Shown here: positions 1 to 64,000 of the stretch, one piece after another
How positions within the stretch are numbered: position 1 is the first letter of the stretch
Layout: every line of letters begins with the position of its first letter
Origin: Megamonas funiformis
GTDB lineage: Bacteria; Bacillota; Negativicutes; Selenomonadales; Selenomonadaceae
NCBI RefSeq assembly: GCF_010669225.1
Contig: NZ_CP048627.1
Coordinates: 2,183,292-2,247,291 of the forward strand
DNA: 64,000 nucleotides
Direction of reading: 5' to 3'
The notes under the pieces: generated by a model
What the model saw: the letters and a program-made list of their open reading frames with translations, nothing else
What the model was told of the DNA's origin: nothing
Databases searched by the model: none
Made by a program: the position numbers and the translations under genes

Positions 1-396
1 AAATTTTTCCGTATCACTATCTGATAAATCAGTCATGCTTTCCATAAAAATAAGTCTTTGCGATTTTTGATGTTCCTTTAAAAAATTTCTACCTTTTTCA
101 CTCAAAGAAATTTGACTATATCTTCTATCCTTACTTAAACAAGTCTTTTTAATAAATTCTTTTTTCACTAATTTATCAATGATAGGACTCATTTGTTGTT
201 TTGATATAGATAAATGTTTTGCTAGCTCTGTTACAGTAGCAAATGTATCCTCTTTTTCAAAAAGATAATACATCACTGCAAAGTGATTGAGTGGTAATGG
301 CAAAGCTGCAGTTCGCCATAATTTGTGATTATAAGTCATCATAATATCAAACAAATCAAAATAAATATCTGATATCTTTCTGCTATTCTTCTCCAA
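1..396 (-). CDS. MarR-family transcriptional regulator (partial, C-terminus off window)
   Basis: The visible 132 residues form a winged-helix MarR protein. An N-terminal helix is followed by a helix-turn-helix containing 'VTELAKHLSISKQQMSPIID' and the beta-wing 'KTCLSKDRRYSQISLSEKG', the family's DNA-binding core. I chose the TTG at 394-396 because 'agggagag' lies just upstream and no ATG fits. The gene is transcribed away from the acrAB-type operon at 642, the usual arrangement for a MarR protein that represses a divergent drug pump; that role is inferred from position. The reading frame is open at the left edge, so the dimerisation helices are incomplete. Confidence 0.85.
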   Translation of the reverse strand, partial: MEKNSRKISDIYFDLFDIMMTYNHKLWRTAALPLPLNHFAVMYYLFEKEDTFATVTELAKHLSISKQQMSPIIDKLVKKEFIKKTCLSKDRRYSQISLSEKGRNFLKEHQKSQRLIFMESMTDLSDSDTEKF

Positions 397-492
397 AAAT
401 TTCTCTCCCTTTGTCAAAAATTAATAATAAAAAATTTTATTTTTTCAAAGATTAAAACCAGATTAAAAACTGTCTTCAAGAGTGCAAAATTC

Positions 493-521
493 TTGACTTT
501 TCAATAGATATACTATACTAT
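493..521 (+). promoter_or_regulatory. Predicted promoter of the RND efflux operon
   Basis: TTGACT at 493-498 and TACTAT at 516-521 are separated by 17 bases. The -10 region lies in a repetitive run of 'tata/ctata', which would suit an overlapping MarR operator. The distance to the first gene leaves an untranslated leader of more than 100 bases. Confidence 0.55.
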
Positions 522-588
522 AGAACACGATAATAGTAAATACTTGTGTACTATCAGCTATTTATAAAAAATCTAAAAAGCTGATTAT

Positions 589-612
589 AAAGCTGTGCTA
601 AAGCACAGCTTT
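589..612 (+). other. Leader hairpin before the efflux operon
   Basis: A perfect 10-bp stem (AAAGCTGTGC 589-598 with GCACAGCTTT 603-612) has a 4-base loop and lies 12 bases before the strong ribosome binding site aaaggagg (624-631). No U-run follows, so it is not a standard terminator. It could modulate translation or mRNA stability of the pump operon; this is inference. Confidence 0.45.
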
Positions 613-641
613 TGAAATTTATCAAAGGAGGTTTAATAATT

Positions 642-1838
642 TTGGCCACACAATCAAAGAAAAAAGCTGTTATCCTAGTTGTAGCCATAGTAGTTATAGC
701 ACTTATTGGATATCTTGCATATTCTAAGTTAACAGCTACATCACAGGGCAACAAAACAGCAGGTGGTCCTGCAACTGTAAAAGCAATGCAGGTAATCAAA
801 CGTGATACACCACTTAATTATGAATATGCTGGTAATATCAAATCAACAGATGAAGTAAAAATCACTTCTCGTGTTTCAGGCACAATTGTTGAAAAATATA
901 TTACAGGTGGCGAATTCGTACAAGCAGGTCAACCACTTTACAAAATTGACAGTCGTCAATATGAAAGTACATTGCTCTCAGCTCAAGCAACATTAGCTCA
1001 ATCTCAAGCTAATTATCAAAATGCTTTAGCTACATTACAAAATGCTCAAGTAGATAATAACCGTTACCAAACATTATTATCTCAAAACGCAATTTCCGAT
1101 CAACAAGCTGCAACTCAACAATCTCAAGTAGAAGCTTTAACTGCATCATTGCAAGCTCAGCAAGCAATCATTGATTCCAATGCTGCTCTTGTAAAAAAAG
1201 CTCAAGAAGATTTAGATGATACAGTTGTTTATGCCCCAACTTCTGGTAAACTTGATATCAATGATATTGATGTAGGTGCTTATGCTACTGCTGGAAGTAC
1301 AGTTCTTGTAACAATGGGCTCTGTAGACCAGGTATATGCTCAATTTAATGTAAGTGAAAATGAATATTTAAATCTTGCATCTTTCTTTAATAGTGATACT
1401 AACAATGTAACTATCACTTTAAGTGATGGCACAGAATATCCTGTTTCTGGTCACCTTGTGCAAGTAGATCGTTCTTTAACTACAAATACTGGTACACTTG
1501 CAATCAATGCTTTATTTGATAATCCAGATGGTCTTTTACTTCCTGGTATGTTCGCTCGTGTAAAAATTTCTGGACAAGTAATTCCAAATGCTACTTTAAT
1601 TCCACAACGTGCAGTACAACAAATTCTTGAAAAAACTTTTGTAACTGTAGTAGGTCCAGATAATAAATCTGTAAGTAAAGCTGTTACTTTAGGTGATAAA
1701 GTTGGTAGTTATTGGATTGTTAAAGATGGTTTAGATACTAATGACGTTGTTGTTGTTGAAGGTCTTACTAAATTACAAGAAGGCGTTCCTCTTAACGTCA
1801 CCATAGTAACTCCTGAAGAATTAGGTTTAACTTTTTAA
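642..1838 (+). CDS. acrA: RND efflux membrane fusion protein (AcrA/MexA family)
   Basis: Periplasmic adaptor of a tripartite RND pump. One N-terminal membrane segment ('KKKAVILVVAIVVIALIGYL') anchors it. The first lipoyl half carries 'VSGTIVEKYITGGEFVQAGQ' and a Gln/Ala-rich alpha-hairpin lies at about residues 105-185. The second lipoyl half has 'VYAPTSGKLD', then beta-barrel and membrane-proximal domains. The TTG at 642 is preferred over the upstream TTG at 612 because aaaggagg sits 10 bases before it; this gives 398 residues, normal for the family. It lies 16 bases before the transporter gene, so the two are co-transcribed. No outer-membrane TolC-type gene follows. Confidence 0.92.
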   Translation: MATQSKKKAVILVVAIVVIALIGYLAYSKLTATSQGNKTAGGPATVKAMQVIKRDTPLNYEYAGNIKSTDEVKITSRVSGTIVEKYITGGEFVQAGQPLYKIDSRQYESTLLSAQATLAQSQANYQNALATLQNAQVDNNRYQTLLSQNAISDQQAATQQSQVEALTASLQAQQAIIDSNAALVKKAQEDLDDTVVYAPTSGKLDINDIDVGAYATAGSTVLVTMGSVDQVYAQFNVSENEYLNLASFFNSDTNNVTITLSDGTEYPVSGHLVQVDRSLTTNTGTLAINALFDNPDGLLLPGMFARVKISGQVIPNATLIPQRAVQQILEKTFVTVVGPDNKSVSKAVTLGDKVGSYWIVKDGLDTNDVVVVEGLTKLQEGVPLNVTIVTPEELGLTF

Positions 1839-1854
1839 CCAGGGGGTGCTATAA

Positions 1855-4800
1855 TTGTCAAGATTCTTTATAAATCGTCCGATATTTGCTATTGTTATAT
1901 CTTTAATCATTGTAATTTTAGGTACAATCTCTGCTTTTAATCTACCAATAGCACAATATCCACAGATTTCTCCACCTACAATTACTGTAAGCACAACTTA
2001 TACAGGTGCCAATGCTGATACTGTAAATGAAACTGTTGCTCAAGTAGTTGAACAGCAAGTAAACGGTGTTGAAGGCATGGACTATATGAGTTCTACTGCT
2101 TCAAATGATGGTAGATATAGCTTACAAGTAGTCTTCAAATTAGGTACTGATGGTGATATGGACTCAGTAAAAGTACAAAACAATGCTTCTACTGCTGAAC
2201 CAAGCTTACCAACTGATGTTCAAACATACGGTCTTACTACTCGTAAAGCCTCTAGTGATATGGCAATGGTATTGACTTTGACATCACCTAACGGTACTTA
2301 TGATAGTGTTTTCTTAAAAAACTATGCTGATATTTATCTCGTAGATAAAATCAAACGTGTTCCAGGTGTTGGGGACTTAAACGTATTCGGTGCTGACTAT
2401 GCAATGCGTCTTTGGATCAATCCTGATAAATTAGCAGAACTTGGTCTTACTGTAGCTGATGTTGTCAGTGCAGTAAAAGAACAAAACATTCAGGCTCCTG
2501 CTGGTACAATCGGTCAGATGCCTGCACCAAAAGACCAAGAATTCCAATATACAGGTAAAGTTCAAGGTCGTTTAATAACACCTGAAGAATTTGGAAACAT
2601 TATTATTCGTTCTGATAATAATAGTGGTTCTTTTGTTCGCGTAAAAGATATTGCTAAAGTAGAAACCGGCGCTCGTACAAATAATATTTCTGCTAAATAT
2701 AATAATCAAAATGCTGTAGCTTTCGGCGTTCAACTTACAAGTGATGCTAACGCAATGGATACTGTAAGCCAAGTAAAAGAAATCCTTGAAGAAGCTAAAG
2801 CAGACTTCCCTCCTGATTTAGAATATGAAGCAGTTGTAGATAATACAACATATATCAGCGAATCTATTCAGGAAGTTGTTAAAACATTTGTTGAAGCCCT
2901 CTTACTCGTTATGCTCATTGTATATATCTTCTTACAGAGCTGGCGTGCAACTTTAATTCCAATGCTCGCTGTACCAGTTTCCCTTATCGGTACTTTTGCA
3001 GCCTTCATTGTATTAGACTTTACTATTAATACACTTACCTTATTCGGTATGGTTCTTGCCATCGGGCTTGTTGTCGATGATGCTATCGTTGTTATCGAAA
3101 ACGTTGAGCGTCATATGGCAGAAGATGGTCTTGACCCTAAAGAAGCAACAGGTCGTGCTATGGACGAGGTACAAGGTCCAGTTGTCGCTATTGCCTTCAC
3201 ACTTGCCTCTGTATTCGTACCAGTAGCAGGTTTAGGCGGTATGACAGGGGTTTTATATCGTCAGTTCGCTTTGACTATTGCTATTTCTATGGCATTATCT
3301 GCCTTTGTGGCTTTAACACTTACACCTGCACTTTGTGCTACTTTGTTAAAACCACATACTCCTAATGAAAATAAAGACTCTACTATAGGCAGTTTCTTTA
3401 TTAGATTTAACCAATTCATGAATTGGATGACTAGAGGATATGTAAAATGTATTGCTTTCCTCATTGGTAAAGCTAAACTTTGCGTAGTATTTCTTGTAAT
3501 TATCACAGCTCTCATGGCTGGTTTATTTAGAATATTACCAACTACATTCATTCCTCCAGAAGACCAAGGTTTCTATCTTGCTTCTGTAACATTACCTGAA
3601 GGTACTTCTTTAAATCGTACAGAAGAAATAGTGGATAAATTATCTGCTGAACTCAAACAAAATCCAGGTGTTGACCAGGTTATGGGTATTTCTGGTTATG
3701 ATATTTTATCTGGTGGTGCAAAATCTAGTGCAGCTACTTTCTTCGTTGGTTTAAAACCATGGAGTGAAAGAACTACCCCAGAAACAAGTATCGATGCTGA
3801 AGTTGGTATGGCATTTAAGCAAGGTATGAATTACCCAGAAGCTTCTATCATCGCTATGAACCCACCTTCCCTTCCAGGTCTTGGTATGGTCAGTGGTTTC
3901 AATCTTCAATTACAAGATATGAGCGGTCATACTAATGAAGAATTAGATACTATCACTAAAAAAATCGTTGCTGCCGCTAATCAGCGTCCAGAACTTCAAG
4001 GTGTATATACTACTTACAGTATAAAATCACCAATATATGAATTTGAAGTAGACCGTGAAAAAGTTAAAAACTTAGGTTTAAATATCTCTGATGTGTTCAC
4101 TGCTCTCCAAGTAAACTTTGGTGGTACAGAAATCAACGATTTCAACCAATTTGGTCGTACTTATAAAGTAGTAATGCAAGCAGATAGCAATTTCCGTAAT
4201 GAAGCTGATACAACACGTTTCATCTTTATTCGCGGATCTAATGGTCAAATGGTTCCATTAAATACTATAATTAAACCAAAATTAGATTCAGGTCCTGCTA
4301 TCATCTCTCGTTTCAATGCTAGCAGAAGTGTTACAATTCAAGGTAGTCCAAAAGATGGATATAGCTCTGGTCAAGCCATGGCTGCTATCGAAGAAGTTGT
4401 AAAAGAAGTGGCACCTACTGGATTTAATATTGACTGGTCTGGTCAAAGCCGTGAAGAACGTGCTGCAACAAGCTCTACAACTCAAGTTATGGCTCTTGCT
4501 CTTGTATTCGTATTCTTATGCCTTGCTGCTTTATACGAAAGCTGGAGCGTACCATATGCTGTATTGTTGACTGTTCCAACTGGTATCTTTGGTGCTTTAT
4601 TATCTGCATATGTCTTAAATATGCAAATCAGTATCTATATGCAAATCGGTATCATCGTTATCATCGGTTTGGCAGCTAAGAACGCTATTCTTATCGTAGA
4701 ATTCGCTAAAGTTCGTGTTGATACTGGTATGAAACCATTAAAAGCTGCTTTAGAAGCGGCAAAACTTCGTCTTCGTCCAATCATAATGACATCTCTTGCA

Positions 4801-5016
4801 TTCATCATCGGCTGTTTACCACTTGCTGTAGCAACTGGTGCTGGTGCTGCTGCTCGTAATAACATGGGTATTGCCGTTGTTGGTGGTATGATTTTTGCCA
4901 CTATCTTAGGTGTATTCTTAATCCCTGTTATGTATCTTGTTGTTATGAAAATAACTTCTTGGCTCACTGGAGATAAGAAAGTTAAACCAAAATCCGAAGT
5001 CGATAAATTTATGTAA
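1855..5016 (+). CDS. acrB: RND multidrug efflux transporter, inner-membrane pump (AcrB/MexB family)
   Basis: Proton-driven HAE1-type exporter of 1053 residues, full length. It starts with the typical 'FFINRPIFAIVISLIIVILG' first membrane helix. TM4 carries the Asp pair used for proton relay in 'GLVVDDAIVVIENVERHM', and TM10 the matching Lys in 'GLAAKNAILIVEFAKVR'. Two large periplasmic loops follow TM1 and TM7. The start is TTG, with 'ccaggggg' upstream. It would work with the preceding adaptor and an outer-membrane channel encoded elsewhere. Substrates cannot be read from sequence; drugs, bile or fatty acids are possible. Confidence 0.95.
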   Translation: MSRFFINRPIFAIVISLIIVILGTISAFNLPIAQYPQISPPTITVSTTYTGANADTVNETVAQVVEQQVNGVEGMDYMSSTASNDGRYSLQVVFKLGTDGDMDSVKVQNNASTAEPSLPTDVQTYGLTTRKASSDMAMVLTLTSPNGTYDSVFLKNYADIYLVDKIKRVPGVGDLNVFGADYAMRLWINPDKLAELGLTVADVVSAVKEQNIQAPAGTIGQMPAPKDQEFQYTGKVQGRLITPEEFGNIIIRSDNNSGSFVRVKDIAKVETGARTNNISAKYNNQNAVAFGVQLTSDANAMDTVSQVKEILEEAKADFPPDLEYEAVVDNTTYISESIQEVVKTFVEALLLVMLIVYIFLQSWRATLIPMLAVPVSLIGTFAAFIVLDFTINTLTLFGMVLAIGLVVDDAIVVIENVERHMAEDGLDPKEATGRAMDEVQGPVVAIAFTLASVFVPVAGLGGMTGVLYRQFALTIAISMALSAFVALTLTPALCATLLKPHTPNENKDSTIGSFFIRFNQFMNWMTRGYVKCIAFLIGKAKLCVVFLVIITALMAGLFRILPTTFIPPEDQGFYLASVTLPEGTSLNRTEEIVDKLSAELKQNPGVDQVMGISGYDILSGGAKSSAATFFVGLKPWSERTTPETSIDAEVGMAFKQGMNYPEASIIAMNPPSLPGLGMVSGFNLQLQDMSGHTNEELDTITKKIVAAANQRPELQGVYTTYSIKSPIYEFEVDREKVKNLGLNISDVFTALQVNFGGTEINDFNQFGRTYKVVMQADSNFRNEADTTRFIFIRGSNGQMVPLNTIIKPKLDSGPAIISRFNASRSVTIQGSPKDGYSSGQAMAAIEEVVKEVAPTGFNIDWSGQSREERAATSSTTQVMALALVFVFLCLAALYESWSVPYAVLLTVPTGIFGALLSAYVLNMQISIYMQIGIIVIIGLAAKNAILIVEFAKVRVDTGMKPLKAALEAAKLRLRPIIMTSLAFIIGCLPLAVATGAGAAARNNMGIAVVGGMIFATILGVFLIPVMYLVVMKITSWLTGDKKVKPKSEVDKFM

Positions 5017-5075
5017 TTTTTTTGACCAATATTATCTTTTGATATAAAATAAAAATCGCTTTTTATGCTTATCTA

Positions 5076-5084
5076 TGATATAAT
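5076..5084 (+). promoter_or_regulatory. Extended -10 promoter upstream of the secreted protein gene
   Basis: A full extended -10 element (TGATATAAT) is present without a good -35. It lies 76 bases before the gene at 5160. Confidence 0.5.
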
Positions 5085-5103
5085 TGGCTAAATAAATACT
5101 ATG

Positions 5104-5135
5104 AATAAGATGCTATAAATTTATAGCATCTTATT
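5104..5135 (+). other. Perfect 32-bp palindrome in the 5' leader
   Basis: Positions 5104-5119 (AATAAGATGCTATAAA) are the exact reverse complement of 5120-5135. It lies between the extended -10 and the ribosome binding site 'aaggaga'. It may be the terminator of the efflux operon, an operator, or a leader stem; no clear U-tract follows. Confidence 0.5.
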
Positions 5136-5159
5136 CTATAAATTTAAGGAGATATACTT

Positions 5160-5756
5160 ATGATTTTAAAAAGAATGTTTCTGACTTTTATGAGTATTTT
5201 TACACTACTAGCTGTAGCAGCTATGCCAGGCACAAGTTTTGCAGCAGACGGATATTTATATACTAGCGAACGCTTCGGTTACAGTATAAAATGTCCTGAA
5301 AAACCTCTCGCTGTAATTAATTTGAGTATTCTTTCCCCTCAAGAACAAGGAGATGTTCTCATATTTGAAACAGATGGTCATAACCCTACAAAATACTGGG
5401 TTATTTCCCCAAATGCTTTCAGTAATGATACTTTCCCTGACCTTGATAATTTAACTGATGAAGCTAGACAAGATTTATTTACTCGATTAGCTATTGAACG
5501 TGGATATGAAGCGATTTCTCTTGTTCCAATTCAAGGACATAATGCTATTTATGCTGTTACTGCAAAAACTATCCAAATCGATACAGATAAAGATGGTCAA
5601 GTAGATAAAACAATTGAACAAGAAGGACAACATATCGAAACATATTTTAAAGGTGCAAAATCCAATTACTGTATCGTTTTATCATCAAAATCAGCATTAA
5701 CTGAAGATGATATTAATAATTACCAATATGGTTTATTATCCTTCAATGATAAATAA
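5160..5756 (+). CDS. Secreted protein of unknown function
   Basis: I do not recognise the family. Residues 1-29 form a clear signal peptide (positive N-end, hydrophobic core, 'TSFAAD' cleavage region), so the 198-residue product is probably periplasmic. The mature part starts 'YTSERFGYSIKCPEKP', reminiscent of small exported lipid- or envelope-associated proteins in which a 'FGYSI' strand begins the domain. It contains an acidic 'DTDKDGQVDK' loop resembling a calcium-binding EF-hand or dockerin loop, present once only. It has its own promoter and a strong terminator, so it is monocistronic. Confidence 0.7.
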   Translation: MILKRMFLTFMSIFTLLAVAAMPGTSFAADGYLYTSERFGYSIKCPEKPLAVINLSILSPQEQGDVLIFETDGHNPTKYWVISPNAFSNDTFPDLDNLTDEARQDLFTRLAIERGYEAISLVPIQGHNAIYAVTAKTIQIDTDKDGQVDKTIEQEGQHIETYFKGAKSNYCIVLSSKSALTEDDINNYQYGLLSFNDK

Positions 5757-5769
5757 TCTTAAAAATAGA

Positions 5770-5800
5770 GAAAAAGCCAGTATAACTGGCTTTTTCTTTT
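5770..5800 (+). terminator. Intrinsic terminator
   Basis: A stem of GAAAAAGCCAGT with its complement closes over a 3-base loop and is followed by a U-rich run. It separates the secreted protein gene from htpG. Confidence 0.9.
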
Positions 5801-5808
5801 ATTCTCTA

Positions 5809-5836
5809 TTGACATTTTGACCTATAATTATATAAT
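5809..5836 (+). promoter_or_regulatory. Consensus sigma-A promoter of htpG
   Basis: TTGACA (5809-5814), a 16-base spacer and TATAAT (5831-5836) are both exact consensus hexamers. The CIRCE operator begins 13 bases after the -10, over the expected start of transcription. Confidence 0.8.
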
Positions 5837-5848
5837 AATAATTAACGG

Positions 5849-5875
5849 TTAGCACTCTTTGTATTAGAGTGCTAA
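5849..5875 (+). promoter_or_regulatory. CIRCE operator (HrcA binding site)
   Basis: TTAGCACTC (5849-5857), 9 bases, then GAGTGCTAA (5867-5875) match the CIRCE consensus at every position. HrcA binds CIRCE to repress heat-shock genes. The site lies between the promoter and the htpG start, so htpG is very probably in the HrcA regulon here. Confidence 0.95.
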
Positions 5876-5912
5876 TAATTCATTTTTAATCTAAATTTAG
5901 GAGTGACAAATC

Positions 5913-7868
5913 TTGGCTAAAGAAACACATCAATTTCAAGCTGAAACTAAAAAATTACTCGATTTAATGATACATTCTATTTATACAAACCGTGAAATAT
6001 TCCTTCGTGAATTAATTTCCAATGCTTCTGATGCAATCGATAAATTACATTTTGAATCACTTACAAATCGTGATTTACTCGAAGGCAATAGCGATTATGA
6101 AATTTTCTTAATTCCTGATGAAGCTAGCCATACATTAACTATTTCTGATAATGGTCTTGGTATGAATAGAGAAGAACTCATTGAAAACTTAGGTACTATC
6201 GCAAAATCTGGTACAAAAGCATTCTTGGAAAAACTTCAACAAGCTAAAGAAGGCGACAATGACACTCAAAAAGATTTAATCGGTCAATTCGGTGTAGGTT
6301 TTTACTCCGCTTTCATGGTAGCTGAAAAAATCACTGTAGTTTCCAGAAAAGCCGGCGAAGCTCAAGCTTATAAATGGGAATCCACAGCTGACGGTTCTTA
6401 CACTATCGAAGAATGCACTAAAGATAGCCGTGGTACTAATATCACTATCACACTTTTACCTGAATTCTATGGTGATAAAGCTGAAGAAAACTTCACTGAC
6501 ACATATAAATTACAATCTCTTGTAAAAAAATATTCCGATTATGTTCGTTACCCAATCAAAATGAACTTTGTCATTGAAGAACAGCCAAAAGATGCTGATG
6601 GTAAACCAATCGAAGGTGCTGGTACTATCAAGAAAAATGAAGTTCGCATCTTAAACTCCATGCAACCACTTTGGGCTAAAAATAAATCTGAAATCAAAGA
6701 AGAAGAATACACTGAATTCTATCAAAATCTTTTCCATGATTGGGAAAAACCAATGGAAGTAATGCACAATAAAATCGAAGGTAATATCGAATACACTTCC
6801 CTTTTATTCTTCCCTGCACATGCTCCTTACAATCTTTATCATAGCGACTATGAACCAGGCTTACAGCTTTATTCTCGCCATGTATTCATCATGGATAAAT
6901 GCAAAGACCTCTTACCTGAATATCTCCGCTTCGTTAAAGGTTTAGTTGACTCTCCTGATTTCTCCTTAAATATCTCTCGTGAACTTTTACAACAGAGCCG
7001 TGAATTAAAATTAATCGGTAAAAACTTAGAAAAAACTATCTTAAAACAATTAGCAAATACACTCAAAAAAGACCGCAGTAAATATGAACAATTCTGGAAA
7101 GAATACGGTAAATCCTTAAAAATCGGTATCTATGGCAGTGTATACAATGGTGGCAGTGATGTAGTAAATAAATTAAAAGATTTACTCTTATTCACAACTT
7201 CCAAAGAAGATAAACTCATCACTTTAAAAGAATATGTAGAAAATATGCCTGAAAGCCAGAAAAAAATCTATTATGCTACAGGTAAAGACCGTGCAAGTAT
7301 CGATAGCTTACCACAGATGGAAATTCTACGCGATAAAGGTATTGATGTATTATACTTCCTTGATAACGTTGATGAATTCGCTATTGAAGTTATGCGTGAA
7401 TATGAAGGTAAACCATTCCACTCCATTAGCCGTGGCGATTTAGACCTTGATGATGTTGAATCTCAAGAAGTGAAAAAAGAAACTGAAACAATCGCAAAAT
7501 CCAATGAAGATTTAATCAAAGATATCAAAGAAACTCTCGGTGATAAAGTTGCTGAAGTAAAAATCAGTAGCCGTTTAAAATCTTCTGCTGTTTGCTTAGT
7601 AGCTGACGAACAAGGTCCAAGCTTTGCTATGGAACAAGCTTTTGCTGATGCAAATAATCCAATGTTCAAAGCTAGACGTATCTTAGAAATCAATCCAAAA
7701 CATGATTTATTTGCTCGTTTACAAAAAGTACATGAACAAGGCAAAGAAAGTACTGCCTTCAAAGATTATTGCTCACTTTTATATGCTCAAGCACTTCTCA
7801 TCGAAGGTATGATGCCAGAAGACCCAGCTGCAATTGCTAATAAAATCGCTGAATTGATGGCTAAATAA
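5913..7868 (+). CDS. htpG: Molecular chaperone HtpG (Hsp90)
   Basis: ATP-dependent cytosolic chaperone of 651 residues, close to the family's usual length. The N-terminal GHKL ATPase has 'ELISNASDAIDKL' (Mg/ATP-binding Asn), 'DNGLGMN' and the lid 'GQFGVGFYSAFMVA'. The middle domain carries 'LLFFPAHAPYNLY' and the catalytic-loop arginine in 'NISRELLQQSRELK'. A C-terminal dimerisation domain completes it. The TTG at 5913 follows 'taggagtg' and yields the typical 'MAKETHQFQAETKKLL' start. Expression should be heat-inducible through HrcA/CIRCE. Confidence 0.97.
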   Translation: MAKETHQFQAETKKLLDLMIHSIYTNREIFLRELISNASDAIDKLHFESLTNRDLLEGNSDYEIFLIPDEASHTLTISDNGLGMNREELIENLGTIAKSGTKAFLEKLQQAKEGDNDTQKDLIGQFGVGFYSAFMVAEKITVVSRKAGEAQAYKWESTADGSYTIEECTKDSRGTNITITLLPEFYGDKAEENFTDTYKLQSLVKKYSDYVRYPIKMNFVIEEQPKDADGKPIEGAGTIKKNEVRILNSMQPLWAKNKSEIKEEEYTEFYQNLFHDWEKPMEVMHNKIEGNIEYTSLLFFPAHAPYNLYHSDYEPGLQLYSRHVFIMDKCKDLLPEYLRFVKGLVDSPDFSLNISRELLQQSRELKLIGKNLEKTILKQLANTLKKDRSKYEQFWKEYGKSLKIGIYGSVYNGGSDVVNKLKDLLLFTTSKEDKLITLKEYVENMPESQKKIYYATGKDRASIDSLPQMEILRDKGIDVLYFLDNVDEFAIEVMREYEGKPFHSISRGDLDLDDVESQEVKKETETIAKSNEDLIKDIKETLGDKVAEVKISSRLKSSAVCLVADEQGPSFAMEQAFADANNPMFKARRILEINPKHDLFARLQKVHEQGKESTAFKDYCSLLYAQALLIEGMMPEDPAAIANKIAELMAK

Positions 7869-7882
7869 TTATATTTATATAA

Positions 7883-7915
7883 AAAAATCCTACAGAATTT
7901 ATCTGTAGGATTTTT
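7883..7915 (+). terminator. Intrinsic terminator of htpG
   Basis: A 13-bp stem (AAAAATCCTACAG with its complement) closes over a 7-base loop and ends in a run of T. Confidence 0.9.
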
Positions 7916-7925
7916 ATTTATGATT

Positions 7926-8086
7926 TTATTTCATTACTTTTTCATCTACAATATTATAAATAGTGTATTTAACAAGTTTTAAAATTCGGCAAGCTTCACC
8001 ATCAACTAATTTATATTGAATTTCACAAATGCCACCAGTCGGATTAGCATTTGTATCATCTTCTAAATAAAGTGGAAATGTTCTTT
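7926..8086 (-). pseudogene. Decapitated gene, C-terminal 53 codons only
   Basis: Read on the minus strand, an open frame begins abruptly with 'KRTFPLYLEDDTNANPTGG', ends '...VDEKVMK' and stops at 7926. The nearest ATG (8090-8092) is out of frame, and upstream the frame runs into the hairpin of an IS200/IS605-type end. It therefore looks like the tail of a gene whose front was lost or displaced by insertion. I do not recognise the family, and the missing N-terminal half is not found beyond the element. Confidence 0.55.
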
Positions 8087-8230
8087 TGACATACTCCCCA
8101 TGCCTAAAGGCAGGGGATTCTTGGATACAAACGATACTTGCCTACTAAAATAGCAGGTCTTACTATATCTCTCCAAAGAAGGTTGATGCCCCAACCTTCC
8201 ATATCTAAAAAAATTTATTAATAAAATATA
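8087..8230 (-). mobile_element. IS200/IS605-type right-end remnant with omega-RNA-like hairpins
   Basis: A bulged hairpin CCCC-a-TGCC/GGCA-GGGG at 8096-8116 is the form found at IS200/IS605 termini. Next to it are an imperfect stem-loop (CCTACTA/TAGCAGG, about 8140-8157) and a perfect stem AAGGTTG/CAACCTT at 8179-8198. Read on the minus strand this order resembles the 3' end of a TnpB guide RNA followed by the right end, with the element edge near '..gtatgtcaa'. No transposase gene is attached, so it is a relic or a non-autonomous copy. Confidence 0.5.
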
Positions 8231-8266
8231 TTCTCTCTATCTTATTCTAGATAAATTAAAAAAATC

Positions 8267-9064
8267 CTATTTACTTAAAATATATCTTTCAATACCATAA
8301 GCTACACCATCTTCAAATACTGATGGAACTACAATTTTAGCACTATTTCTAGCTTTTACACTGCCATTTGCCATTGCCATACCCATTCCCACTGTAGATA
8401 AAATTTCAATATCATTATCTCCGTCACCAAAAGCATAGCTATCTTTTATATCTATATTCAATAATTCTAAAACCTTTAATGCTCCTGTAGCTTTGGAATT
8501 TTCTTTAGCATAAACTTCTAAATGACAATAATTATGGTTCATATCCTCTACATAAGTCATATCTTCAGGCAAATTCTCTATAATATATTTTCTATCTTCA
8601 TGTCTAGGTGAATCTATTTCTAATTTATAAACATCTATAGCTTTTTTATCATAATCGAAAGTCAGTTGGTCAGCAAATATTCCATACTGCCCTAAACGAT
8701 AGATTAGATATTCAAATTTTTTATCTACATAAGTATGAAAATCTCCTTGTAAACTGTATTGCATATCATGTTCATCACAAATAGATGTGATTTTTTCCAC
8801 AAAAGATTTTTCAAGTGGCGCTCTATAAATAATCTTATCATGAAAAAATATAACTGAACCATTGAGCAATACATAACCATCAAAACCAAAATTTCTTATT
8901 TTTTCATCAAGAAAAGCAAGTGAACGACCACTAGCAATAAATACATAATGACCTTGCTCTTGTAATTTACGAATCGCTTTTTGTACGTTTTCACGCATAT
9001 AACGATAATCTGGATGTGTACCTTCAATCAAAGTTCCATCAATATCAAAAAATACTGCTTTCAT
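8267..9064 (-). CDS. HAD-superfamily Cof-type phosphatase
   Basis: A 265-residue hydrolase of the Cof/YidA type, which removes phosphate from small sugar phosphates or cofactors. Motif I 'FFDIDGTLIEG' holds the nucleophile Asp and the acid/base Asp. Motif II is in 'IASGRS', and the C-terminal metal-binding motif is 'AFGDGDNDIEIL'. A C2-type cap lies between them. The ATG at 9062-9064 has 'gaggt' upstream; an open frame reaches 9115 but adds an atypical leader. It follows the pRiA4b-type gene by 34 bases, possibly as a two-gene unit. The substrate is unknown. Confidence 0.88.
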   Translation of the reverse strand: MKAVFFDIDGTLIEGTHPDYRYMRENVQKAIRKLQEQGHYVFIASGRSLAFLDEKIRNFGFDGYVLLNGSVIFFHDKIIYRAPLEKSFVEKITSICDEHDMQYSLQGDFHTYVDKKFEYLIYRLGQYGIFADQLTFDYDKKAIDVYKLEIDSPRHEDRKYIIENLPEDMTYVEDMNHNYCHLEVYAKENSKATGALKVLELLNIDIKDSYAFGDGDNDIEILSTVGMGMAMANGSVKARNSAKIVVPSVFEDGVAYGIERYILSK

Positions 9065-9098
9065 AACATACCTCATTACTAAAAATTTTATCTTTATT

Positions 9099-9827
9099 TT
9101 AATAATCTCTTTCAATCAATTCTATTTCTTGCTCTGTAGGATATATTCCATGCTCATAAATTTTTTCATAAATTCTTGGAATATTTTTCAATCTATTATT
9201 CATATCTACTATATCAAAGGATGCTAAATCTATATCATCATCTAATAACCATTCACAATAATTTTCATATTCTTCACCACTTTTTTCACTATAGGCTTCA
9301 GCAATACTTTTTAATCCATCAATACCACCACAATCTTCAATAATACCATATCCTTTACCTTTTAATACACGTGGTAAATCCTTTTTCGATAATGTTTCAT
9401 CTATGATAATTTTTTCTAATTTTACATTTATTTCCCAATCATCACCAAAATCATATGTAAATCTAGTTTTAGGCATCATTGGTGTAATAAAGTGTTTCAT
9501 TTTCACATCAAAAATATTAAAGTCATAAATCCTTTTATCTAATTCATTAGTTTCACTATCAGGTAATCCTATCTTTATTATATTTAATAAAAATTTTCTT
9601 GGTATCTCTATATTTTCTCTTCCCAATTCCTTTATTAATTTAGATTTATTCAATTCCATCTTAAATTCAAAATCAAACAAATGATTAGCTCTCATTTCAA
9701 AAAGAGTCATAACAATATATGCTAATCTTGCTAAAGAAATATCTTCCGAAACTTGAAAACGACGCCACATTCTTGGTTTATAACCTTTTAATTCAGCATT
9801 AAATTGATAAATCAAACAATTTGTCAT
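9099..9827 (-). CDS. Plasmid pRiA4b ORF-3 family protein
   Basis: This 242-residue protein matches the pRiA4b ORF-3 family. It begins 'IYQFNAELKGYKPRMWRRFQ' and has an invariant-looking core 'FTYDFGDDWEINVKLEK' followed by 'IIEDCGGIDGL', which corresponds to the family's G.g-PPEDvGG segment. The family's biochemical role is unknown; members occur on chromosomes and plasmids, often in accessory DNA. It is preceded by a weak 'aaggtaat' ribosome site and lies next to a degenerate IS982 copy, consistent with a mobile neighbourhood. Confidence 0.8.
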   Translation of the reverse strand: MTNCLIYQFNAELKGYKPRMWRRFQVSEDISLARLAYIVMTLFEMRANHLFDFEFKMELNKSKLIKELGRENIEIPRKFLLNIIKIGLPDSETNELDKRIYDFNIFDVKMKHFITPMMPKTRFTYDFGDDWEINVKLEKIIIDETLSKKDLPRVLKGKGYGIIEDCGGIDGLKSIAEAYSEKSGEEYENYCEWLLDDDIDLASFDIVDMNNRLKNIPRIYEKIYEHGIYPTEQEIELIERDY

Positions 9828-9939
9828 AATATATTACCTTTTCTTCATTATAATTTTTTAAATTCTTCTTATAAAAATATTTGCATTATCTATAGGAATA
9901 TTGTACCATAAGAAAAAACTAAAATATATTAATATATCC

Positions 9940-10733
9940 GTTGTGCTAGTTAATTTCTAATAATTGTACTGTGTATACTAAAAAGCATTGTTCCAATCTT
10001 AGTTGAAATCCTATTAAAGATTTAACACATATTCTTTCTATGTCGAATAGATTTACCCAACTAGAAAAAAATGTTTCTATATATCTTCTCTTTCTTTTTA
10101 AATCATTTGTTATTTTTTCATCTTCCCGTATCTTCATATATCCCTTATCTGCAATAACTTTACTACATCTGTATTCACTAAGCAACGTTTTTACCAATGC
10201 AGTATCAGTTTTTGAAGCTTTCGTTACAACATATGCTCTTATTAGTCCGTTGTTATCAATTTCAAAATATCCTTTAAATCCGTAATAATACTGTTTTTTT
10301 TAGCATTAGCACAAGCCGGCAATGGTAAGCTGTCCATAATCAAATAAGCAGGATTTGGAGAATAGTTTTCAGATAAACTGATACATACATACGCATGTAT
10401 TGTAGGGAAAAAAGAGCATTACAGCAAATACGATTAAAACGGGAAAGTTCAAGAATTTGACCTGGTTTAAAAACAATATTTTTCAAAAAGGAATAAAAAC
10501 GGAATTGATTTGTAATATCTAAAAAAACCTGCCAACATAATAAAGAAAGAATAACAGCATCGTTTAATTTTGATTGAGTAACATTTCTACGATATCGAAT
10601 ACGAAGTTAAAATTTGAAATTATTTGATTTACAATGATATTGCTTCAACATTATGCACACTTCTTTGAGTTGGTATACTTAGAAATGTACTCTTGTTAAA
10701 CCTTTTTTCAAGCTATTTTTTAACTAACACAAC
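9940..10733 (-). mobile_element. Degenerate IS982-family insertion sequence
   Basis: The ends GTTGTGCTAGTT (9940-9951) and AACTAACACAAC (10722-10733) are inverted repeats matching at 11 of 12 positions, and they match the ends of the intact copy at 11840-12797. Inside, the transposase is broken. Only the tail, about 9946-10197 with 'ADKGYMK' and 'KRRYIETFFSSWVNLFDIER', remains open, and the rest is in several frames. At 794 bp it is about 165 bp shorter than the intact copy, so it has internal deletions. Confidence 0.75.
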
Positions 10734-10776
10734 AGGTATATTATTAATAATTTATTATAGAAAGTAGTATGATTTT

Positions 10777-11544
10777 ATGTCGCGCGTTTTTGATAAATTT
10801 TATTTTAAGCCTAAACAAACAATTTTAAGTATAGATTCTTTAATTAATGCTTCTCGATCTCATGATGAAAATATTGCTCCTTTTATTAACAACATGTTTT
10901 GTCCGGAATGTCTTCAAGCTCAATTAACATTCTGCCATGAAACCTCTAAACATAAAGCTTATTTAAAAAGAATTCCATCATCGAGCCATGCTCCTAATTG
11001 TTCATACAATTATAAATATGCCTCTAATTCCAGTATTAAAAAATATATTACCAGTTTATCTTCCAATCAAGTTGAAGATAAATTAAATTCTATTTTACAT
11101 TTATTAACACGAAAAAATATAACAAGTAACACTTCAACAAATTACTCTAAAACCAATTCAAATAATCATAAAAATCCTTTATTAGTTTATGATATAAATA
11201 ATTCTGTTTCTGGCGCTCTACCACAAAAAAAAGTTAATTCTTATTTAGATCCAAATATTATTGGTAATGATATTTATCTTTTCTATGGTGAGAATATTAA
11301 AATCAAACAAAATATCATTGATAAAAATAATAAAAAATTTTATCTTTTAGAGTTTAAAGCTAAAAATAAAAACCAAGAATGGACTTCCCGCTTTAAAATA
11401 TTTAGAAATACTATACGCGATATTATAGATGAAAATGCTGAATATTATATTGCTACAATAGGCACACTAAATTTAAATTATTCAAAATTACAAATATCAC
11501 CATTACTTCCTAATGCGTTAAAAATTAAACTCATGCCTAAATAA
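10777..11544 (+). CDS. Cys/His-rich protein of unknown function
   Basis: I do not recognise this 255-residue protein. The N-terminal part has 'CPECLQAQLTFCHETSKHKA' and, about 16 residues later, 'HAPNC', a set of Cys and His residues that could bind zinc. The middle is Asn/Ser/Lys-rich and looks disordered. The C-terminal 100 residues, from 'NDIYLFYGENIKIK', look like a compact alpha/beta domain. There is no signal peptide or membrane segment. It sits alone between two IS982 copies, has only a weak ribosome site ('gaaagtag') and is very A+T-rich, all suggesting horizontally acquired DNA. Confidence 0.6.
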   Translation: MSRVFDKFYFKPKQTILSIDSLINASRSHDENIAPFINNMFCPECLQAQLTFCHETSKHKAYLKRIPSSSHAPNCSYNYKYASNSSIKKYITSLSSNQVEDKLNSILHLLTRKNITSNTSTNYSKTNSNNHKNPLLVYDINNSVSGALPQKKVNSYLDPNIIGNDIYLFYGENIKIKQNIIDKNNKKFYLLEFKAKNKNQEWTSRFKIFRNTIRDIIDENAEYYIATIGTLNLNYSKLQISPLLPNALKIKLMPK

Positions 11545-11591
11545 AACTATTTAACTATCCAAATTTAATAAAAAATTACTGAGGTTATATT

Positions 11592-11839
11592 ATGTATCAA
11601 CTAAAAAACTCAATAAAAAATACCATACACTATTCTTTTCTACTAAGTACAACTAATGCTATAACTCATATTGGTTATGGAATTGATAATAATTATGTTC
11701 GCTGTTGTTCTACATCTATTGTTTCTTTCTGTAAAAATAATCCTTAAGAAAAGTTTCATTTTCATATAATCTCTTCTATTATTTCCAAAGAAAATCTCAA
11801 TAATCTACAAAAATTAGCTGAAAAATATAATATTAACTC
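11592..11839 (+). pseudogene. GT8 glycosyltransferase fragment, nonsense-mutated and cut by IS982
   Basis: An ATG at 11592 behind 'gagg' opens a frame reading '..ITHIGYGIDNNYVR..STSIVSFCKNNP', which matches the start of GT8 enzymes such as the intact one at 17515 ('INIGFGIDKNFIRPMGVS'). A TAA at 11745-11747 interrupts the frame. Afterwards it continues 'EKFHFHIISSII..' until the IS982 left end at 11840. No remainder is found beyond the IS, so the gene is dead. Confidence 0.75.
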
Positions 11840-12722
11840 ATTGTGCTAGTTCATTTTTTATTGTATAAACTAATAAACATTGTTCCAATCTTAATCGAAA
11901 TCCTAAAATAGATTGTACTCTTATTCTTTCTATATCAAATAAATTTACTAATTTAGAAAATACTGTCTCTATATATTTCCTCTTCTTTTTTAGAAATTTA
12001 CTATTTTCTTGTTTCTTTTCTTTCATATTTTTTCTTGATGGTGTCCAAAACCATATTCCTTCTTTTTCCAATTTCTTTTTTAATTCATTACTTAGATATC
12101 CTTGGTCTGCTAAAATATATTGACATCTATATTGTCTTAACAAATCTTCTACCATTTTTATATCATGTTTAGATGCTTTACTCAATGTATATGCCCAAAT
12201 GTATCCATCACTTCCTACTTCAAAGCTACCTTTCAATCCATAATAATATTGCTTTTTAGTGGCATTATAGCCAATATCTGCATAATCTGTAAGTACTTTA
12301 CATCTTTTATTACGAAGAGGTTGACATAATGGTAGTGGTAAACTGTCAATAATTGTGTATTTAGGATTATTTGAATGTTGTTTTAATATACCAATACGTA
12401 TCCATTGCAAAAAACAAAAAGCATTATTGCAAATACGATTAAAACGTGAACGCTCAGGAAGAGAAGATTTAGGAAAAATATTATTTTGCAAAAAGTAATA
12501 AAAACGAAGCTGAGTAGTAATTTTAAGCTCAACTTGCCAACAAAGTAAAGAAATAACAAGGACATCATCTAATTTACAGTGCTGAATATTTCTGCGATGG
12601 CGAATAGAAGAAGGAACATATTTTTGGTATAAAGGTTGAATAAATTTGTACCAATTTAATAAATGGGATTGAAATTTTAAAGTATTTAGCTTACAATGAG
12701 ATTGGTTCAACATTAGATACAC
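11838..12722 (-). CDS. IS982-family transposase
   Basis: A DDE transposase of 294 residues, full length and uninterrupted. The catalytic triad is visible as Asp in 'TIIDSLPLPLC', Asp in 'ILADQGYLS' and Glu in 'RKYIETVFSKLVNLF'. The C-terminal 'RIRVQSILGFRLRLEQCLL' is typical of the family. The gene fills an element with matching inverted ends. An intact frame and clean termini suggest recent or current activity. Confidence 0.88.
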   Translation of the reverse strand: MYLMLNQSHCKLNTLKFQSHLLNWYKFIQPLYQKYVPSSIRHRRNIQHCKLDDVLVISLLCWQVELKITTQLRFYYFLQNNIFPKSSLPERSRFNRICNNAFCFLQWIRIGILKQHSNNPKYTIIDSLPLPLCQPLRNKRCKVLTDYADIGYNATKKQYYYGLKGSFEVGSDGYIWAYTLSKASKHDIKMVEDLLRQYRCQYILADQGYLSNELKKKLEKEGIWFWTPSRKNMKEKKQENSKFLKKKRKYIETVFSKLVNLFDIERIRVQSILGFRLRLEQCLLVYTIKNELAQ

Positions 12723-12797
12723 TTCTTTGTGATGAAATACTTAGAAATGTACTCTTGTTGAACTTTTTTTGCAAGTAAAAATTTTAACTAGCACAAT
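11840..12797 (-). mobile_element. Intact IS982-family insertion sequence (958 bp)
   Basis: Perfect 12-bp terminal inverted repeats, ATTGTGCTAGTT at 11840-11851 and AACTAGCACAAT at 12786-12797, bracket the transposase gene. I see no convincing target duplication. It truncates a GT8 gene on its left and lies 35 bases before the O-antigen ligase-like gene, so it may also affect that gene's expression. Confidence 0.85.
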
Positions 12798-12832
12798 ACG
12801 TAAGATCTAATTATATTAATGGAGATTTCATT

Positions 12833-14041
12833 ATGTCAAAAGAGAAGATTATATCTAGTCTAGATAATCTTATTTTTGCTTGTCTAGTTATTTATTCATT
12901 AACTTTTATTACTAATATTAATACCAAATTTTTATTTTTCGCTTTTTATATATGTATTTTAAAATTATTTTTTATTAAACCCAAAATTAATTTATCCACA
13001 AAACATATTCATTTTATAATATTATTTATCACCTGTTTATTTATATCTCTTATATCTAATAACTTATTACAATTAGATAATATTACTGAATATAAATCTG
13101 ACGTTCTAAATCCTCTAATTGGACTAATTATATTTTTTATTTATAAAATAACCTATAAGAAATTTTTAATATTATTATCAACTTTTTCTATTTCATTATC
13201 TATAAATGCCTTAATTATTTTATATCATTCTTATTTAGGAGAAGTTGGTCGTCCTGTAGGATTATGTGATTTTCATTATATGTTTTTAGCTGGTGTTAAT
13301 TTATTAATAATACCATTTATTCTAACTTATTCTCTAAATAAAACTACATATTATAATAAATTACATTGGTTATTTCGTTTTACTATTTTTATAAATATTC
13401 CTGCTTTAATATTTGAAAATACTCGTATTGTTTGGTTAGCTTTTTGTATCATTTTTCCATTAGTAATTTTCCTAGGAATAAAAAATAAATTCAAAGCATT
13501 TCTTATCATTTGCTGTATAGCTATCTATAGCTTTGGAATCTTCCAAATGTCTCCACAATCTACAAATAGATTAGAAAGTATTACTAATAATAGCTATGAA
13601 AACCAACCTAATTATGAACGTTTATTAATGTGGCAATCAGCTTCTAATATGTTTATTGAACATCCTATTTTTGGTGTAGGCTATGGAAATTACTATACTA
13701 ACTATATTTCAGAATATCGTTCTCCTTTAGCCAGAGAATACCAACGTCACCCACACAATACGTTCTTAGAAAAATTATCTGAAGCTGGTATTTTAGGAGG
13801 TATTAGTTATTTATTGCTAATATTATATTTTATTTTTAATAGCGTAAAAACTTTTATAAAAAACAAAAATCCTATTAATTTATCTTATTTAGCTTGCATA
13901 TTAGCATATTCTATTGGTTGCTTAACAGATTGTTTATATTCATCATACAATTTAAAAGAATTAACTTATATATTTTACTTATTTACAGGAATATATTTGA
14001 TTTTAAATTCTTATATAAAACAGGAGCATCAATATGAATAA
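12833..14041 (+). CDS. O-antigen ligase/polymerase family membrane protein (WaaL/Wzy-like)
   Basis: A 402-residue polytopic inner-membrane protein with about 10-12 membrane segments. A large periplasmic loop at about residues 240-310 contains 'RHPHNTFLEKLSEAGILGG', the His-containing motif of the O-antigen ligase/Wzy family. Ligases join polymerised O-chain or a sugar to lipid A-core, while Wzy polymerises repeat units; sequence alone does not separate them. It overlaps the next GT2 gene by 8 bases and starts an operon with two GT2 enzymes just downstream of an IS982 insertion. Confidence 0.85.
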   Translation: MSKEKIISSLDNLIFACLVIYSLTFITNINTKFLFFAFYICILKLFFIKPKINLSTKHIHFIILFITCLFISLISNNLLQLDNITEYKSDVLNPLIGLIIFFIYKITYKKFLILLSTFSISLSINALIILYHSYLGEVGRPVGLCDFHYMFLAGVNLLIIPFILTYSLNKTTYYNKLHWLFRFTIFINIPALIFENTRIVWLAFCIIFPLVIFLGIKNKFKAFLIICCIAIYSFGIFQMSPQSTNRLESITNNSYENQPNYERLLMWQSASNMFIEHPIFGVGYGNYYTNYISEYRSPLAREYQRHPHNTFLEKLSEAGILGGISYLLLILYFIFNSVKTFIKNKNPINLSYLACILAYSIGCLTDCLYSSYNLKELTYIFYLFTGIYLILNSYIKQEHQYE

Positions 14042-14987
14042 AATTAGTATTATTATTCCTATTTATAACGTAGAACAATATTTACCACAATGTTTAGATA
14101 GTATTATTAATCAAACATATAAAAATTTGGAAATTATTTTGATAAATGATGGTTCTACTGACAATTCTGGTAAAATTTGTGACAATTATGCTAAAGTAGA
14201 TAATCGCATCCATGTTTTTCATAAAAAAAATGAAGGTGTTAGTTCTGCTCGTAATCTAGGATTAGAGAAGTGTACTGGTGATTTTATAGGTTTTGTTGAC
14301 CCAGATGATTTTATAGAACTTAATATGTATGAACTACTCTATAATGAGCAACAAAAAACAAATGCTGATATTGTTTGGTGTAATTATTATAATTATTTTT
14401 CTAACGAACATTATAATATAGTAAATATATTTAATGAAAATAAACTCTATAAATTACCTTTTGCAATAAATAAATTAGGTATTGATTTATTTATTAATAA
14501 ATATTATGAACACTCTCATCTTTGGTCCAAATTGTATAAAAAATCTATATTTGATAATATAAAATTTCCTTATAAGAAAACATTAGAAGATCTTTCTATT
14601 TTTTTACCTACTCTTATGAAAGCAAATATAATTTGTGTAATACCTCAAGCATTATATTATTATAGAAATAATCGAATAAATAGCCTTATTAATCTTTCTA
14701 ATAAACAAACAATAAATATAGAAGCTATTGAAACTTATATAATTTTTTCTTTAGACTATGCATACTATTTTCCTAATTATCCTTATAAAAATATACTCCT
14801 TTTTAATTCTTATAAAAATGCTTTTGATATATGCATGAAAAAAAATTGTTATACTTTATATCAAAAAATATTAATTTATCAATTAAAAAAATTATTATTA
14901 ACCACTTTACCTTTAAATATAAAATATCGTATCCTTAAAAGATATATTTTATTTCTACTTAGAACTCTATTAAGGAGGTTTTTATGA
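14034..14987 (+). CDS. Family 2 glycosyltransferase
   Basis: A GT-A fold glycosyltransferase of 317 residues. The N-terminus has the nucleotide-binding start 'ISIIIPIYNVEQYLPQCLDS' and 'LINDGSTDNSG'. The metal-binding motif is 'GFVDPDDFIELNMYE', and an acceptor-side Glu-Asp lies in 'KKTLEDLSIF'. The donor and acceptor sugars cannot be inferred. It overlaps both neighbours by a few bases, so it is translationally coupled in the ligase-GT2-GT2 operon, and it is clearly paralogous to the next gene. Confidence 0.9.
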   Translation: MNKISIIIPIYNVEQYLPQCLDSIINQTYKNLEIILINDGSTDNSGKICDNYAKVDNRIHVFHKKNEGVSSARNLGLEKCTGDFIGFVDPDDFIELNMYELLYNEQQKTNADIVWCNYYNYFSNEHYNIVNIFNENKLYKLPFAINKLGIDLFINKYYEHSHLWSKLYKKSIFDNIKFPYKKTLEDLSIFLPTLMKANIICVIPQALYYYRNNRINSLINLSNKQTINIEAIETYIIFSLDYAYYFPNYPYKNILLFNSYKNAFDICMKKNCYTLYQKILIYQLKKLLLTTLPLNIKYRILKRYILFLLRTLLRRFL

Positions 14988-15961
14988 TTAAAATAAGTAT
15001 AATCATTCCTGTTTATAATGTAGAAAAATATCTTGCAACTTGCTTAGATAGTGTTATAAATCAAACATATAAAAATTTAGAAATTCTTCTAATTGATGAT
15101 GGTTCTACTGATTCCTCTGGCTTAATTTGCGAACAATATTCTAAAAAAGATACTAGAATAAAAACTATTCATAAAAAAAATGGTGGTTTAAGTGATGCTA
15201 GAAATGTTGGTATATCTTATGCCTCTGGAGATTATATCTCCTTTATTGATTCTGATGATTTTATTGATATAAACACTTTTACTATTCTAAATCAATATAT
15301 AAAACAATATAACGCAGACATAATTACATTTAATTATTATGATTATTATAATAAAGATAAAATATCTCCTCATTTACTTTTTAATAACTTAAAATTTTAC
15401 GCTCAACAAGAATTTCACTCTACTTTTGCTAAAGATTTATTTAATAAATATGAAATGAATGTTACTGCATGGAATAAAGTATATAAAAGAAAAATATTTA
15501 ATAATATAAAGTTTCCATATGGAAAATTATTTGAAGATACTTTTTCAGCTATATATATACTCAATCAATGCAACAACATTTTAGTTATACCTGATACTTT
15601 ATATTATTATAGACGTAGAAATGATAGTATCATTGGTAAACATATTCAAGAAAAAAAGTATAATATTATTAATATCGATTCTATTGAAGCCAAAATTATG
15701 TCTGCTGTTGATTTTTATATTTTTGCTAATCATAATAAAGAATCAACAGAAATGTTATTTCGTATTTTAAAGAACTCTCTTGATGATATTCTATTTTCTG
15801 CTAATAGAAATCAATATAAGAATTATGAATTAGCTTTAATTTATTTATTAAAAAATCTTTATAAAAAACCCCAGCTATCTCTAAAAATAAAATTTGGAAT
15901 ATTAAAACGTTGTTTTAATATAGAATTATATCGTAGATTAATAATATTATTTAAAAAATAA
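14984..15961 (+). CDS. Family 2 glycosyltransferase
   Basis: A 325-residue GT2 enzyme starting 'IKISIIIPVYNVEKYLATCL', with 'LIDDGSTDSSG' and the metal site 'SFIDSDDFIDINTF'. Its N-terminal 100 residues closely resemble the preceding gene, pointing to duplication. It starts inside the end of that gene, with 'aaggagg' as ribosome site. It is the last gene of the plus-strand operon and converges with the minus-strand gene at 15965, with only 3 bases between them and no clear terminator. It probably adds one sugar to an O-antigen or core. Confidence 0.9.
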   Translation: MIKISIIIPVYNVEKYLATCLDSVINQTYKNLEILLIDDGSTDSSGLICEQYSKKDTRIKTIHKKNGGLSDARNVGISYASGDYISFIDSDDFIDINTFTILNQYIKQYNADIITFNYYDYYNKDKISPHLLFNNLKFYAQQEFHSTFAKDLFNKYEMNVTAWNKVYKRKIFNNIKFPYGKLFEDTFSAIYILNQCNNILVIPDTLYYYRRRNDSIIGKHIQEKKYNIINIDSIEAKIMSAVDFYIFANHNKESTEMLFRILKNSLDDILFSANRNQYKNYELALIYLLKNLYKKPQLSLKIKFGILKRCFNIELYRRLIILFKK

Positions 15962-15964
15962 TAT

Positions 15965-16390
15965 CTATTTTATCTCTTTGTCTATTTTTAATAATATCTT
16001 TTTCTTTATTATATAATCTAATTCTATTTTCAAAACTATTAATATACACATCATGAACATAATAAAGACTAATCCTATTGTATTTTTATTAGCAATTGTA
16101 TTTAACATAAGTCCACAACACGCTATAAATAAGGATATTGCTAATGCATTGAACATACAATAATTATTTAAATAAACATCTTCAACAATTTCTCTTAATC
16201 TCTTAACACCTAAAAATTTTTCTCTTTTGCTACAATATTTAATTGCAAAAACTATATATTTTTTAACATTATTATCATTATTATTTTTAATTGCTATTTT
16301 AACTTTTTTTCTAAATACAAAAATTATAAATACCGCAATAATAGCAATTACAACCAATAACATATTTATATTGAATACTAAATCATCCAT
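15965..16390 (-). CDS. Small membrane protein of unknown function
   Basis: I do not recognise the family. The 141 residues contain an N-terminal membrane helix (about 8-27), a basic cytoplasmic stretch rich in Lys and Asn, and two further helices near residues 85-125. The start follows a good 'aagaagg' site. It is the last gene of the minus-strand glycan operon, so a role in glycan export or assembly is possible but unproven. Confidence 0.6.
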   Translation of the reverse strand: MDDLVFNINMLLVVIAIIAVFIIFVFRKKVKIAIKNNNDNNVKKYIVFAIKYCSKREKFLGVKRLREIVEDVYLNNYCMFNALAISLFIACCGLMLNTIANKNTIGLVFIMFMMCILIVLKIELDYIIKKKILLKIDKEIK

Positions 16391-16419
16391 TATTTTTACC
16401 TTCTTAAAATAATATTGTT

Positions 16420-17502
16420 TTATTTAATAATACTATTTATATCTTGTTCATTTTCTAAAAAAATTACTTTCGATTTTATAAAAAGTAATTTGTATGGTAT
16501 ATTTACTTTCTTAAAAAACACTTTACTTAAACTAATCACTTTTACTTTATTAGTTGAAAATTTTTCTACATTTAATAACGCTGATGATTGATAACTTATT
16601 ACCGCTTTTAATTTAGTATTTGCATAAAATAATAATTCTGCCGGCTCTATTTCTTTATAAATCTTCAACTGTTTAAAATTCTTTTTATAATAGTTTAATT
16701 TTTCCTTACTATCATTTGGATGAGGTTTATAATATAAAACTGCTTTTTCCCCTAATGTAGATAATATTTTTCTCAAACAATTTACTTCTTCTTCTACTGT
16801 AAATAAACCTTTTTCTACCATTGGTTGACTTAAATATAATACACTATTCTCTTTAAATACCTCTTTTAATAACTGCTGAGATTTTAAATTTTGCATTGCT
16901 TGATTTATCATTTCAACAGTTATTTCTTTTGTCGCAGGTGATTTTCTTTGTAAAAGCCATGGTTGATACATGATATCCAATTTTCCAGCAGGACTTTCAC
17001 CTTCTGCTTCCGTATTAATATACATATTCCCATGTATTCCTGATATCCATTTTAATAAATATGTTTTTACTTTATGAAATAACGCATGACTTTTTTTACG
17101 CCTTCTATTTTCATTGATATATGAATATACACCATCTTCAAAACGATAAAATTCATTTTTACCAACAGCCATTACTAATAATTGATTTACAGGAGATATA
17201 TCTACCCCAATAAAAACTTTATCAATATTTAAAGGTTTAATATTTTCTTTTACATAATTGGCTTGTTTACGATAAGATTCTTTTTTATTCTTACTAGATA
17301 ACCAATCTAATAATAAAAAGACTTGTTTATATCCACATTTTGTAGTTGACATATATGTCATTAACTTATTTGTTTTCCATTTTTCATATCCATGAGGATG
17401 CATTAATACTAAATAATTTTCATCTTTTTTATAAATACTATGAGCTAATATAAAACACGTTAATAAATGATATGGCGTATTTACTACAAATAAATTTTTC
17501 AT
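16420..17502 (-). CDS. GT-B glycosyltransferase with bacterial sialyltransferase motifs (polysialyltransferase-like)
   Basis: A 360-residue protein of the GT52/polysialyltransferase type. It shows the three signature elements of bacterial GT-B sialyltransferases: the acidic 'EDG' at residues 122-124 (general base), 'HP' at 261-262 in 'YYKPHPND' (CMP phosphate binding), and the Ser pair at 306-307 in 'YQSSALLN'. The N-terminal 'FVVNTPYHLLTCFILAHS' also fits. It would transfer sialic acid or a related nonulosonate from a CMP donor to a cell-surface glycan. No neu or CMP-sialate synthesis genes are in this window, so the donor must come from elsewhere. Confidence 0.72.
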   Translation of the reverse strand: MKNLFVVNTPYHLLTCFILAHSIYKKDENYLVLMHPHGYEKWKTNKLMTYMSTTKCGYKQVFLLLDWLSSKNKKESYRKQANYVKENIKPLNIDKVFIGVDISPVNQLLVMAVGKNEFYRFEDGVYSYINENRRRKKSHALFHKVKTYLLKWISGIHGNMYINTEAEGESPAGKLDIMYQPWLLQRKSPATKEITVEMINQAMQNLKSQQLLKEVFKENSVLYLSQPMVEKGLFTVEEEVNCLRKILSTLGEKAVLYYKPHPNDSKEKLNYYKKNFKQLKIYKEIEPAELLFYANTKLKAVISYQSSALLNVEKFSTNKVKVISLSKVFFKKVNIPYKLLFIKSKVIFLENEQDINSIIK

Positions 17503-17514
17503 AATTTATTTCCT

Positions 17515-18483
17515 CTATAATTTACTTTTTATTTTATAAACAGCATATTTTAAATACCAATAAAAGGCATTAATATATTTTCCATAAAGAAAACTAGAAC
17601 GCCCCATCATTTTCATACTTTTATAATTAACAGGTTCAATTAAAGGAATATTTCTCCATAATGACTCTTTTGAAACTGATAAAAAATGTTTTTTAAATGG
17701 GTGTAAACACCATTTAGTCCAAGGTTTATATCTACCTACATAATGTACAAAAATCACATTTTCAGGTACTTTCCTTTTCTTATGTTTCATATTTAATAAA
17801 AAGTCATATTTTTTATCTAAATATAAACATTTATTATCTAATATTATATTTAATGCATCTTGATCTAACCATGGTAAATTTCCAACATTATCAAAAGATA
17901 CTTTTATAACTTTATCAGATATATTTTCTTCATTCCATTTTTTTACATCAATATACATAAAACCTGCATTAAAATATTGATTACTTTTTAACGATAATAA
18001 TTTTATTTGTTTTTCTCTTACATATTTTAAATCACCAACTACTGCTACTATATTATTTTTCAAATCTAATTTCATCAAATTTGATAAACTACCAAAACAT
18101 TGTATATCCGCATCAATATAAATTAATCTATCTACTATATTATTTAAAATTTTAGGCATTAATAATCTATTATATGTGGCTTTTGCAAAATGTGTTGTGG
18201 ATGGTAATTTATTAAAAATATTTGGATTTATAATATAAATTATCATTGCTATATTATACTGTTTTGCAAATTTTTCTAGCAAATTTAAGGAAATAAAATC
18301 TATAGTATCAATAAATATATGAAAAATAATATTTTCATTTGGATTATTTTTCACTATTGAAGTCATTGATACTCCCATAGGTCTAATAAAATTTTTGTCT
18401 ATACCAAATCCTATATTTATATATGAATTATAATTCATATTATTCATATTATATATTATTTTTTCTTTTACAAAATCATTCAT
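17515..18483 (-). CDS. Family 8 glycosyltransferase (LPS glycosyl/galactosyltransferase type)
   Basis: A 322-residue GT8 enzyme of the RfaI/RfaJ kind, transferring glucose or galactose from UDP-sugars to LPS. The fold starts 'INIGFGIDKNFIRPMGVSMT', the metal-binding DxD is in 'RLIYIDADIQCFGSL', and 'HYVGRYKPWTKW' is the family's C-terminal donor-binding histidine region. The start follows 'agaggttt'. It sits 12 bases from the sialyltransferase-like gene and 20 from the GT2 gene, so it is in the same operon. Confidence 0.9.
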   Translation of the reverse strand: MNDFVKEKIIYNMNNMNYNSYINIGFGIDKNFIRPMGVSMTSIVKNNPNENIIFHIFIDTIDFISLNLLEKFAKQYNIAMIIYIINPNIFNKLPSTTHFAKATYNRLLMPKILNNIVDRLIYIDADIQCFGSLSNLMKLDLKNNIVAVVGDLKYVREKQIKLLSLKSNQYFNAGFMYIDVKKWNEENISDKVIKVSFDNVGNLPWLDQDALNIILDNKCLYLDKKYDFLLNMKHKKRKVPENVIFVHYVGRYKPWTKWCLHPFKKHFLSVSKESLWRNIPLIEPVNYKSMKMMGRSSFLYGKYINAFYWYLKYAVYKIKSKL

Positions 18484-18503
18484 TACAAACCTCTACATTA
18501 TCT

Positions 18504-19487
18504 TTATTTTTTTAACTTTTTCCAAAACATTGATAATCTTCTATATTTCTCATATAAACTAGCATTATATTTTAATAAACATATTTGTCTTTTATATTTT
18601 ATTGATAAATTATTATTTTTATATAAATTTATTAATTTTTTTCTAGTTTCATTCTCTATTTTTTTATATTCTTCTCTATCAGATAAAGTATATATCCTAT
18701 CTAATAATCTTTTATAATGTCTATATAAATTTACACTACAAGCATTATAACAGTTTATATAATCTAAAGTTTTATCATTTTTTACATTTTGTAAAAACAA
18801 TTCATGTTCTCTTACATTATTTAAATATGCCTCAATTTTTTTATTACTAGTTAAACTACTCTTTCTTATTCTTTTATTATAAAAAACTTTTTTCATGCAA
18901 TAAAAAGATTTTGCATATTTTATAGTCGGATATAGAATTCTTAAATCTTCTCCTAAATTTACTCCTATGGGAAATCTAATATTCCTAAAAATATTAGATT
19001 TATATAATTTATTAAAAATAATCATATCAAAATTTCTATATTTAAAAATAACTTCTATTAATTTATTCTTATCTTTAAAAATCTCATCTTTATCTAATTT
19101 AAAAAATATACTATTCTTATTATTTTCATCAATTTGTTGATAATTACAACTAACAATGTCTACACCAAAAGTTTTTATAATCCCAAACATTTCTTCATAC
19201 ATATTAGGTTCAATATAATCATCTGGATCTACAAAAGCAATATAATCACCTTTAGCAATATCTAATCCTTTATTCCTAGCAGAACTAACACCTCCATTTT
19301 CTTTATGTAATACTATTATTCTATCATCAATCTTCGCATATTTATCACATATAATTCCACTTTTATCAGTTGAACCATCATTTATTAATATTACCTCTAT
19401 ATCTTTATATGTTTGATTTATTATTGATTCTATACATTTTTCCAAATATAATTCTACATTATATATTGGTACTATTATACTAATCAT
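18504..19487 (-). CDS. Family 2 glycosyltransferase
   Basis: A 327-residue GT-A glycosyltransferase: 'ISIIVPIYNVELYLEKCIES', 'LINDGSTDKSG', metal motif 'AFVDPDDYIEPNMYEE' and an acceptor-side Glu-Asp in 'NLGEDLRIL'. It overlaps the upstream GT4 gene by 4 bases (ATGA), indicating translational coupling. It is very similar in layout to the GT2 genes at 14034 and 14984 on the other strand. Confidence 0.9.
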   Translation of the reverse strand: MISIIVPIYNVELYLEKCIESIINQTYKDIEVILINDGSTDKSGIICDKYAKIDDRIIVLHKENGGVSSARNKGLDIAKGDYIAFVDPDDYIEPNMYEEMFGIIKTFGVDIVSCNYQQIDENNKNSIFFKLDKDEIFKDKNKLIEVIFKYRNFDMIIFNKLYKSNIFRNIRFPIGVNLGEDLRILYPTIKYAKSFYCMKKVFYNKRIRKSSLTSNKKIEAYLNNVREHELFLQNVKNDKTLDYINCYNACSVNLYRHYKRLLDRIYTLSDREEYKKIENETRKKLINLYKNNNLSIKYKRQICLLKYNASLYEKYRRLSMFWKKLKK

Positions 19488-20518
19488 AAAAATTCTTTTA
19501 TCCTTCTCTCATAATTTTTATACATAAGTTCTAGATTAAACTCTTCATTAATAAATCTATATGCTTTTTCACTAAAAAATTCTCTTATATTTTCATCATT
19601 TTTCATTCTTAATATATTATTAGCTAAATCTGATACTTCATTTTCTTTTACTAATAATCCCGTTTTTTCATTTAATACAATTTCATTTACGCCTGGAACA
19701 TCAGTTGCTATTATTGGTGTTTTTGAAGCCATTGCTTCACATAATACTAATGGTAACCCCTCATAATGTGTAGCCAATACAAATAAATCTGTTTTTACTA
19801 TTAAATCTTTAAAATTACCTTCTATTATTTTTATATTATTATCTAAATTATGTTCAGAAATATACTTTTCACATTTTTTTCTAGTTTTTCCTATGCCCAT
19901 TAATAACAAATTAATTTTTTCATTTTTTTCTTTAATCAAATACTCTATCGCTTTAATCAAAGTCATTTGATCTTTTTGTTTACTGAAACGAGCAACCATT
20001 CCTACTGTGAAAATGTCATGCTTTTCCTTTGCTAAATCAAAACTTTGTATATCAATACCATTATAAATTACTTCTACTTTTGATTTATCTATACCTTGCT
20101 TAATCAAGTGATTAGCTACACCCTTAGATACACAAATATATTTGTCTGTATATTTATCTAATTTTTGTGTTAAATATCTTCTAAAAGCAGTATATTTTTC
20201 TGTATTATGTTCTACATGTATTAATTTTACTGGTATTTTAGCATATACTAAGGCTAATTTAGTCCAAATATGTGTACTATATCCATGAACAATAATTAAA
20301 TCTGGTTTACTATGTCTAATAAACTCACCTAAAGACAATATATAATCTATAGTAAATTTGTCTTTTATAACAATAATACCTTTTAAATCAGTATTATTGT
20401 ATTTACGAAAAATATCTATAACTTCATAACCCTTAGTTTTTAAATAATTACTTATATCTATTGCAATATTAAGTGAACCTGACGGATTACCAGATACAAT
20501 ACTTAAAATTTTTTTCAA
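19484..20518 (-). CDS. Family 4 glycosyltransferase
   Basis: A 344-residue GT-B retaining enzyme. The N-terminal domain has the glycine-rich 'SGNPSGSLNIAIDI', and the C-terminal donor-binding domain carries 'VGMVARFSKQKDQMTLI' and the E-x7-E motif 'EGLPLVLCEAMASKTPIIAT'. The frame starts at TTG behind 'ggaag'. It heads a tightly packed block (GT4-GT2-GT8-sialyltransferase-like-membrane protein). The sugar specificity is not evident. Confidence 0.9.
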   Translation of the reverse strand: MKKILSIVSGNPSGSLNIAIDISNYLKTKGYEVIDIFRKYNNTDLKGIIVIKDKFTIDYILSLGEFIRHSKPDLIIVHGYSTHIWTKLALVYAKIPVKLIHVEHNTEKYTAFRRYLTQKLDKYTDKYICVSKGVANHLIKQGIDKSKVEVIYNGIDIQSFDLAKEKHDIFTVGMVARFSKQKDQMTLIKAIEYLIKEKNEKINLLLMGIGKTRKKCEKYISEHNLDNNIKIIEGNFKDLIVKTDLFVLATHYEGLPLVLCEAMASKTPIIATDVPGVNEIVLNEKTGLLVKENEVSDLANNILRMKNDENIREFFSEKAYRFINEEFNLELMYKNYERRIKEFL

Positions 20519-20540
20519 TTACTTCACTTCCTTTTAATTT

Positions 20541-20616
20541 TACCATCCAATTACATCCTTTAAATTCAAGCTTTTTCAACTTTTACCATCCAATTACCAT
20601 CCAATTACCATCCAAT
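20541..20616. repeat. 11-bp tandem repeat (taccatccaat)
   Basis: Three perfect back-to-back copies of taccatccaat occupy 20584-20616, and a fourth copy lies at 20541-20551. They sit between the frameshifted AlbA-type gene and the GT4 gene, with the last copy touching the stop codon. Such short tandem repeats can vary in copy number by slippage. Confidence 0.85.
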
Positions 20617-22138
20617 TAATTTCCCATTCTTAATCTATCTGCTAATTTTTGTACACCTACATAAAGCTCTAATTTTGTTAATGATTTTGAATATGCTCTA
20701 CCTCGTCCATTACCTGTGATTACTATTAGATCAGTATTACTTAATTCTTTTATTGCTCTTTGAAAAACATATTTACTAAGTTTTAATTCTTCTTTTAATT
20801 CTTTTGCTGTATATTTATTTTTACCATTTTTATCAATATAAGTAAAAATTAACTTAGCTTCCTTTGATAAATTCGGATATGTAGAAACTAAATCTACTTT
20901 CCATATTTTTATGTTTGTTTCTTTGAAATTAGTTTCTACCTGTGGTTGTTTAAAACTATTAGTAATTGCAAAATCAAATATTTCTGGTCCACCAGAACCT
21001 GCTCTCTCTGATAAACCTAATCTTCTAAACAATGTCATTATTACTGTATTTCTCGGACATGAATTTCCACCTTTTATAAATTCTTCCGTAGAAACTAACA
21101 TCATTCCTGGATTATTAAATTCATAATAATTACTATATACATTAACAATTATAGATGATGTACTTACATAATAATCAGCATGGACAATCATATTTATTAA
21201 TGCCTCTCTTAGAATCACTAATAACTTTTCTGGAGATTTTCTTATCAAATTTTTCTCCAGTTCAAAATCATCTGTTATTGTACTTTGTAATTTTTCCATT
21301 ATAAGAAAAAAATAATTCATTAAATTTAAATTTAAAAAAGACATATCATCAGAAGCTACTCTATCACTCCATCTTGCATTATTTCCTCTTCTATCAAAAT
21401 AATCTAAATGAAAATGTGGAAATCTATTTATTATAGCATCTATTTTTCCAAAAAATAATAAACCACCTTCTGTTATATAATATTTATTATCATTATAATC
21501 TAATTTTAAAGCTCCCATTTGTATTAGGAACTTTGATACATCCATATCTAAGTATTTTGTATCATGTGTATGCTCAAAAATATGTTGCCTATATTTTTGT
21601 ATAGATAATAAATCTAAATCTCTTTCTATTGTATAATTTTTTAATAAACCCACATCTTGAGCTAAATTTCTATTTCTCAATAATATTTGTAACTGTTCTA
21701 TATTAACTTTTACATCTGCTGAATTTAACCTAATATATGTATTTGTTAATACATTATTTAAGTAAATAGGTTTTTGCTGATGAGTTGCTTCTGGTACATT
21801 AATAATTATTATTGATTTATCTTCTATTTTTTTTATTTGCACATCGTTATTAGATAAAAGATTATAATTTACTTTATTAGTATTTGATATACATGTCCAA
21901 AAATCATCACATACTTTAGTTGGGTTTTCAACACCTGTAATTTCAAATTTATATTTTTCTCTATATTTTTTATCTCAGTAATACCTAAAATAATTTTACC
22001 ACCATGTGTATTTGCAAACGCACTATATGTTGACCAAAGATCTTTCGGTAAAATTCTCTTGCACTGTTTACATTCTATATCTTGATTTTCTGCTTCTAAA
22101 TTATTTATAAAAGTAACTATATTTTCTTCTGTCTTCAT
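20616..22138 (-). pseudogene. AlbA/Schlafen-domain ATP-binding regulator-like gene, frameshifted
   Basis: Two frames belong to one gene of about 507 codons. The first (22138 to about 21965) holds the AlbA_2/Schlafen domain start 'ENQDIECKQCKRILPKDLW..YSAFANTHGGKIILGITE'. The second resumes near an A6 run at about 21960-21970 as 'KYKFEITGVENPTKVCDDFW' and continues to 20616. It carries a GHKL-like ATPase region ('LREALINMIVHADY', 'RRLGLSERAGSGGPEIFD') and a C-terminal winged helix. A single-base indel separates them, so the product is truncated unless the run slips or the read is wrong. It interrupts a glycan operon, suggesting insertion of foreign DNA. Confidence 0.8.
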
Positions 22139-22164
22139 TTAACATTAATATCTCCTATAAAACA

Positions 22165-23256
22165 TTAATTAGTTTTATTATCTATTATCTCATTATATAT
22201 TTCTATAATCTTTTTTATCATTATTTGATTAGCAAAATCTTTTTCTACTTTTTTCCTTGCATTTATTCCCATTTTGCTACATAAATCTTTATCTTGAGCT
22301 AATATATTTATCTTATTTACTAAATCATCATCATCATTATATTTTACAAGAAATCCTGTTTCTTTATCACTTATAACTTCACTAATGCCACCAACATTAA
22401 AAGCTATAGCTGGCTTTTGCATTGCCATCCCTTCAGCCAAAACCAATCCAAATGTTTCAAAATATGATGGTAAAACCATAACATCTGCTATATCTATATA
22501 ATTTTCTACATCTGTCTTATGACCTAATAAATGTACTCTATCTTGTAAATGATATTCTTTTATTTTTTTCTTTAAATCACTGAAACCTTTTCCTTTACCA
22601 ATTACTACAAGATGCCATTTTTTACTAACTTCATAATTTTTCAATACATCAAGTAAATGCTGATGTCCTTTATTTCGCAAATTTTTAATACGCGAAACTA
22701 TAATCATAGTAAAAGCCTCTTGTGGTATATTATATTTTTTTCGTAATAAATTTTTATTTTGTCTATTTGGCTTAAATTTTTCAATATCTACACCATTATA
22801 AACAACTTGTATTTTTTCAGCTAAAAAGCCTTCTTTTATTGCAGATTTCCTAGAAAACTCACTTACAGCAATAATCTTATCCACTTGATTTATAATGTCT
22901 TTCACTTTTGCTGGTAATACACCATGAGCTGTATATACTATAGGAATATCTAATTTATACTTATTTCGTGTCTTTACGGCTACAATACCTGCTGCTTCTG
23001 AATTGGCATGTATTAAGTCTATATTATATTTTTCTACAATACGTTTCAATAATAATCCTGATATAAACTTACTTAATCTAATCGGTAAAAAAAAATGTTT
23101 TATTCCTTCTTTTTGTAATTCAACCGCCAATGCTCCACCAGCAGAAGCAATAAATACATTGTAGCCTAATGATTTTAAACTACGAGCTACCAAAGCTACA
23201 TATGATTCAGCACCACCTATATTCATACGAGGTACTAATAATAAAATATTTTTCAT
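22165..23256 (-). CDS. Family 4 glycosyltransferase
   Basis: A 363-residue GT-B enzyme of the GT4 type. The N-terminal domain reads 'PRMNIGGAESYVALVARSLK', the usual acceptor-side GGAE loop. The C-terminal domain has 'IIVSRIKNLRNKGHQHLLDV' and the E-x7-E element in 'SYFETFGLVLAEGMAMQKPAIAF'. It resembles LPS core and capsule glucosyl- or N-acetylglucosaminyltransferases. The ATG follows 'ggag'. It lies just after the GT9 gene, with 25 bases or so between them, in the same operon. Confidence 0.9.
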   Translation of the reverse strand: MKNILLLVPRMNIGGAESYVALVARSLKSLGYNVFIASAGGALAVELQKEGIKHFFLPIRLSKFISGLLLKRIVEKYNIDLIHANSEAAGIVAVKTRNKYKLDIPIVYTAHGVLPAKVKDIINQVDKIIAVSEFSRKSAIKEGFLAEKIQVVYNGVDIEKFKPNRQNKNLLRKKYNIPQEAFTMIIVSRIKNLRNKGHQHLLDVLKNYEVSKKWHLVVIGKGKGFSDLKKKIKEYHLQDRVHLLGHKTDVENYIDIADVMVLPSYFETFGLVLAEGMAMQKPAIAFNVGGISEVISDKETGFLVKYNDDDDLVNKINILAQDKDLCSKMGINARKKVEKDFANQIMIKKIIEIYNEIIDNKTN

Positions 23257-23262
23257 AAAAAA

Positions 23263-24237
23263 TTACTCCATAATTTTTCTTAAAGAATTAACAATATTTT
23301 CTACCTTTATATTTTCTGTTAAAACCTCACAACGATATAATGATTTTTCAGGAGCCCATGCGTCTAGATGTGCTTTTGTATGAATATAAAATAAACAAAC
23401 TGTAGGTACATCTACTGCCAAACCTAAATGCATAGTCCCTGTATCCACACTAATTAAAGCTTTACAATTAGCTAGTAGCGCTCCAAGTTGAGCAATAGTT
23501 GTCTTATCTACTAAATTTATAAAATCATCTTTAGCTATTTTAGACAATTCTTCTCCATATTCTTTTGCTACATTCCCTGCCCCTAATAGTAATAAAGTAT
23601 AACCTTTACTTTTTAATGTTTGTATTAATTCTTTACAATCTTTTAAAGGCATATCTTTTTCTTTCTTTTTAGAAGTAGTACATATTGCTACTAATTTATT
23701 ATCTTGTATATTTAAACCTTCTAATAACACTTCAATATCATCATATGATGATTCTGGCGGTATAAATTTCATTGGTAATTCTCTTATAGCTTTTTTACTA
23801 TATTGTTCTAATAAAATACTATTTTTAGTCTGTACTTTTGTCTTACCATGATAATCTATTTCTCTAGGATTATCTAATAAAAAATTTATTATACCTTTAT
23901 TTTCAGCATATACTTTTTTAGCCCCAAATAATTTTGCTAAAACAATACCTCTTTCATTACCATAGATAACAAAAGCTGCTTCAAAACCTAATTTAAATTT
24001 TTCTTTATATTCTTGATAAAAATTCCATGCTCCCTTTACACCATGATGTTTACCCTTTTTATCATAAGCTACTACTTCATCTACTCCATCACAGTAGGTT
24101 GCTACTTCTACAAATGGCTTATTAACAATAAAAGTTATATGTGAATCTGGATATAATATTTCTATATTTCTACATAAAGGATTAGTAAGTAAAGTATCTC
24201 CAAAAAAAGATGTATTAATAACTAAAAATTTTTTCAT
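23263..24237 (-). CDS. Family 9 glycosyltransferase (heptosyltransferase II-like)
   Basis: A 324-residue ADP-heptose:LPS heptosyltransferase of the GT9 family. The N-terminus 'LVINTSFFGDTLLTNPLCRN' matches the GDxLLTxP motif. The C-terminal ADP-heptose site is seen in 'CTTSKKKEKDMP' and 'ISVDTGTMHLGLAVDVPTVC'. I use the ATG at 24235-24237, behind 'aaggaaag', rather than the longer open frame. It would act on the LPS inner core at the cytoplasmic face. It is the first gene of the minus-strand group and is divergent from the deacetylase gene. Confidence 0.87.
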   Translation of the reverse strand: MKKFLVINTSFFGDTLLTNPLCRNIEILYPDSHITFIVNKPFVEVATYCDGVDEVVAYDKKGKHHGVKGAWNFYQEYKEKFKLGFEAAFVIYGNERGIVLAKLFGAKKVYAENKGIINFLLDNPREIDYHGKTKVQTKNSILLEQYSKKAIRELPMKFIPPESSYDDIEVLLEGLNIQDNKLVAICTTSKKKEKDMPLKDCKELIQTLKSKGYTLLLLGAGNVAKEYGEELSKIAKDDFINLVDKTTIAQLGALLANCKALISVDTGTMHLGLAVDVPTVCLFYIHTKAHLDAWAPEKSLYRCEVLTENIKVENIVNSLRKIME

Positions 24238-24259
24238 AAAATCTTTCCTTAAAAATTTA

Positions 24260-24287
24260 TTGAATATCTTCCTCATATTCGTATAAT
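24260..24287 (+). promoter_or_regulatory. Predicted promoter of the deacetylase gene
   Basis: TTGAAT (24260-24265), a 16-base spacer and TATAAT (24282-24287) lie 41 bases before the ATG at 24328. Confidence 0.65.
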
Positions 24288-24327
24288 ATATTATTATACA
24301 CTATATCTAAGGTTAGGAAAAATTATT

Positions 24328-25143
24328 ATGTTTATACTATTATTAATTATTTTATGTATATTTTTTATCTTATATTTAAAATTTAAAAATTATGTACCAA
24401 TTTTAATGTATCATCGTATAGCCGATATTCCTAGTGATAGAAATGCTCTACCTAAAGAAAAATTTGCCGAGCAACTAGAATATTTATCCACACATAACTA
24501 TCATACTATTACACCAGAACAATTATATAATCACTTCATAAATAAGGCTAAATTACCTAAAAATCCTGTTCTACTAACTTTTGATGATGGATATCAAGAT
24601 AATTATCTTGAAGCCTTACCGCTATTAAAAAAATACAATATGACTGCTGTTGTTTTTCCTATTTACAATTGGATTGGTAAACCTAATAAATGGGAAAATT
24701 TCGGTAAACAAGAAACTACTACCATGAATTTAGCAGAATTAAAATCTTGGCTTCATCATGGTCTAGATATCCAACCTCATACTGCCGACCATCCATTCCT
24801 AACTCAATGTAATGAGGAAAAATTAAATTTAGAAATTATTGATACCAAAACAAAATTTGAAAAATTATTAGATAAACCTATGGATTATCTTTGTTACCCA
24901 TATGGTTTTTTCAATCAACAAGTAATAAATATAGTAAAAAAAGCAAATTATAAAATGGCATTTGCTATCTTTGAAAATGTTCCACTTTGGCATATTAATC
25001 TTTTTGCTCTTCCACGCATTCCCATACCTTCACACCAAAAAATGTGGGAATTCAAATTAAAAGTAAGCTCTATTCACATTATTTTCGTTGCAATGCGAAA
25101 ATGGGAACGACAATTTAAACAACTAAAAAATAAATTTAAATAA
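24328..25143 (+). CDS. Polysaccharide deacetylase (NodB-like, CE4) with membrane anchor
   Basis: A 271-residue protein with one N-terminal membrane helix (about 1-18) and a NodB-type catalytic domain. 'ILMYHRI' begins the fold. The catalytic/metal motif is 'LLTFDDGYQDN' (catalytic Asp and metal Asp), and the metal-binding histidines are in 'QPHTADHPFL' (H-x3-H). 'LCYPYGFFN' is the typical R/CYPyG motif. It probably removes N-acetyl groups from a cell-surface glycan on the outer face of the inner membrane. It is a single plus-strand gene with its own promoter and terminator amid minus-strand genes. Confidence 0.88.
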   Translation: MFILLLIILCIFFILYLKFKNYVPILMYHRIADIPSDRNALPKEKFAEQLEYLSTHNYHTITPEQLYNHFINKAKLPKNPVLLTFDDGYQDNYLEALPLLKKYNMTAVVFPIYNWIGKPNKWENFGKQETTTMNLAELKSWLHHGLDIQPHTADHPFLTQCNEEKLNLEIIDTKTKFEKLLDKPMDYLCYPYGFFNQQVINIVKKANYKMAFAIFENVPLWHINLFALPRIPIPSHQKMWEFKLKVSSIHIIFVAMRKWERQFKQLKNKFK

Positions 25144-25150
25144 ATAAAAG

Positions 25151-25181
25151 GCCTCAAGAATATAAATTCCTGAGGCTCTTT
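25151..25181 (+). terminator. Intrinsic terminator of the deacetylase gene
   Basis: GCCTCA..GAA pairs with TTC..TGAGGC (25151-25176), followed by CTTTTT. Confidence 0.85.
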
Positions 25182-25184
25182 TTA

Positions 25185-25832
25185 TTATCTTATACTAAAA
25201 TATCTTATATGAATATATCTTCTTTTAAAGGAAATATCATATGTACAGCAAACAAGAGATATATATGCTATGATTTCACAGCTTTCTTCTAATAATTGAT
25301 TATAATTACCAAATTGTACTAAACCTCTATCAAATACACATTGACTCAATATGCTTGTTACTATAAAAAACAAAAATTCACCTAATGGGATATACCAACA
25401 AATTCCTTGTCTTCTGCTTTGATAAAAATATACTCCCAATAAAATCAAGGCTATTAATATTAAAATCCCTACTGTTGGATAAACTACTGAACCATACCAT
25501 AATTCATGTACTTTTACAAAAATCTGTTCACCATTTTTATCTATACCAATAGGATAAAATACACGACCCCAACTCAATTCTCTACCAATCATCAATATAT
25601 AAATTATTATCGAAGCTACATAAAACTTTATACTATCATATAAAATAAAATCGCGTATTTTCCCTATACAGATTACAATACCTAAAAATAAAATTACAAC
25701 TTCTAAATTCTCTAAAAAATGATTTTCATAACTATATTCTATAGGCAAGACAAATGATAACCCAATAAAAATAACAGTTAAAATACACAAAATAACTAAA
25801 GCTTTTGTATATCTAATTTCAAAATTTAACAT
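25185..25832 (-). CDS. Polytopic membrane protein, unknown family (paralogue 2)
   Basis: A 215-residue protein with about six membrane helices, strongly similar along its length to the gene just upstream. Shared blocks are 'SYENHFLENLEVVIL', 'RELSWGRVFYPIGIDKNGE', 'WYGSVVYP' and a C-terminal 'LLEESCEIIAYISLVC'. The conserved Glu, Arg and Tyr residues next to or in membrane helices suggest a functional site rather than a scaffold. I cannot name the family. The ATG follows 'aaggaa'. It probably works with its paralogue or arose as a spare copy. Confidence 0.65.
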   Translation of the reverse strand: MLNFEIRYTKALVILCILTVIFIGLSFVLPIEYSYENHFLENLEVVILFLGIVICIGKIRDFILYDSIKFYVASIIIYILMIGRELSWGRVFYPIGIDKNGEQIFVKVHELWYGSVVYPTVGILILIALILLGVYFYQSRRQGICWYIPLGEFLFFIVTSILSQCVFDRGLVQFGNYNQLLEESCEIIAYISLVCCTYDISFKRRYIHIRYFSIR

Positions 25833-25845
25833 CTATATTCCTTCT

Positions 25846-26466
25846 TTATTTCTTTTTAAATGATATATCATAAGTAAAGCATACTAAAGAACAATATGCT
25901 AATATCTCTGTGCATTCTTCTAATAATTGACCATAATCTGCTAAAAACTTAATTAAATTTTTTTCAAATACTATCTGACTCAAGATCATCATAATTATAA
26001 ATAAACGAATGCTATATCTAGGTATACTACAAATAATCTGTTCTTTTTTTATGTATTTATAAGTTTGTATCATTAAAAATAATGCTATTAAAACTAGTAC
26101 TGCAATTATAGGATATACTATTGATCCATACCATATTTGATGGATATTCATAAAAATTTGTTCACCATTTTTATCAATACCGATAGGATAAAATACTCTA
26201 CCATAACTTAATTCTCTAGCAATCATAACAATATAAAAAATACCACATGCTAAATAAAACTTATTAATTTTATCTTTATTTAAATTTGCAGTTTTATATA
26301 ACATATTTATAAAACCAATACCTAATATAAATACTTCTAGATTTTCTAACAAATGATTTTCATAACTACATTCTATTGGTAAAATAAATGCTTGAGGCAA
26401 TAATAAAACCATCAAACCAATTAACATATAATACGTCTTATGCATATATTTATCTACACAAACCAT
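25846..26466 (-). CDS. Polytopic membrane protein, unknown family (paralogue 1)
   Basis: A 206-residue, roughly six-helix membrane protein, the tandem twin of the following gene. The most conserved stretch is 'ARELSYGRVFYPIGIDKNGE', identical to the twin over most positions, followed by 'WYGSIVYP' and 'LLEECTEILAYCSLVC'. I use the ATG at 26464-26466, with 'aaagg' 9 bases upstream; an in-frame ATG also occurs at 26475. Thirteen bases separate the twins. Its place after the Stealth/heptosyltransferase genes hints at an envelope role, no more. Confidence 0.65.
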   Translation of the reverse strand: MVCVDKYMHKTYYMLIGLMVLLLPQAFILPIECSYENHLLENLEVFILGIGFINMLYKTANLNKDKINKFYLACGIFYIVMIARELSYGRVFYPIGIDKNGEQIFMNIHQIWYGSIVYPIIAVLVLIALFLMIQTYKYIKKEQIICSIPRYSIRLFIIMMILSQIVFEKNLIKFLADYGQLLEECTEILAYCSLVCFTYDISFKKK

Positions 26467-26571
26467 CAATACCATCCTTTACAAAAATTTAAATTTATTT
26501 TCATCTAAAATTCATTTTTATAAAATATACTATAATTGAGATAATAGAATATTTTTTTATCTATAAACAAA

Positions 26572-26609
26572 AATAAAGAAGTAAATTTTAAATAATTTAC
26601 TTCTTTATT
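26572..26609 (-). terminator. Intrinsic terminator of the Stealth gene operon
   Basis: A perfect 16-bp stem (AATAAAGAAGTAAATT with its complement) has a 6-base loop and runs into T-rich sequence on the minus strand. Confidence 0.85.
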
Positions 26610-26614
26610 TTTTA

Positions 26615-27631
26615 TTATTTTTCAAAACTAGATTTTTCTGGCAAAATTCTATCAAATGCCTGTTTTATTCTTTCTTTCATAGGTTCAAAATCCACATTAT
26701 CATTATCATTTATACATATCATAGGCATTGCTTGATTTTCTATAATCTTAAATAGTTCTTGATTTTGTTCTACTCCATTATAGATTTCATAAACCTTACC
26801 TTTTACATGTCTTCCTATTGGATAAAAATTTCCTCTAGTCAATTGCCAATAACGAATAAGCCAATTATCTAAATCTAATTTACTTCTAAACTTATGTGAC
26901 GAAGTATCATCTAATGATTCATATTCTTTTTCCCAAATATCTTCATATTCACTTTTCAAAAAAGAAAAAGCTAAATGATTATTTGCAAATCCTTTAAATC
27001 TATGTTGCCCATAAAAAATTAAATTACGTAAAGCATTCCAACCATAAGCTAAATTCACCCATTTACTAAAATGCTTTTTCATCTGTTCCTTTTTATCAAA
27101 ATGTCCATTTAAAATTGTTACACAATTTAATTTTATAAATGGCATCATATCTTCTTTAGTAGTTGTACTAATTGTACTAGTTATCGCAAAATCTGTCGGC
27201 AAACAATCTTTACCTGCAAAAAACAATTCTCTTTTTACTGGTCTTAACAAAAACATATCATCATTAAAATAAACAAATCTTTCTGCTAAACCGTTTATTC
27301 TATGCAAATTTAATTCAATAGGCTGGGAACTAAATGTAGGTAAATATTTTTGTGGTATAAAATCGCTATGTTTAGCAATATTTAATTTGGGATTATCTAT
27401 ATTTAACCATTTAGGCAAATGACCATAAGTTACAAAATGTATTTTGTTAACCCATGGTGCAAATTTTTCTACAGCTCTAAACCAATATTGCATATTATCC
27501 CAATCACGAAAACGCACATTGCGATTATCTGCATTTTTACTGGGACTATACTTTGCTTTTTCTGCTTGCCATACTGGGTCGTTGCCATCAACCCAAGTAA
27601 CAACAAAGTCAATTGGATAATTTTCACTCAT
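26615..27631 (-). CDS. Stealth-family polysaccharide phosphotransferase
   Basis: A 338-residue Stealth protein, related to eukaryotic GlcNAc-1-phosphotransferase and bacterial capsule polymerases. These enzymes transfer hexose-1-phosphate units from nucleotide sugars. CR1 is 'IDFVVTWVDGNDPVW'. CR2 is in 'RFVYFNDDMFLLRPV', with the Asp pair needed for catalysis. CR3/CR4-like segments include 'HLAFSFLKSEYEDIW' and 'CINDNDNVDF'. It overlaps the heptosyltransferase gene by 8 bases, so it may add a phosphosugar to the LPS core made by that enzyme. Confidence 0.9.
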   Translation of the reverse strand: MSENYPIDFVVTWVDGNDPVWQAEKAKYSPSKNADNRNVRFRDWDNMQYWFRAVEKFAPWVNKIHFVTYGHLPKWLNIDNPKLNIAKHSDFIPQKYLPTFSSQPIELNLHRINGLAERFVYFNDDMFLLRPVKRELFFAGKDCLPTDFAITSTISTTTKEDMMPFIKLNCVTILNGHFDKKEQMKKHFSKWVNLAYGWNALRNLIFYGQHRFKGFANNHLAFSFLKSEYEDIWEKEYESLDDTSSHKFRSKLDLDNWLIRYWQLTRGNFYPIGRHVKGKVYEIYNGVEQNQELFKIIENQAMPMICINDNDNVDFEPMKERIKQAFDRILPEKSSFEK

Positions 27632-28652
27632 CTTTTAACAACTCGCTTTGTCTTAATTTTTCTATGACTTGATTTGGTTTTATACTTGCTAAACAATCTA
27701 TATTCTTAGCACAAGTACGCTTCCAACAACCATCACATTCATGACCTGCTAAAATCACATTTTCACTTTGTCTATATGGACCATTTCTATTAGGATCTGT
27801 TGGCCCCATAAGCATAATTGCAGGAATATTTAAAGCTGCTGCTAAATGAAGATTTCCAGTATCTCCACCCACAACAGCCTTTGATAATTTAATAAGTCTA
27901 GCCGTTTGCATCAAGCTTGTTTTTCCCACAAAATTTACAATATTATTTTCTCTAGCTAATTTAATAATAGCTTGTGATTTTTGTTCATCATCTTTTCCAA
28001 AACCAATTAAGACTACTTTTAGCTTATATTCTGCTAATAAATCGCTTAATTTCGCAAAATTTTCCACAGACCAACATTTATTTATCCAATTAGTGCCCAC
28101 TGCAAAAATCATAAATTTTTGATTTAATATATTCTCTTTAATCAATAAATTATCTACAAAATCAATTTCATCTTGTGTATTAACTAAAGGAAATATTATA
28201 TTTTCTGTATCACAATCTAAACATTTAACAGTATCTAAATATCTATCTACAATATGACCATTCTTATTATTACCTACTATGCGTTTACTGATCAAATTGC
28301 TACCTTCACGCATATCTACATAGCCTATTTTTCTCTTTGCCTTAGCAGTAAATACTACAGCTGCTGACTTAAATAATCCTTGTAAATCTATAGATATATC
28401 ATATTTTCTTTTTTGCAATAACTTAGCAAAAGGTTGATAATTTTCTTTAAAACCATTCCATGATTTAAATGCTTTTTTATGAAAAATAATTATTTCATCT
28501 ACATATGGATTGTGTTTCACTAATTCATATGCTGTAGGTTCCACAACCCATGTAATATGCGCATTAGGATATCGTTTTTTCAAAACATATGCTATAGGTA
28601 ATGCATGAATTACATCTCCTATTGCACTTAATTTTACAATTAAAATATTCAT
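27624..28652 (-). CDS. LPS heptosyltransferase (GT9, WaaC-like)
   Basis: A 342-residue GT9 enzyme transferring L-glycero-D-manno-heptose from ADP-heptose to Kdo or heptose of the inner core. 'ILIVKLSAIGDVIHALPIAY' is the WaaC-type start. The ADP-heptose site shows 'FAVGTNWINKCWSVENFAKL' and 'VVGGDTGNLHLAAALNIPAI', and 'MGPTDPNRNGPY' is typical. It is downstream of the hldE genes that make its donor, separated from them by a terminator and a palindrome. The ATG has 'gagg' upstream. Confidence 0.92.
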   Translation of the reverse strand: MNILIVKLSAIGDVIHALPIAYVLKKRYPNAHITWVVEPTAYELVKHNPYVDEIIIFHKKAFKSWNGFKENYQPFAKLLQKRKYDISIDLQGLFKSAAVVFTAKAKRKIGYVDMREGSNLISKRIVGNNKNGHIVDRYLDTVKCLDCDTENIIFPLVNTQDEIDFVDNLLIKENILNQKFMIFAVGTNWINKCWSVENFAKLSDLLAEYKLKVVLIGFGKDDEQKSQAIIKLARENNIVNFVGKTSLMQTARLIKLSKAVVGGDTGNLHLAAALNIPAIMLMGPTDPNRNGPYRQSENVILAGHECDGCWKRTCAKNIDCLASIKPNQVIEKLRQSELLKDE

Positions 28653-28719
28653 AAAAGCCTCATCAAATTCTTATCAAATATTATATATTTTCCATTCTTT
28701 GATTTTACCAATATTTTAC

Positions 28720-28747
28720 AAAATAGTAAATACTTATTTACTATTTT
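28720..28747. other. 28-bp palindrome, operator candidate
   Basis: AAAATAGTAAATA (28720-28732) and its exact complement (28735-28747) flank two bases. It lies just upstream of the heptosyltransferase gene and past the hldE terminator, a position suited to an operator. There is no direct evidence for a regulator. Confidence 0.45.
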
Positions 28748-28755
28748 ATCTAAAT

Positions 28756-28799
28756 AAAAACTACATCTCTAAAATACATACCTTAAAGATGTAGTTTTT
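28756..28799 (-). terminator. Intrinsic terminator of the hldE operon
   Basis: A 13-bp stem (AAAAACTACATCT with AGATGTAGTTTTT) is followed on the minus strand by a T-rich tract just after the adenylyltransferase gene. Confidence 0.85.
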
Positions 28800-28805
28800 T
28801 ATTTA

Positions 28806-29273
28806 TCAATATATCTCTAAAATTCTCTGTATGATATTTGTAGTAGAACAGCCCTCTACTACTTTTATAAATTTTATCTTACCACCATATTTTTTTACTG
28901 TTGCTGTTTCTGGAAGAGATTCTTCTGTATAATCTCCACCTTTTACATAGATATCTGGTTTTACTTTACTGATTAATTTATCAGCTGTTGTTTCATCAAA
29001 AATAACTACATAATCTACAGCTTTTAAACTATCTATAACCTCTGCTCGCTCTTTTTGCGGAACAATTGGTCTTTTGTCTGATTTATACTGCTTTACAGAC
29101 TGATCACTATTTAACCCTAAAATTAAATAATCTGCTAATTTACTAGCTTCATTTAAATAACGAACATGACCTGCATGTATTAAATCAAAAGTGCCATTAG
29201 TAAGTGCTATAGTTTTATTACCCTTACGCAAGATTTCACAAAACTTTTCAATATCTTGTATATCTATAATCAT
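28806..29273 (-). CDS. hldE2: D-glycero-beta-D-manno-heptose 1-phosphate adenylyltransferase
   Basis: A stand-alone nucleotidyltransferase of 155 residues, equivalent to the C-terminal domain of E. coli HldE. It makes ADP-D-glycero-D-manno-heptose from heptose-1-phosphate and ATP. 'TNGTFDLIHAGHVRYLNEA' holds the HxGH site, and 'GLNSDQSVKQYK' and 'EGCSTTNIIQRI' match the family. A GTG at 29274-29276 directly precedes the chosen ATG. It follows the kinase gene by 23 bases, so kinase and adenylyltransferase are separate, co-transcribed genes. This makes the gene dependent on transcription through the IStron. Confidence 0.93.
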   Translation of the reverse strand: MIIDIQDIEKFCEILRKGNKTIALTNGTFDLIHAGHVRYLNEASKLADYLILGLNSDQSVKQYKSDKRPIVPQKERAEVIDSLKAVDYVVIFDETTADKLISKVKPDIYVKGGDYTEESLPETATVKKYGGKIKFIKVVEGCSTTNIIQRILEIY

Positions 29274-29296
29274 CACTAAAATCCTATCTGTAATTA

Positions 29297-29896
29297 TTAT
29301 TTTTTCAATACGGCAATTAATTCCTCATCAGAAACTGTAGCTGTTCCCATTTTACGTACAGCAATACCAGAAGCAAAATTAGAAAGTTCAGCTGCTTGAC
29401 TTGGCATCGCACCTGTAGCTAATGCTGTGATAAAGGTAGCAACACATGTATCACCTGCTCCCGATACATCAAATACTTCTGATTTATCAGATACTGGGAT
29501 ATTATGCACATCTCCATTTGCTTCAAATAAAGTCATACCTTTTTCGCCACGTGTAACTAAAATTCCCTTTGCTTGCATTTTTACTAAAAATTCCTGTGCC
29601 GCTTTATATAAAATTTCCTCATTATCTATTTTATAGCCTACAGCACTGGCTAATTCTGCATCATTTTGTTTTACATAATCAGTACCTACAAAATTGAAAA
29701 TAGCATATCGAGAATCTATTATTGATGGTATATCATATTCTTTACTTAAAGATAAAATTAAATCACGAATTTTAGGTGTAATTGTTCCACTGCCATAATC
29801 GCTCATTACTACACCTTGCATCTGTGGCATGACCATTTGAATGTAATTCATCAATTCTTTTTCATATACTTCACTGATAACTTCATTGCATTCTCT
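29297..29896 (-). CDS. hldE1: HldE-type heptose-7-phosphate kinase, 3' exon (C-terminal part)
   Basis: This is the C-terminal 199 codons of the ribokinase-family kinase that phosphorylates D-glycero-D-manno-heptose 7-phosphate at position 1. It holds 'QGVVMSDYGSG', 'ILVTRGEKGMTLFEANGD' and the catalytic/anion-hole loop 'VFDVSGAGDTCVATFITALA'. Its frame is open up to the IStron edge. Joined to codon 148 of the 5' exon it gives a 347-residue enzyme of normal size. On its own it lacks a plausible start at the boundary and lacks the N-terminal sugar-binding part. Its function therefore depends on splicing, or on a different intact gene elsewhere. Confidence 0.85.
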   Translation of the reverse strand, partial: RECNEVISEVYEKELMNYIQMVMPQMQGVVMSDYGSGTITPKIRDLILSLSKEYDIPSIIDSRYAIFNFVGTDYVKQNDAELASAVGYKIDNEEILYKAAQEFLVKMQAKGILVTRGEKGMTLFEANGDVHNIPVSDKSEVFDVSGAGDTCVATFITALATGAMPSQAAELSNFASGIAVRKMGTATVSDEELIAVLKK

Positions 29897-29990
29897 CTGA
29901 ACCTCCCACGACTAAAGTCGCGGGGTTCTCGGTCAAGTATTCTAACGAATACAGTATCTCCGAGCTATCCCCATAGTTCCTATGGTTCTT
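29897..29990 (-). ncRNA. IS605-type right end and putative omega RNA 3' region
   Basis: Downstream of tnpB lie stacked hairpins. CCATAG/CTATGG is at 29971-29985. GTATTC/GAATAC at 29937-29952 lies inside a CTCGG/CCGAG stem. The terminal hairpin CCC-CGACT/AGTCG-GGG is at 29905-29924, then 'ggttcag' to the edge. TnpB guide (omega) RNAs end in structures of this kind, with the guide copied from flanking DNA. Here the guide would be read from the hldE 3' exon. The 5' end of the RNA, probably inside tnpB, cannot be set from sequence. Confidence 0.55.
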
Positions 29991-30008
29991 GTATATGTTA
30001 TTTAAGAT

Positions 30009-31118
30009 TTATGCTATGTTTAATATTTTTAATCCTTCATTTCTAATATTTATAGCTGCATTTACATCTCTATCGTGATGTGTTTTACATTTAGGACAGT
30101 TCCATTTTCTAACATTTAAGTTTTTTACTTCTGTATTTTTATACCCACAAACATGACATAATTGACTTGAAGGATAAAATTTATCTATTTTGACAATAAT
30201 TTTGCCAAACCATTTGGCTTTATATGTTAGTTGTCTCATAAACTCTGACCAGCTGACATCAGCTATATTTCTTGCTAATTTATGATTTTTCATCATGTTT
30301 TCAACTTGCAAATCTTCAAGACAGATTACATCGTAATTTCTGATAAGTTGACATGATACTTGATGTAGTAAATTATGTCTTTGATTAGCAATTCTCTCAT
30401 GCAATTTAGCCACTTTTACTCTAGCCTTTTCCCAATTTGAACTTCCTTTTGTTTTTCGAGAAAGCTCTCTTTGGAGTTTAGCTAATCTAGTCAGTGATTT
30501 TTGCAAATATTTAGGATTGCTATATTTTACTGCATCTGAGGTTATGACAAAATCTTTTATTCCTAAATCTAAGCCAACATATTTATTCGTTTTGATAAAT
30601 TCAGGTTGAGGCAGGTCTGTACAACATAGTGCAATGTAATATTTTCCACTAGGAGTCTGCGATACTGTCGCACTTAAAATTCTACCTTCTATTTGGCGAT
30701 ATTTATCTCTTGTTTTAATCTTGCCTATTTTAGGTAGTTTTATTTTATTTCCTAAAAATACAATGTTGTTATTTGTCATATTTGTTTTGTACGATTTATA
30801 CCGATTCTTTTTAGATTTGAATTTAGGAAAGCCTACTTTTTGTCTGTTAAAAAAGTTTTTATAAGCTGTATCTAAATTCTTTAAAGCGTTTTGTAAAGAG
30901 GATTTATCTGGTTCTTTAAGCCACTTTTTTTCTTTTTTTAATTGAGTAAGCTCTTTTGAACATTCGTTATAACTTATAGTCTTCTTATTTTGTTCATATG
31001 CTTTAATTCTTCTATCTAAAAAGTAATTATATATAAAACGTACACAGCCAAAAGTTTTTTGAAGTAAACTTTCTTGTGTTTTATTAGGGTATATCCTAAA
31101 TTTATAAGCTTTTTCCAT
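30009..31118 (-). CDS. tnpB: TnpB RNA-guided nuclease (IS605/OrfB family)
   Basis: A 369-residue TnpB, full length. It starts '[20 protein letters not shown]' and has the N-terminal helical domain with '[12 protein letters not shown]'. The three RuvC acidic residues are in '[13 protein letters not shown]', '[12 protein letters not shown]' and '[11 protein letters not shown]'. A zinc ribbon with CxxC pairs ('CHVCG', 'CPKCK') lies between the last two. All key residues are present, so it should be an active omega-RNA-guided DNA nuclease that keeps the element at its site. The ATG at 31116-31118 is preferred to the GTG at 31127. It lies entirely inside the intron. Confidence 0.92.
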
Positions 31119-31361
31119 AATAAACACTTACTCTTTCTAATGAATAAACATATCTTCTGCCATATATTACTTCCATATTGTCACTCAATATAATCATGAC
31201 ATATCTATAGTAATATAACAAGTGTTTATATATTAACTGCTTATTTTAAATAATATATACAAGAACTCTAGGTTCTACTTTAGTCGTATTATGAGGTCTC
31301 GTTCATATAGAAACGCTACTTTCTATACAGTTCTCTTATGAACTTCCGTTACTTTCATAAC

Positions 31362-31683
31362 GGCACAGACTATATCTTATCTCTCAGCTTTACCTGTTAG
31401 AGTCTGTCCACTTCCTCAGTCAATCGCTTACTGAGTACTTCCCTCAAGAGGAATAGTCGTTGAACGTTCTCCTTTTCGGAGCTTCGCTGCTGATTGTCCA
31501 TTTTTCAACACTTAGGATTTAACCTTATGCTATATATCTGATTTTTTCTGCTTTCGCCACATTCACGTTTAACTTTATTTCATGTTTACGTTGTAGTTCA
31601 GATATCTTTAGGGTTTTCCAGCAATTCAAACAGTATTGGATAGCTCTTTGTCTATCTCTACGTACATATTTCTATATACGCTG
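31362..31683 (-). ncRNA. Group I intron catalytic core of the IStron
   Basis: Read on the minus strand, the four group I core elements appear in order. P is AATTGCTGGAAAACCC (31611-31626). Q is in GGACAATCAGCAGCGAAGCT (31480-31499). R is in GTTCAACGACTATTCC (31450-31465). S is AAGATATAGTCTG (31366-31378). The central GACTA of R pairs with TAGTC of S to form P7. The first intron bases contain GCTAT (IGS) that pairs with the exon end ATAGT (P1, U.G at the splice site). A P10 pairing is not evident. Splicing activity is inferred from structure. Confidence 0.85.
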
Positions 31684-32127
31684 ACTATTTTGTTCGCCTA
31701 ACTCATGATTTAAATCACAAGTGTGTGGCTCACAATAATCAATACGCACTACCTGTTGACTTACTGTAGCTCTACCACCTGCAATAACACGTGTCTTAGT
31801 AATAGTTTTGCGATTTTGATCACAAAACATACCTTCAGTATTTACATTATTTTCTTCTAATATTTGCTTTAAATTTAAAGCACCTTTATCTTCGCCTAAA
31901 ATACCTACAGCAAAAGCTTTTCCTCCCAATGTAGCTACATTATTAACTACATTAGCGGCACCGCCAGCCACTGTTTTTTCTTCTGACTCTATCAATACTA
32001 AAACTGGCGCTTCACGAGAAATACGAGAAATATCACCTTTTAAATATATATCAGCAATCATATCACCAATAATTAAAATGCGTTTTCCCTTAAATTTTTC
32101 TACAAAATCAATCAATTCCGGCTTCAT
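31684..32127 (-). CDS. hldE1: HldE-type heptose-7-phosphate kinase, 5' exon (N-terminal part)
   Basis: The first 148 codons of the kinase contain 'ILIIGDMIADIYLKGDISRI', the sugar-binding 'GGAANVVNNVATLGGKAF' and 'VSQQVVRIDYCEPHTC', clear RfaE/HldE signatures. The ATG follows 'aaaggtg'. Without splicing, ribosomes read three intron codons (Q-R-I) and stop at TAG, giving a 151-residue fragment without the GAGD catalytic loop. With splicing after 31684 the frame continues directly into the 3' exon. It follows lptD by about 24 bases in an lptD-hldE1-hldE2 operon. Confidence 0.88.
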
Positions 32128-32151
32128 AAATTCACCTTTTTTCTCTATATA

Positions 32152-33681
32152 TTAGAAATTCAAGAAATTAAAATGTAAACTCCATTTATCTTTTTTCTGT
32201 TCATATTTTAATTCAGTTTCTACACAATGCCAATCATGATACCAATAATAATCTAAATCTCTTAAACGAAGCTGATCTGACGCATCATATCCTGTTGCTA
32301 CAACAAAGCGATTTTTATCATCTATAGTATAACTTAGACCTGCGGATACTTTTTTGGAATAATCTTCTAATCCATACTGGAATAAAGTATTTTCTGCACT
32401 AACTCTTGAATAATGATATCCTGTATAAGCTACTAATCTATCATTTAATTCACCAAGTAAAGTCACATCATAATATAAACTATTATAATTGCTATCATCA
32501 TAATCTTCATAAACTAAGCGATAACCTATGCTTGGAAATAATCTAAATTTACCTTCTGTATCTAAATTTATAGGGTCATGATGGAGGGATAAATTATGTT
32601 CACGATGCCAACTTTTAATATTATTTTCTTCCCATAAACCATATTCATTATACAAATTAAAACTAAGTGGTGTATCACCTATTCTACTGCCATAATTATA
32701 TATATATGCTATATTCTTTTCTAACCAACGATCATCATCATCTTCATATTTACCATTTTCTACTTTAAAAGTACTACCTGCATTATTCCAAGCTACACCA
32801 TAAATATTTCTCATATCATGCTTAGTAGTATATTTTAAATCAGCATAAGCTTTTACATTATCCATCAGTGGTGCATCTAATTTATAACCGATAGATAAAC
32901 CATCATCATCATTTATACGAATACGTAATGGTATCCATTGATTTTTTCCATCGCTATTAGTACCTATTTTAGTACTATATTCATCTGTTTGATAAATAAC
33001 TTGACCTTTGATCAAAAATTTCGCATTATATGCTACCATATGGTCATCAGGATAAATTTCAATTTTCTCAGCAGTCAAACAGTAATCTGGTTTTTTCGCA
33101 GGACAACGTGTCATCGTGCCATTGTAAATTATATAGTAATCAGGATAAAATTCTACTTGTTCCCCTGAAACATATCTATTATCTACACGACCTTTTACAT
33201 TATTCATTACACCAGTTTTTTCATTATAATTATATTTTGTTTTCTCACTGTTGATATCAAGTGTTGGATTAGCTACCTGCATAACATGAGCATGAACCGG
33301 TATATCCACATCACCTGTATTTAAATTACCATTTGCATCTTCAGTAGTCATACGTGAATAATTCTGAGTGATTTTTACATTACCCTTACCATATACTTCA
33401 CCTGTTACTGAGTCATACATAATATCATTACCCTCAAAAATAATTGGTGCTTCTTGAGGATTTTGTATAACAATGCCTTCTTTTTCATATTGAGCATCTA
33501 ATTCTGCTTTAAATTCATTAATAGCTCTATTTTTTTCTTTATCTCTAGCTTCATGACGTTGGTCTTCAACATAATTTAAGATTTCAACATCAGTATCTGA
33601 AGCTAATACTGGCTGATTATATGTACATAAAGATAATGCACTTAATGATATCGCCCACAATATTTTTTTCTCTATTTTCAT
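32152..33681 (-). CDS. lptD: LptD/OstA-type outer-membrane LPS assembly protein
   Basis: A 509-residue exported protein. A signal peptide (about 1-28, ending 'QPVLASD') is followed by an OstA/LptA-like beta-jellyroll domain with 'IIFEGNDIMYDSVTGEVYGK' and 'GRVDNRYVSGEQVEFY'. A beta-barrel part of alternating short strands ends in 'LHFNFLNF', with a terminal Phe as BAM substrates have. In the usual pathway LptD inserts LPS into the outer leaflet. It is shorter than the E. coli protein, as in many Negativicutes. I prefer the ATG at 33679-33681 (site 'aggtg') over the GTG at 33693. It heads the hldE operon. Confidence 0.8.
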   Translation of the reverse strand: MKIEKKILWAISLSALSLCTYNQPVLASDTDVEILNYVEDQRHEARDKEKNRAINEFKAELDAQYEKEGIVIQNPQEAPIIFEGNDIMYDSVTGEVYGKGNVKITQNYSRMTTEDANGNLNTGDVDIPVHAHVMQVANPTLDINSEKTKYNYNEKTGVMNNVKGRVDNRYVSGEQVEFYPDYYIIYNGTMTRCPAKKPDYCLTAEKIEIYPDDHMVAYNAKFLIKGQVIYQTDEYSTKIGTNSDGKNQWIPLRIRINDDDGLSIGYKLDAPLMDNVKAYADLKYTTKHDMRNIYGVAWNNAGSTFKVENGKYEDDDDRWLEKNIAYIYNYGSRIGDTPLSFNLYNEYGLWEENNIKSWHREHNLSLHHDPINLDTEGKFRLFPSIGYRLVYEDYDDSNYNSLYYDVTLLGELNDRLVAYTGYHYSRVSAENTLFQYGLEDYSKKVSAGLSYTIDDKNRFVVATGYDASDQLRLRDLDYYWYHDWHCVETELKYEQKKDKWSLHFNFLNF

Positions 33682-33780
33682 TAAAATATTCACCTATCTT
33701 AAAATAAATTTAACTAAATACACTTAAATTATTATACCATGATAATATCTTCTTTGCCGAATTACTTTTCGCTAAAATCT

Positions 33781-33813
33781 AAAAGGACTCTACATTTATT
33801 GCAGAGTCCTTTT
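33781..33813 (-). terminator. Intrinsic terminator after the GH13-GH77 gene
   Basis: An 11-bp stem (AAAAGGACTCT with AGAGTCCTTTT) with T-runs at either end works in both directions; it follows the minus-strand fusion gene. Confidence 0.88.
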
Positions 33814-33816
33814 CAT

Positions 33817-36800
33817 TTATCTATTATATTTTTCTACTAAGGAACACAAATACATTGCTTTTTCGTCTGTCAATGTATCTTTTTGCATGCGCCAGCCCCA
33901 GTTAGTGCCTACTGTACCAGGTAAATTCATTCTAGCATTACTATCCAACTTCAAAACATCTTGCATTGGCAATATCGCCATCTTAGAGGCACTAGCATAT
34001 GCTAATTTTACCAATTCCTCTAATAAAGCCTCATTATCATCAACTTTAACTTCTAATAAATCTGCTAAAACTGCTTTATCCTGCGGAGATATATCCTCTT
34101 TAAGCCAGCCTAAAGTTGTATTATTGTCATGAGTGCCTGTATAGACAATGCTATTTTTCGGACTGATAAAGTTTAATTTATGATATTTATTTGCATATAA
34201 TTCAAATTGCAAAACTTTCATGCCTGGGAAATTACAACTATTTTTCAAAGCTTCGACTTCTGGCGTAATTACACCTAAATCTTCAGCAATGATTGGCACA
34301 TCACCTAAATATTCTTTGATTTTATCAAATAAATCTTTGCCTGGACCTTTAACCCATTTACCAACACGAGCATTTGTGGCCATACCAGATACTTCCCAAT
34401 AAGCTTCAAAACCACGGAAATGGTCAATGCGAATTATATCTACTAAATTCAACAATGTAGCTATACGTTTACGCCACCAACTATAGTCATCTCTTTGCAT
34501 TACCTTCCAGAGATAATGTGGATTGCCCCAAAGTTGACCATCTTCACTGAAATAATCTGGTGGCACTCCTGCTGCTGTCTTTAAGGTGCCATCAGCATTC
34601 AAATTAAATAAATCTTGATGTACCCATACATCAGCACTATCATGTGATGGAAAAATTGGAACATCACCGACTATTTGTATGCCTCTTTCGTTTGCATAAG
34701 CATGTAAATCTTGCCACTGTTTAAAGAAAATATATTGCTTAAACTTAGCATAAGCAATATCTTGTGCCAAAGAAATTCTACAAGACTCTAAAGCTTGAGG
34801 TTTACGCAATTTTATATCTAAATTCCATTCATACCATGGTAAGTTTTTATAATATTTCTTTAATGCCATGAATAGTGCATAATCTTCAAGCCAATAACTT
34901 TGCTGTTGACAAAAAGCAGTATAATCTGCATCTGCTACAAAATTTGCAAAAGCTTTTGTTAAGATTTTTTCTTTATAAGCTTCTACTTTTACAAAATCTA
35001 CTTTATCAACATCAGCTTTATAATCTAAAACAATATCTTTAGCTTCCAATAAATTGATTTCCACCAATTTTTCAGGAGAAATAAGCATAGTATTGCCAGC
35101 AAAAGCAGATGGAGATTGATATGGAGATGCTCCATATCCTACTGGATTTAATGGCAATACTTGCCAAATCTTTTGTTTAGCTTTTACTAACCAATCCACA
35201 AAATTATAAGCTTCTTTTCCTAAATCACCAATACCATAATCAGATGGAAGGGATGTTGGATGCATGATAATACCAGCTTTTCTAGCATATTCTATATTTT
35301 CTTTTTCCTGTTCAAATACTAGAGCTGTGAGCGGTTCAATTTCTATCTTAGCTTTATTATCTATGATTTCCACATCAGGATACATATTAGTTATTTCATG
35401 TAATTTACGCTGACAAAAACCATGAACATCAATTTCTATCGTCATAGTCTTTTCTTGATGACGATTTAATACCACTAAAATGCAATCATCATCCATTTTT
35501 TGTCCAAATCTATCTTTGCCTAATTTTGTAGTTCTCATATAAGCTAAGACATCATCTTGAGCATATACTGGTATATACCAACCAGTTTGCAATACTTGTC
35601 GATGATTGCGCAGTGCTATCATACGCGTAAAGAAATGACGTAAATTATTATCAGCTTCATCCCATTTATAGCTTGCTCTATTATGTGGGTCGCGATATCC
35701 CTGCATACCGATTTCATCGCCATAATAAATTGATGGTACCCCTGGCAATGTCATCTGCCAAACAACAGCTAATTTCAAACGAGCAATAGCTAAACGTAAA
35801 TGAGCATCATCTAATTTGAATTTTGCCTGTACACTAGCTGGTACATTTTCTACACTTGGAGCTTCGCCTAATAAAGTCAAAATACGTTCTACATCATGAC
35901 TACCCAATAAATTCATCATGGCATAGAGATTTTCTTCAGGATAATTTTCATGCTGATTTAAAATACTTACTTCTGTTTCTTGAGCTGATTTATTTCTCAA
36001 AATAAAATCTAAAATAATTCTGCGCAATGGATAATTCATCGCACTATCCAGCTCATAGCCACAAAGATATTCACGATGAACATTATACGCTATTTTATTT
36101 GAAGCATCTTCCCATACTTCACCGATGATAACTGCATCTTTATCTAATTTCTTCAATTTTTGATAAAAACAACGTGTAAATTTCTGTGGCAATTCATCAA
36201 TTACATCTAAACGCCAACCACTTATGCCTTTATCCATCCAAAAATTCATTACACTATCTTCACTACGAATGATGAAATCCATATATGATGGTGTTGTTTC
36301 CTTTGTGTTTGGCATACTTGTAAAGCCCCACCAACAATCATATTTACAAGGATATTCCTTGAAATCATACCATTCATAATATGGAGATTCTTTGGATTGA
36401 TATGCACCTACACTGTCAAAATTGCCAAAGCGATTGAAGTATATACTATCACTGCCAGTATGACTAAATACACCATCTAAGATGATGCGAATTCCCATCT
36501 CTTTAGCTTGACTACAAAGCTGTGCAAATTCTTCATTAGTGCCAAACATTGGGTCTACTTGATGATAATCTGCCGTATCATAATGATGATTAGCACGTGA
36601 TTTAAAAATAGGATTAAAATAAATCACAGATATTCCCAAATCTTTTAAATAAGATAATTTCTCTTTTATACCTTGGATATTTCCGCCAAAATAATCATAA
36701 GTGACTACATTTTTAGTATCTGGGTCTAAATAATACATTGGTGGCTCATTCCAATCACAATGAAGCACCGCATGTTTTTTCTGTGGAATATTATTGCCAC

Positions 36801-37236
36801 TACGATAAAATCTATCAGGAAAAATCTGATACATAACGGCTTTTTTAAACCAATCTGGCGTTTTTACATCTTTTTTAAATACTGTAATCTGATAAGATGG
36901 TGGCACCTCTAGTGCTTCTTGACCAATATCACCCATTTGCGCCTTATTATTGCCATAATATAATAATTTGCCATCAACTAATTCAATTATAAAATAATAC
37001 CAAACAAGACAACCATCTTCAGGCATATCTAAATCAATAAAATAATGTTTTTCATCCCATGAAGATTTTTTTAAATTATAATATATTGAACCACAAGTTT
37101 CTTGCCATGTATGTAAACGCACTAAAGAAACTTTATCTTTTAAATCAACATCAATTGCCAATCTCACAAAAGATTGTGTCGGCACTGCCCCTATAGGACT
37201 GCGATAATATAGATTTTGCGAATCATGAAAAATCAT
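33817..37236 (-). CDS. Bifunctional alpha-amylase (GH13) and 4-alpha-glucanotransferase (GH77, MalQ) fusion
   Basis: An 1139-residue two-enzyme protein. Residues 1-130 or so are a CBM34-like module. At about 140-600 is a GH13 barrel with 'DGVFSHTG', the nucleophile Asp in 'GWRLDVIDELP', the acid/base Glu in 'VIIGEVWED', and 'LLGSHDVERI'. From about 650 to the end is GH77 amylomaltase: 'MHPTSLPSDYGIGDLG', nucleophile in 'DIIRIDHFRGFEAYW', Glu in 'IIAEDLGVITPE', Asp in 'YTGTHDNNTTLGW'. Together they could trim and rearrange glycogen or maltodextrins. It follows the glg genes after a hairpin, so it may be separately tuned. There is no signal peptide, so it is cytoplasmic. Confidence 0.93.
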   Translation of the reverse strand: MIFHDSQNLYYRSPIGAVPTQSFVRLAIDVDLKDKVSLVRLHTWQETCGSIYYNLKKSSWDEKHYFIDLDMPEDGCLVWYYFIIELVDGKLLYYGNNKAQMGDIGQEALEVPPSYQITVFKKDVKTPDWFKKAVMYQIFPDRFYRSGNNIPQKKHAVLHCDWNEPPMYYLDPDTKNVVTYDYFGGNIQGIKEKLSYLKDLGISVIYFNPIFKSRANHHYDTADYHQVDPMFGTNEEFAQLCSQAKEMGIRIILDGVFSHTGSDSIYFNRFGNFDSVGAYQSKESPYYEWYDFKEYPCKYDCWWGFTSMPNTKETTPSYMDFIIRSEDSVMNFWMDKGISGWRLDVIDELPQKFTRCFYQKLKKLDKDAVIIGEVWEDASNKIAYNVHREYLCGYELDSAMNYPLRRIILDFILRNKSAQETEVSILNQHENYPEENLYAMMNLLGSHDVERILTLLGEAPSVENVPASVQAKFKLDDAHLRLAIARLKLAVVWQMTLPGVPSIYYGDEIGMQGYRDPHNRASYKWDEADNNLRHFFTRMIALRNHRQVLQTGWYIPVYAQDDVLAYMRTTKLGKDRFGQKMDDDCILVVLNRHQEKTMTIEIDVHGFCQRKLHEITNMYPDVEIIDNKAKIEIEPLTALVFEQEKENIEYARKAGIIMHPTSLPSDYGIGDLGKEAYNFVDWLVKAKQKIWQVLPLNPVGYGASPYQSPSAFAGNTMLISPEKLVEINLLEAKDIVLDYKADVDKVDFVKVEAYKEKILTKAFANFVADADYTAFCQQQSYWLEDYALFMALKKYYKNLPWYEWNLDIKLRKPQALESCRISLAQDIAYAKFKQYIFFKQWQDLHAYANERGIQIVGDVPIFPSHDSADVWVHQDLFNLNADGTLKTAAGVPPDYFSEDGQLWGNPHYLWKVMQRDDYSWWRKRIATLLNLVDIIRIDHFRGFEAYWEVSGMATNARVGKWVKGPGKDLFDKIKEYLGDVPIIAEDLGVITPEVEALKNSCNFPGMKVLQFELYANKYHKLNFISPKNSIVYTGTHDNNTTLGWLKEDISPQDKAVLADLLEVKVDDNEALLEELVKLAYASASKMAILPMQDVLKLDSNARMNLPGTVGTNWGWRMQKDTLTDEKAMYLCSLVEKYNR

Positions 37237-37295
37237 TTATATTATCCCTCCCCTGATTAAAACTTTAATTAAAACTTCAATCATCTATAAAATAA

Positions 37296-37363
37296 TTATC
37301 GCTTAATACAGACCTTATTTTGTTGAGTAAGCAAAATTTTATAAAAGTCGTATTAAGCGATAA
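37296..37363 (-). terminator. Long stem-loop after glgA, probable (partial) terminator
   Basis: TTATCGCTTAATAC (37296-37309) pairs with GTATTAAGCGATAA (37350-37363), extended by GAC/GTC, around a loop of about 33 bases. It lies between glgA and the fusion gene. The T-rich tail is poor, so termination may be incomplete. Confidence 0.55.
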
Positions 37364-37385
37364 AATTTTTATTTTAAACTAATTA

Positions 37386-38825
37386 TTAAGCCTTTAAGCT
37401 ATTATACAATTCTTTATATTGTTTAGCTGATTCTTCCCAACTGTAATCAGCAGTCATAGCATTTTCTACAAGATGAATATGTTTTCTATCATCAGCAATA
37501 CCATCTATTGCACGTTTGATGGAGAATAATAATTCATGTGCATTGTAGTTATTAAAGCTAAAGCCATTACCAGTTTGAGTGTAATTGTTATATGCTTCAA
37601 CAGTATCTTTTAAACCACCTGTAGCACGTACAATTGGCACAGTACCATAACGAAGAGCGATAAGCTGACCAATACCGCATGGTTCATATTGAGATGGCAT
37701 CAAGAATAAATCACTTGCAGCATAAATTTGATGTGCTAATTCATTATTAAAGAAGATATTAGCAGATACTTTTTTCGGATAGCGCCACACAAGACCTTTG
37801 AACCAGTCTTCATATTGTCTATCGCCTGTACCTAAGATTACAAATTGTACATTTTCATATTCAAGTAATTCATCTAAGATACGTGTAACTAAATCAAGAC
37901 CTTTAGCTTCAACTAAACGAGTTACCATACCAATCATTGGAATCTTGCGATTTACTGGTAAGCCCAATTTTTTCTGAAGTTGTTCTTTATTATCACCTTT
38001 GATAGCAATTGCATTATGTACATCAAAGTTTTTAAAGATGTACTTATCAGTTTCTGGATTATAATCTTCATAATCAAGACCATTGATAATACCAGATAAA
38101 TCTGCATCACGTTTTTGAAGCATACCTTCAAGACCTTCACCATAATAAGGATCTTGAATTTCTTTAGCATAACTGCGACTTACAGTAGTAACTTTATCAG
38201 AATATACGATAGCACCTTTCATGAAGTTGATATCATCGAAGTATTCCAAATCACCATTGTTGAAGCATTTCCAATCAAGACCTAATACATCTGGTAAATA
38301 TCCTTTCCAGAAACGACCTTGATATTTCAAATTATGAATAGTATATACTGTTTTAATCTTGTTATAGCGTACATCTTCATTATGTTCGAGTTTTAAATAA
38401 ACGCTAATTAAACCTGTTTGCCAATCATTCATATGAATAACATCTGGCCAGAAATCAATATGAGGAAGCATTTCAAGAACAGCTCTGCAGAAGAAAGTAA
38501 ATCTTTCTACATCATCTGGATAACCATAATATCCTTCACGATAGAAATATTCCTGATTATCAATGAAATAAAATGGTACATCTTTATAATCGTATCTATC
38601 AATACCTAGATATTTTTTACGCCAGGAAACATTGATTTCACCATCATAAATATGTTCCATATTATTGCGATATTCTTCTTTTATACCACTGTATTTTGGT
38701 ATAACAACACGAACATCTACACCTTTTTGTTTTAATTCTTTAGGTAAAGAACCCGCTACATCTGCAAGACCGCCTGTTTTTACAAAAGGCACAGCTTCTG
38801 AGGCTACATATAAAACTTTTAACAC
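37386..38825 (-). CDS. glgA: Glycogen synthase (ADP-glucose)
   Basis: A 479-residue GT5 enzyme extending alpha-1,4-glucan from ADP-glucose. The N-terminal ADP-glucose site is 'VPFVKTGGLADVAGSLPKEL', and the C-terminal one lies in 'LFLMPSQYEPCGIGQLIALR' with 'RATGGLKDTV'. The length is standard. It starts with GTG behind 'gaggaagg'. It is the last of the five core glg genes, after glgB and a strong hairpin. Confidence 0.96.
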   Translation of the reverse strand: MLKVLYVASEAVPFVKTGGLADVAGSLPKELKQKGVDVRVVIPKYSGIKEEYRNNMEHIYDGEINVSWRKKYLGIDRYDYKDVPFYFIDNQEYFYREGYYGYPDDVERFTFFCRAVLEMLPHIDFWPDVIHMNDWQTGLISVYLKLEHNEDVRYNKIKTVYTIHNLKYQGRFWKGYLPDVLGLDWKCFNNGDLEYFDDINFMKGAIVYSDKVTTVSRSYAKEIQDPYYGEGLEGMLQKRDADLSGIINGLDYEDYNPETDKYIFKNFDVHNAIAIKGDNKEQLQKKLGLPVNRKIPMIGMVTRLVEAKGLDLVTRILDELLEYENVQFVILGTGDRQYEDWFKGLVWRYPKKVSANIFFNNELAHQIYAASDLFLMPSQYEPCGIGQLIALRYGTVPIVRATGGLKDTVEAYNNYTQTGNGFSFNNYNAHELLFSIKRAIDGIADDRKHIHLVENAMTADYSWEESAKQYKELYNSLKA

Positions 38826-38855
38826 TATAACACGACCTTCCTCTATGATTGTATA

Positions 38856-38889
38856 TATAGCCCATATAATAAAAATTATATGGGCTATA
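38856..38889 (-). other. Perfect 15-bp stem-loop between glgB and glgA
   Basis: TATAGCCCATATAAT and its exact complement flank a 4-base loop. No T-run follows on either strand, so it is more likely an mRNA stability or processing element than a terminator. Confidence 0.5.
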
Positions 38890-38896
38890 ACTTAAA

Positions 38897-40909
38897 TTAT
38901 TTCAAGGCATAAGCTTTAGCCTTTTGACGTTGTTTTGATCTATTACCATTAAGTTTTACTTTTTCTGGTTTTTCAGCTTCAATCACTGTCTGTTTTTTAG
39001 CTTCAACAGGACGCAATTTCAATCTGAAATATACTGTACCAAGTGGTGGTAAAGTAATTTGAATAGATTGATTTAAATTATGCCAGAATACATCTTCTGA
39101 TTTAAAGTCACCTTCATTTAATACATTAGAACCACCGTATTCTTCTTTATCTGTATTAAATACTTCTTGATAAATACCTTTTTCAGGAACACCAATGCGG
39201 TAACCATGACGCACTTCTGGAGTGAAGTTACATATTACAATGATGAAATCATCTTGGTCTTCAGCATAACGAATAAAGGAAATAACGCTATTTTCATTAT
39301 CGTTACAATCAATCCAGCGGAAACCACGCCAATCAAAGTCTACTTGCCATAAAGCTTTATGTTCACAATAGAATTTATTCAATTCTTTAGAGAATCTCTG
39401 CATTTTTGTATGCATTGGATACAATTCAGCTAAATGCCAATCAAGACTATCATCATATTTCCATTCGATAAATTGACCAAATTCGCCACCCATGAATAAT
39501 AATTTTTTACCAGGGTGAGTCATCCAATAACCAAAGAATGAACGAAGACCAGCGAATTTACGCCAATAATCGCCTGGCATCTTTTCAATTAAAGAGCATT
39601 TACCATGAACTACTTCATCATGAGATAATGGCAATACAAAGTTTTCAGAGAAAGCATACATCAAGGAGAATGTAATTTTATCATGATTCCATTTACGATA
39701 AATAGGATCAAGGCTCATATATTTGAGCATATCATTCATCCAGCCCATATTCCATTTATAGTTAAAGCCCATACCGCCCATATAAGTTGGACGAGAAATC
39801 ATAGGCCATGATGTAGATTCTTCTGCCATCATTAAAGCATTAGGATGATATTTGAAAATCGCTTCATTTAGATTTTTAATCAATTCCATAGCTTCAAGAT
39901 TACCAGTGTCACCATATTTATTAGGTTCCCACTGACCTTCTTCACGACCGTAGTTTAGATATAACATATTAGCTACAGCATCAATTCTAAGTCCATCAAT
40001 ATGATATTCATTTAACCAAAATAGAGCATTAGAAATTAAGAAGCTATGCACTTCACGACGACCATAGTCGAAGTTAGTTGTACCCCATTGCCAATTTTCA
40101 CGGCGTTTTTCATTATCAGATTCATATAAAGTTTCACCATCAAAACGGCGAAGACCATGAGCATCGTTACAGAAATGTCCTGGAACCCAGTCCATGATTA
40201 CAGCAATACCATTTTGATGAGCTAAATCTACTAAATACATGAAGTCTTTTGGTTCACCATAACGACTAGTTACTGCATAATAACCAGTTGCTTGATAACC
40301 CCAAGAACCATCAAATGGATGTTCACAAAGTGGCATAAACTCAATATGAGTATAATTCATTTCTTTAACATAAGAGATGAGCTGTTTTGCTGCTTCTCTA
40401 TAAGTTAAATAATTACCTTCAGCATCACGACGCCAAGAGCCTAAATGCACTTCATAGATAAGCATAGGTTTATCATAAGAAGCTTCTTGTTGCTGTTTTT
40501 TCTGCCATTTTTCATCATGCCATTCATAACCGCGTAAATCATAAACGCGAGAAGCTGTTTTTGGTTTCTTTTCAGCATAAAAAGCATAAGGGTCTGCTTT
40601 TAAGAAACGTTCTCCACCATTGAATGGCTCTATAGAATATTTATAAATTTCACCTTGCTGTAAATTAGGAATAAAAGTCACCCAAATTTCACCATCAGAA
40701 ATTCTCTGCATTGGGTTTTCATTATAATCCCAATTATTAAAATCTCCTACTACACTTATGGCTTTAGCATGAGGTGCCCAAACAGCAAAGCGTACGCCTT
40801 CTACTCCGTCTTCTACTACAAAATGAGCTCCTAACATTTGATACGCATAGAAATTTGTACCTTGATGATACAAATACAAATCAAAATCTTTTAATGCGGA
40901 TACTTCCAT
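38897..40909 (-). CDS. glgB: 1,4-alpha-glucan branching enzyme
   Basis: A 670-residue GH13 enzyme that makes alpha-1,6 branches in glycogen. An N-terminal CBM48 ('GVRFAVWAPHAKAISVVGDF') precedes the barrel. 'DWVPGHFCNDAHGL', the nucleophile Asp in 'DGLRIDAVANMLY', the acid/base Glu in 'LMMAEESTSWP' and 'LPLSHDEVVHGK' are all present. A C-terminal beta domain ends in a Lys/Arg/Gln-rich tail. The ribosome site is 'aaaggag'. It lies 25 bases after glgP. Confidence 0.96.
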   Translation of the reverse strand: MEVSALKDFDLYLYHQGTNFYAYQMLGAHFVVEDGVEGVRFAVWAPHAKAISVVGDFNNWDYNENPMQRISDGEIWVTFIPNLQQGEIYKYSIEPFNGGERFLKADPYAFYAEKKPKTASRVYDLRGYEWHDEKWQKKQQQEASYDKPMLIYEVHLGSWRRDAEGNYLTYREAAKQLISYVKEMNYTHIEFMPLCEHPFDGSWGYQATGYYAVTSRYGEPKDFMYLVDLAHQNGIAVIMDWVPGHFCNDAHGLRRFDGETLYESDNEKRRENWQWGTTNFDYGRREVHSFLISNALFWLNEYHIDGLRIDAVANMLYLNYGREEGQWEPNKYGDTGNLEAMELIKNLNEAIFKYHPNALMMAEESTSWPMISRPTYMGGMGFNYKWNMGWMNDMLKYMSLDPIYRKWNHDKITFSLMYAFSENFVLPLSHDEVVHGKCSLIEKMPGDYWRKFAGLRSFFGYWMTHPGKKLLFMGGEFGQFIEWKYDDSLDWHLAELYPMHTKMQRFSKELNKFYCEHKALWQVDFDWRGFRWIDCNDNENSVISFIRYAEDQDDFIIVICNFTPEVRHGYRIGVPEKGIYQEVFNTDKEEYGGSNVLNEGDFKSEDVFWHNLNQSIQITLPPLGTVYFRLKLRPVEAKKQTVIEAEKPEKVKLNGNRSKQRQKAKAYALK

Positions 40910-40934
40910 CTTTTTAGTTCTCCTTTGGAGTCAT

Positions 40935-43394
40935 TTATTTTAATAAATTAATAGGTTCTACATTCCAGATATCTTTTGCATATTCGCTGATAGTTCTATC
41001 ACTAGAGAAGATACCAGAATGTGCAATATTGATTAAGCTGGATTTCAACCAACCATAGCGGTCGAGATATTTACCTCTAATTTTTACATGAGCATCAATA
41101 TAAGAATTGAAGTCTTTGAATACGAAATATTCATCATTACTATTGAATAAATAGTTGTGTAAGTCATGGAAATCACCATTACCTACGAATGGACCAGTCA
41201 ATAATTCATCAACTACATTGTGAATTGCTGGATTTGTATTATATTCAGTCCATGCGGAATATAATCCATTTTTATAGTATTCCATTACTTCATGTTCTTT
41301 TAAGCCAAAGATAACGCAGTTATCTTCTCCAACTGCATCGCAAATTTCCACGTTAGCACCATCTAAAGTACCAAGTGTGATAGCACCGTTCATCATGAAT
41401 TTCATGTTAGATGTACCGGAAGCTTCTTTACCTGCAAGAGAAATCTGTTCACTAACATCAGCTGCTGGGAATAATTTTTCTGCTAAAGTAACACCATAGT
41501 TTTCTAAGAATACTACATGTAAACAATCGTTTACATCTTTATCGTTATTAACAATATTAGCTACATTGTTGATTAAGCGAATTGTTTCTTTAGCGATATG
41601 GTAACCAGGAGCTGCTTTACCTGCGAACATATAAGTACGAGGTAACATTTCAGATTTAATAGATGGATTTGCTTTAATCAAATTATAGATATGCATTACA
41701 TGTAAAATATTCATAATTTGACGTTTGTAAGAATGAATACGTTTAACTTGAATGTCATATAAAGAGTTAGGGTCAATAGTAAATCCACTACGACGTTTGA
41801 TATGACCAGCTAAATAAATTTTATGTTCTTTTTTAACTTCTGCTAATTTATCAAGGAATGCTGTATCATCTTTATAATCTAATAAATCGATAAGACGAGA
41901 TGGGTCTTTACGCCATTTATCAGAAATAGCTTCATCTATTAAGCTAGAAAGCTGTGGATTTGCAGCAATGAGCCAACGACGATGTGTAATACCATTAGTT
42001 TTATTATTGAATTTACCTGGGTAAATTTCATCAAAGTCACGCATAGTATGTGCTTTTAAGATATCGCTATGAATTTTAGCAACACCATTTACGCTGTGGC
42101 TACCTACAACAGAAAGACGAGCCATATGAACTACGCCATCTTGAATGATAGATACTCTGCGTACACGGTCTTCATCATTTGGATATTGTTTACGAACATC
42201 TTCTAAGAAGCGTGCATTGATTTCTTCTACGATCATGTAAATACGTGGTACGAGATTTTTAAACATATCAATTGGCCAAGTTTCTAATGCTTCTGGCATA
42301 ATTGTATGGTTAGTATAAGCTACTGTATTTTTAGTGATATCCCAAGCAGTATCCCAATCCATACCTTCTTGGTCAATGAGTACGCGCATAAGTTCAGGAA
42401 TTGCCATTGCTGGATGAGTATCATTGATATGAATAGCAATTTTTTTCGCAAAATCTTTTAAATCACCTTTACGGCGTTTATAATGACGAACAATACTTTG
42501 AACGCCTGCAGATACAAAGAAATACTCTTGAGTCAAACGAAGCATTTTACCTTCATAAGAGCTATCTTCTGGATACAAGCAAGAAGTGATTGCTTGTACA
42601 CGATAAGATTGACGCAATCTTTCTTGTAACTGTTCTCTAGTACCTGATAAAGAAGCAAAATCTTGAGGAACTTCAGCATTCCAAAGACGAAGAGTATTTA
42701 CTACATTATTGTGGTAACCTACGATTGGCACATCATAAGGAACAGCTGCAACTGTATTATATCCTTCATGAACTAATTTTAAAGAACCATCTTCTTGTTG
42801 AGCCATATAAGCATTACCGCCAAAATGAACATCAACTTCTTTGTCAGCTTTGCGATATTCCCAAGCGAAACCATTTTTAAGCCAATTATCAGGAATTTCA
42901 ACTTGTTGATTATCTATTATTTTTTGTTCAAACAGACCATATTGATAACGGATAGTACAACCATGACCTGGAAGGCCTAAGGAAGCCAAAGAATCAATAA
43001 AGCAAGCAGCAAGACGGCCAAGACCACCATTACCTAAACCTGCATCTGGTTCCTGTTTAAAGAGTTCTGTAATATCAATATTCAAGTCTTTCAAGGCTTC
43101 TTTACAGATTTCTTTCATATCAAGATTGATCAAGTTTGTATTTAATAGACGACCTAATAAGAATTCAATGGAAAAATAATATACTTCTTTGCATTGATTT
43201 TCTTCATAGTATTTATTAGTCATAATCCAGTTTTCACTGATGTACTGACGAACTGTTCTAACTAAAGTCTGATATAATTCTTCTTTAGTTAATTCATTCC
43301 AATCTTTACCAAATAACATATTTGCTGTTTTTAAGAAATTTTTCTGTAATGAAGCTCTCTCTTCAATTTGCTTATTGATTATTCCTACACTCAC
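40935..43394 (-). CDS. glgP: Glycogen phosphorylase
   Basis: An 819-residue GT35 enzyme that releases glucose-1-phosphate from glycogen using phosphate and pyridoxal phosphate. The PLP-binding Lys is in 'EASGTSNMKFMMNGAITLGT'. The N-terminal half holds 'LGNGGLGRLAACFIDSLASL' and 'IHINDTHPAMAIPELMRVL'. The length is normal. It starts with GTG behind 'gggggaag'. Its place between glgD and glgB means the degradative enzyme is expressed with the synthetic ones. The 164-base gap upstream is A+T-rich without a clear promoter. Confidence 0.96.
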   Translation of the reverse strand: MSVGIINKQIEERASLQKNFLKTANMLFGKDWNELTKEELYQTLVRTVRQYISENWIMTNKYYEENQCKEVYYFSIEFLLGRLLNTNLINLDMKEICKEALKDLNIDITELFKQEPDAGLGNGGLGRLAACFIDSLASLGLPGHGCTIRYQYGLFEQKIIDNQQVEIPDNWLKNGFAWEYRKADKEVDVHFGGNAYMAQQEDGSLKLVHEGYNTVAAVPYDVPIVGYHNNVVNTLRLWNAEVPQDFASLSGTREQLQERLRQSYRVQAITSCLYPEDSSYEGKMLRLTQEYFFVSAGVQSIVRHYKRRKGDLKDFAKKIAIHINDTHPAMAIPELMRVLIDQEGMDWDTAWDITKNTVAYTNHTIMPEALETWPIDMFKNLVPRIYMIVEEINARFLEDVRKQYPNDEDRVRRVSIIQDGVVHMARLSVVGSHSVNGVAKIHSDILKAHTMRDFDEIYPGKFNNKTNGITHRRWLIAANPQLSSLIDEAISDKWRKDPSRLIDLLDYKDDTAFLDKLAEVKKEHKIYLAGHIKRRSGFTIDPNSLYDIQVKRIHSYKRQIMNILHVMHIYNLIKANPSIKSEMLPRTYMFAGKAAPGYHIAKETIRLINNVANIVNNDKDVNDCLHVVFLENYGVTLAEKLFPAADVSEQISLAGKEASGTSNMKFMMNGAITLGTLDGANVEICDAVGEDNCVIFGLKEHEVMEYYKNGLYSAWTEYNTNPAIHNVVDELLTGPFVGNGDFHDLHNYLFNSNDEYFVFKDFNSYIDAHVKIRGKYLDRYGWLKSSLINIAHSGIFSSDRTISEYAKDIWNVEPINLLK

Positions 43395-43558
43395 TATTAC
43401 TTCCCCCTATAAGTTTTTACCTTAATCGCACTACCCTGAAATAAAAACTCTATATTTCTAAAAAAACCAAAACCTATATATTAATAATTTATATTATATA
43501 TATTTATAATTACTATATTTTTTAACCTATATTATTTTAATATCTTATCTTTTGTTAA

Positions 43559-44665
43559 TCAAATAACTGTATTTTTTTCAATGATCAATGGATAATTTTC
43601 AGCACCTTTTAACCATTTACCATCGGATACTACTACATTTTTATCGCAAATTACATTTTCTACTAGAGCATCATCTTGTAATTCACAATTCTGCATGATT
43701 ACGCTATTTTTAACTTGAACGCCTTTTCCGATTTTAACACCACGGAATAAGATACTGTTTTCTACAGAACCTTCAATTACGCAACCATTTGCAACTAAAG
43801 AATTATTAACTTTTGCTTGTTTTTTGTACTGTACAGGAGCTTCATCACGAACTCTTGTATAGATTGGGTTATAACCCATGAATAATTCTTCCCAAATTTC
43901 TGGTTCTAACAAGTCCATATTAGTTTTGAAATAGGAACTTGTAGAGCAGATTTCAGATACATAACCTTCATGTTGGAAGCCATAAATATTTAAATTATCC
44001 TGATGACGTAAAATACCATCAATCAAGAAATCATAGCCACCACGTTCATATGCTGTAGATATGATTTCCATGAATTTTTTACGGGACATTAAATAAATAC
44101 CCATGAATACTTTGGAATTTTCATAAACAGCTGGACGGTTAGCAATTTCTGTAACAAGACCATTTTCACCAGTCTGTAAAATAGTTGCATTATCTGGACG
44201 TTCTTTATTTTCAATATGGTAAACCATAGTGATATCAGCACTAGTATTCTGATGGAAACGAAGAGCTGTAGTAAAGTCTATATTATAAACAAAACGGCTG
44301 TTGCAGATTAATACATATTCTTGTTCAGACTGTCTGATAAAGCTCATATGTCTATAGAAAGACTGTAAGTTACCATTACGGCTATCTTTATCCATTTTTA
44401 TAGCTGGTAAATAGAATAAACCATCATGACGACGTGCTAAATCCCAGTCTTTACCAGAACGAAGATGGTCTAAGATAGAACGAGATTTTGCTGGCATCAT
44501 CATACCAATTTTTGTAATACCAGAGTTAACCATGCTAGATAAAGCAAAGTCTAATAAACGATAACGACCTGCAAAAGGTAATGTTGCAACAGGTCTTTTT
44601 GTTGTAAGTGTTCTTATTTGTTTATCGTCTTCATATAAATCCATTATTCCGAGAACATTTTTCAT
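43559..44665 (-). CDS. glgD: Glucose-1-phosphate adenylyltransferase regulatory subunit
   Basis: A 368-residue GlgD, the non-catalytic or modulatory partner of GlgC in Firmicutes. The nucleotidyltransferase domain is recognisable ('YRLLDFALSSMVNSGITKIG'). The N-terminal GGxGxRL loop seen in GlgC is replaced by 'GIMDLYEDDKQIRTL', as expected for GlgD. A C-terminal left-handed beta-helix ('SVENSILFRGVKIGKGVQVK') follows. It lies about 20 bases after glgC, consistent with heterotetramer formation. Confidence 0.93.
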   Translation of the reverse strand: MKNVLGIMDLYEDDKQIRTLTTKRPVATLPFAGRYRLLDFALSSMVNSGITKIGMMMPAKSRSILDHLRSGKDWDLARRHDGLFYLPAIKMDKDSRNGNLQSFYRHMSFIRQSEQEYVLICNSRFVYNIDFTTALRFHQNTSADITMVYHIENKERPDNATILQTGENGLVTEIANRPAVYENSKVFMGIYLMSRKKFMEIISTAYERGGYDFLIDGILRHQDNLNIYGFQHEGYVSEICSTSSYFKTNMDLLEPEIWEELFMGYNPIYTRVRDEAPVQYKKQAKVNNSLVANGCVIEGSVENSILFRGVKIGKGVQVKNSVIMQNCELQDDALVENVICDKNVVVSDGKWLKGAENYPLIIEKNTVI

Positions 44666-44685
44666 AATTATATCCCTCTCTTATT

Positions 44686-45855
44686 TTATCCCACATTTAC
44701 ATTTTCAGTTGCATCGGAAACAACCATTGGTCGTACAGTTTCACCTTCAGGAATTACTACAATAGTGCCATCGTCACTACCTACTTGAGCAGTTGCTTCA
44801 ATTTTGCTGTTTTGAGCTACAATAGCTTTTTCAACAACAGCATCTGCTTCAATTTTTGCAAATGGCATAATTACAGAATTGCTTACTTTTGCACCTTTAG
44901 CAATGCGTACACCTGGGAATATAACAGAATTTTTTACTTCACCGCAAATCATAGAACCTTCGCTTACAAGAGAATTTTTAATTTTAGCTTTTGGTCCTAC
45001 ATAGTGAGGTGGCATAGCCATATCCACGGAATAAATTTTCCATTTACCATTCATTTCAAATGGTTGTTTTTCTTTTAATAAATCCATGTTTGCTTCCCAA
45101 AGGCTATCGATTGTTCCTACATCTTTCCAATAACCTTCAAATGCATAGGAATATAATCTAGCTTGGTCAGCTAACATTTTTGGAATAATATTTTTACCAA
45201 AATCATGGCTAGAAGTTTCATCTTTAGCATCATTTTCTAAGTATTCACGTAAGAAATTCCAGCTAAAGATATAAATACCCATAGAAGCTAAATTGCTTTC
45301 TGGTTTAGCAGGTTTTTCGGCAAATTTAGTAATACGACCTTCTTTATCTGTGCTCATAATACCAAAACGAGAAGCTTCTTTCATTGGCACTTTAATTACA
45401 CCAATTGTAGCTTCTGCTTTATTCTTTTTATGGAATTCAATCATTTTTGCATAATCCATAGTATAAATATGGTCACCAGACAAAACTAATACATAATCTG
45501 GATTAGCTTTATTGATAAAATTAATATTTTGATAAATTGCATCTGCTGTACCTTTATACCAATCTGCACCTTTTTCTCTAGCATATGGAGGTAAAATATA
45601 TACACCACCATTTTTACGGTCAAGATTCCATGCTTCACCAGTACCTAAGTATGTATGCAATTCTAGTGGACGATATTGAGTAAGTACACCTACTGTTTCA
45701 ATACCAGAATTTGCACAGTTACTTAATGGGAAATCGATAATACGATATTTTCCACCAAATGGTACAGCTGGTTTAGCTATATTCTTAGTTAAAGCTCCTA
45801 ATCTGCTCCCTTGACCACCAGCCAATATCATGGCTAAGCATTCTGTTTTTCTCAT
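44686..45855 (-). CDS. glgC: Glucose-1-phosphate adenylyltransferase
   Basis: A 389-residue ADP-glucose pyrophosphorylase making ADP-glucose from ATP and glucose-1-phosphate, the committed step of glycogen synthesis. '[20 protein letters not shown]' is the pyrophosphorylase signature. '[16 protein letters not shown]', '[12 protein letters not shown]' and '[11 protein letters not shown]' follow, then a beta-helix domain. I use the ATG at 45853-45855, behind 'aggagg'; the open frame extends to 45903. It is the first gene of the glgC-D-P-B-A operon. Confidence 0.96.
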
Positions 45856-46168
45856 AATATAAAACCTCCTGAAAAAATAAACATAGTCTACACATCTTGT
45901 CAATTTCGATAAAAATGCAGGAATTAATCTATAAAAACTATTAAAAATTACACAAATATAACAAATTACTTATAAAAACTTAACAATCTTAACAATTATC
46001 GTACATTTTATAAAATTTATATTAAATAAATTTACACAACCCCTTTTTCTGTAAAAACTTCTCAAATAAATAAAATTCGTTACATTTTCATTTGACGATA
46101 TTACATTTCTATATAAATTTTGTAAATCCTGCTAAAATCCAAAAAAATTTTAAAAAATTTCAAAAAAA
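45856..46168. other. A+T-rich intergenic region upstream of the glg operon
   Basis: About 310 bases without a gene. The minus strand should hold the glg operon promoter. A TTGACA occurs at 45898-45903, but a -10 at proper spacing would fall too close to the ribosome site, so I do not call it. I see no RNA motif or repeat here. Confidence 0.4.
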
Positions 46169-46193
46169 AGCAGAGCTTTAAATTTGCTCTGCT
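46162..46193 (-). terminator. Intrinsic terminator overlapping the end of the CYTH gene
   Basis: AGCAGAGC (46169-46176) pairs with GCTCTGCT (46186-46193), followed on the minus strand by seven T. The stem's upstream arm encodes the last sense codons, and the stop codon (46178-46180) is in the loop. Confidence 0.9.
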
Positions 46194-46792
46194 AAAATTA
46201 GACCTTTTTTATATTTACTTACGGTAGAAATTTGTAAATCAAATTTTTCACTAAGTTCATTTTTTAAAGATAATAAATCTTCCATTCGTCCAGATTTTAA
46301 TTCTATTTCTACTTCACAAATAGGAGATTTTCTTTCATTTCCCTGCACAAATCCACAATCTAAAGCTATTTCCAGTTTTGAAGCAAACCAATTTATATCT
46401 ATACATTCACGTACAAAATCAGTTATTACAATCGGAATGAATTTCTTACCTTTAGTTTCTTTGATTAAATTCCAAATCTCACCTACATCCGAAAAAACAC
46501 TTATATCTGCTTGTAGGCTTGTTACTTTTTTATTAATTTCCACACGTTCAAAAACGCCCTGTGTGTTTACTTTTCCCGATTTATATGTTGCTACAAAACA
46601 ATTGTTTTCTTGTCGTACACGATAGGCAATTTTATGTTTTTGATAGAATTTTTCTTCCGTATCGTAATAAATAGCCTTCATCACTATACTTTGTGGTCTT
46701 TGTCCTTCATTTTCTTGCAAGAATTTACGTATATTTTCTACTTGAGCTTTATCTTTTATTTCCATTTTTATTTCAACTTCTCGATTATTCAT
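46178..46792 (-). CDS. CYTH-domain protein
   Basis: A 204-residue CYTH (CyaB/thiamine triphosphatase) protein. The signature ExExK appears as 'EVEIKM' near the N-terminus. Alternating basic and acidic strands follow ('IAYRVRQENN', 'FVATYKSGK', 'VFERVEINK', 'CEVEIELKSG'), forming the triphosphate tunnel that binds metal and a polyphosphorylated substrate. Members hydrolyse triphosphates or make cyclic AMP; which applies here is unknown. It overlaps the upstream ABC gene by 8 bases, so the pair is co-translated. Confidence 0.85.
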   Translation of the reverse strand: MNNREVEIKMEIKDKAQVENIRKFLQENEGQRPQSIVMKAIYYDTEEKFYQKHKIAYRVRQENNCFVATYKSGKVNTQGVFERVEINKKVTSLQADISVFSDVGEIWNLIKETKGKKFIPIVITDFVRECIDINWFASKLEIALDCGFVQGNERKSPICEVEIELKSGRMEDLLSLKNELSEKFDLQISTVSKYKKGLILAEQI

Positions 46793-48518
46793 GAATTTCC
46801 CAACAACCTTTCTCTTTTAATTTTAAGATAGCCTGATGCTTGCAAATCAAACTACTACGATGAGCAATACTTATTATTCTCGTATCTGGTAAATATGTTT
46901 TTAACATATCATATAAATTTCCTTCTAAAGTTTCATCAAGTGCTGATGTAGCTTCATCCAAAAATACAAATTTAGGTTTATATAATAAAATTCTCGCAAA
47001 AGCTATTCTTTGCTGTTCACCTAAAGATAAAATTCTACTCCAATCATCAACAATATCCAATTTATCTACTAAATTTTCTAACTTACAAGCTATGAGTATT
47101 TCTTTTATTTCTTCATCACTATATTTTTCACTGATTACTTCTTCGACTACAGGATAAGAAATTGCCTGTCTTAAGCTACCAAGTGGCAAATATGGTCTTT
47201 GTGGTAAGAATAAAAATTCTTCTTCTTTTGGCAAATAAACATTGCCTTTCGCATAAGACCAAAGACCTGCAAGTGTTCGTAAAAGAGTTGATTTACCCAC
47301 ACCAGAAGCACCCATGATCAATAAAGATTGATACTTCATCAAATCAATTGTACAATTCTTGATTAAAACATCTTTATTTTTATTAGGAAGGAAAACATCT
47401 ACATTTTCTATACCGACTTTAATATTAGAAGCATTATCTATCATTAAATCAGATTTCAAATCCAAAGCTTCACTGACATGACGATTGAAACCATCTAAAC
47501 GGCGAACTACAGAGCACCACTGTGCTATAGTTGTATAAGCATCTACAAAATATGACATTGCCCCTTGAACTTGTCCAAAAGCATTTGATACTTGCATAAT
47601 CCAACCAACTTGCACCTCTTTAGCAAACCAACGCGGTGCAGCCAATAATAATGGAATGATAATCGCCAATTGACCATAACCAGCTGTAAAACCGTTTAAG
47701 ATTTTTTGACGAGTCATAATATCGCGGAAATTGCCAATTACAATCTTAAATCTAGTCAAGAAATTTTCTAACTCAGGCTTTTCACCACGATAAAAAGCAA
47801 TCGACTCTGTATTTTCTCTGACACGCATCATCGCAAAACGGAAATCAGCTTCATATTTTTGCTGTTCATAATTTAAATTGATAAGTGCCTTACCCACCTT
47901 ATGAGTGAGATACGTACCAACGATAGAATATACCAAAGATAACCAAACCATATAGCCATAGATAGTAAATTCATAACTGCCAATAGGCACAGTGATAATT
48001 CCTGATAAATTCCATAAAATTACAGTAAATGCCACCAAAGTTATCAGTTGACGCACAAGACCAATCGTCAAAGATAAAGTCAACGCTACAAATTGATTAA
48101 TATCCTCAGAAATACGCTGATCTGGGTTATCCATATCTTTTCCCATCAATTTCAACTTATAATAAGCTCTATTTTCCATCCATCTAACTAAATATTTATC
48201 AGTGAGCCATTCACGCCATTTTATCTGCAATAATTGTTGTAAATACACAGAATAAACGCCAATCGCTATATAGATAGCGGCAATCAAGGAAAATTTGCCC
48301 ACTAAATACCAAAAACTATCAAATTCATAGGCTTGCAAAACATCCCAAAATTCTTTATACCAATCATTTACCAATACCGTCAAAAATACACTAGCTAAAT
48401 TTAAAATTAAAACAACAGCTAAAATACCATAAGCTTTCCATTTTTGTTCAGAACGCCAATATCCTAGTGCTAAAATTTTAAAAGCCTGTAAATAATACAT
48501 AATTCTTCTTGAAGTCAA
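46785..48518 (-). CDS. SbmA/BacA-type ABC transporter, fused permease and ATPase
   Basis: A half-transporter of about 577 residues with an SbmA/BacA-like membrane domain (about 1-320, six helices; 'WREWLTDKYLVRWMENRAYY', 'NPDQRISEDINQF'). A C-terminal ATPase follows with Walker A 'GASGVGKSTLLR', the Q-loop 'FLPQRPYLPLGSLR', signature 'LSLGEQQRIAFAR' and Walker B 'FVFLDEATSAL'. Related proteins move peptides, cobalamin or very-long-chain acyl groups. I prefer TTG at 48516-48518, with 'gaggt' 8 bases upstream; an ATG at 48551 and another at 48500 are possible. Confidence 0.85.
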   Translation of the reverse strand: MTSRRIMYYLQAFKILALGYWRSEQKWKAYGILAVVLILNLASVFLTVLVNDWYKEFWDVLQAYEFDSFWYLVGKFSLIAAIYIAIGVYSVYLQQLLQIKWREWLTDKYLVRWMENRAYYKLKLMGKDMDNPDQRISEDINQFVALTLSLTIGLVRQLITLVAFTVILWNLSGIITVPIGSYEFTIYGYMVWLSLVYSIVGTYLTHKVGKALINLNYEQQKYEADFRFAMMRVRENTESIAFYRGEKPELENFLTRFKIVIGNFRDIMTRQKILNGFTAGYGQLAIIIPLLLAAPRWFAKEVQVGWIMQVSNAFGQVQGAMSYFVDAYTTIAQWCSVVRRLDGFNRHVSEALDLKSDLMIDNASNIKVGIENVDVFLPNKNKDVLIKNCTIDLMKYQSLLIMGASGVGKSTLLRTLAGLWSYAKGNVYLPKEEEFLFLPQRPYLPLGSLRQAISYPVVEEVISEKYSDEEIKEILIACKLENLVDKLDIVDDWSRILSLGEQQRIAFARILLYKPKFVFLDEATSALDETLEGNLYDMLKTYLPDTRIISIAHRSSLICKHQAILKLKEKGCWEIHE

Positions 48519-48551
48519 ACCATACACCTCTATCCTAAAATTAATTTTCAT

Positions 48552-49030
48552 ATCTTCTAAAAAAATATGCTAAAATAAATATATTGCTTACTTTTCTTTC
48601 ATGAGCAAGAAAAGTAACAAAAGAACTCTACCTCCCGATATCAATTTTACTTTGTCAATTATAAAATTATGTCTATAATGCTCTAAACTCGCTTTGCTCA
48701 AACAGTAGAGCTAAAACCATAGCCATAATTTTATCCTTTCCAATAGCCTACGGCTACCGTAAAATTCGCTAACGTGAGGGACATTCGGTATTATTTTTAA
48801 TAATGCTAAATAATTTGTTATATTTTCCGCATTATAAAATTTAGCGGTAATCGCAAGATTATTGAAAAACATTATCATTGAATACGGTTTTTGCTTAACT
48901 GTCTGAGCGTAGCGAGTTTTAAGCTTTGTATGAAATGATAATTTTTTTCAAAGCTTAAATTTTATCTGCGGTGGCTTTCTTTGGTTCGTTTCTTTGCCAT
49001 CAAAGAAATGAACTTATAATATAAGGAGGA
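48552..49030. repeat. Structured intergenic region with nested inverted repeats
   Basis: About 480 bases without a gene. Near the left edge, TTACTTTTCTT..AAGAAAAGTAA forms a hairpin (about 48590-48620). Near the right edge, GTTCGTTTCTTTG..CAAAGAAATGAAC forms another (about 48988-49014). Between them, AACTCGCTTTGCTCAAACAG (48686-48705) is the imperfect complement of CTGTCTGAGCGTAGCGAGTT (48899-48918). The arrangement is large-scale palindromic. It resembles the dispersed intergenic repeats of many bacteria, but I cannot confirm other copies from this window. Confidence 0.5.
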
Positions 49031-49041
49031 AAAAATTTTTT

Positions 49042-49695
49042 ATGAATATTTTACTAGCTATTGCTGTTATGATTGTTATCATTATTGCTAGTTATTTAGC
49101 TGATAGAAAATACCCTACAAAGAGAATATTTATTATTCCTTGTGGCATTATTTTACTTTGTTTTGTAGCTGTCTATAGTTCTTTAGTGATACCATCTTCT
49201 TCAAATTCTATCTCCACTGAGCAACGTTTGGCTATTTTAAACGAACAACCTTATTTTATAACATGGTACAATGATTATAAAGAAGATATCAATCAGCTAG
49301 ATAGATTTGCTACAGTTTATCACAAAATCATTTCTAATTATGAAAATCAATCCATATCTGCAACTGAAGCTTTAAGTCAATTGCAAAGATTATATGATGA
49401 AACAAATGCTTTTAATAATTCATTACAAGATGCTTTACCGCCAAGTGAATTATCACAAAACAATTATACATTAGTTTATAATATTTTGGAAAAAACTCGT
49501 GTTTATAGTTATAAATTAAATGAAACTGTTCGTCAAAGTATTGTAATCATCAACGAAGGAACTTACAATCAAATTGAGCATAAAGATATTGTAAATAATT
49601 TAAATCGCATTTATGCTATTGAAGCTCCTATAATGTTAGATATCAATAACGAAGTATCGCAAATTAAAGATAATCTAACTATCCCAGAAAATTAA
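49042..49695 (+). CDS. Membrane-anchored helical protein of unknown function
   Basis: I do not recognise this 217-residue protein. Two closely spaced hydrophobic helices (about 3-19 and 28-50) form an N-terminal hairpin or anchor. The remaining 165 residues are mostly predicted helix without Cys, with regular Leu/Ile spacing ('TEALSQLQRLYDETNAFNNS'), and probably face the periplasm. The ribosome site 'aaggagg' is very strong. It is a lone plus-strand gene ending in a shared convergent terminator with galU. Confidence 0.6.
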   Translation: MNILLAIAVMIVIIIASYLADRKYPTKRIFIIPCGIILLCFVAVYSSLVIPSSSNSISTEQRLAILNEQPYFITWYNDYKEDINQLDRFATVYHKIISNYENQSISATEALSQLQRLYDETNAFNNSLQDALPPSELSQNNYTLVYNILEKTRVYSYKLNETVRQSIVIINEGTYNQIEHKDIVNNLNRIYAIEAPIMLDINNEVSQIKDNLTIPEN

Positions 49696-49721
49696 TCACA
49701 AATATAATATATAGATAAAAT

Positions 49722-49750
49722 AAAAGGTGATACTAAAAGTATCACCTTTT
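49722..49750. terminator. Bidirectional terminator between convergent genes
   Basis: A perfect 13-bp stem (AAAAGGTGATACT with its complement) and a 3-base loop have T-runs on either strand. It serves the plus-strand membrane protein gene and minus-strand galU. Confidence 0.9.
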
Positions 49751-49765
49751 TTATTATAATTATTA

Positions 49766-50641
49766 TTATAAATCTTTTACAATTGTTTTGAGATATTCCG
49801 CAAAGTCACCAAATAAATCATCACGACGGAGAGCAAATTCTACTGTAGCTTTCAAAAAGCCTAATTTATCGCCTACATCATAGCGTTTGCCGGTGAAATT
49901 ATAAGCATAAACATTTTCACGTTTTGCCATAACTTTGAGTGCATCTGTCAACTGTATTTCTCCACCTTTACCTGGCTTAGTATTTTGCAATACTTCAAAT
50001 ACATCTGGAGTGATGATATATCTACCAAGCACTGCCATTTGACTTGGAGCTTCTTCAATGCTTGGTTTTTCAATCATGTCATTAACTTTCATCAATTGTT
50101 CATTGATAGTTGGTACGCCTGCTACAATACCATAAGAAGAAACCTTTTCTTTTGGCACTTGTTGACAACCTAAAATAGTAGCACCTGTTTGATTATACAT
50201 ATCCATCAACTGTTTTAAAGCTGGCATTTCAGGATTATAAACTATATCATCACCTAATAATACAGCAAATGGTTCATTATCAATGAATGCTCTAGCACAT
50301 AAAATAGCATCACCTAAACCACGCATATGTTTTTGGCGAATGTAATGTACATTGATTTCTGATGTTTCCTGTACCATTTCCAATAATTTAGTTTTACCTT
50401 TAGCTTTTAATTCAGCTTCTAAAATTGGTGCACTATCAAAATGGTCTTCAATTGCACGTTTAGCATGACCACTGATGATCAAAATATCTTCAATACCACT
50501 AGAGATAGCTTCTTCCACTATGTACTGAATTGTAGGCTTATCTACTATTGGTAACATTTCTTTAGGTGTTGCTTTTGTCGCTGGCAAAAAACGAGTACCA
50601 AAACCAGCAGCAGGTATAACAGCTTTGCGAATACGTTTCAT
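49766..50641 (-). CDS. galU: UTP--glucose-1-phosphate uridylyltransferase
   Basis: A 291-residue GalU that makes UDP-glucose, a donor for LPS and exopolysaccharide. 'IPAAGFGTRFLPATKATPKE' is the nucleotide-binding signature, followed by 'MLPIVDKPTIQYIVEEA', 'VLLGDDIVYNPE' and 'MIEKPSIEEAPS'. The length is standard. The ATG follows 'agggag'. It is monocistronic, with an extended -10 promoter upstream. Confidence 0.95.
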   Translation of the reverse strand: MKRIRKAVIPAAGFGTRFLPATKATPKEMLPIVDKPTIQYIVEEAISSGIEDILIISGHAKRAIEDHFDSAPILEAELKAKGKTKLLEMVQETSEINVHYIRQKHMRGLGDAILCARAFIDNEPFAVLLGDDIVYNPEMPALKQLMDMYNQTGATILGCQQVPKEKVSSYGIVAGVPTINEQLMKVNDMIEKPSIEEAPSQMAVLGRYIITPDVFEVLQNTKPGKGGEIQLTDALKVMAKRENVYAYNFTGKRYDVGDKLGFLKATVEFALRRDDLFGDFAEYLKTIVKDL

Positions 50642-50716
50642 AACAATCTACTCCCTATAATCTATTCAAATAAATAAAATACTTTAAATTATGACAATTT
50701 TATACAATCAAAAATC

Positions 50717-50725
50717 ATTATATCA
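50717..50725 (-). promoter_or_regulatory. Extended -10 promoter of galU
   Basis: On the minus strand TGATATAAT is a perfect extended -10, about 75 bases upstream of the galU start and just past the Rpn gene terminator. No good -35 is seen. Confidence 0.5.
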
Positions 50726-50732
50726 TAAAAAA

Positions 50733-50803
50733 AGATTTTCTTCATAAAATTATTAACTCTATTGATTATAAAGTTTACCAAATTATAACTATGAAGAAAA
50801 TCT
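50733..50803 (-). terminator. Long-loop terminator after the Rpn-family gene
   Basis: AGATTTTCTTCAT and ATGAAGAAAATCT (13 bp, exact) enclose a loop of about 45 bases, and on the minus strand the stem runs into seven T. Confidence 0.6.
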
Positions 50804-50903
50804 CTCTTTATTATTAATTTTTAGCTATCCTATTCATTCCTATTGTAAGTCTTATTTTTTAATTACTAATCTTATCATTACTATTTCCTCAAAATTTAAG
50901 GCT

Positions 50904-51800
50904 TTATTCTTCGTTTATCTTTTTTATTTCTTCTACACTTAAATTAGTATATTTAGAAATAAGCTTTATATCTACTTTATCTTTTAACATATTTTTTGCA
51001 GTTTGTATAGCTTGTTGATATAGCCCTTTTTGCATGCCTTGCTGTAATCCTTGCTGTAAACCCTGCTCTAAACCCTGTTGCAATCCTTCTTCTTTAAATG
51101 CATTCATATAGGAATAATAATCTCTTATAGCTTTTTCTCTCTGTTCATATGCTCTACGTTCTATTTTATCCTGTAAAAATGTATCTTCAAATTCTACTGC
51201 TTCTTTAATTGCTGGAGTTGTCATCGCTATTTCCTCCAATTCTTCTTTACTATATTTCCCTGAAAAATAAGCAAGCCATGCTTCAGATACTCTTATTTTT
51301 CGCATATCCTTTAAGGTAAATTTGGGCAATTCTAAAAAATGTATCTCTATATGGTCCGTAAGTTTTTTATGAGATTTCACATTTAATAGATTATAGATGT
51401 TATGCCATTCTTGCTCATCTTCCAAATAATCAAATGCCAATAGATTTATAGCTATAGCCTTCTTTAATTTCTTATATTCAGCACCTTTTTCTAATTGCTC
51501 TGAATACATCTTTGACCAATAATATAATGAACGCTCAGCCATTAATTTAAACGGACAAACTTGCACCTCAATATCTACTTGCGTACCATCATTTAAATCC
51601 GCTCTAATATCTAATTTAGATAATTTACCATCTAAAGTTAATGGTTCATTATCTTTATCTAAAAAACTTATATCTGTAAAATAGTTTTTATCATCTTTAT
51701 TTAAAACTCCATTTAAAAAACTAAGTGTTAAATTCTTTCTTTTTTTATCCCCCAAAAGTTTTTTAAAATATAAATCATTTAATCTATTAAAATTTTCCAT
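50904..51800 (-). CDS. Rpn-family PD-(D/E)XK nuclease (transposase-like)
   Basis: A 298-residue protein of the Rpn/YhgA-like family. The N-terminal 'MENFNRLNDLYFKKLLGDKK' and 'LDIRADLNDGTQVDIEVQV' contain the Asp and Glu-x-Gln of the PD-(D/E)XK nuclease core. Rpn proteins promote RecA-independent recombination by DNA cleavage. Close to the C-terminus is a tandem 4-residue repeat ('QQGLEQGLQQGLQQGMQKGL'), usual in this family. It is monocistronic. Such genes are often multicopy and spread horizontally. Confidence 0.85.
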   Translation of the reverse strand: MENFNRLNDLYFKKLLGDKKRKNLTLSFLNGVLNKDDKNYFTDISFLDKDNEPLTLDGKLSKLDIRADLNDGTQVDIEVQVCPFKLMAERSLYYWSKMYSEQLEKGAEYKKLKKAIAINLLAFDYLEDEQEWHNIYNLLNVKSHKKLTDHIEIHFLELPKFTLKDMRKIRVSEAWLAYFSGKYSKEELEEIAMTTPAIKEAVEFEDTFLQDKIERRAYEQREKAIRDYYSYMNAFKEEGLQQGLEQGLQQGLQQGMQKGLYQQAIQTAKNMLKDKVDIKLISKYTNLSVEEIKKINEE

Positions 51801-51854
51801 GATAATATTCCTCCATCATCTATATTATAACACAGAAAAATATCGTAAAAAAAT

Positions 51855-51907
51855 TAAACTGCACTTTCAAAAGTCAAATATAAAGCAACTTTTAAAAATG
51901 CAGTTTA
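51855..51907 (-). terminator. Terminator of the sigma factor-yvrJ unit
   Basis: TAAACTGCA and TGCAGTTTA are the outer arms, with an inner ACTTTT/AAAAGT pairing. On the minus strand a run of seven T follows. Confidence 0.65.
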
Positions 51908-51946
51908 TTATACTTATTATAAATAAAATCTCTGTTTTTATTTTTA

Positions 51947-52096
51947 TTAATGATTGACCTGTTTAGCTAAAGTTTCATTCATATGTCTTATACCTTCTTC
52001 TAAATTAGCCAAATGTTTATCCATGCGAAATAACAAAAAACTTGCCACTACCATAGGAAAACCATAATTTGCTATATACGTAAAAATATATTCCAT
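51947..52096 (-). CDS. YvrJ-family small membrane protein
   Basis: A 49-residue protein too short for most gene finders. One membrane helix ('YIANYGFPMVVASFLLFRM') is followed by a short amphipathic helix ('KHLANLEEGIRHMNETLAKQ'), the YvrJ family pattern with its NYGFP motif. The ATG at 52094-52096 follows 'aaggtgat'. It lies 17 bases after the sigma factor gene. In Bacillus, yvrJ is next to the sigma factor gene yvrI, so the association is conserved. Its molecular role is unknown. Confidence 0.8.
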   Translation of the reverse strand: MEYIFTYIANYGFPMVVASFLLFRMDKHLANLEEGIRHMNETLAKQVNH

Positions 52097-52113
52097 ATTA
52101 TCACCTTAATTCT

Positions 52114-52674
52114 TTATTTCTCTAGAGATTTATTAATAAAAGCTAATGCTTTACGATAATTTTTGCTTACAGCTTGTACAGATATGTGCAATAATTTTGC
52201 TACTTGTTTATATTTTAATCCCTTAAATACTACCAAGATAAAGACTTCATACTGTTTAGGTGGCAATTGATGAATAATCTTCATTATATCTAATCTAGAA
52301 GAAATACTATCAGCTAAATCCTCATCTACTGCCAATAAATCCCCAAATTCTTTTACTTCATCTTCATCATCTGTATTCATTTGAGCAGATAACGATACTT
52401 CATTTTGCCAAATACGCAGATATCTACGAAATAAAGTATGTACACCTTGATATACTTTTACTTTAGCGTAACCAGCAAAAGGCACACCTAAAGACTCATT
52501 AAAATCCTTAATTGCTTGATAAAAACTAATCACGGCTTCTTCATACGCCTCTTCTTGAATAGATATTAAATGATGTTGTCTAGAAGCACTATTTAATAAA
52601 TTCTTATACTTATTTAATAATAACTGTATAGCATAATTATCTCCAGCTTTAGCTTTTATTAATAGTCTTTCCAT
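52114..52674 (-). CDS. Sigma-70 family RNA polymerase sigma factor
   Basis: A 186-residue two-domain sigma factor without regions 1 or 3. Region 2 is seen in 'YEEAVISFYQAIKDFNESLG' and 'FAGYAKVKVYQGVHTLFRR'. Region 4 is a helix-turn-helix, 'LPPKQYEVFILVVFKGLKYK' then 'VAKLLHISVQAVSKNYRKAL'. No dedicated anti-sigma gene is visible unless one of the small neighbours serves. It is followed by YvrJ and preceded by the DUF1659 and DUF2922 genes after a terminator. It could direct transcription of this module. Confidence 0.85.
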   Translation of the reverse strand: MERLLIKAKAGDNYAIQLLLNKYKNLLNSASRQHHLISIQEEAYEEAVISFYQAIKDFNESLGVPFAGYAKVKVYQGVHTLFRRYLRIWQNEVSLSAQMNTDDEDEVKEFGDLLAVDEDLADSISSRLDIMKIIHQLPPKQYEVFILVVFKGLKYKQVAKLLHISVQAVSKNYRKALAFINKSLEK

Positions 52675-52715
52675 CTAATCGTCTTCTTTCTATCATCAAG
52701 AGAATAATTTAAAAG

Positions 52716-52743
52716 AAAAAGGGGTGACACGCACCCCTTTTTC
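52716..52743 (-). terminator. Terminator after the DUF1659 gene
   Basis: AAAAAGGGGTG pairs with CACCCCTTTTT over a short loop; it is symmetrical and so active in both directions. It separates DUF2922-DUF1659 from the sigma factor gene. Confidence 0.88.
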
Positions 52744-52744
52744 C

Positions 52745-52966
52745 TTATTCCGCAGCTATTTCTGCTGTGTCCTGACGATTTACACTACCTAAATTATATT
52801 TTTGTAAGCCCGCTATTTTTTGACCGATATCTAAAATATCATCTTCTGCTAAAGAAGGATTGATATAACCGAAACTACGACTGCTATAGCTAGCTTTACC
52901 TGTAGAAGTAGTACCTGTTTCCACTTTAATAATGATTTCACATTCTGCGTTTTTCTTAACTGCCAT
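52745..52966 (-). CDS. DUF1659-family protein
   Basis: A 73-residue protein. 'SYSSRSFGYINPSLAEDDIL' and 'IGQKIAGLQKYNLGSVNRQD' fit DUF1659, whose members are short Firmicute proteins of unknown function, nearly always next to a DUF2922 gene. There is no membrane segment or Cys. The ribosome site is 'aggagga'. It lies 41 bases after the DUF2922 gene. Confidence 0.8.
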   Translation of the reverse strand: MAVKKNAECEIIIKVETGTTSTGKASYSSRSFGYINPSLAEDDILDIGQKIAGLQKYNLGSVNRQDTAEIAAE

Positions 52967-53007
52967 AATACATTCCTCCTAATGAACTATAAAATTATAA
53001 ATTAAAC

Positions 53008-53226
53008 TTAAGCTAAAACATCTTGTGTAGTAGTTGTGATATATGCTTCTTTAATCGCTGTTGCTTTATGATTATTTTTGATAATAGCCTGTATATCAAT
53101 CATTTTCTGCATGACTACATCGACTTCGCTCTTTGTCAATTCATCTTTAGGATCTGCCAAATTATATTTAAAATCGTCTCCATTATCTAAAGTAAATACC
53201 ATTGTTAATTTGCGTGTATCTGCCAT
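53008..53226 (-). CDS. DUF2922-family protein
   Basis: A 72-residue protein reading 'KLTMVFTLDNGDDFKYNLAD', 'ELTKSEVDVVMQKMIDIQAI' and 'IKEAYITTTTQDVL', the DUF2922 layout of two beta strands, a helix and a final strand. The function is unknown. It starts behind 'aaggagtg'. It is preceded by a tiny leader frame and by a promoter-like element shared with the lysozyme gene. Confidence 0.82.
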   Translation of the reverse strand: MADTRKLTMVFTLDNGDDFKYNLADPKDELTKSEVDVVMQKMIDIQAIIKNNHKATAIKEAYITTTTQDVLA

Positions 53227-53288
53227 TAAAAATCACTCCTTAATTTTAAAATTTAAAAATACATCATAGCTTTAATTGATAACATCTT

Positions 53289-53309
53289 TTACCGCCGTTT
53301 CTTATTCAT
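53289..53309 (-). CDS. Putative leader minigene (MNKKRR)
   Basis: ATG-AAT-AAG-AAA-CGG-CGG-TAA lies 8 bases after a perfect aaggag (53318-53323). Two consecutive CGG codons, rare in this A+T-rich genome, precede the stop. It could regulate the downstream DUF2922 gene by ribosome stalling or titrate a rare tRNA. It may also be chance; only the strong ribosome site argues for translation. Confidence 0.4.
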   Translation of the reverse strand: MNKKRR

Positions 53310-53329
53310 CTTATCAACTCCTTACACTT

Positions 53330-53363
53330 ATTTACTTGCAACTTAGATTGCAAAAATCAACCC
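53330..53363 (-). promoter_or_regulatory. Promoter-like element A (shared with lysozyme gene)
   Basis: On the minus strand GGTTGATTTT (53363-53354), 13 bases, then TGCAAGTAAAT (53340-53330). The 11-base block is identical to that upstream of the lysozyme gene. It ends 6 bases before the ribosome site of the leader frame. Confidence 0.5.
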
Positions 53364-53395
53364 CTAAATCAAAAATTTTTTCTTAGCAAATAAAA

Positions 53396-53435
53396 AAGGC
53401 AAACTATTATCCAAAAACATAATAGTTTGCCTTTC
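53396..53435 (-). terminator. Terminator of the XRE regulator gene
   Basis: A perfect 16-bp stem (AAAGGCAAACTATTAT with its complement) and an 8-base loop are followed by six T on the minus strand. Confidence 0.92.
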
Positions 53436-53456
53436 GCTATATGTGCAGTTATGAAT

Positions 53457-53735
53457 TTAAACTTTATATATTTTCTGCGAAGTATTTTCTAAACTTATAT
53501 TTTTAAGGTCAAATAAATTTGAGGCGTAAAATTTATCCATTCTCATACCAAAACCAATACAAATTTTAAAAATAGTATCTTCTGTAGGATTACGACTTTT
53601 TTCACTTAATAAGCTAGCCACAGTTGAAGGTGGCATTCCTGCTTTATTTGCCAAGCCATTTATGCTCAAATTATAAGCCTTACACAATTCCAAAATCCTA
53701 TAATCTACTGCCTTTATAAGTAGCATTATAATCAT
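53457..53735 (-). CDS. XRE-family transcriptional regulator
   Basis: A 92-residue DNA-binding protein. The Cro/C1-type helix-turn-helix covers most of it: 'LCKAYNLSINGLANKAGMPP' then 'STVASLLSEKSRNPTEDTIF'. A short tail could mediate dimerisation. It lies between the DUF2922 and lysozyme genes with its own terminator, and may act as a phage-type repressor of the module. Likely starts are 'ATGATAATCATG..' at 53735 or slightly internal; the ribosome site is weak. Confidence 0.78.
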   Translation of the reverse strand: MIIMLLIKAVDYRILELCKAYNLSINGLANKAGMPPSTVASLLSEKSRNPTEDTIFKICIGFGMRMDKFYASNLFDLKNISLENTSQKIYKV

Positions 53736-53845
53736 CTCGCTTTTTCTTAAATTAACTATATTATACTCTTATAAAAATAAAATGTATTCGACATATCGTA
53801 AATTTTTATAAAAATAACAAAAAATTCCCCCTAATTTGCTTAAAA

Positions 53846-53878
53846 GGTTTAATTTCTTCATTTAAACTGCAAGTAAAT
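53846..53878 (+). promoter_or_regulatory. Promoter-like element B (lysozyme gene)
   Basis: GGTTTAATTT (53846-53855), 12 bases, then TGCAAGTAAAT (53868-53878), closely matching element A at 53330-53363. It ends just before the ribosome site 'aaaggag', leaving a very short leader. Confidence 0.5.
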
Positions 53879-53898
53879 CATTAAAGGAGTGATTACTT

Positions 53899-54492
53899 AT
53901 GCAAAATTTTCAAGTAGTAGATATCTCAGCTTGGCAAGAAAAACTCAATTGGCAAAAACTAAAAGCAAATAATATTCAAGGCGTTATCATCAAAATAGGT
54001 GAGTACACTCATCTAGATGAAATGTTTATCTCACATGTAAATAATGCTGTAACTTATAATCTGCCCTATGGCATATATTATTATGCTCATGCTTCAACAA
54101 TTGATAAAGCTATAGCAGAAGCTAATTGGGTAGATAAACAAATCAAAACATATCTCAATGGACAAAATCCATCACTTGGCATCTGGTATGATGCAGAAGA
54201 TAAATCTATACTCAAAAACAATATCAATGTAGCTTATATGATTGGCAATTTCATCAATCAACTAAACGAACTAGATTATAATTATGTAGGTCTATATAGT
54301 TCCTATAATTGGCTAACTAATATCATTGACTTAAATCTACTTGCAGATTATATTCCCATCTGGTCTGCTCAATATTATCATGAAAACAGCTTTAAACTAG
54401 AATATCCTAATCGCATTTGTAAGATATGGCAATACACAGATCATAAGCAAATAGATGATATGATACTTGATTGTAATATTTATTATGCATAA
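53899..54492 (+). CDS. GH25 lysozyme
   Basis: A 197-residue muramidase of the GH25 (Chalaropsis) family that hydrolyses peptidoglycan. The fold starts 'VVDISAWQEKLNWQKLKANN' with its first acidic residue, and continues 'GVIIKIGEYTH', 'YGIYYYAHAST', the catalytic 'GIWYDAEDKS' (Asp-x-Glu) and 'KIWQYTD'. It has no signal peptide, so export would require a holin or lysis, as for phage endolysins. It is divergent from the XRE gene, with promoter element B upstream and a strong terminator. Confidence 0.92.
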   Translation: MQNFQVVDISAWQEKLNWQKLKANNIQGVIIKIGEYTHLDEMFISHVNNAVTYNLPYGIYYYAHASTIDKAIAEANWVDKQIKTYLNGQNPSLGIWYDAEDKSILKNNINVAYMIGNFINQLNELDYNYVGLYSSYNWLTNIIDLNLLADYIPIWSAQYYHENSFKLEYPNRICKIWQYTDHKQIDDMILDCNIYYA

Positions 54493-54505
54493 ACCATACT
54501 AAAAG

Positions 54506-54539
54506 AAAACCGCAAAGAAGATATATTCTTTGCGGTTTT
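54506..54539. terminator. Bidirectional terminator between lysozyme and rfbD
   Basis: A perfect 14-bp stem (AAAACCGCAAAGAA with its complement), a 6-base loop and T-runs on both strands. Confidence 0.92.
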
Positions 54540-54545
54540 TTCTAT

Positions 54546-55391
54546 TTACATATTCAATTCTTGTAAATATCTTAATGAAGCATCCTTCCATGCAGGTAAT
54601 CTATTAAATCCTGCTTCATCTAAACATTTTTTGCTCATTCTTGAATTATGTGGTCGTTTAGCTTTTGTTGGAAATGCTGTTGATGGTACTGGCTTTACAT
54701 TTATCTTTATATCTGCTTGTTTAAATATTTCACAAGCAAAATCATACCATGAACATATCCCTTCATTTGTAGCATGGTAAATACCATATTTATCAGATAA
54801 TGCCATATCACAAAGTAATTTTGCTAAATCCACTGTATAAGTTGGTGAACCTATTTGGTCATTAACTACAGTTAATTTATCATGAGTTTTAGCTAAGTTA
54901 AGCATCGTCTTGATAAAATTCTTACCGTTATTACCAAATACCCAAGAAATACGCACAATAAAATATTTATCTAAAATCTCTTGTACAGCTAATTCTCCAT
55001 CAAGTTTAGATTTCCCATAAACATTTTGTGGTGCTTTTTCATCATTTACTTCATAAAAATCTTCGCCACTACCTGCAAATACATAATCTGTACTAATATA
55101 AATCATCTTGGCATTAATTTCCTTACATACATTTGCTAATTCCTTAGTTGCTAAATGATTTATTTGATCACAAAGTTCTACTTCATCTTCTGCCTTATCT
55201 ACTGCTGTATAAGCTGCACAATGAATTACTGCATCTGGTTTATATGCTTTAACAAAAGCTTGCATCTTTTCTGTATCTGTCAAAGAAAACTCATTTCTTG
55301 TTGTACCAATACATTCTACATTTCTAGCTTTTAATTCACGTATTACATCAAAACCTAATTGACCTGTATAACCCGTTACTAAAATCTTCAC
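54546..55391 (-). CDS. rfbD: dTDP-4-dehydrorhamnose reductase
   Basis: A 281-residue RmlD that reduces dTDP-4-dehydrorhamnose to dTDP-L-rhamnose. The N-terminal NAD(P) site is 'ILVTGYTGQLGFDV'. The catalytic Tyr-x3-Lys is in 'VYGKSKLDGE', and 'AAYTAVDKAEDEVELC' is typical. It starts with GTG behind 'aaggag'. It is last in the rfbA-rfbC-rfbB-rfbD order and follows a small hairpin that may attenuate transcription. Confidence 0.94.
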   Translation of the reverse strand: MKILVTGYTGQLGFDVIRELKARNVECIGTTRNEFSLTDTEKMQAFVKAYKPDAVIHCAAYTAVDKAEDEVELCDQINHLATKELANVCKEINAKMIYISTDYVFAGSGEDFYEVNDEKAPQNVYGKSKLDGELAVQEILDKYFIVRISWVFGNNGKNFIKTMLNLAKTHDKLTVVNDQIGSPTYTVDLAKLLCDMALSDKYGIYHATNEGICSWYDFACEIFKQADIKINVKPVPSTAFPTKAKRPHNSRMSKKCLDEAGFNRLPAWKDASLRYLQELNM

Positions 55392-55412
55392 TCCAAATCA
55401 CTCCTTACAAAG

Positions 55413-55434
55413 AAAGAGAGCCTACGCTCTCTTT
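55413..55434 (-). terminator. Small hairpin between rfbB and rfbD
   Basis: AAAGAGAGC pairs with GCTCTCTTT around 4 bases. On the minus strand the tail is T-rich but broken, so it may only partly stop transcription into rfbD. Confidence 0.55.
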
Positions 55435-55438
55435 TTAT

Positions 55439-56458
55439 TTATCTATTTTTATACATCTTATCATAATAATCTTTGTATTCACCACTGATAATTTTTTCCC
55501 ACCAAGATTTATGTGTCAAATACCAATCAATAGTTTTCTTAATTCCATCATCAAACTTAGTAGCAGGAAGCCAGCCAAGTTCATTATGAATTTTCGTAGG
55601 GTCTATTGCATATCTTCTATCATGACCTGGTCTATCTGTTACAAATTCAATTAAATCTTCACTTTTACCAAGCTCTTTAATAATTGTTTTCACAACTTCT
55701 AAATTAGTGCGTTCATTATGACCACCAATATTATATACTTCGCCAATTTTTCCTTTACGAATAATTAAATCTATAGCAGAGCAATGATCTTCTACATAGA
55801 GCCAATCACGTACATTTTCACCTTTACCATATACTGGTAATTTTTTATCATTTAAAGCATTTGCTATCATGAGTGGGATTAATTTTTCAGGAAAGTGATA
55901 TGGTCCATAGTTATTTGAACAACGAGAAATAGTTACAGGTAATTTATAAGTGCGATAATATGCTTGTACTAATAAATCCGCTGAAGCTTTCGAAGCTGAA
56001 TATGGACTAGAAGTATGAAGTGGTGTTGTTTCTGTAAAGAATAAATCTGGTCTATCAAGTGGTAAATCTCCATAAACTTCATCTGTAGATACTTGATGAT
56101 AGCGAATATTACCATACTTATGACAAGCATCCATAAGTACACTTGTACCAATTACATTCGTCTGTAAAAAGATTTCTGGATTTTCAATAGATCTATCCAC
56201 ATGAGATTCTGCTGCGAAATTTACTACAACATCAGGCTTTTCACTTGCAAATAAATCATCAATAAAAGCTCTATCAGCAATGTCTCCTTTAACAAATTTA
56301 AATTTAGGATTTTTCATTGCAATTTCTAATGTTTCTAAATTGCCAGCATAAGTCAATTTATCTAAACAAATTACTTCATCATTTGGATAATTATCTAATT
56401 CATAATAAACAAAATTACTACCAATAAATCCTGCTCCACCAGTTACTAATATTTTCAT
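55439..56458 (-). CDS. rfbB: dTDP-glucose 4,6-dehydratase
   Basis: A 339-residue RmlB, an extended short-chain dehydrogenase. NAD binding is by 'ILVTGGAGFIGSNFVYYEL'. 'VSTDEVYGDLPL' and 'SPYSASKASADLLV' hold the catalytic Thr/Asp/Glu and Tyr-x3-Lys, and 'NNYGPYHFPEKLIPLMI' binds dTDP. The length is normal. Its start overlaps the rfbC stop by one base or so, so the genes are translationally coupled. Confidence 0.96.
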   Translation of the reverse strand: MKILVTGGAGFIGSNFVYYELDNYPNDEVICLDKLTYAGNLETLEIAMKNPKFKFVKGDIADRAFIDDLFASEKPDVVVNFAAESHVDRSIENPEIFLQTNVIGTSVLMDACHKYGNIRYHQVSTDEVYGDLPLDRPDLFFTETTPLHTSSPYSASKASADLLVQAYYRTYKLPVTISRCSNNYGPYHFPEKLIPLMIANALNDKKLPVYGKGENVRDWLYVEDHCSAIDLIIRKGKIGEVYNIGGHNERTNLEVVKTIIKELGKSEDLIEFVTDRPGHDRRYAIDPTKIHNELGWLPATKFDDGIKKTIDWYLTHKSWWEKIISGEYKDYYDKMYKNR

Positions 56459-57021
56459 TATTTATCTTCTCCATATCTAAAATCTGCTACACATTCTTTA
56501 AATGTTGGAAGTACTGTATCTTTTGCAGATAATATAACTTTATCTGTACCCCAATCTACTTTTAAATCTGGATCATTATAAATAATTCCACTTTCTAATT
56601 TTGGTGCATATAAATTATCTACTTTATAATGAACTTCTACATCATCTGTAAGTGTTACAAATCCATGTGCCATTCCTCTTGGCATAAAGATTTCTTTTTT
56701 ATTATCTGCTGATAATTCTACAGAAATCCACTGACCATATGTAGGAGATCCTTTTCTAATATCTACCACTACATCAAGTAAAGTTCCTCGAAGTACACGT
56801 AAAAGTTTTGCTTGACTCATTGGATTTAATTGAAAATGAAGTCCACGTAATACACCTTTTTGAGCAGAATATGAATGATTATCTTGAACAAAAGTAACAT
56901 CTATTCCAGCATCTTTAAATGCTTTTTCTGAATATGTTTCCATAAACCAACCACGGTTATCTCCATATACCTTTGGTTCTACAATATACACACCATCTAA
57001 TTTAGTCTTTACAAGTTCCAT
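56458..57021 (-). CDS. rfbC: dTDP-4-dehydrorhamnose 3,5-epimerase
   Basis: A 187-residue RmlC cupin. '[15 protein letters not shown]', '[20 protein letters not shown]' (catalytic His), '[15 protein letters not shown]' and '[14 protein letters not shown]' are the family's conserved blocks. It starts behind 'ggaggt', inside the end of rfbA (13-base overlap). Full length for the family. Confidence 0.95.
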
Positions 57022-57899
57022 GATATACCTCCATCTGCTATGGCTAAAAGATATTGACCATATTCATTTTTTGCAAGTGGTTTTGCTAATTCTTTTAGTT
57101 GCTCTTTATTTATATAACCTAAATTATATGCAATTTCTTCTGGACAAGCAATCTTAAGACCTTGTCTATCTTGTACTGTTTCTACAAAAGAAGCTGCTTG
57201 CAATAATGACTCATGAGTTCCTGTATCAAGCCATGCATAACCTCGCCCTAATGTTTCTACATTTAAATTGCCTTTTTCTAAATAAATTTTATTTAAATCT
57301 GTAATTTCTAATTCTCCACGAGCTGATGGTTTTATAGATTTTGCATATTCCACTACATTTTTATCATAAAAATATAATCCAGTTACAGCAAAATTGGATT
57401 TTGGTTTTTCTGGTTTTTCCTCTAAGCTAATTGCTTTACGATTTTTATCAAACTCTACAATCCCATAACGCTCTGGATCTTTTACATAATAAGCAAAAAC
57501 TGTTGCTCCATCATCTTTTTGAGTAGCATTTTTTACCAACTTAGATAAATCATGACCATAAAAAATATTATCTCCTAAAATAAGGGCACAACCTTTACCG
57601 TTAATAAACTCTTCACCAATAATAAAAGCTTGAGCTAATCCATCTGGACTAGGTTGAACTTTATAAGAAATATTTATACCCCATTGAGAACCATCACCTA
57701 ATAAAGTTTGAAAACTTTCACTATCTCTAGGTGTCGTAATCACTAATATATCTTTTATACCTGCTAACATCAATGTAGATAAAGGATAATATATCATTGG
57801 TTTATCATAAATTGGCATTAATTGTTTACTTATTACCTTAGTAAGTGGATAAAGTCTAGTTCCCGAGCCACCTGCTAGTATTATTCCTTTTCTTATCAT
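57009..57899 (-). CDS. rfbA: Glucose-1-phosphate thymidylyltransferase
   Basis: A 296-residue RmlA making dTDP-glucose, the first step to dTDP-rhamnose. '[20 protein letters not shown]' and '[20 protein letters not shown]' are the signature, with '[13 protein letters not shown]' and '[20 protein letters not shown]' following. I prefer ATG at 57897-57899 (ggag 10 bases upstream); a TTG two codons earlier is also possible. It opens the rhamnose block just after the flippase gene. Confidence 0.95.
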
Positions 57900-57920
57900 A
57901 ATCAATATTCTCCAATTAAA

Positions 57921-59366
57921 TTATAATGTTTTTTTCATTTTATTAAAAATAATATTCAAGATAATCTTCTTATTAGTAATATATTCATAAAAACATACTA
58001 ATATACTAAAACTAATAATACTTACTAATATTTCTAATATCAATGTAATTATAGTTATATTTAATTGTAATAAAACAAACCCTCTGACTATAAGTATAGA
58101 TATTAAAGCTATTATTACATATGGTATACATTTATAAATACTATACTTTATACAAACTTCTTTTCTAATAAACCATGCCTGTATAAAGCTCATCATAAGC
58201 TCTGATAATATTATTGATAAAATAGCTCCTATTGCTCCCCATATAGGAATTAATAAAACATTAGATATTGCATTAATTATTAATCCTATTATAAAAGATA
58301 ACATATATTGATTATCCCTACCATGTGGTAATAAATATTGAGTACGAATCACTTCACTTATACACCAAATAGGAATAGATATTGCAAATCCTATCATCAA
58401 ATTTGAACAAACTGAAAAACTACTGCCCCAAAATATCGGTGCAAATTCTTTAGAAATAGCAATAATATTTGCTAAAGAAAAAATAGCTATTATCAATGAA
58501 ATTAACAAACTATCTACAAATTTTTTATTTGCAATTTCTATATTTCCTTTACTATATAATGATACAAGATGTGGACACATTGCTGTTCCTAATGATGTAA
58601 TAATAGTTCTTAAAACTAATACTTTTGATGCACATGCATAATATCCAACCTCTGATGCATTATAAAATGTATTTATCATAACCTTATCCATTGATTGATA
58701 TATTATATATGATAAACTTGGTATCATTAATATTATTAATGGTTTATATAGTTTTTTACATTCTTTTAATTCTGGTATTTTAAACTTTATAAATCGTCTA
58801 CTATAAATAAATCCCCAAAAAGCAGATATAAACGGACAAATTGACATAATTATAAAATAAAGATAAATATCTTCACTAGATTTAATAAAAATAACTATAC
58901 ATACAAAAGCCACTATTTTTGTTAATCCATCTCTTAATGTAAGTATTTTTATATTTTCTAATCCATAATATAAAAATGCATTATCAAAAATAACTGTTAA
59001 CAATGTTACTAATTTTATCCAAAAATACATTCTATTTGTTTCATCTACCATATAAATAACAAATAAAAAATATATGCTTATTACAAAAAAAACATTTAAA
59101 ATATTTACTAATACTATATTGATATATTTTTGACTCATTAAATCTTTATTTTCTTTATATTTCGCTATTTCTCTCATACCATAACGATAAATACCTGTAC
59201 TTGCAAATACTAAAAAAATACTCACAATAGCATCTACATAATTATATATTCCTAAAAGCTCCGCACCTAACCTTCTTGATAAAATTGGCGAGGTTACTAT
59301 TGGTAATAACATTAGTAAAAAATTATACACTGAAATATAAATGAAATTCTTCTTTATATTACTCAT
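57921..59366 (-). CDS. Wzx-type polysaccharide flippase (MATE/MOP superfamily)
   Basis: A 481-residue membrane protein with about 12-14 helices. It starts 'NFIYISVYNFLLMLLPIVTS' and has 'RRLGAELLGIYNYVDAIVSI' and 'GIYRYGMREIAKYKENK', typical of oligosaccharide repeat-unit flippases. It would move undecaprenyl-linked O-units to the periplasm, where a Wzy polymerase (62600) acts. The ATG follows 'gagg'. Confidence 0.9.
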   Translation of the reverse strand: MSNIKKNFIYISVYNFLLMLLPIVTSPILSRRLGAELLGIYNYVDAIVSIFLVFASTGIYRYGMREIAKYKENKDLMSQKYINIVLVNILNVFFVISIYFLFVIYMVDETNRMYFWIKLVTLLTVIFDNAFLYYGLENIKILTLRDGLTKIVAFVCIVIFIKSSEDIYLYFIIMSICPFISAFWGFIYSRRFIKFKIPELKECKKLYKPLIILMIPSLSYIIYQSMDKVMINTFYNASEVGYYACASKVLVLRTIITSLGTAMCPHLVSLYSKGNIEIANKKFVDSLLISLIIAIFSLANIIAISKEFAPIFWGSSFSVCSNLMIGFAISIPIWCISEVIRTQYLLPHGRDNQYMLSFIIGLIINAISNVLLIPIWGAIGAILSIILSELMMSFIQAWFIRKEVCIKYSIYKCIPYVIIALISILIVRGFVLLQLNITIITLILEILVSIISFSILVCFYEYITNKKIILNIIFNKMKKTL

Positions 59367-59387
59367 TTAAGGCCTCTAAATATAAAA

Positions 59388-60404
59388 TCATAATATTTTT
59401 CTAATTTTTAATTGATTTTCAATACTTTTATTAAATCTTTTTTTAGTTCTAAAATACCATATATATTTTAATAAATCAGCAAAAAAATATTTTATATATT
59501 TCAAACAATATTTTTTTGTACTTAATATCGGTTTATAATCTTTCCATGGTGAATTTTTCAAATAATATCCCCATAACTTACTATCTTTATACATATTCAT
59601 AAAAATCCAAGGTCTACCAAAAAATTCACCTGCAAAATGTATTATTTTTATATTTTTTTTAGCATACTCTATTTCTTTAATATCATAATATGATGATACT
59701 GGTCTATCTGAAAAATTCTGTATTAATTTAGGTTTATACGCTCTAGTTATATACATCATATTATATTCTAATGGTAATGTATCTATCCTATCTTTAAATA
59801 CTATATTTAATATATCTTGATCTCTTTGATAATAATCATCTTTTAAATTTCTTACATGATTTATTATCATATTCTCAGCCTCTTTTTTTCTCCATTCATC
59901 TAAATTTATTAATAATACTCCTGAATTAAAATATACATCATCTTTTTTAAAATTTATTAATTTATTATGTTTAACAGGCCAAACATCTCTAACTGCTGCA
60001 AAAATCCCATTAACATTTCTATCATATAAATCTTTAAGGTTCCCATTAACTAAAGTATCACAATCTAAATAAATTATTCTATCTATACTTTGAGGTAACA
60101 AACTTCCTATAAAAAGTCTAGCATACATAAAGGTTATTAAACCATTTTTCATTTTACTATTATCATTAAAAAGTACTGTATCATTTAATATTTTTAATTT
60201 TTTTTTACAATTAATAAAAAATATATTACATTTGTATTCTTTTTCTATTTTTTTTAATTTATCAATATTATCCATCGTATAATCATCACATAATAAATAA
60301 AAATTAACATTTTCATTATGTTTTAATACTGATAACATACTAATTCCTGCTTGCATTACATACATATTATCTGCAGCATAACAAATATTTATATTATTAT
60401 TCAT
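59388..60404 (-). CDS. Family 8 glycosyltransferase
   Basis: A 338-residue GT8 enzyme: 'INICYAADNMYVMQAGISML' at the N-terminus, metal-binding DxD in 'DRIIYLDCDTLVNGNL', 'YFNSGVLLINLDEWR' and 'IKIIHFAGEFFGRPW'. It transfers glucose or galactose from UDP-sugar, probably to the repeat unit built here. It overlaps the upstream GT4 gene by 8 bases. It is distantly related to the GT8 at 17515. Confidence 0.9.
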   Translation of the reverse strand: MNNNINICYAADNMYVMQAGISMLSVLKHNENVNFYLLCDDYTMDNIDKLKKIEKEYKCNIFFINCKKKLKILNDTVLFNDNSKMKNGLITFMYARLFIGSLLPQSIDRIIYLDCDTLVNGNLKDLYDRNVNGIFAAVRDVWPVKHNKLINFKKDDVYFNSGVLLINLDEWRKKEAENMIINHVRNLKDDYYQRDQDILNIVFKDRIDTLPLEYNMMYITRAYKPKLIQNFSDRPVSSYYDIKEIEYAKKNIKIIHFAGEFFGRPWIFMNMYKDSKLWGYYLKNSPWKDYKPILSTKKYCLKYIKYFFADLLKYIWYFRTKKRFNKSIENQLKIRKIL

Positions 60405-61623
60405 TATATCCTACCTTTTCTATAATATCTATAAATAATTCAGCTGATTTTCTTTTATTAAATTTTTCATGCAAAAAACAATATCCATTTTTACCAATTT
60501 TTTCTATTTCTCTAGGATTATTAATTAAGAATTCTATACTTTTTATAAAATCTTCAGCTTTTTCACAATGTAAATAATCCACTTTATTTCTAGCTGGAAT
60601 TCCTCTCATACCTACATTATTTGATAAAACAGGAATACCTGCTGAAAATCCCTCTAATACTTTTATTTTTATCCCCGATCCATTTATTAAAGGAACTACC
60701 ATACACATTGATTCAGATAATATTTTTTTTATTTCTTCATAAGATATAAATCCCGTTATTTTTATATTATTATCCTTTTTCCCATATTTAAATAAACTTT
60801 CATGTGGATTACCACCTATTATATAAAATTCAACATCTTTTCTATTTAATTTATTAAATACATTCTCAATAAACCAAATACAACTTAAATAATTATCTGG
60901 TCTATTCATAGCTCCAAAAAATATTATTCTTTTTTTTCTATTTTTAGATTCTAAATAATAATCATCATAATAAGGAGCTATAACACTTACATTTTTTTGT
61001 CCCATCTCATTAATTATCTGCTTATCACAATAATTTAATGTAAATACATAATCAAATTTAGGTATAACATTTTCTTCTTTACTTTTCAATAATTTATATT
61101 GTCTTTTTCTAATAAATTTTACAAAACTATTTTTTTCTAGACAATATTTGCCATACGAATTTAAATATAAAACATCATGTGCATTTGCAATATATTTAGA
61201 TTCAGGATAATACTTTTTTATATCATCAATTAGCAACATCATCATCGTAAAACTAATAATTATTAAATCTGCTTTATAATTATTTTCTTTTAATCTAACA
61301 ATAGCTTCTAAAACTTTTTTCTTTCTGTATCTATCTAAAATATGTGCATATTTATGGTTAGGTGTAGTTAACATAAATATACCTCTTTTTATTTCTCTAT
61401 ATTTATTAAATCCTTTTTCTTTATTTATAGGATAAATATATCCTTCTATATTATTTTTTTCTAAATCTAAATATTTTAACTTGTCTTTTTCACAAAAAGA
61501 TATTAATTTTACATTAATATCTTTTTGCTTAGCTAATTCTTTTATATAATAATTATGAACCTTTTGTCCTGCTTTAGGTACTGTATCATATGGTGCTGAA
61601 TACGATATATATATAATATTCAT
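60397..61623 (-). CDS. Family 4-like glycosyltransferase
   Basis: A 408-residue GT-B enzyme. The start 'MNIIYISYSAPYDTVPKAGQ' is chosen because a perfect 'aaggag' lies 8 bases upstream; the open frame reaches 61662. The C-terminal donor domain shows 'IIFFGAMNRPDNYLSCIWFI', 'EFYIIGGNP' and 'VVPLINGSGIKIKVLEGFSA', with the conserved Glu. Related enzymes act on O-antigen or exopolysaccharide. Fourteen bases separate it from the GT2 gene upstream. Confidence 0.86.
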   Translation of the reverse strand: MNIIYISYSAPYDTVPKAGQKVHNYYIKELAKQKDINVKLISFCEKDKLKYLDLEKNNIEGYIYPINKEKGFNKYREIKRGIFMLTTPNHKYAHILDRYRKKKVLEAIVRLKENNYKADLIIISFTMMMLLIDDIKKYYPESKYIANAHDVLYLNSYGKYCLEKNSFVKFIRKRQYKLLKSKEENVIPKFDYVFTLNYCDKQIINEMGQKNVSVIAPYYDDYYLESKNRKKRIIFFGAMNRPDNYLSCIWFIENVFNKLNRKDVEFYIIGGNPHESLFKYGKKDNNIKITGFISYEEIKKILSESMCMVVPLINGSGIKIKVLEGFSAGIPVLSNNVGMRGIPARNKVDYLHCEKAEDFIKSIEFLINNPREIEKIGKNGYCFLHEKFNKRKSAELFIDIIEKVGYNE

Positions 61624-61637
61624 TTTATATCTCCTTC

Positions 61638-62594
61638 CTATAATTTTGATAATATATTCCATAATCTATATTTTAATAAATATTTATATATTTTATTTTT
61701 TATTTTTGTTACTTTTATTTTATTTAAATTATCTAAAGTAAATAATCTTGTTCTTTTTAAAAATTTTACAGTATCCCTTCTATCTTTTTTCAAATTTCTT
61801 CTTACAAGTCCACAAAAACTTTCAAATCTCTGTTCTATATATTTATCTAATATAGGCGTATCATAGCTTGCAACAATTCTAAAATTAAAAATAGCTTCCA
61901 ATAATGTATCTAAATCTGAAATATTTTCTTGTCTTATTTTATTAGAAATAGATACTGATGTATTTACTACATGATTATATGATGATGTATTTGATATACA
62001 TATATTATTTACATATTTCAAGTATATTAAATTAATATAATAATCATCACCTATTGATATATTCACATTAAAATCATTAATATTTTCACGTAAAATATCA
62101 CCTAAATATATTTTATTCCAAACAGCACCACTAGCACTAGAAAAATAATAATCATATACATCTTTCTTATTATTTATAAACTTATTTTCTAAGTATCTTT
62201 CTTCAATAAATTTATATTTATTATATTTATTTATTTTATTATTTAAAAAATAAAAATCTGCCTTTTTTTTTAATGCTAATAATATATTTTCAAAATAATC
62301 TTCATTAATAAAATCATCCACATCCATAAAAACTATATATTTACCTTTAGATTTTTTTATTCCATATACACGAGCTTTAAAACAACCTCTATTTTCTATA
62401 TGATAACAACTTATATAACCATATTTTTTACTATATTCATCACATATATCTTTACTTTTATCATTTGAACCATCATTTATTAATATTATTTCATAATCTT
62501 TAAAATTTCTTATTAAAATACTATCTAATATTTTATTTATAAAATTTTCAGCATTATAAATAGGAATTATAATACTTAACAACATATTTCCCAC
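61638..62594 (-). CDS. Family 2 glycosyltransferase
   Basis: A 318-residue GT-A enzyme: 'LLSIIIPIYNAENFINKILD', 'LINDGSNDKSKD', metal motif 'YIVFMDVDDFINEDYF', acceptor-side acidic residues in 'ISIGDDYYINL'. It starts at GTG behind 'aaggag', or at an ATG three codons later. It lies only 5 bases from the polymerase gene. Sugar specificity unknown. Confidence 0.9.
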   Translation of the reverse strand: MGNMLLSIIIPIYNAENFINKILDSILIRNFKDYEIILINDGSNDKSKDICDEYSKKYGYISCYHIENRGCFKARVYGIKKSKGKYIVFMDVDDFINEDYFENILLALKKKADFYFLNNKINKYNKYKFIEERYLENKFINNKKDVYDYYFSSASGAVWNKIYLGDILRENINDFNVNISIGDDYYINLIYLKYVNNICISNTSSYNHVVNTSVSISNKIRQENISDLDTLLEAIFNFRIVASYDTPILDKYIEQRFESFCGLVRRNLKKDRRDTVKFLKRTRLFTLDNLNKIKVTKIKNKIYKYLLKYRLWNILSKL

Positions 62595-62599
62595 GTAAC

Positions 62600-63775
62600 T
62601 TAAATCTCCTTACTATTTATGCTTAGAAAAGATATTATACATAATGTCATAATAGTATATACATATTGCACAGAAACTATATACAATTCTACAAATCCCG
62701 AAAAAAGCATTGTATATACTATTCCATATAATATATATCTTTTCTTTATATTCTCTATCTTCTTTGCTTTCTTTAGAATTATATTAAACAATACTACATA
62801 CCCTACAAATCCTATAATTCCCATTCTTGCTATTATATTTAAAAATCCCATTTCAAAAGTTCCTATTCCTTCTGTCAAAGACCATACATTTTCAAAATAT
62901 GAATTACTACTATTATATACTATCTCAGAAAAACCAAATACTAGATGATAATAATCATCTTTATGCAAATCCCAAAAACTTATAACTCCTAATAATCTAA
63001 ATAAATAATTTTGACTTTCTAATAAAACATATTTTATAACTATGCTAATTATAATAATAGATAACAAAGTAATTATAAATTTAAATATATATCTTTTTAA
63101 TTTAGATAAGTTCTTAATTATATACATATTGCTTATAATAAAAAAAATAATTGTCATTATCCATATTGTACGTGAGCCAGATAAAAATATTAACAATATA
63201 TATATATATACTAAATACATGTCAAAATTTCTTTTTTTTCCTAATATTATATATGTGTATATAGATATTAATCCTACTAATAAAGATGCAGCTACTATAT
63301 TTTTATGTCCCATTCCTCCAGTTAAGCCAAACGAAAAAACACCTTCCCCTACGCTAGCTATAATACTTGTACCCACTATTAAAGAAAGAACACATACTAT
63401 AATATATCCCATTAATATAGCATATGAAACAATCTTTAAATCATCTATAGATTTTAAAAAATATTTTCCTAATATAGTAAAAGATGCCATTAAAAAATAT
63501 GCTAAAACTAACATAATTTTTTGTTTAATTTCAAGATTTTGTATCAATATACCTATAGATAATAAAAAAACAATTAATAATACTTGAAAAAATTGCGTAT
63601 ATATTACTTCTTTACTTTTAAGTAAGGATTTATATATTTTAAGTAAAATCAAAAAATATCCTAAATATAATAATGAAGAATTTATTCCTATTTCTGATAA
63701 ATACAAAGATGATGAAATCATTAATAAAAAAGATATTATAAAAATATATATGCTATTTTTCTTTATCACCATCAT
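62600..63775 (-). CDS. Wzy-like O-antigen polymerase
   Basis: A membrane protein of about 391 residues with 10-12 helices. It lacks strong sequence motifs, as usual for Wzy, but its topology, its place in the gene order and the large loop with 'IGTFEMGFLNIIARMG' fit an O-unit polymerase. 'GGMGHKNIVAASLLVGLISI' resembles ligase/polymerase proteins. I prefer ATG at 63773-63775, with 'aagagg' upstream. The start lies inside the end of the preceding gene (23-base overlap), implying translational coupling. Confidence 0.75.
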   Translation of the reverse strand: MMVIKKNSIYIFIISFLLMISSSLYLSEIGINSSLLYLGYFLILLKIYKSLLKSKEVIYTQFFQVLLIVFLLSIGILIQNLEIKQKIMLVLAYFLMASFTILGKYFLKSIDDLKIVSYAILMGYIIVCVLSLIVGTSIIASVGEGVFSFGLTGGMGHKNIVAASLLVGLISIYTYIILGKKRNFDMYLVYIYILLIFLSGSRTIWIMTIIFFIISNMYIIKNLSKLKRYIFKFIITLLSIIIISIVIKYVLLESQNYLFRLLGVISFWDLHKDDYYHLVFGFSEIVYNSSNSYFENVWSLTEGIGTFEMGFLNIIARMGIIGFVGYVVLFNIILKKAKKIENIKKRYILYGIVYTMLFSGFVELYIVSVQYVYTIMTLCIISFLSINSKEI

Positions 63776-64000
63776 ATTTGTCATCCTCTTTTTCATTTAT
63801 AATAAAATTATAATAACTATTCTTTATTTTTGTCTTATCTTCTTCAAATTTATATGTTAATTTATGAAATGGAGTCATTAATTTTATTTCATTCCATATA
63901 TTTTTATCATATTCATCAAATAAACGTAATAATAAAATATGCGGTATAGAATTACTAAAAGGTATAACTTTTTTCCATTCTTCATGATATGTTTCTATAG
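63753..64000 (-). CDS. C-terminal part of an unidentified protein (runs off right edge)
   Basis: An 82-codon open frame ends at TAG 63753-63755. The visible part reads 'WKKVIPFSNSIPHILLLRLF' and ends in a very acidic and lysine-rich tail ('INEKEDDKYDGDKEK'). No membrane helix or known motif is visible. Position suggests another enzyme of the O-unit cluster. Confidence 0.55.
   Translation of the reverse strand, partial: IETYHEEWKKVIPFSNSIPHILLLRLFDEYDKNIWNEIKLMTPFHKLTYKFEEDKTKIKNSYYNFIINEKEDDKYDGDKEK

Follow-up and report, generated by a model that had tools for sequence, protein, structure and literature searches.

A group A IStron in hldE of Megamonas funiformis with an antisense arm predicted to oppose its omega RNA fold to its splicing fold

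Introduction

A 2014 survey described IStrons, their ends and the inverted-repeat (IR) stem that they carry, giving 6–10 bp for the stems of group A; it includes MfISt1, a group A IStron of Megamonas funiformis, which measures 1839 bp and carries a truncated ORF A and an ORF B (Tourasse 2014, PMC4227781). CdISt1 of Clostridioides difficile likewise belongs to group A, and several of its copies carry ORF A (PMC4227781). The TnpB of ISDra2 recognizes TTGAT as its target-adjacent motif (TAM) and takes its guide from the flank of the right end (Karvelis 2021, PMC8612924). In another IStron, the intron has already been reported to conflict with the guide RNA (Zedaveinyte 2024, Science eadm8189).

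Here we analyzed a 64,000-nt stretch of the M. funiformis genome (the window), in which an element interrupts hldE, a sugar-kinase gene of this gut bacterium. Like MfISt1, the element joins a group I intron to an IS200/IS605 sequence with a truncated ORF A and an ORF B, follows a T-rich pentanucleotide and ends in TCAG, and its 1841 bp compare with 1839 bp; we take it to be MfISt1 itself or a sister of it, the two being likened by the published description. Unlike the stems in the MfISt1 survey, which predates omega RNAs, its long-range helix spans 20–30 bp and covers the guide RNA scaffold. With CdISt1 it shares, again by description, the group, the T-rich target and the TCAG end, and it differs from the copies of CdISt1 with ORF A. 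Its TnpB is homologous to that of ISDra2 over the whole length, and the TTGAT site and a predicted guide from the right-end flank are also common to both; ISDra2, in contrast, has no intron and has its own tnpA. As in the published case of conflict, a group I intron here would face a transposon-encoded guide RNA. Unlike that IStron, which is reportedly clostridial and of IS607 type (group B), the hldE element is of IS605 type with an ISDra2-like TnpB.

Results

The element in hldE is a group A IStron

The element and its host exons lie on the minus strand of the window:
29897–31737, minus: IStron (group I intron and tnpB) inserted in hldE after TTGAT, 1841 bp
31738–31742, minus: TTGAT, the target site, end of the 5’ exon and expected TnpB TAM
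31738–32127, minus: hldE 5’ exon
29297–29896, minus: hldE 3’ exon, running up to where the PfkB-domain ORF ends
31346–31685, minus: group I intron ribozyme core (RF00028, 69.8 bits, E 3.8e-17)
31681–31685, minus: internal guide sequence GUCAG, able to pair with UUGAU at the end of the 5’ exon
29897, minus: terminal G, the intron omega-G and the last scaffold base before the guide, in the TCAG end of IStrons

Five group I introns of this type and 20 TnpB matches were found in the genome itself. The five copies have identical ends, starting with TATTGT directly after TTGAT and ending in GGTTCAG, and in a sister genome of the same genus hldE is uninterrupted, giving an exact empty site with no gap at the insertion point. 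The element therefore starts at 31737, and TTGAT precedes all 17 copies in the two genomes (17/17). The initial annotation had placed ATAGT (31684–31688) before the target, which would imply another 5’ boundary; this motif falls within the intron, where it shares bases with the internal guide sequence, and was rejected as TAM in view of the 17 copies and the empty site. The RF00028 match came from an Rfam search limited to the element; the search of the whole window at the gathering threshold gave no match. The element is identified as a group A (IS200/IS605-type) IStron by an insertion sequence with tnpB that is fused downstream of a group I intron, by insertion after a pentanucleotide of the set TTGAT/ATTAT/TTTAT, by a TCAG end without target duplication, by the position of the insertion sequence after P9.2 and a GAACGA-type motif, here GAACGA directly before the first arm segment (see below), and by an IR stem around the ORF.

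When the two hldE exons are joined, the reading frame stays open across the junction (VVRID-RECNEV) and the PfkB domain is found on the joined protein. In 15 of the 17 insertions in the two genomes the frame on the same strand as the element stays open across the junction, with hosts that include genes for a cytidylate kinase, an OMP decarboxylase and a polyA-polymerase/tRNA-nucleotidyltransferase-like protein. These open frames fit working introns and are indirect evidence for splicing in cells. The internal guide sequence is GUCAG in elements at TTGAT sites, except for one copy with GUUAG (L119), and it is GUAAG in three relatives at apparent TTTAT sites. The IStrons at apparent TTTAT sites include one without any ORF (L288) and two with a different TnpB lineage (L289 and L292).

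Group I introns require a terminal G. The TCAG end of IStrons fits this requirement: it is found in none of 42 intron-less relatives, 39 of which end in CAA or CAC while the terminal bases of the other three aligned unclearly. A strict rule that TCAG marks an intron is broken by one intron-less locus with TCAG (L345). There, an IscB gene with a HEARO RNA (~1300–2807, reverse complement) separates the host gene from a right end of TnpB type; this IscB/HEARO element appears to have been inserted into an IStron.

Most of tnpB is missing from three copies in the sister genome (1115, 1115 and 835 bp), which have kept the intron, the arm and the omega RNA. Since two of them carry the same deletion in different host genes, movement with proteins supplied in trans is suggested.

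TnpB is conserved and tnpA is a remnant

Two coding regions were identified between the ribozyme and the right end:
30009–31118, minus: tnpB, 369 aa, RNA-guided nuclease of ISDra2 type
31132–31176, minus: N-terminal remnant of tnpA (beginning MEVIYGRRYVYSLE), read from the sequence and resembling the tnpA start of L287

All three OrfB/TnpB Pfam domains are present, and the protein matches the ISDra2 TnpB structures over its full length (PDB 8bf8/8ex9, E 7e-114). The RuvC residues D184, E268 and D351 and the zinc ribbon C321/C324/C341/C344 are as in ISDra2 TnpB; both features had been noticed before, and the protein looks intact. The median dN/dS of tnpB is ~0.12 (13 intact copies, 78 pairs), indicating purifying selection. 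Domains, structural match, catalytic and zinc-binding residues and dN/dS together support a working protein. The search for an intact Y1 tnpA in the element returned only the remnant, which sets it apart from an autonomous IS200/IS605 element, and tnpA genes are present elsewhere in the genome. At another locus of this genome, an IS605 element lacking an intron (L047) carries tnpA, an omega RNA and a related TnpB that is 45% identical.

The omega RNA scaffold ends at the 3’ splice site

The right end contains the predicted guide RNA:
29897–30005, minus: omega RNA scaffold ending in TTCAG (covariance model R1, 124 bits; covariation)
29881–29896, minus: predicted 16-nt guide, the start of the hldE 3’ exon (AGAGAATGCAATGAAG), its length taken from ISDra2 (PMC8612924)

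On the minus strand the scaffold folds into the hairpins HP1 (29985–29971), HP2 (29964–29928) and HP3, the right-end hairpin (29924–29905), followed by GGTTCAG to 29897. Across 12 divergent elements 95% of cells are paired in this fold and 49 cells are compensatory, compared with 16.5 in shuffled alignments, which rules out chance hairpins; in HP2, which lies outside both the TnpA end and the long-range helix described below, every pair has changed on both strands. The stacked hairpins that the initial annotation had seen are thus borne out. Its placement of an omega RNA at the intron 3’ splice site also agrees with sequence, homology and covariation, as the scaffold stops exactly where TTCAG meets the exon. 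Its interval, 29897–30130, was right at 29897; the 30130 end reaches into tnpB coding sequence, and the scaffold occupies ~29897–30005, or would extend to roughly 30030 by analogy with ISDra2. The same three lines of evidence favor the hldE 3’ exon as the guide that had been predicted.

A covariance model of the 3’ end, built from ten IStron right ends, matches directly behind most TnpB relatives tested, whether or not they have an intron. Because the scaffold recurs behind intron-less tnpB genes, it is a part of the TnpB system and not of the intron. At its right end the element carries a structured RNA that is conserved and stops at the flank.

An antisense arm at the left end is predicted to pair with the scaffold

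Directly downstream of the ribozyme lies a three-part arm (31298–31247), which is complementary to the terminal GAGGUU, the right-end hairpin and the 5’ part of the scaffold with one HP1 strand:
31293–31298, minus: arm a (GACCUC), pairing with 29905–29900 beside the 3’ splice site (duplex and cofold predictions)
31277–31287, minus: arm b (ACGACUAAAGU), pairing with 29918–29908 of the right-end hairpin, 11/11 pairs
31247–31272, minus: arm c, pairing with 30005–29979, including the 5’ strand of HP1

The overlap between intron and omega RNA is, as judged from these complementarities, larger than the splice-site junction, and the arm can pair with most of the scaffold. When arms were permuted among elements, cognate arm c pairing reached −315.7 kcal/mol vs −247.5 kcal/mol (sd 11.7), with none of 200000 permutations as strong, and for arms a and b together 7 of 200000 were; two elements have weaker cognate arms (L104 and L175). 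The covariation score of the long-range helix, based on column counts in a plain alignment, exceeded all 500 shuffles. In all 14 elements compared with shuffled arms, including two of another TnpB lineage, z ranged from −5.1 to −18.4, and the arm was also found in a copy kept out of the earlier tests (L351). The mean z of arm pairing was −4.6 in 11 IStrons vs 0.09 in 42 relatives classed as intron-less by a motif scan, with Rfam added on some loci (p 1.3e-5), and arm c is absent from these 42.

The predicted folds of the RNA with and without the arm are nearly exclusive. In the full-length RNA the pairing probability is 0.0 for HP1, 0.002 for HP3 and 0.96–0.99 for the long-range helix; without the arm, HP1 rises to 0.96–0.97 and HP3 to 0.96–0.98. 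These figures describe the equilibrium thermodynamics of a 1.9-kb RNA, leaving aside co-transcriptional folding, translation and TnpB.

Discussion

The observations are probably best explained by a choice, driven by the left-end arm, between a splicing fold and an omega fold in a group A IStron. The host hldE transcript would read through the element, and in this full-length RNA the left-end arm and the right end would form the long helix, closing the loop that holds tnpB and bringing the 3’ splice site, after UUCAG, beside the ribozyme. The intron would then splice and restore the hldE mRNA with the predicted junction of TTGAT and AGAGAATGC. Because the helix uses the same bases as the scaffold, namely the 5’ strand of HP1, the right-end hairpin and the terminal GGUU, an RNA able to splice could not simultaneously adopt the omega fold. 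An RNA without the arm, whether it starts internally, is processed at its 5’ end or is captured by TnpB, would take up the omega fold with the hldE 3’ exon as its guide. A scan for an internal promoter gave no more matches than shuffled sequences and no clear candidate. TnpB would cut where TTGAT is followed by the guide sequence, as in the empty hldE site, and so promote copying of the element back into that site. We infer that splicing and guide production compete in cells, as the initial annotation had anticipated.

The long-range helix could also serve passively, as a stem whose closing brings the 3’ splice site into place, its overlap with the omega RNA being forced by position and guide output being unregulated. 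We consider this quite conceivable, if somewhat short of probable: all IStrons were described as having an IR stem that closes the ORF loop (PMC4227781), and the ORF-less L288 keeps a short stem of arms a and b where HP1 and HP2 are missing, so that the stem there serves the intron alone. However, the pairing of arm c exceeds what closure needs and covers HP1, and the predicted exclusivity of the folds is near total. Rather more doubtful is that splicing and guide production compete and the outcome is decided by TnpB binding to the nascent scaffold. Local omega hairpins can form fast, and a conflict of this kind has been reported for another IStron (Zedaveinyte 2024), yet this leaves the covarying, IStron-specific arm unexplained.

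Two further explanations fare worse. That the inverted repeat acts on DNA during single-strand transposition is very unlikely: IS200/IS605 elements do move as single-stranded DNA (PMC8612924), but the repeat is absent from members of this family that have no intron. It is about as improbable that TnpB and its omega RNA are dead baggage whose hairpins are kept as TnpA ends and intron parts. Such a history would suit the remnant tnpA and the copies without most of tnpB, but it is at odds with the dN/dS over 78 pairs and with the both-side changes in HP2.

Group A IStrons in general may carry, in the 3’ part of the intron, a sequence antisense to their own omega RNA as a built-in switch, by which transcripts from the host promoter that carry the arm splice and arm-less ones become guide RNA, with the terminal G and compensating changes in the arm marking each fusion of intron and insertion sequence. 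We offer this generalization tentatively, as possible rather than likely. The general conflict between splicing and guide is already known, and the antisense-arm switch would be the new part. With the present analysis, the reported conflict reaches IStrons of IS605 type that carry an ISDra2-like TnpB. The target motif for any assay is corrected to TTGAT, and the bases specified here are those at which mutations are expected to tip the element between restoring its host gene and spreading.

Weak Rfam matches to RF02841 (Ref70, an Enterococcus sRNA) were seen at 29872–29991 of the window and at five other loci (L091, L092, L097, L099 and L345). As they fall exactly on TnpB right ends, Ref70 is probably an omega RNA.
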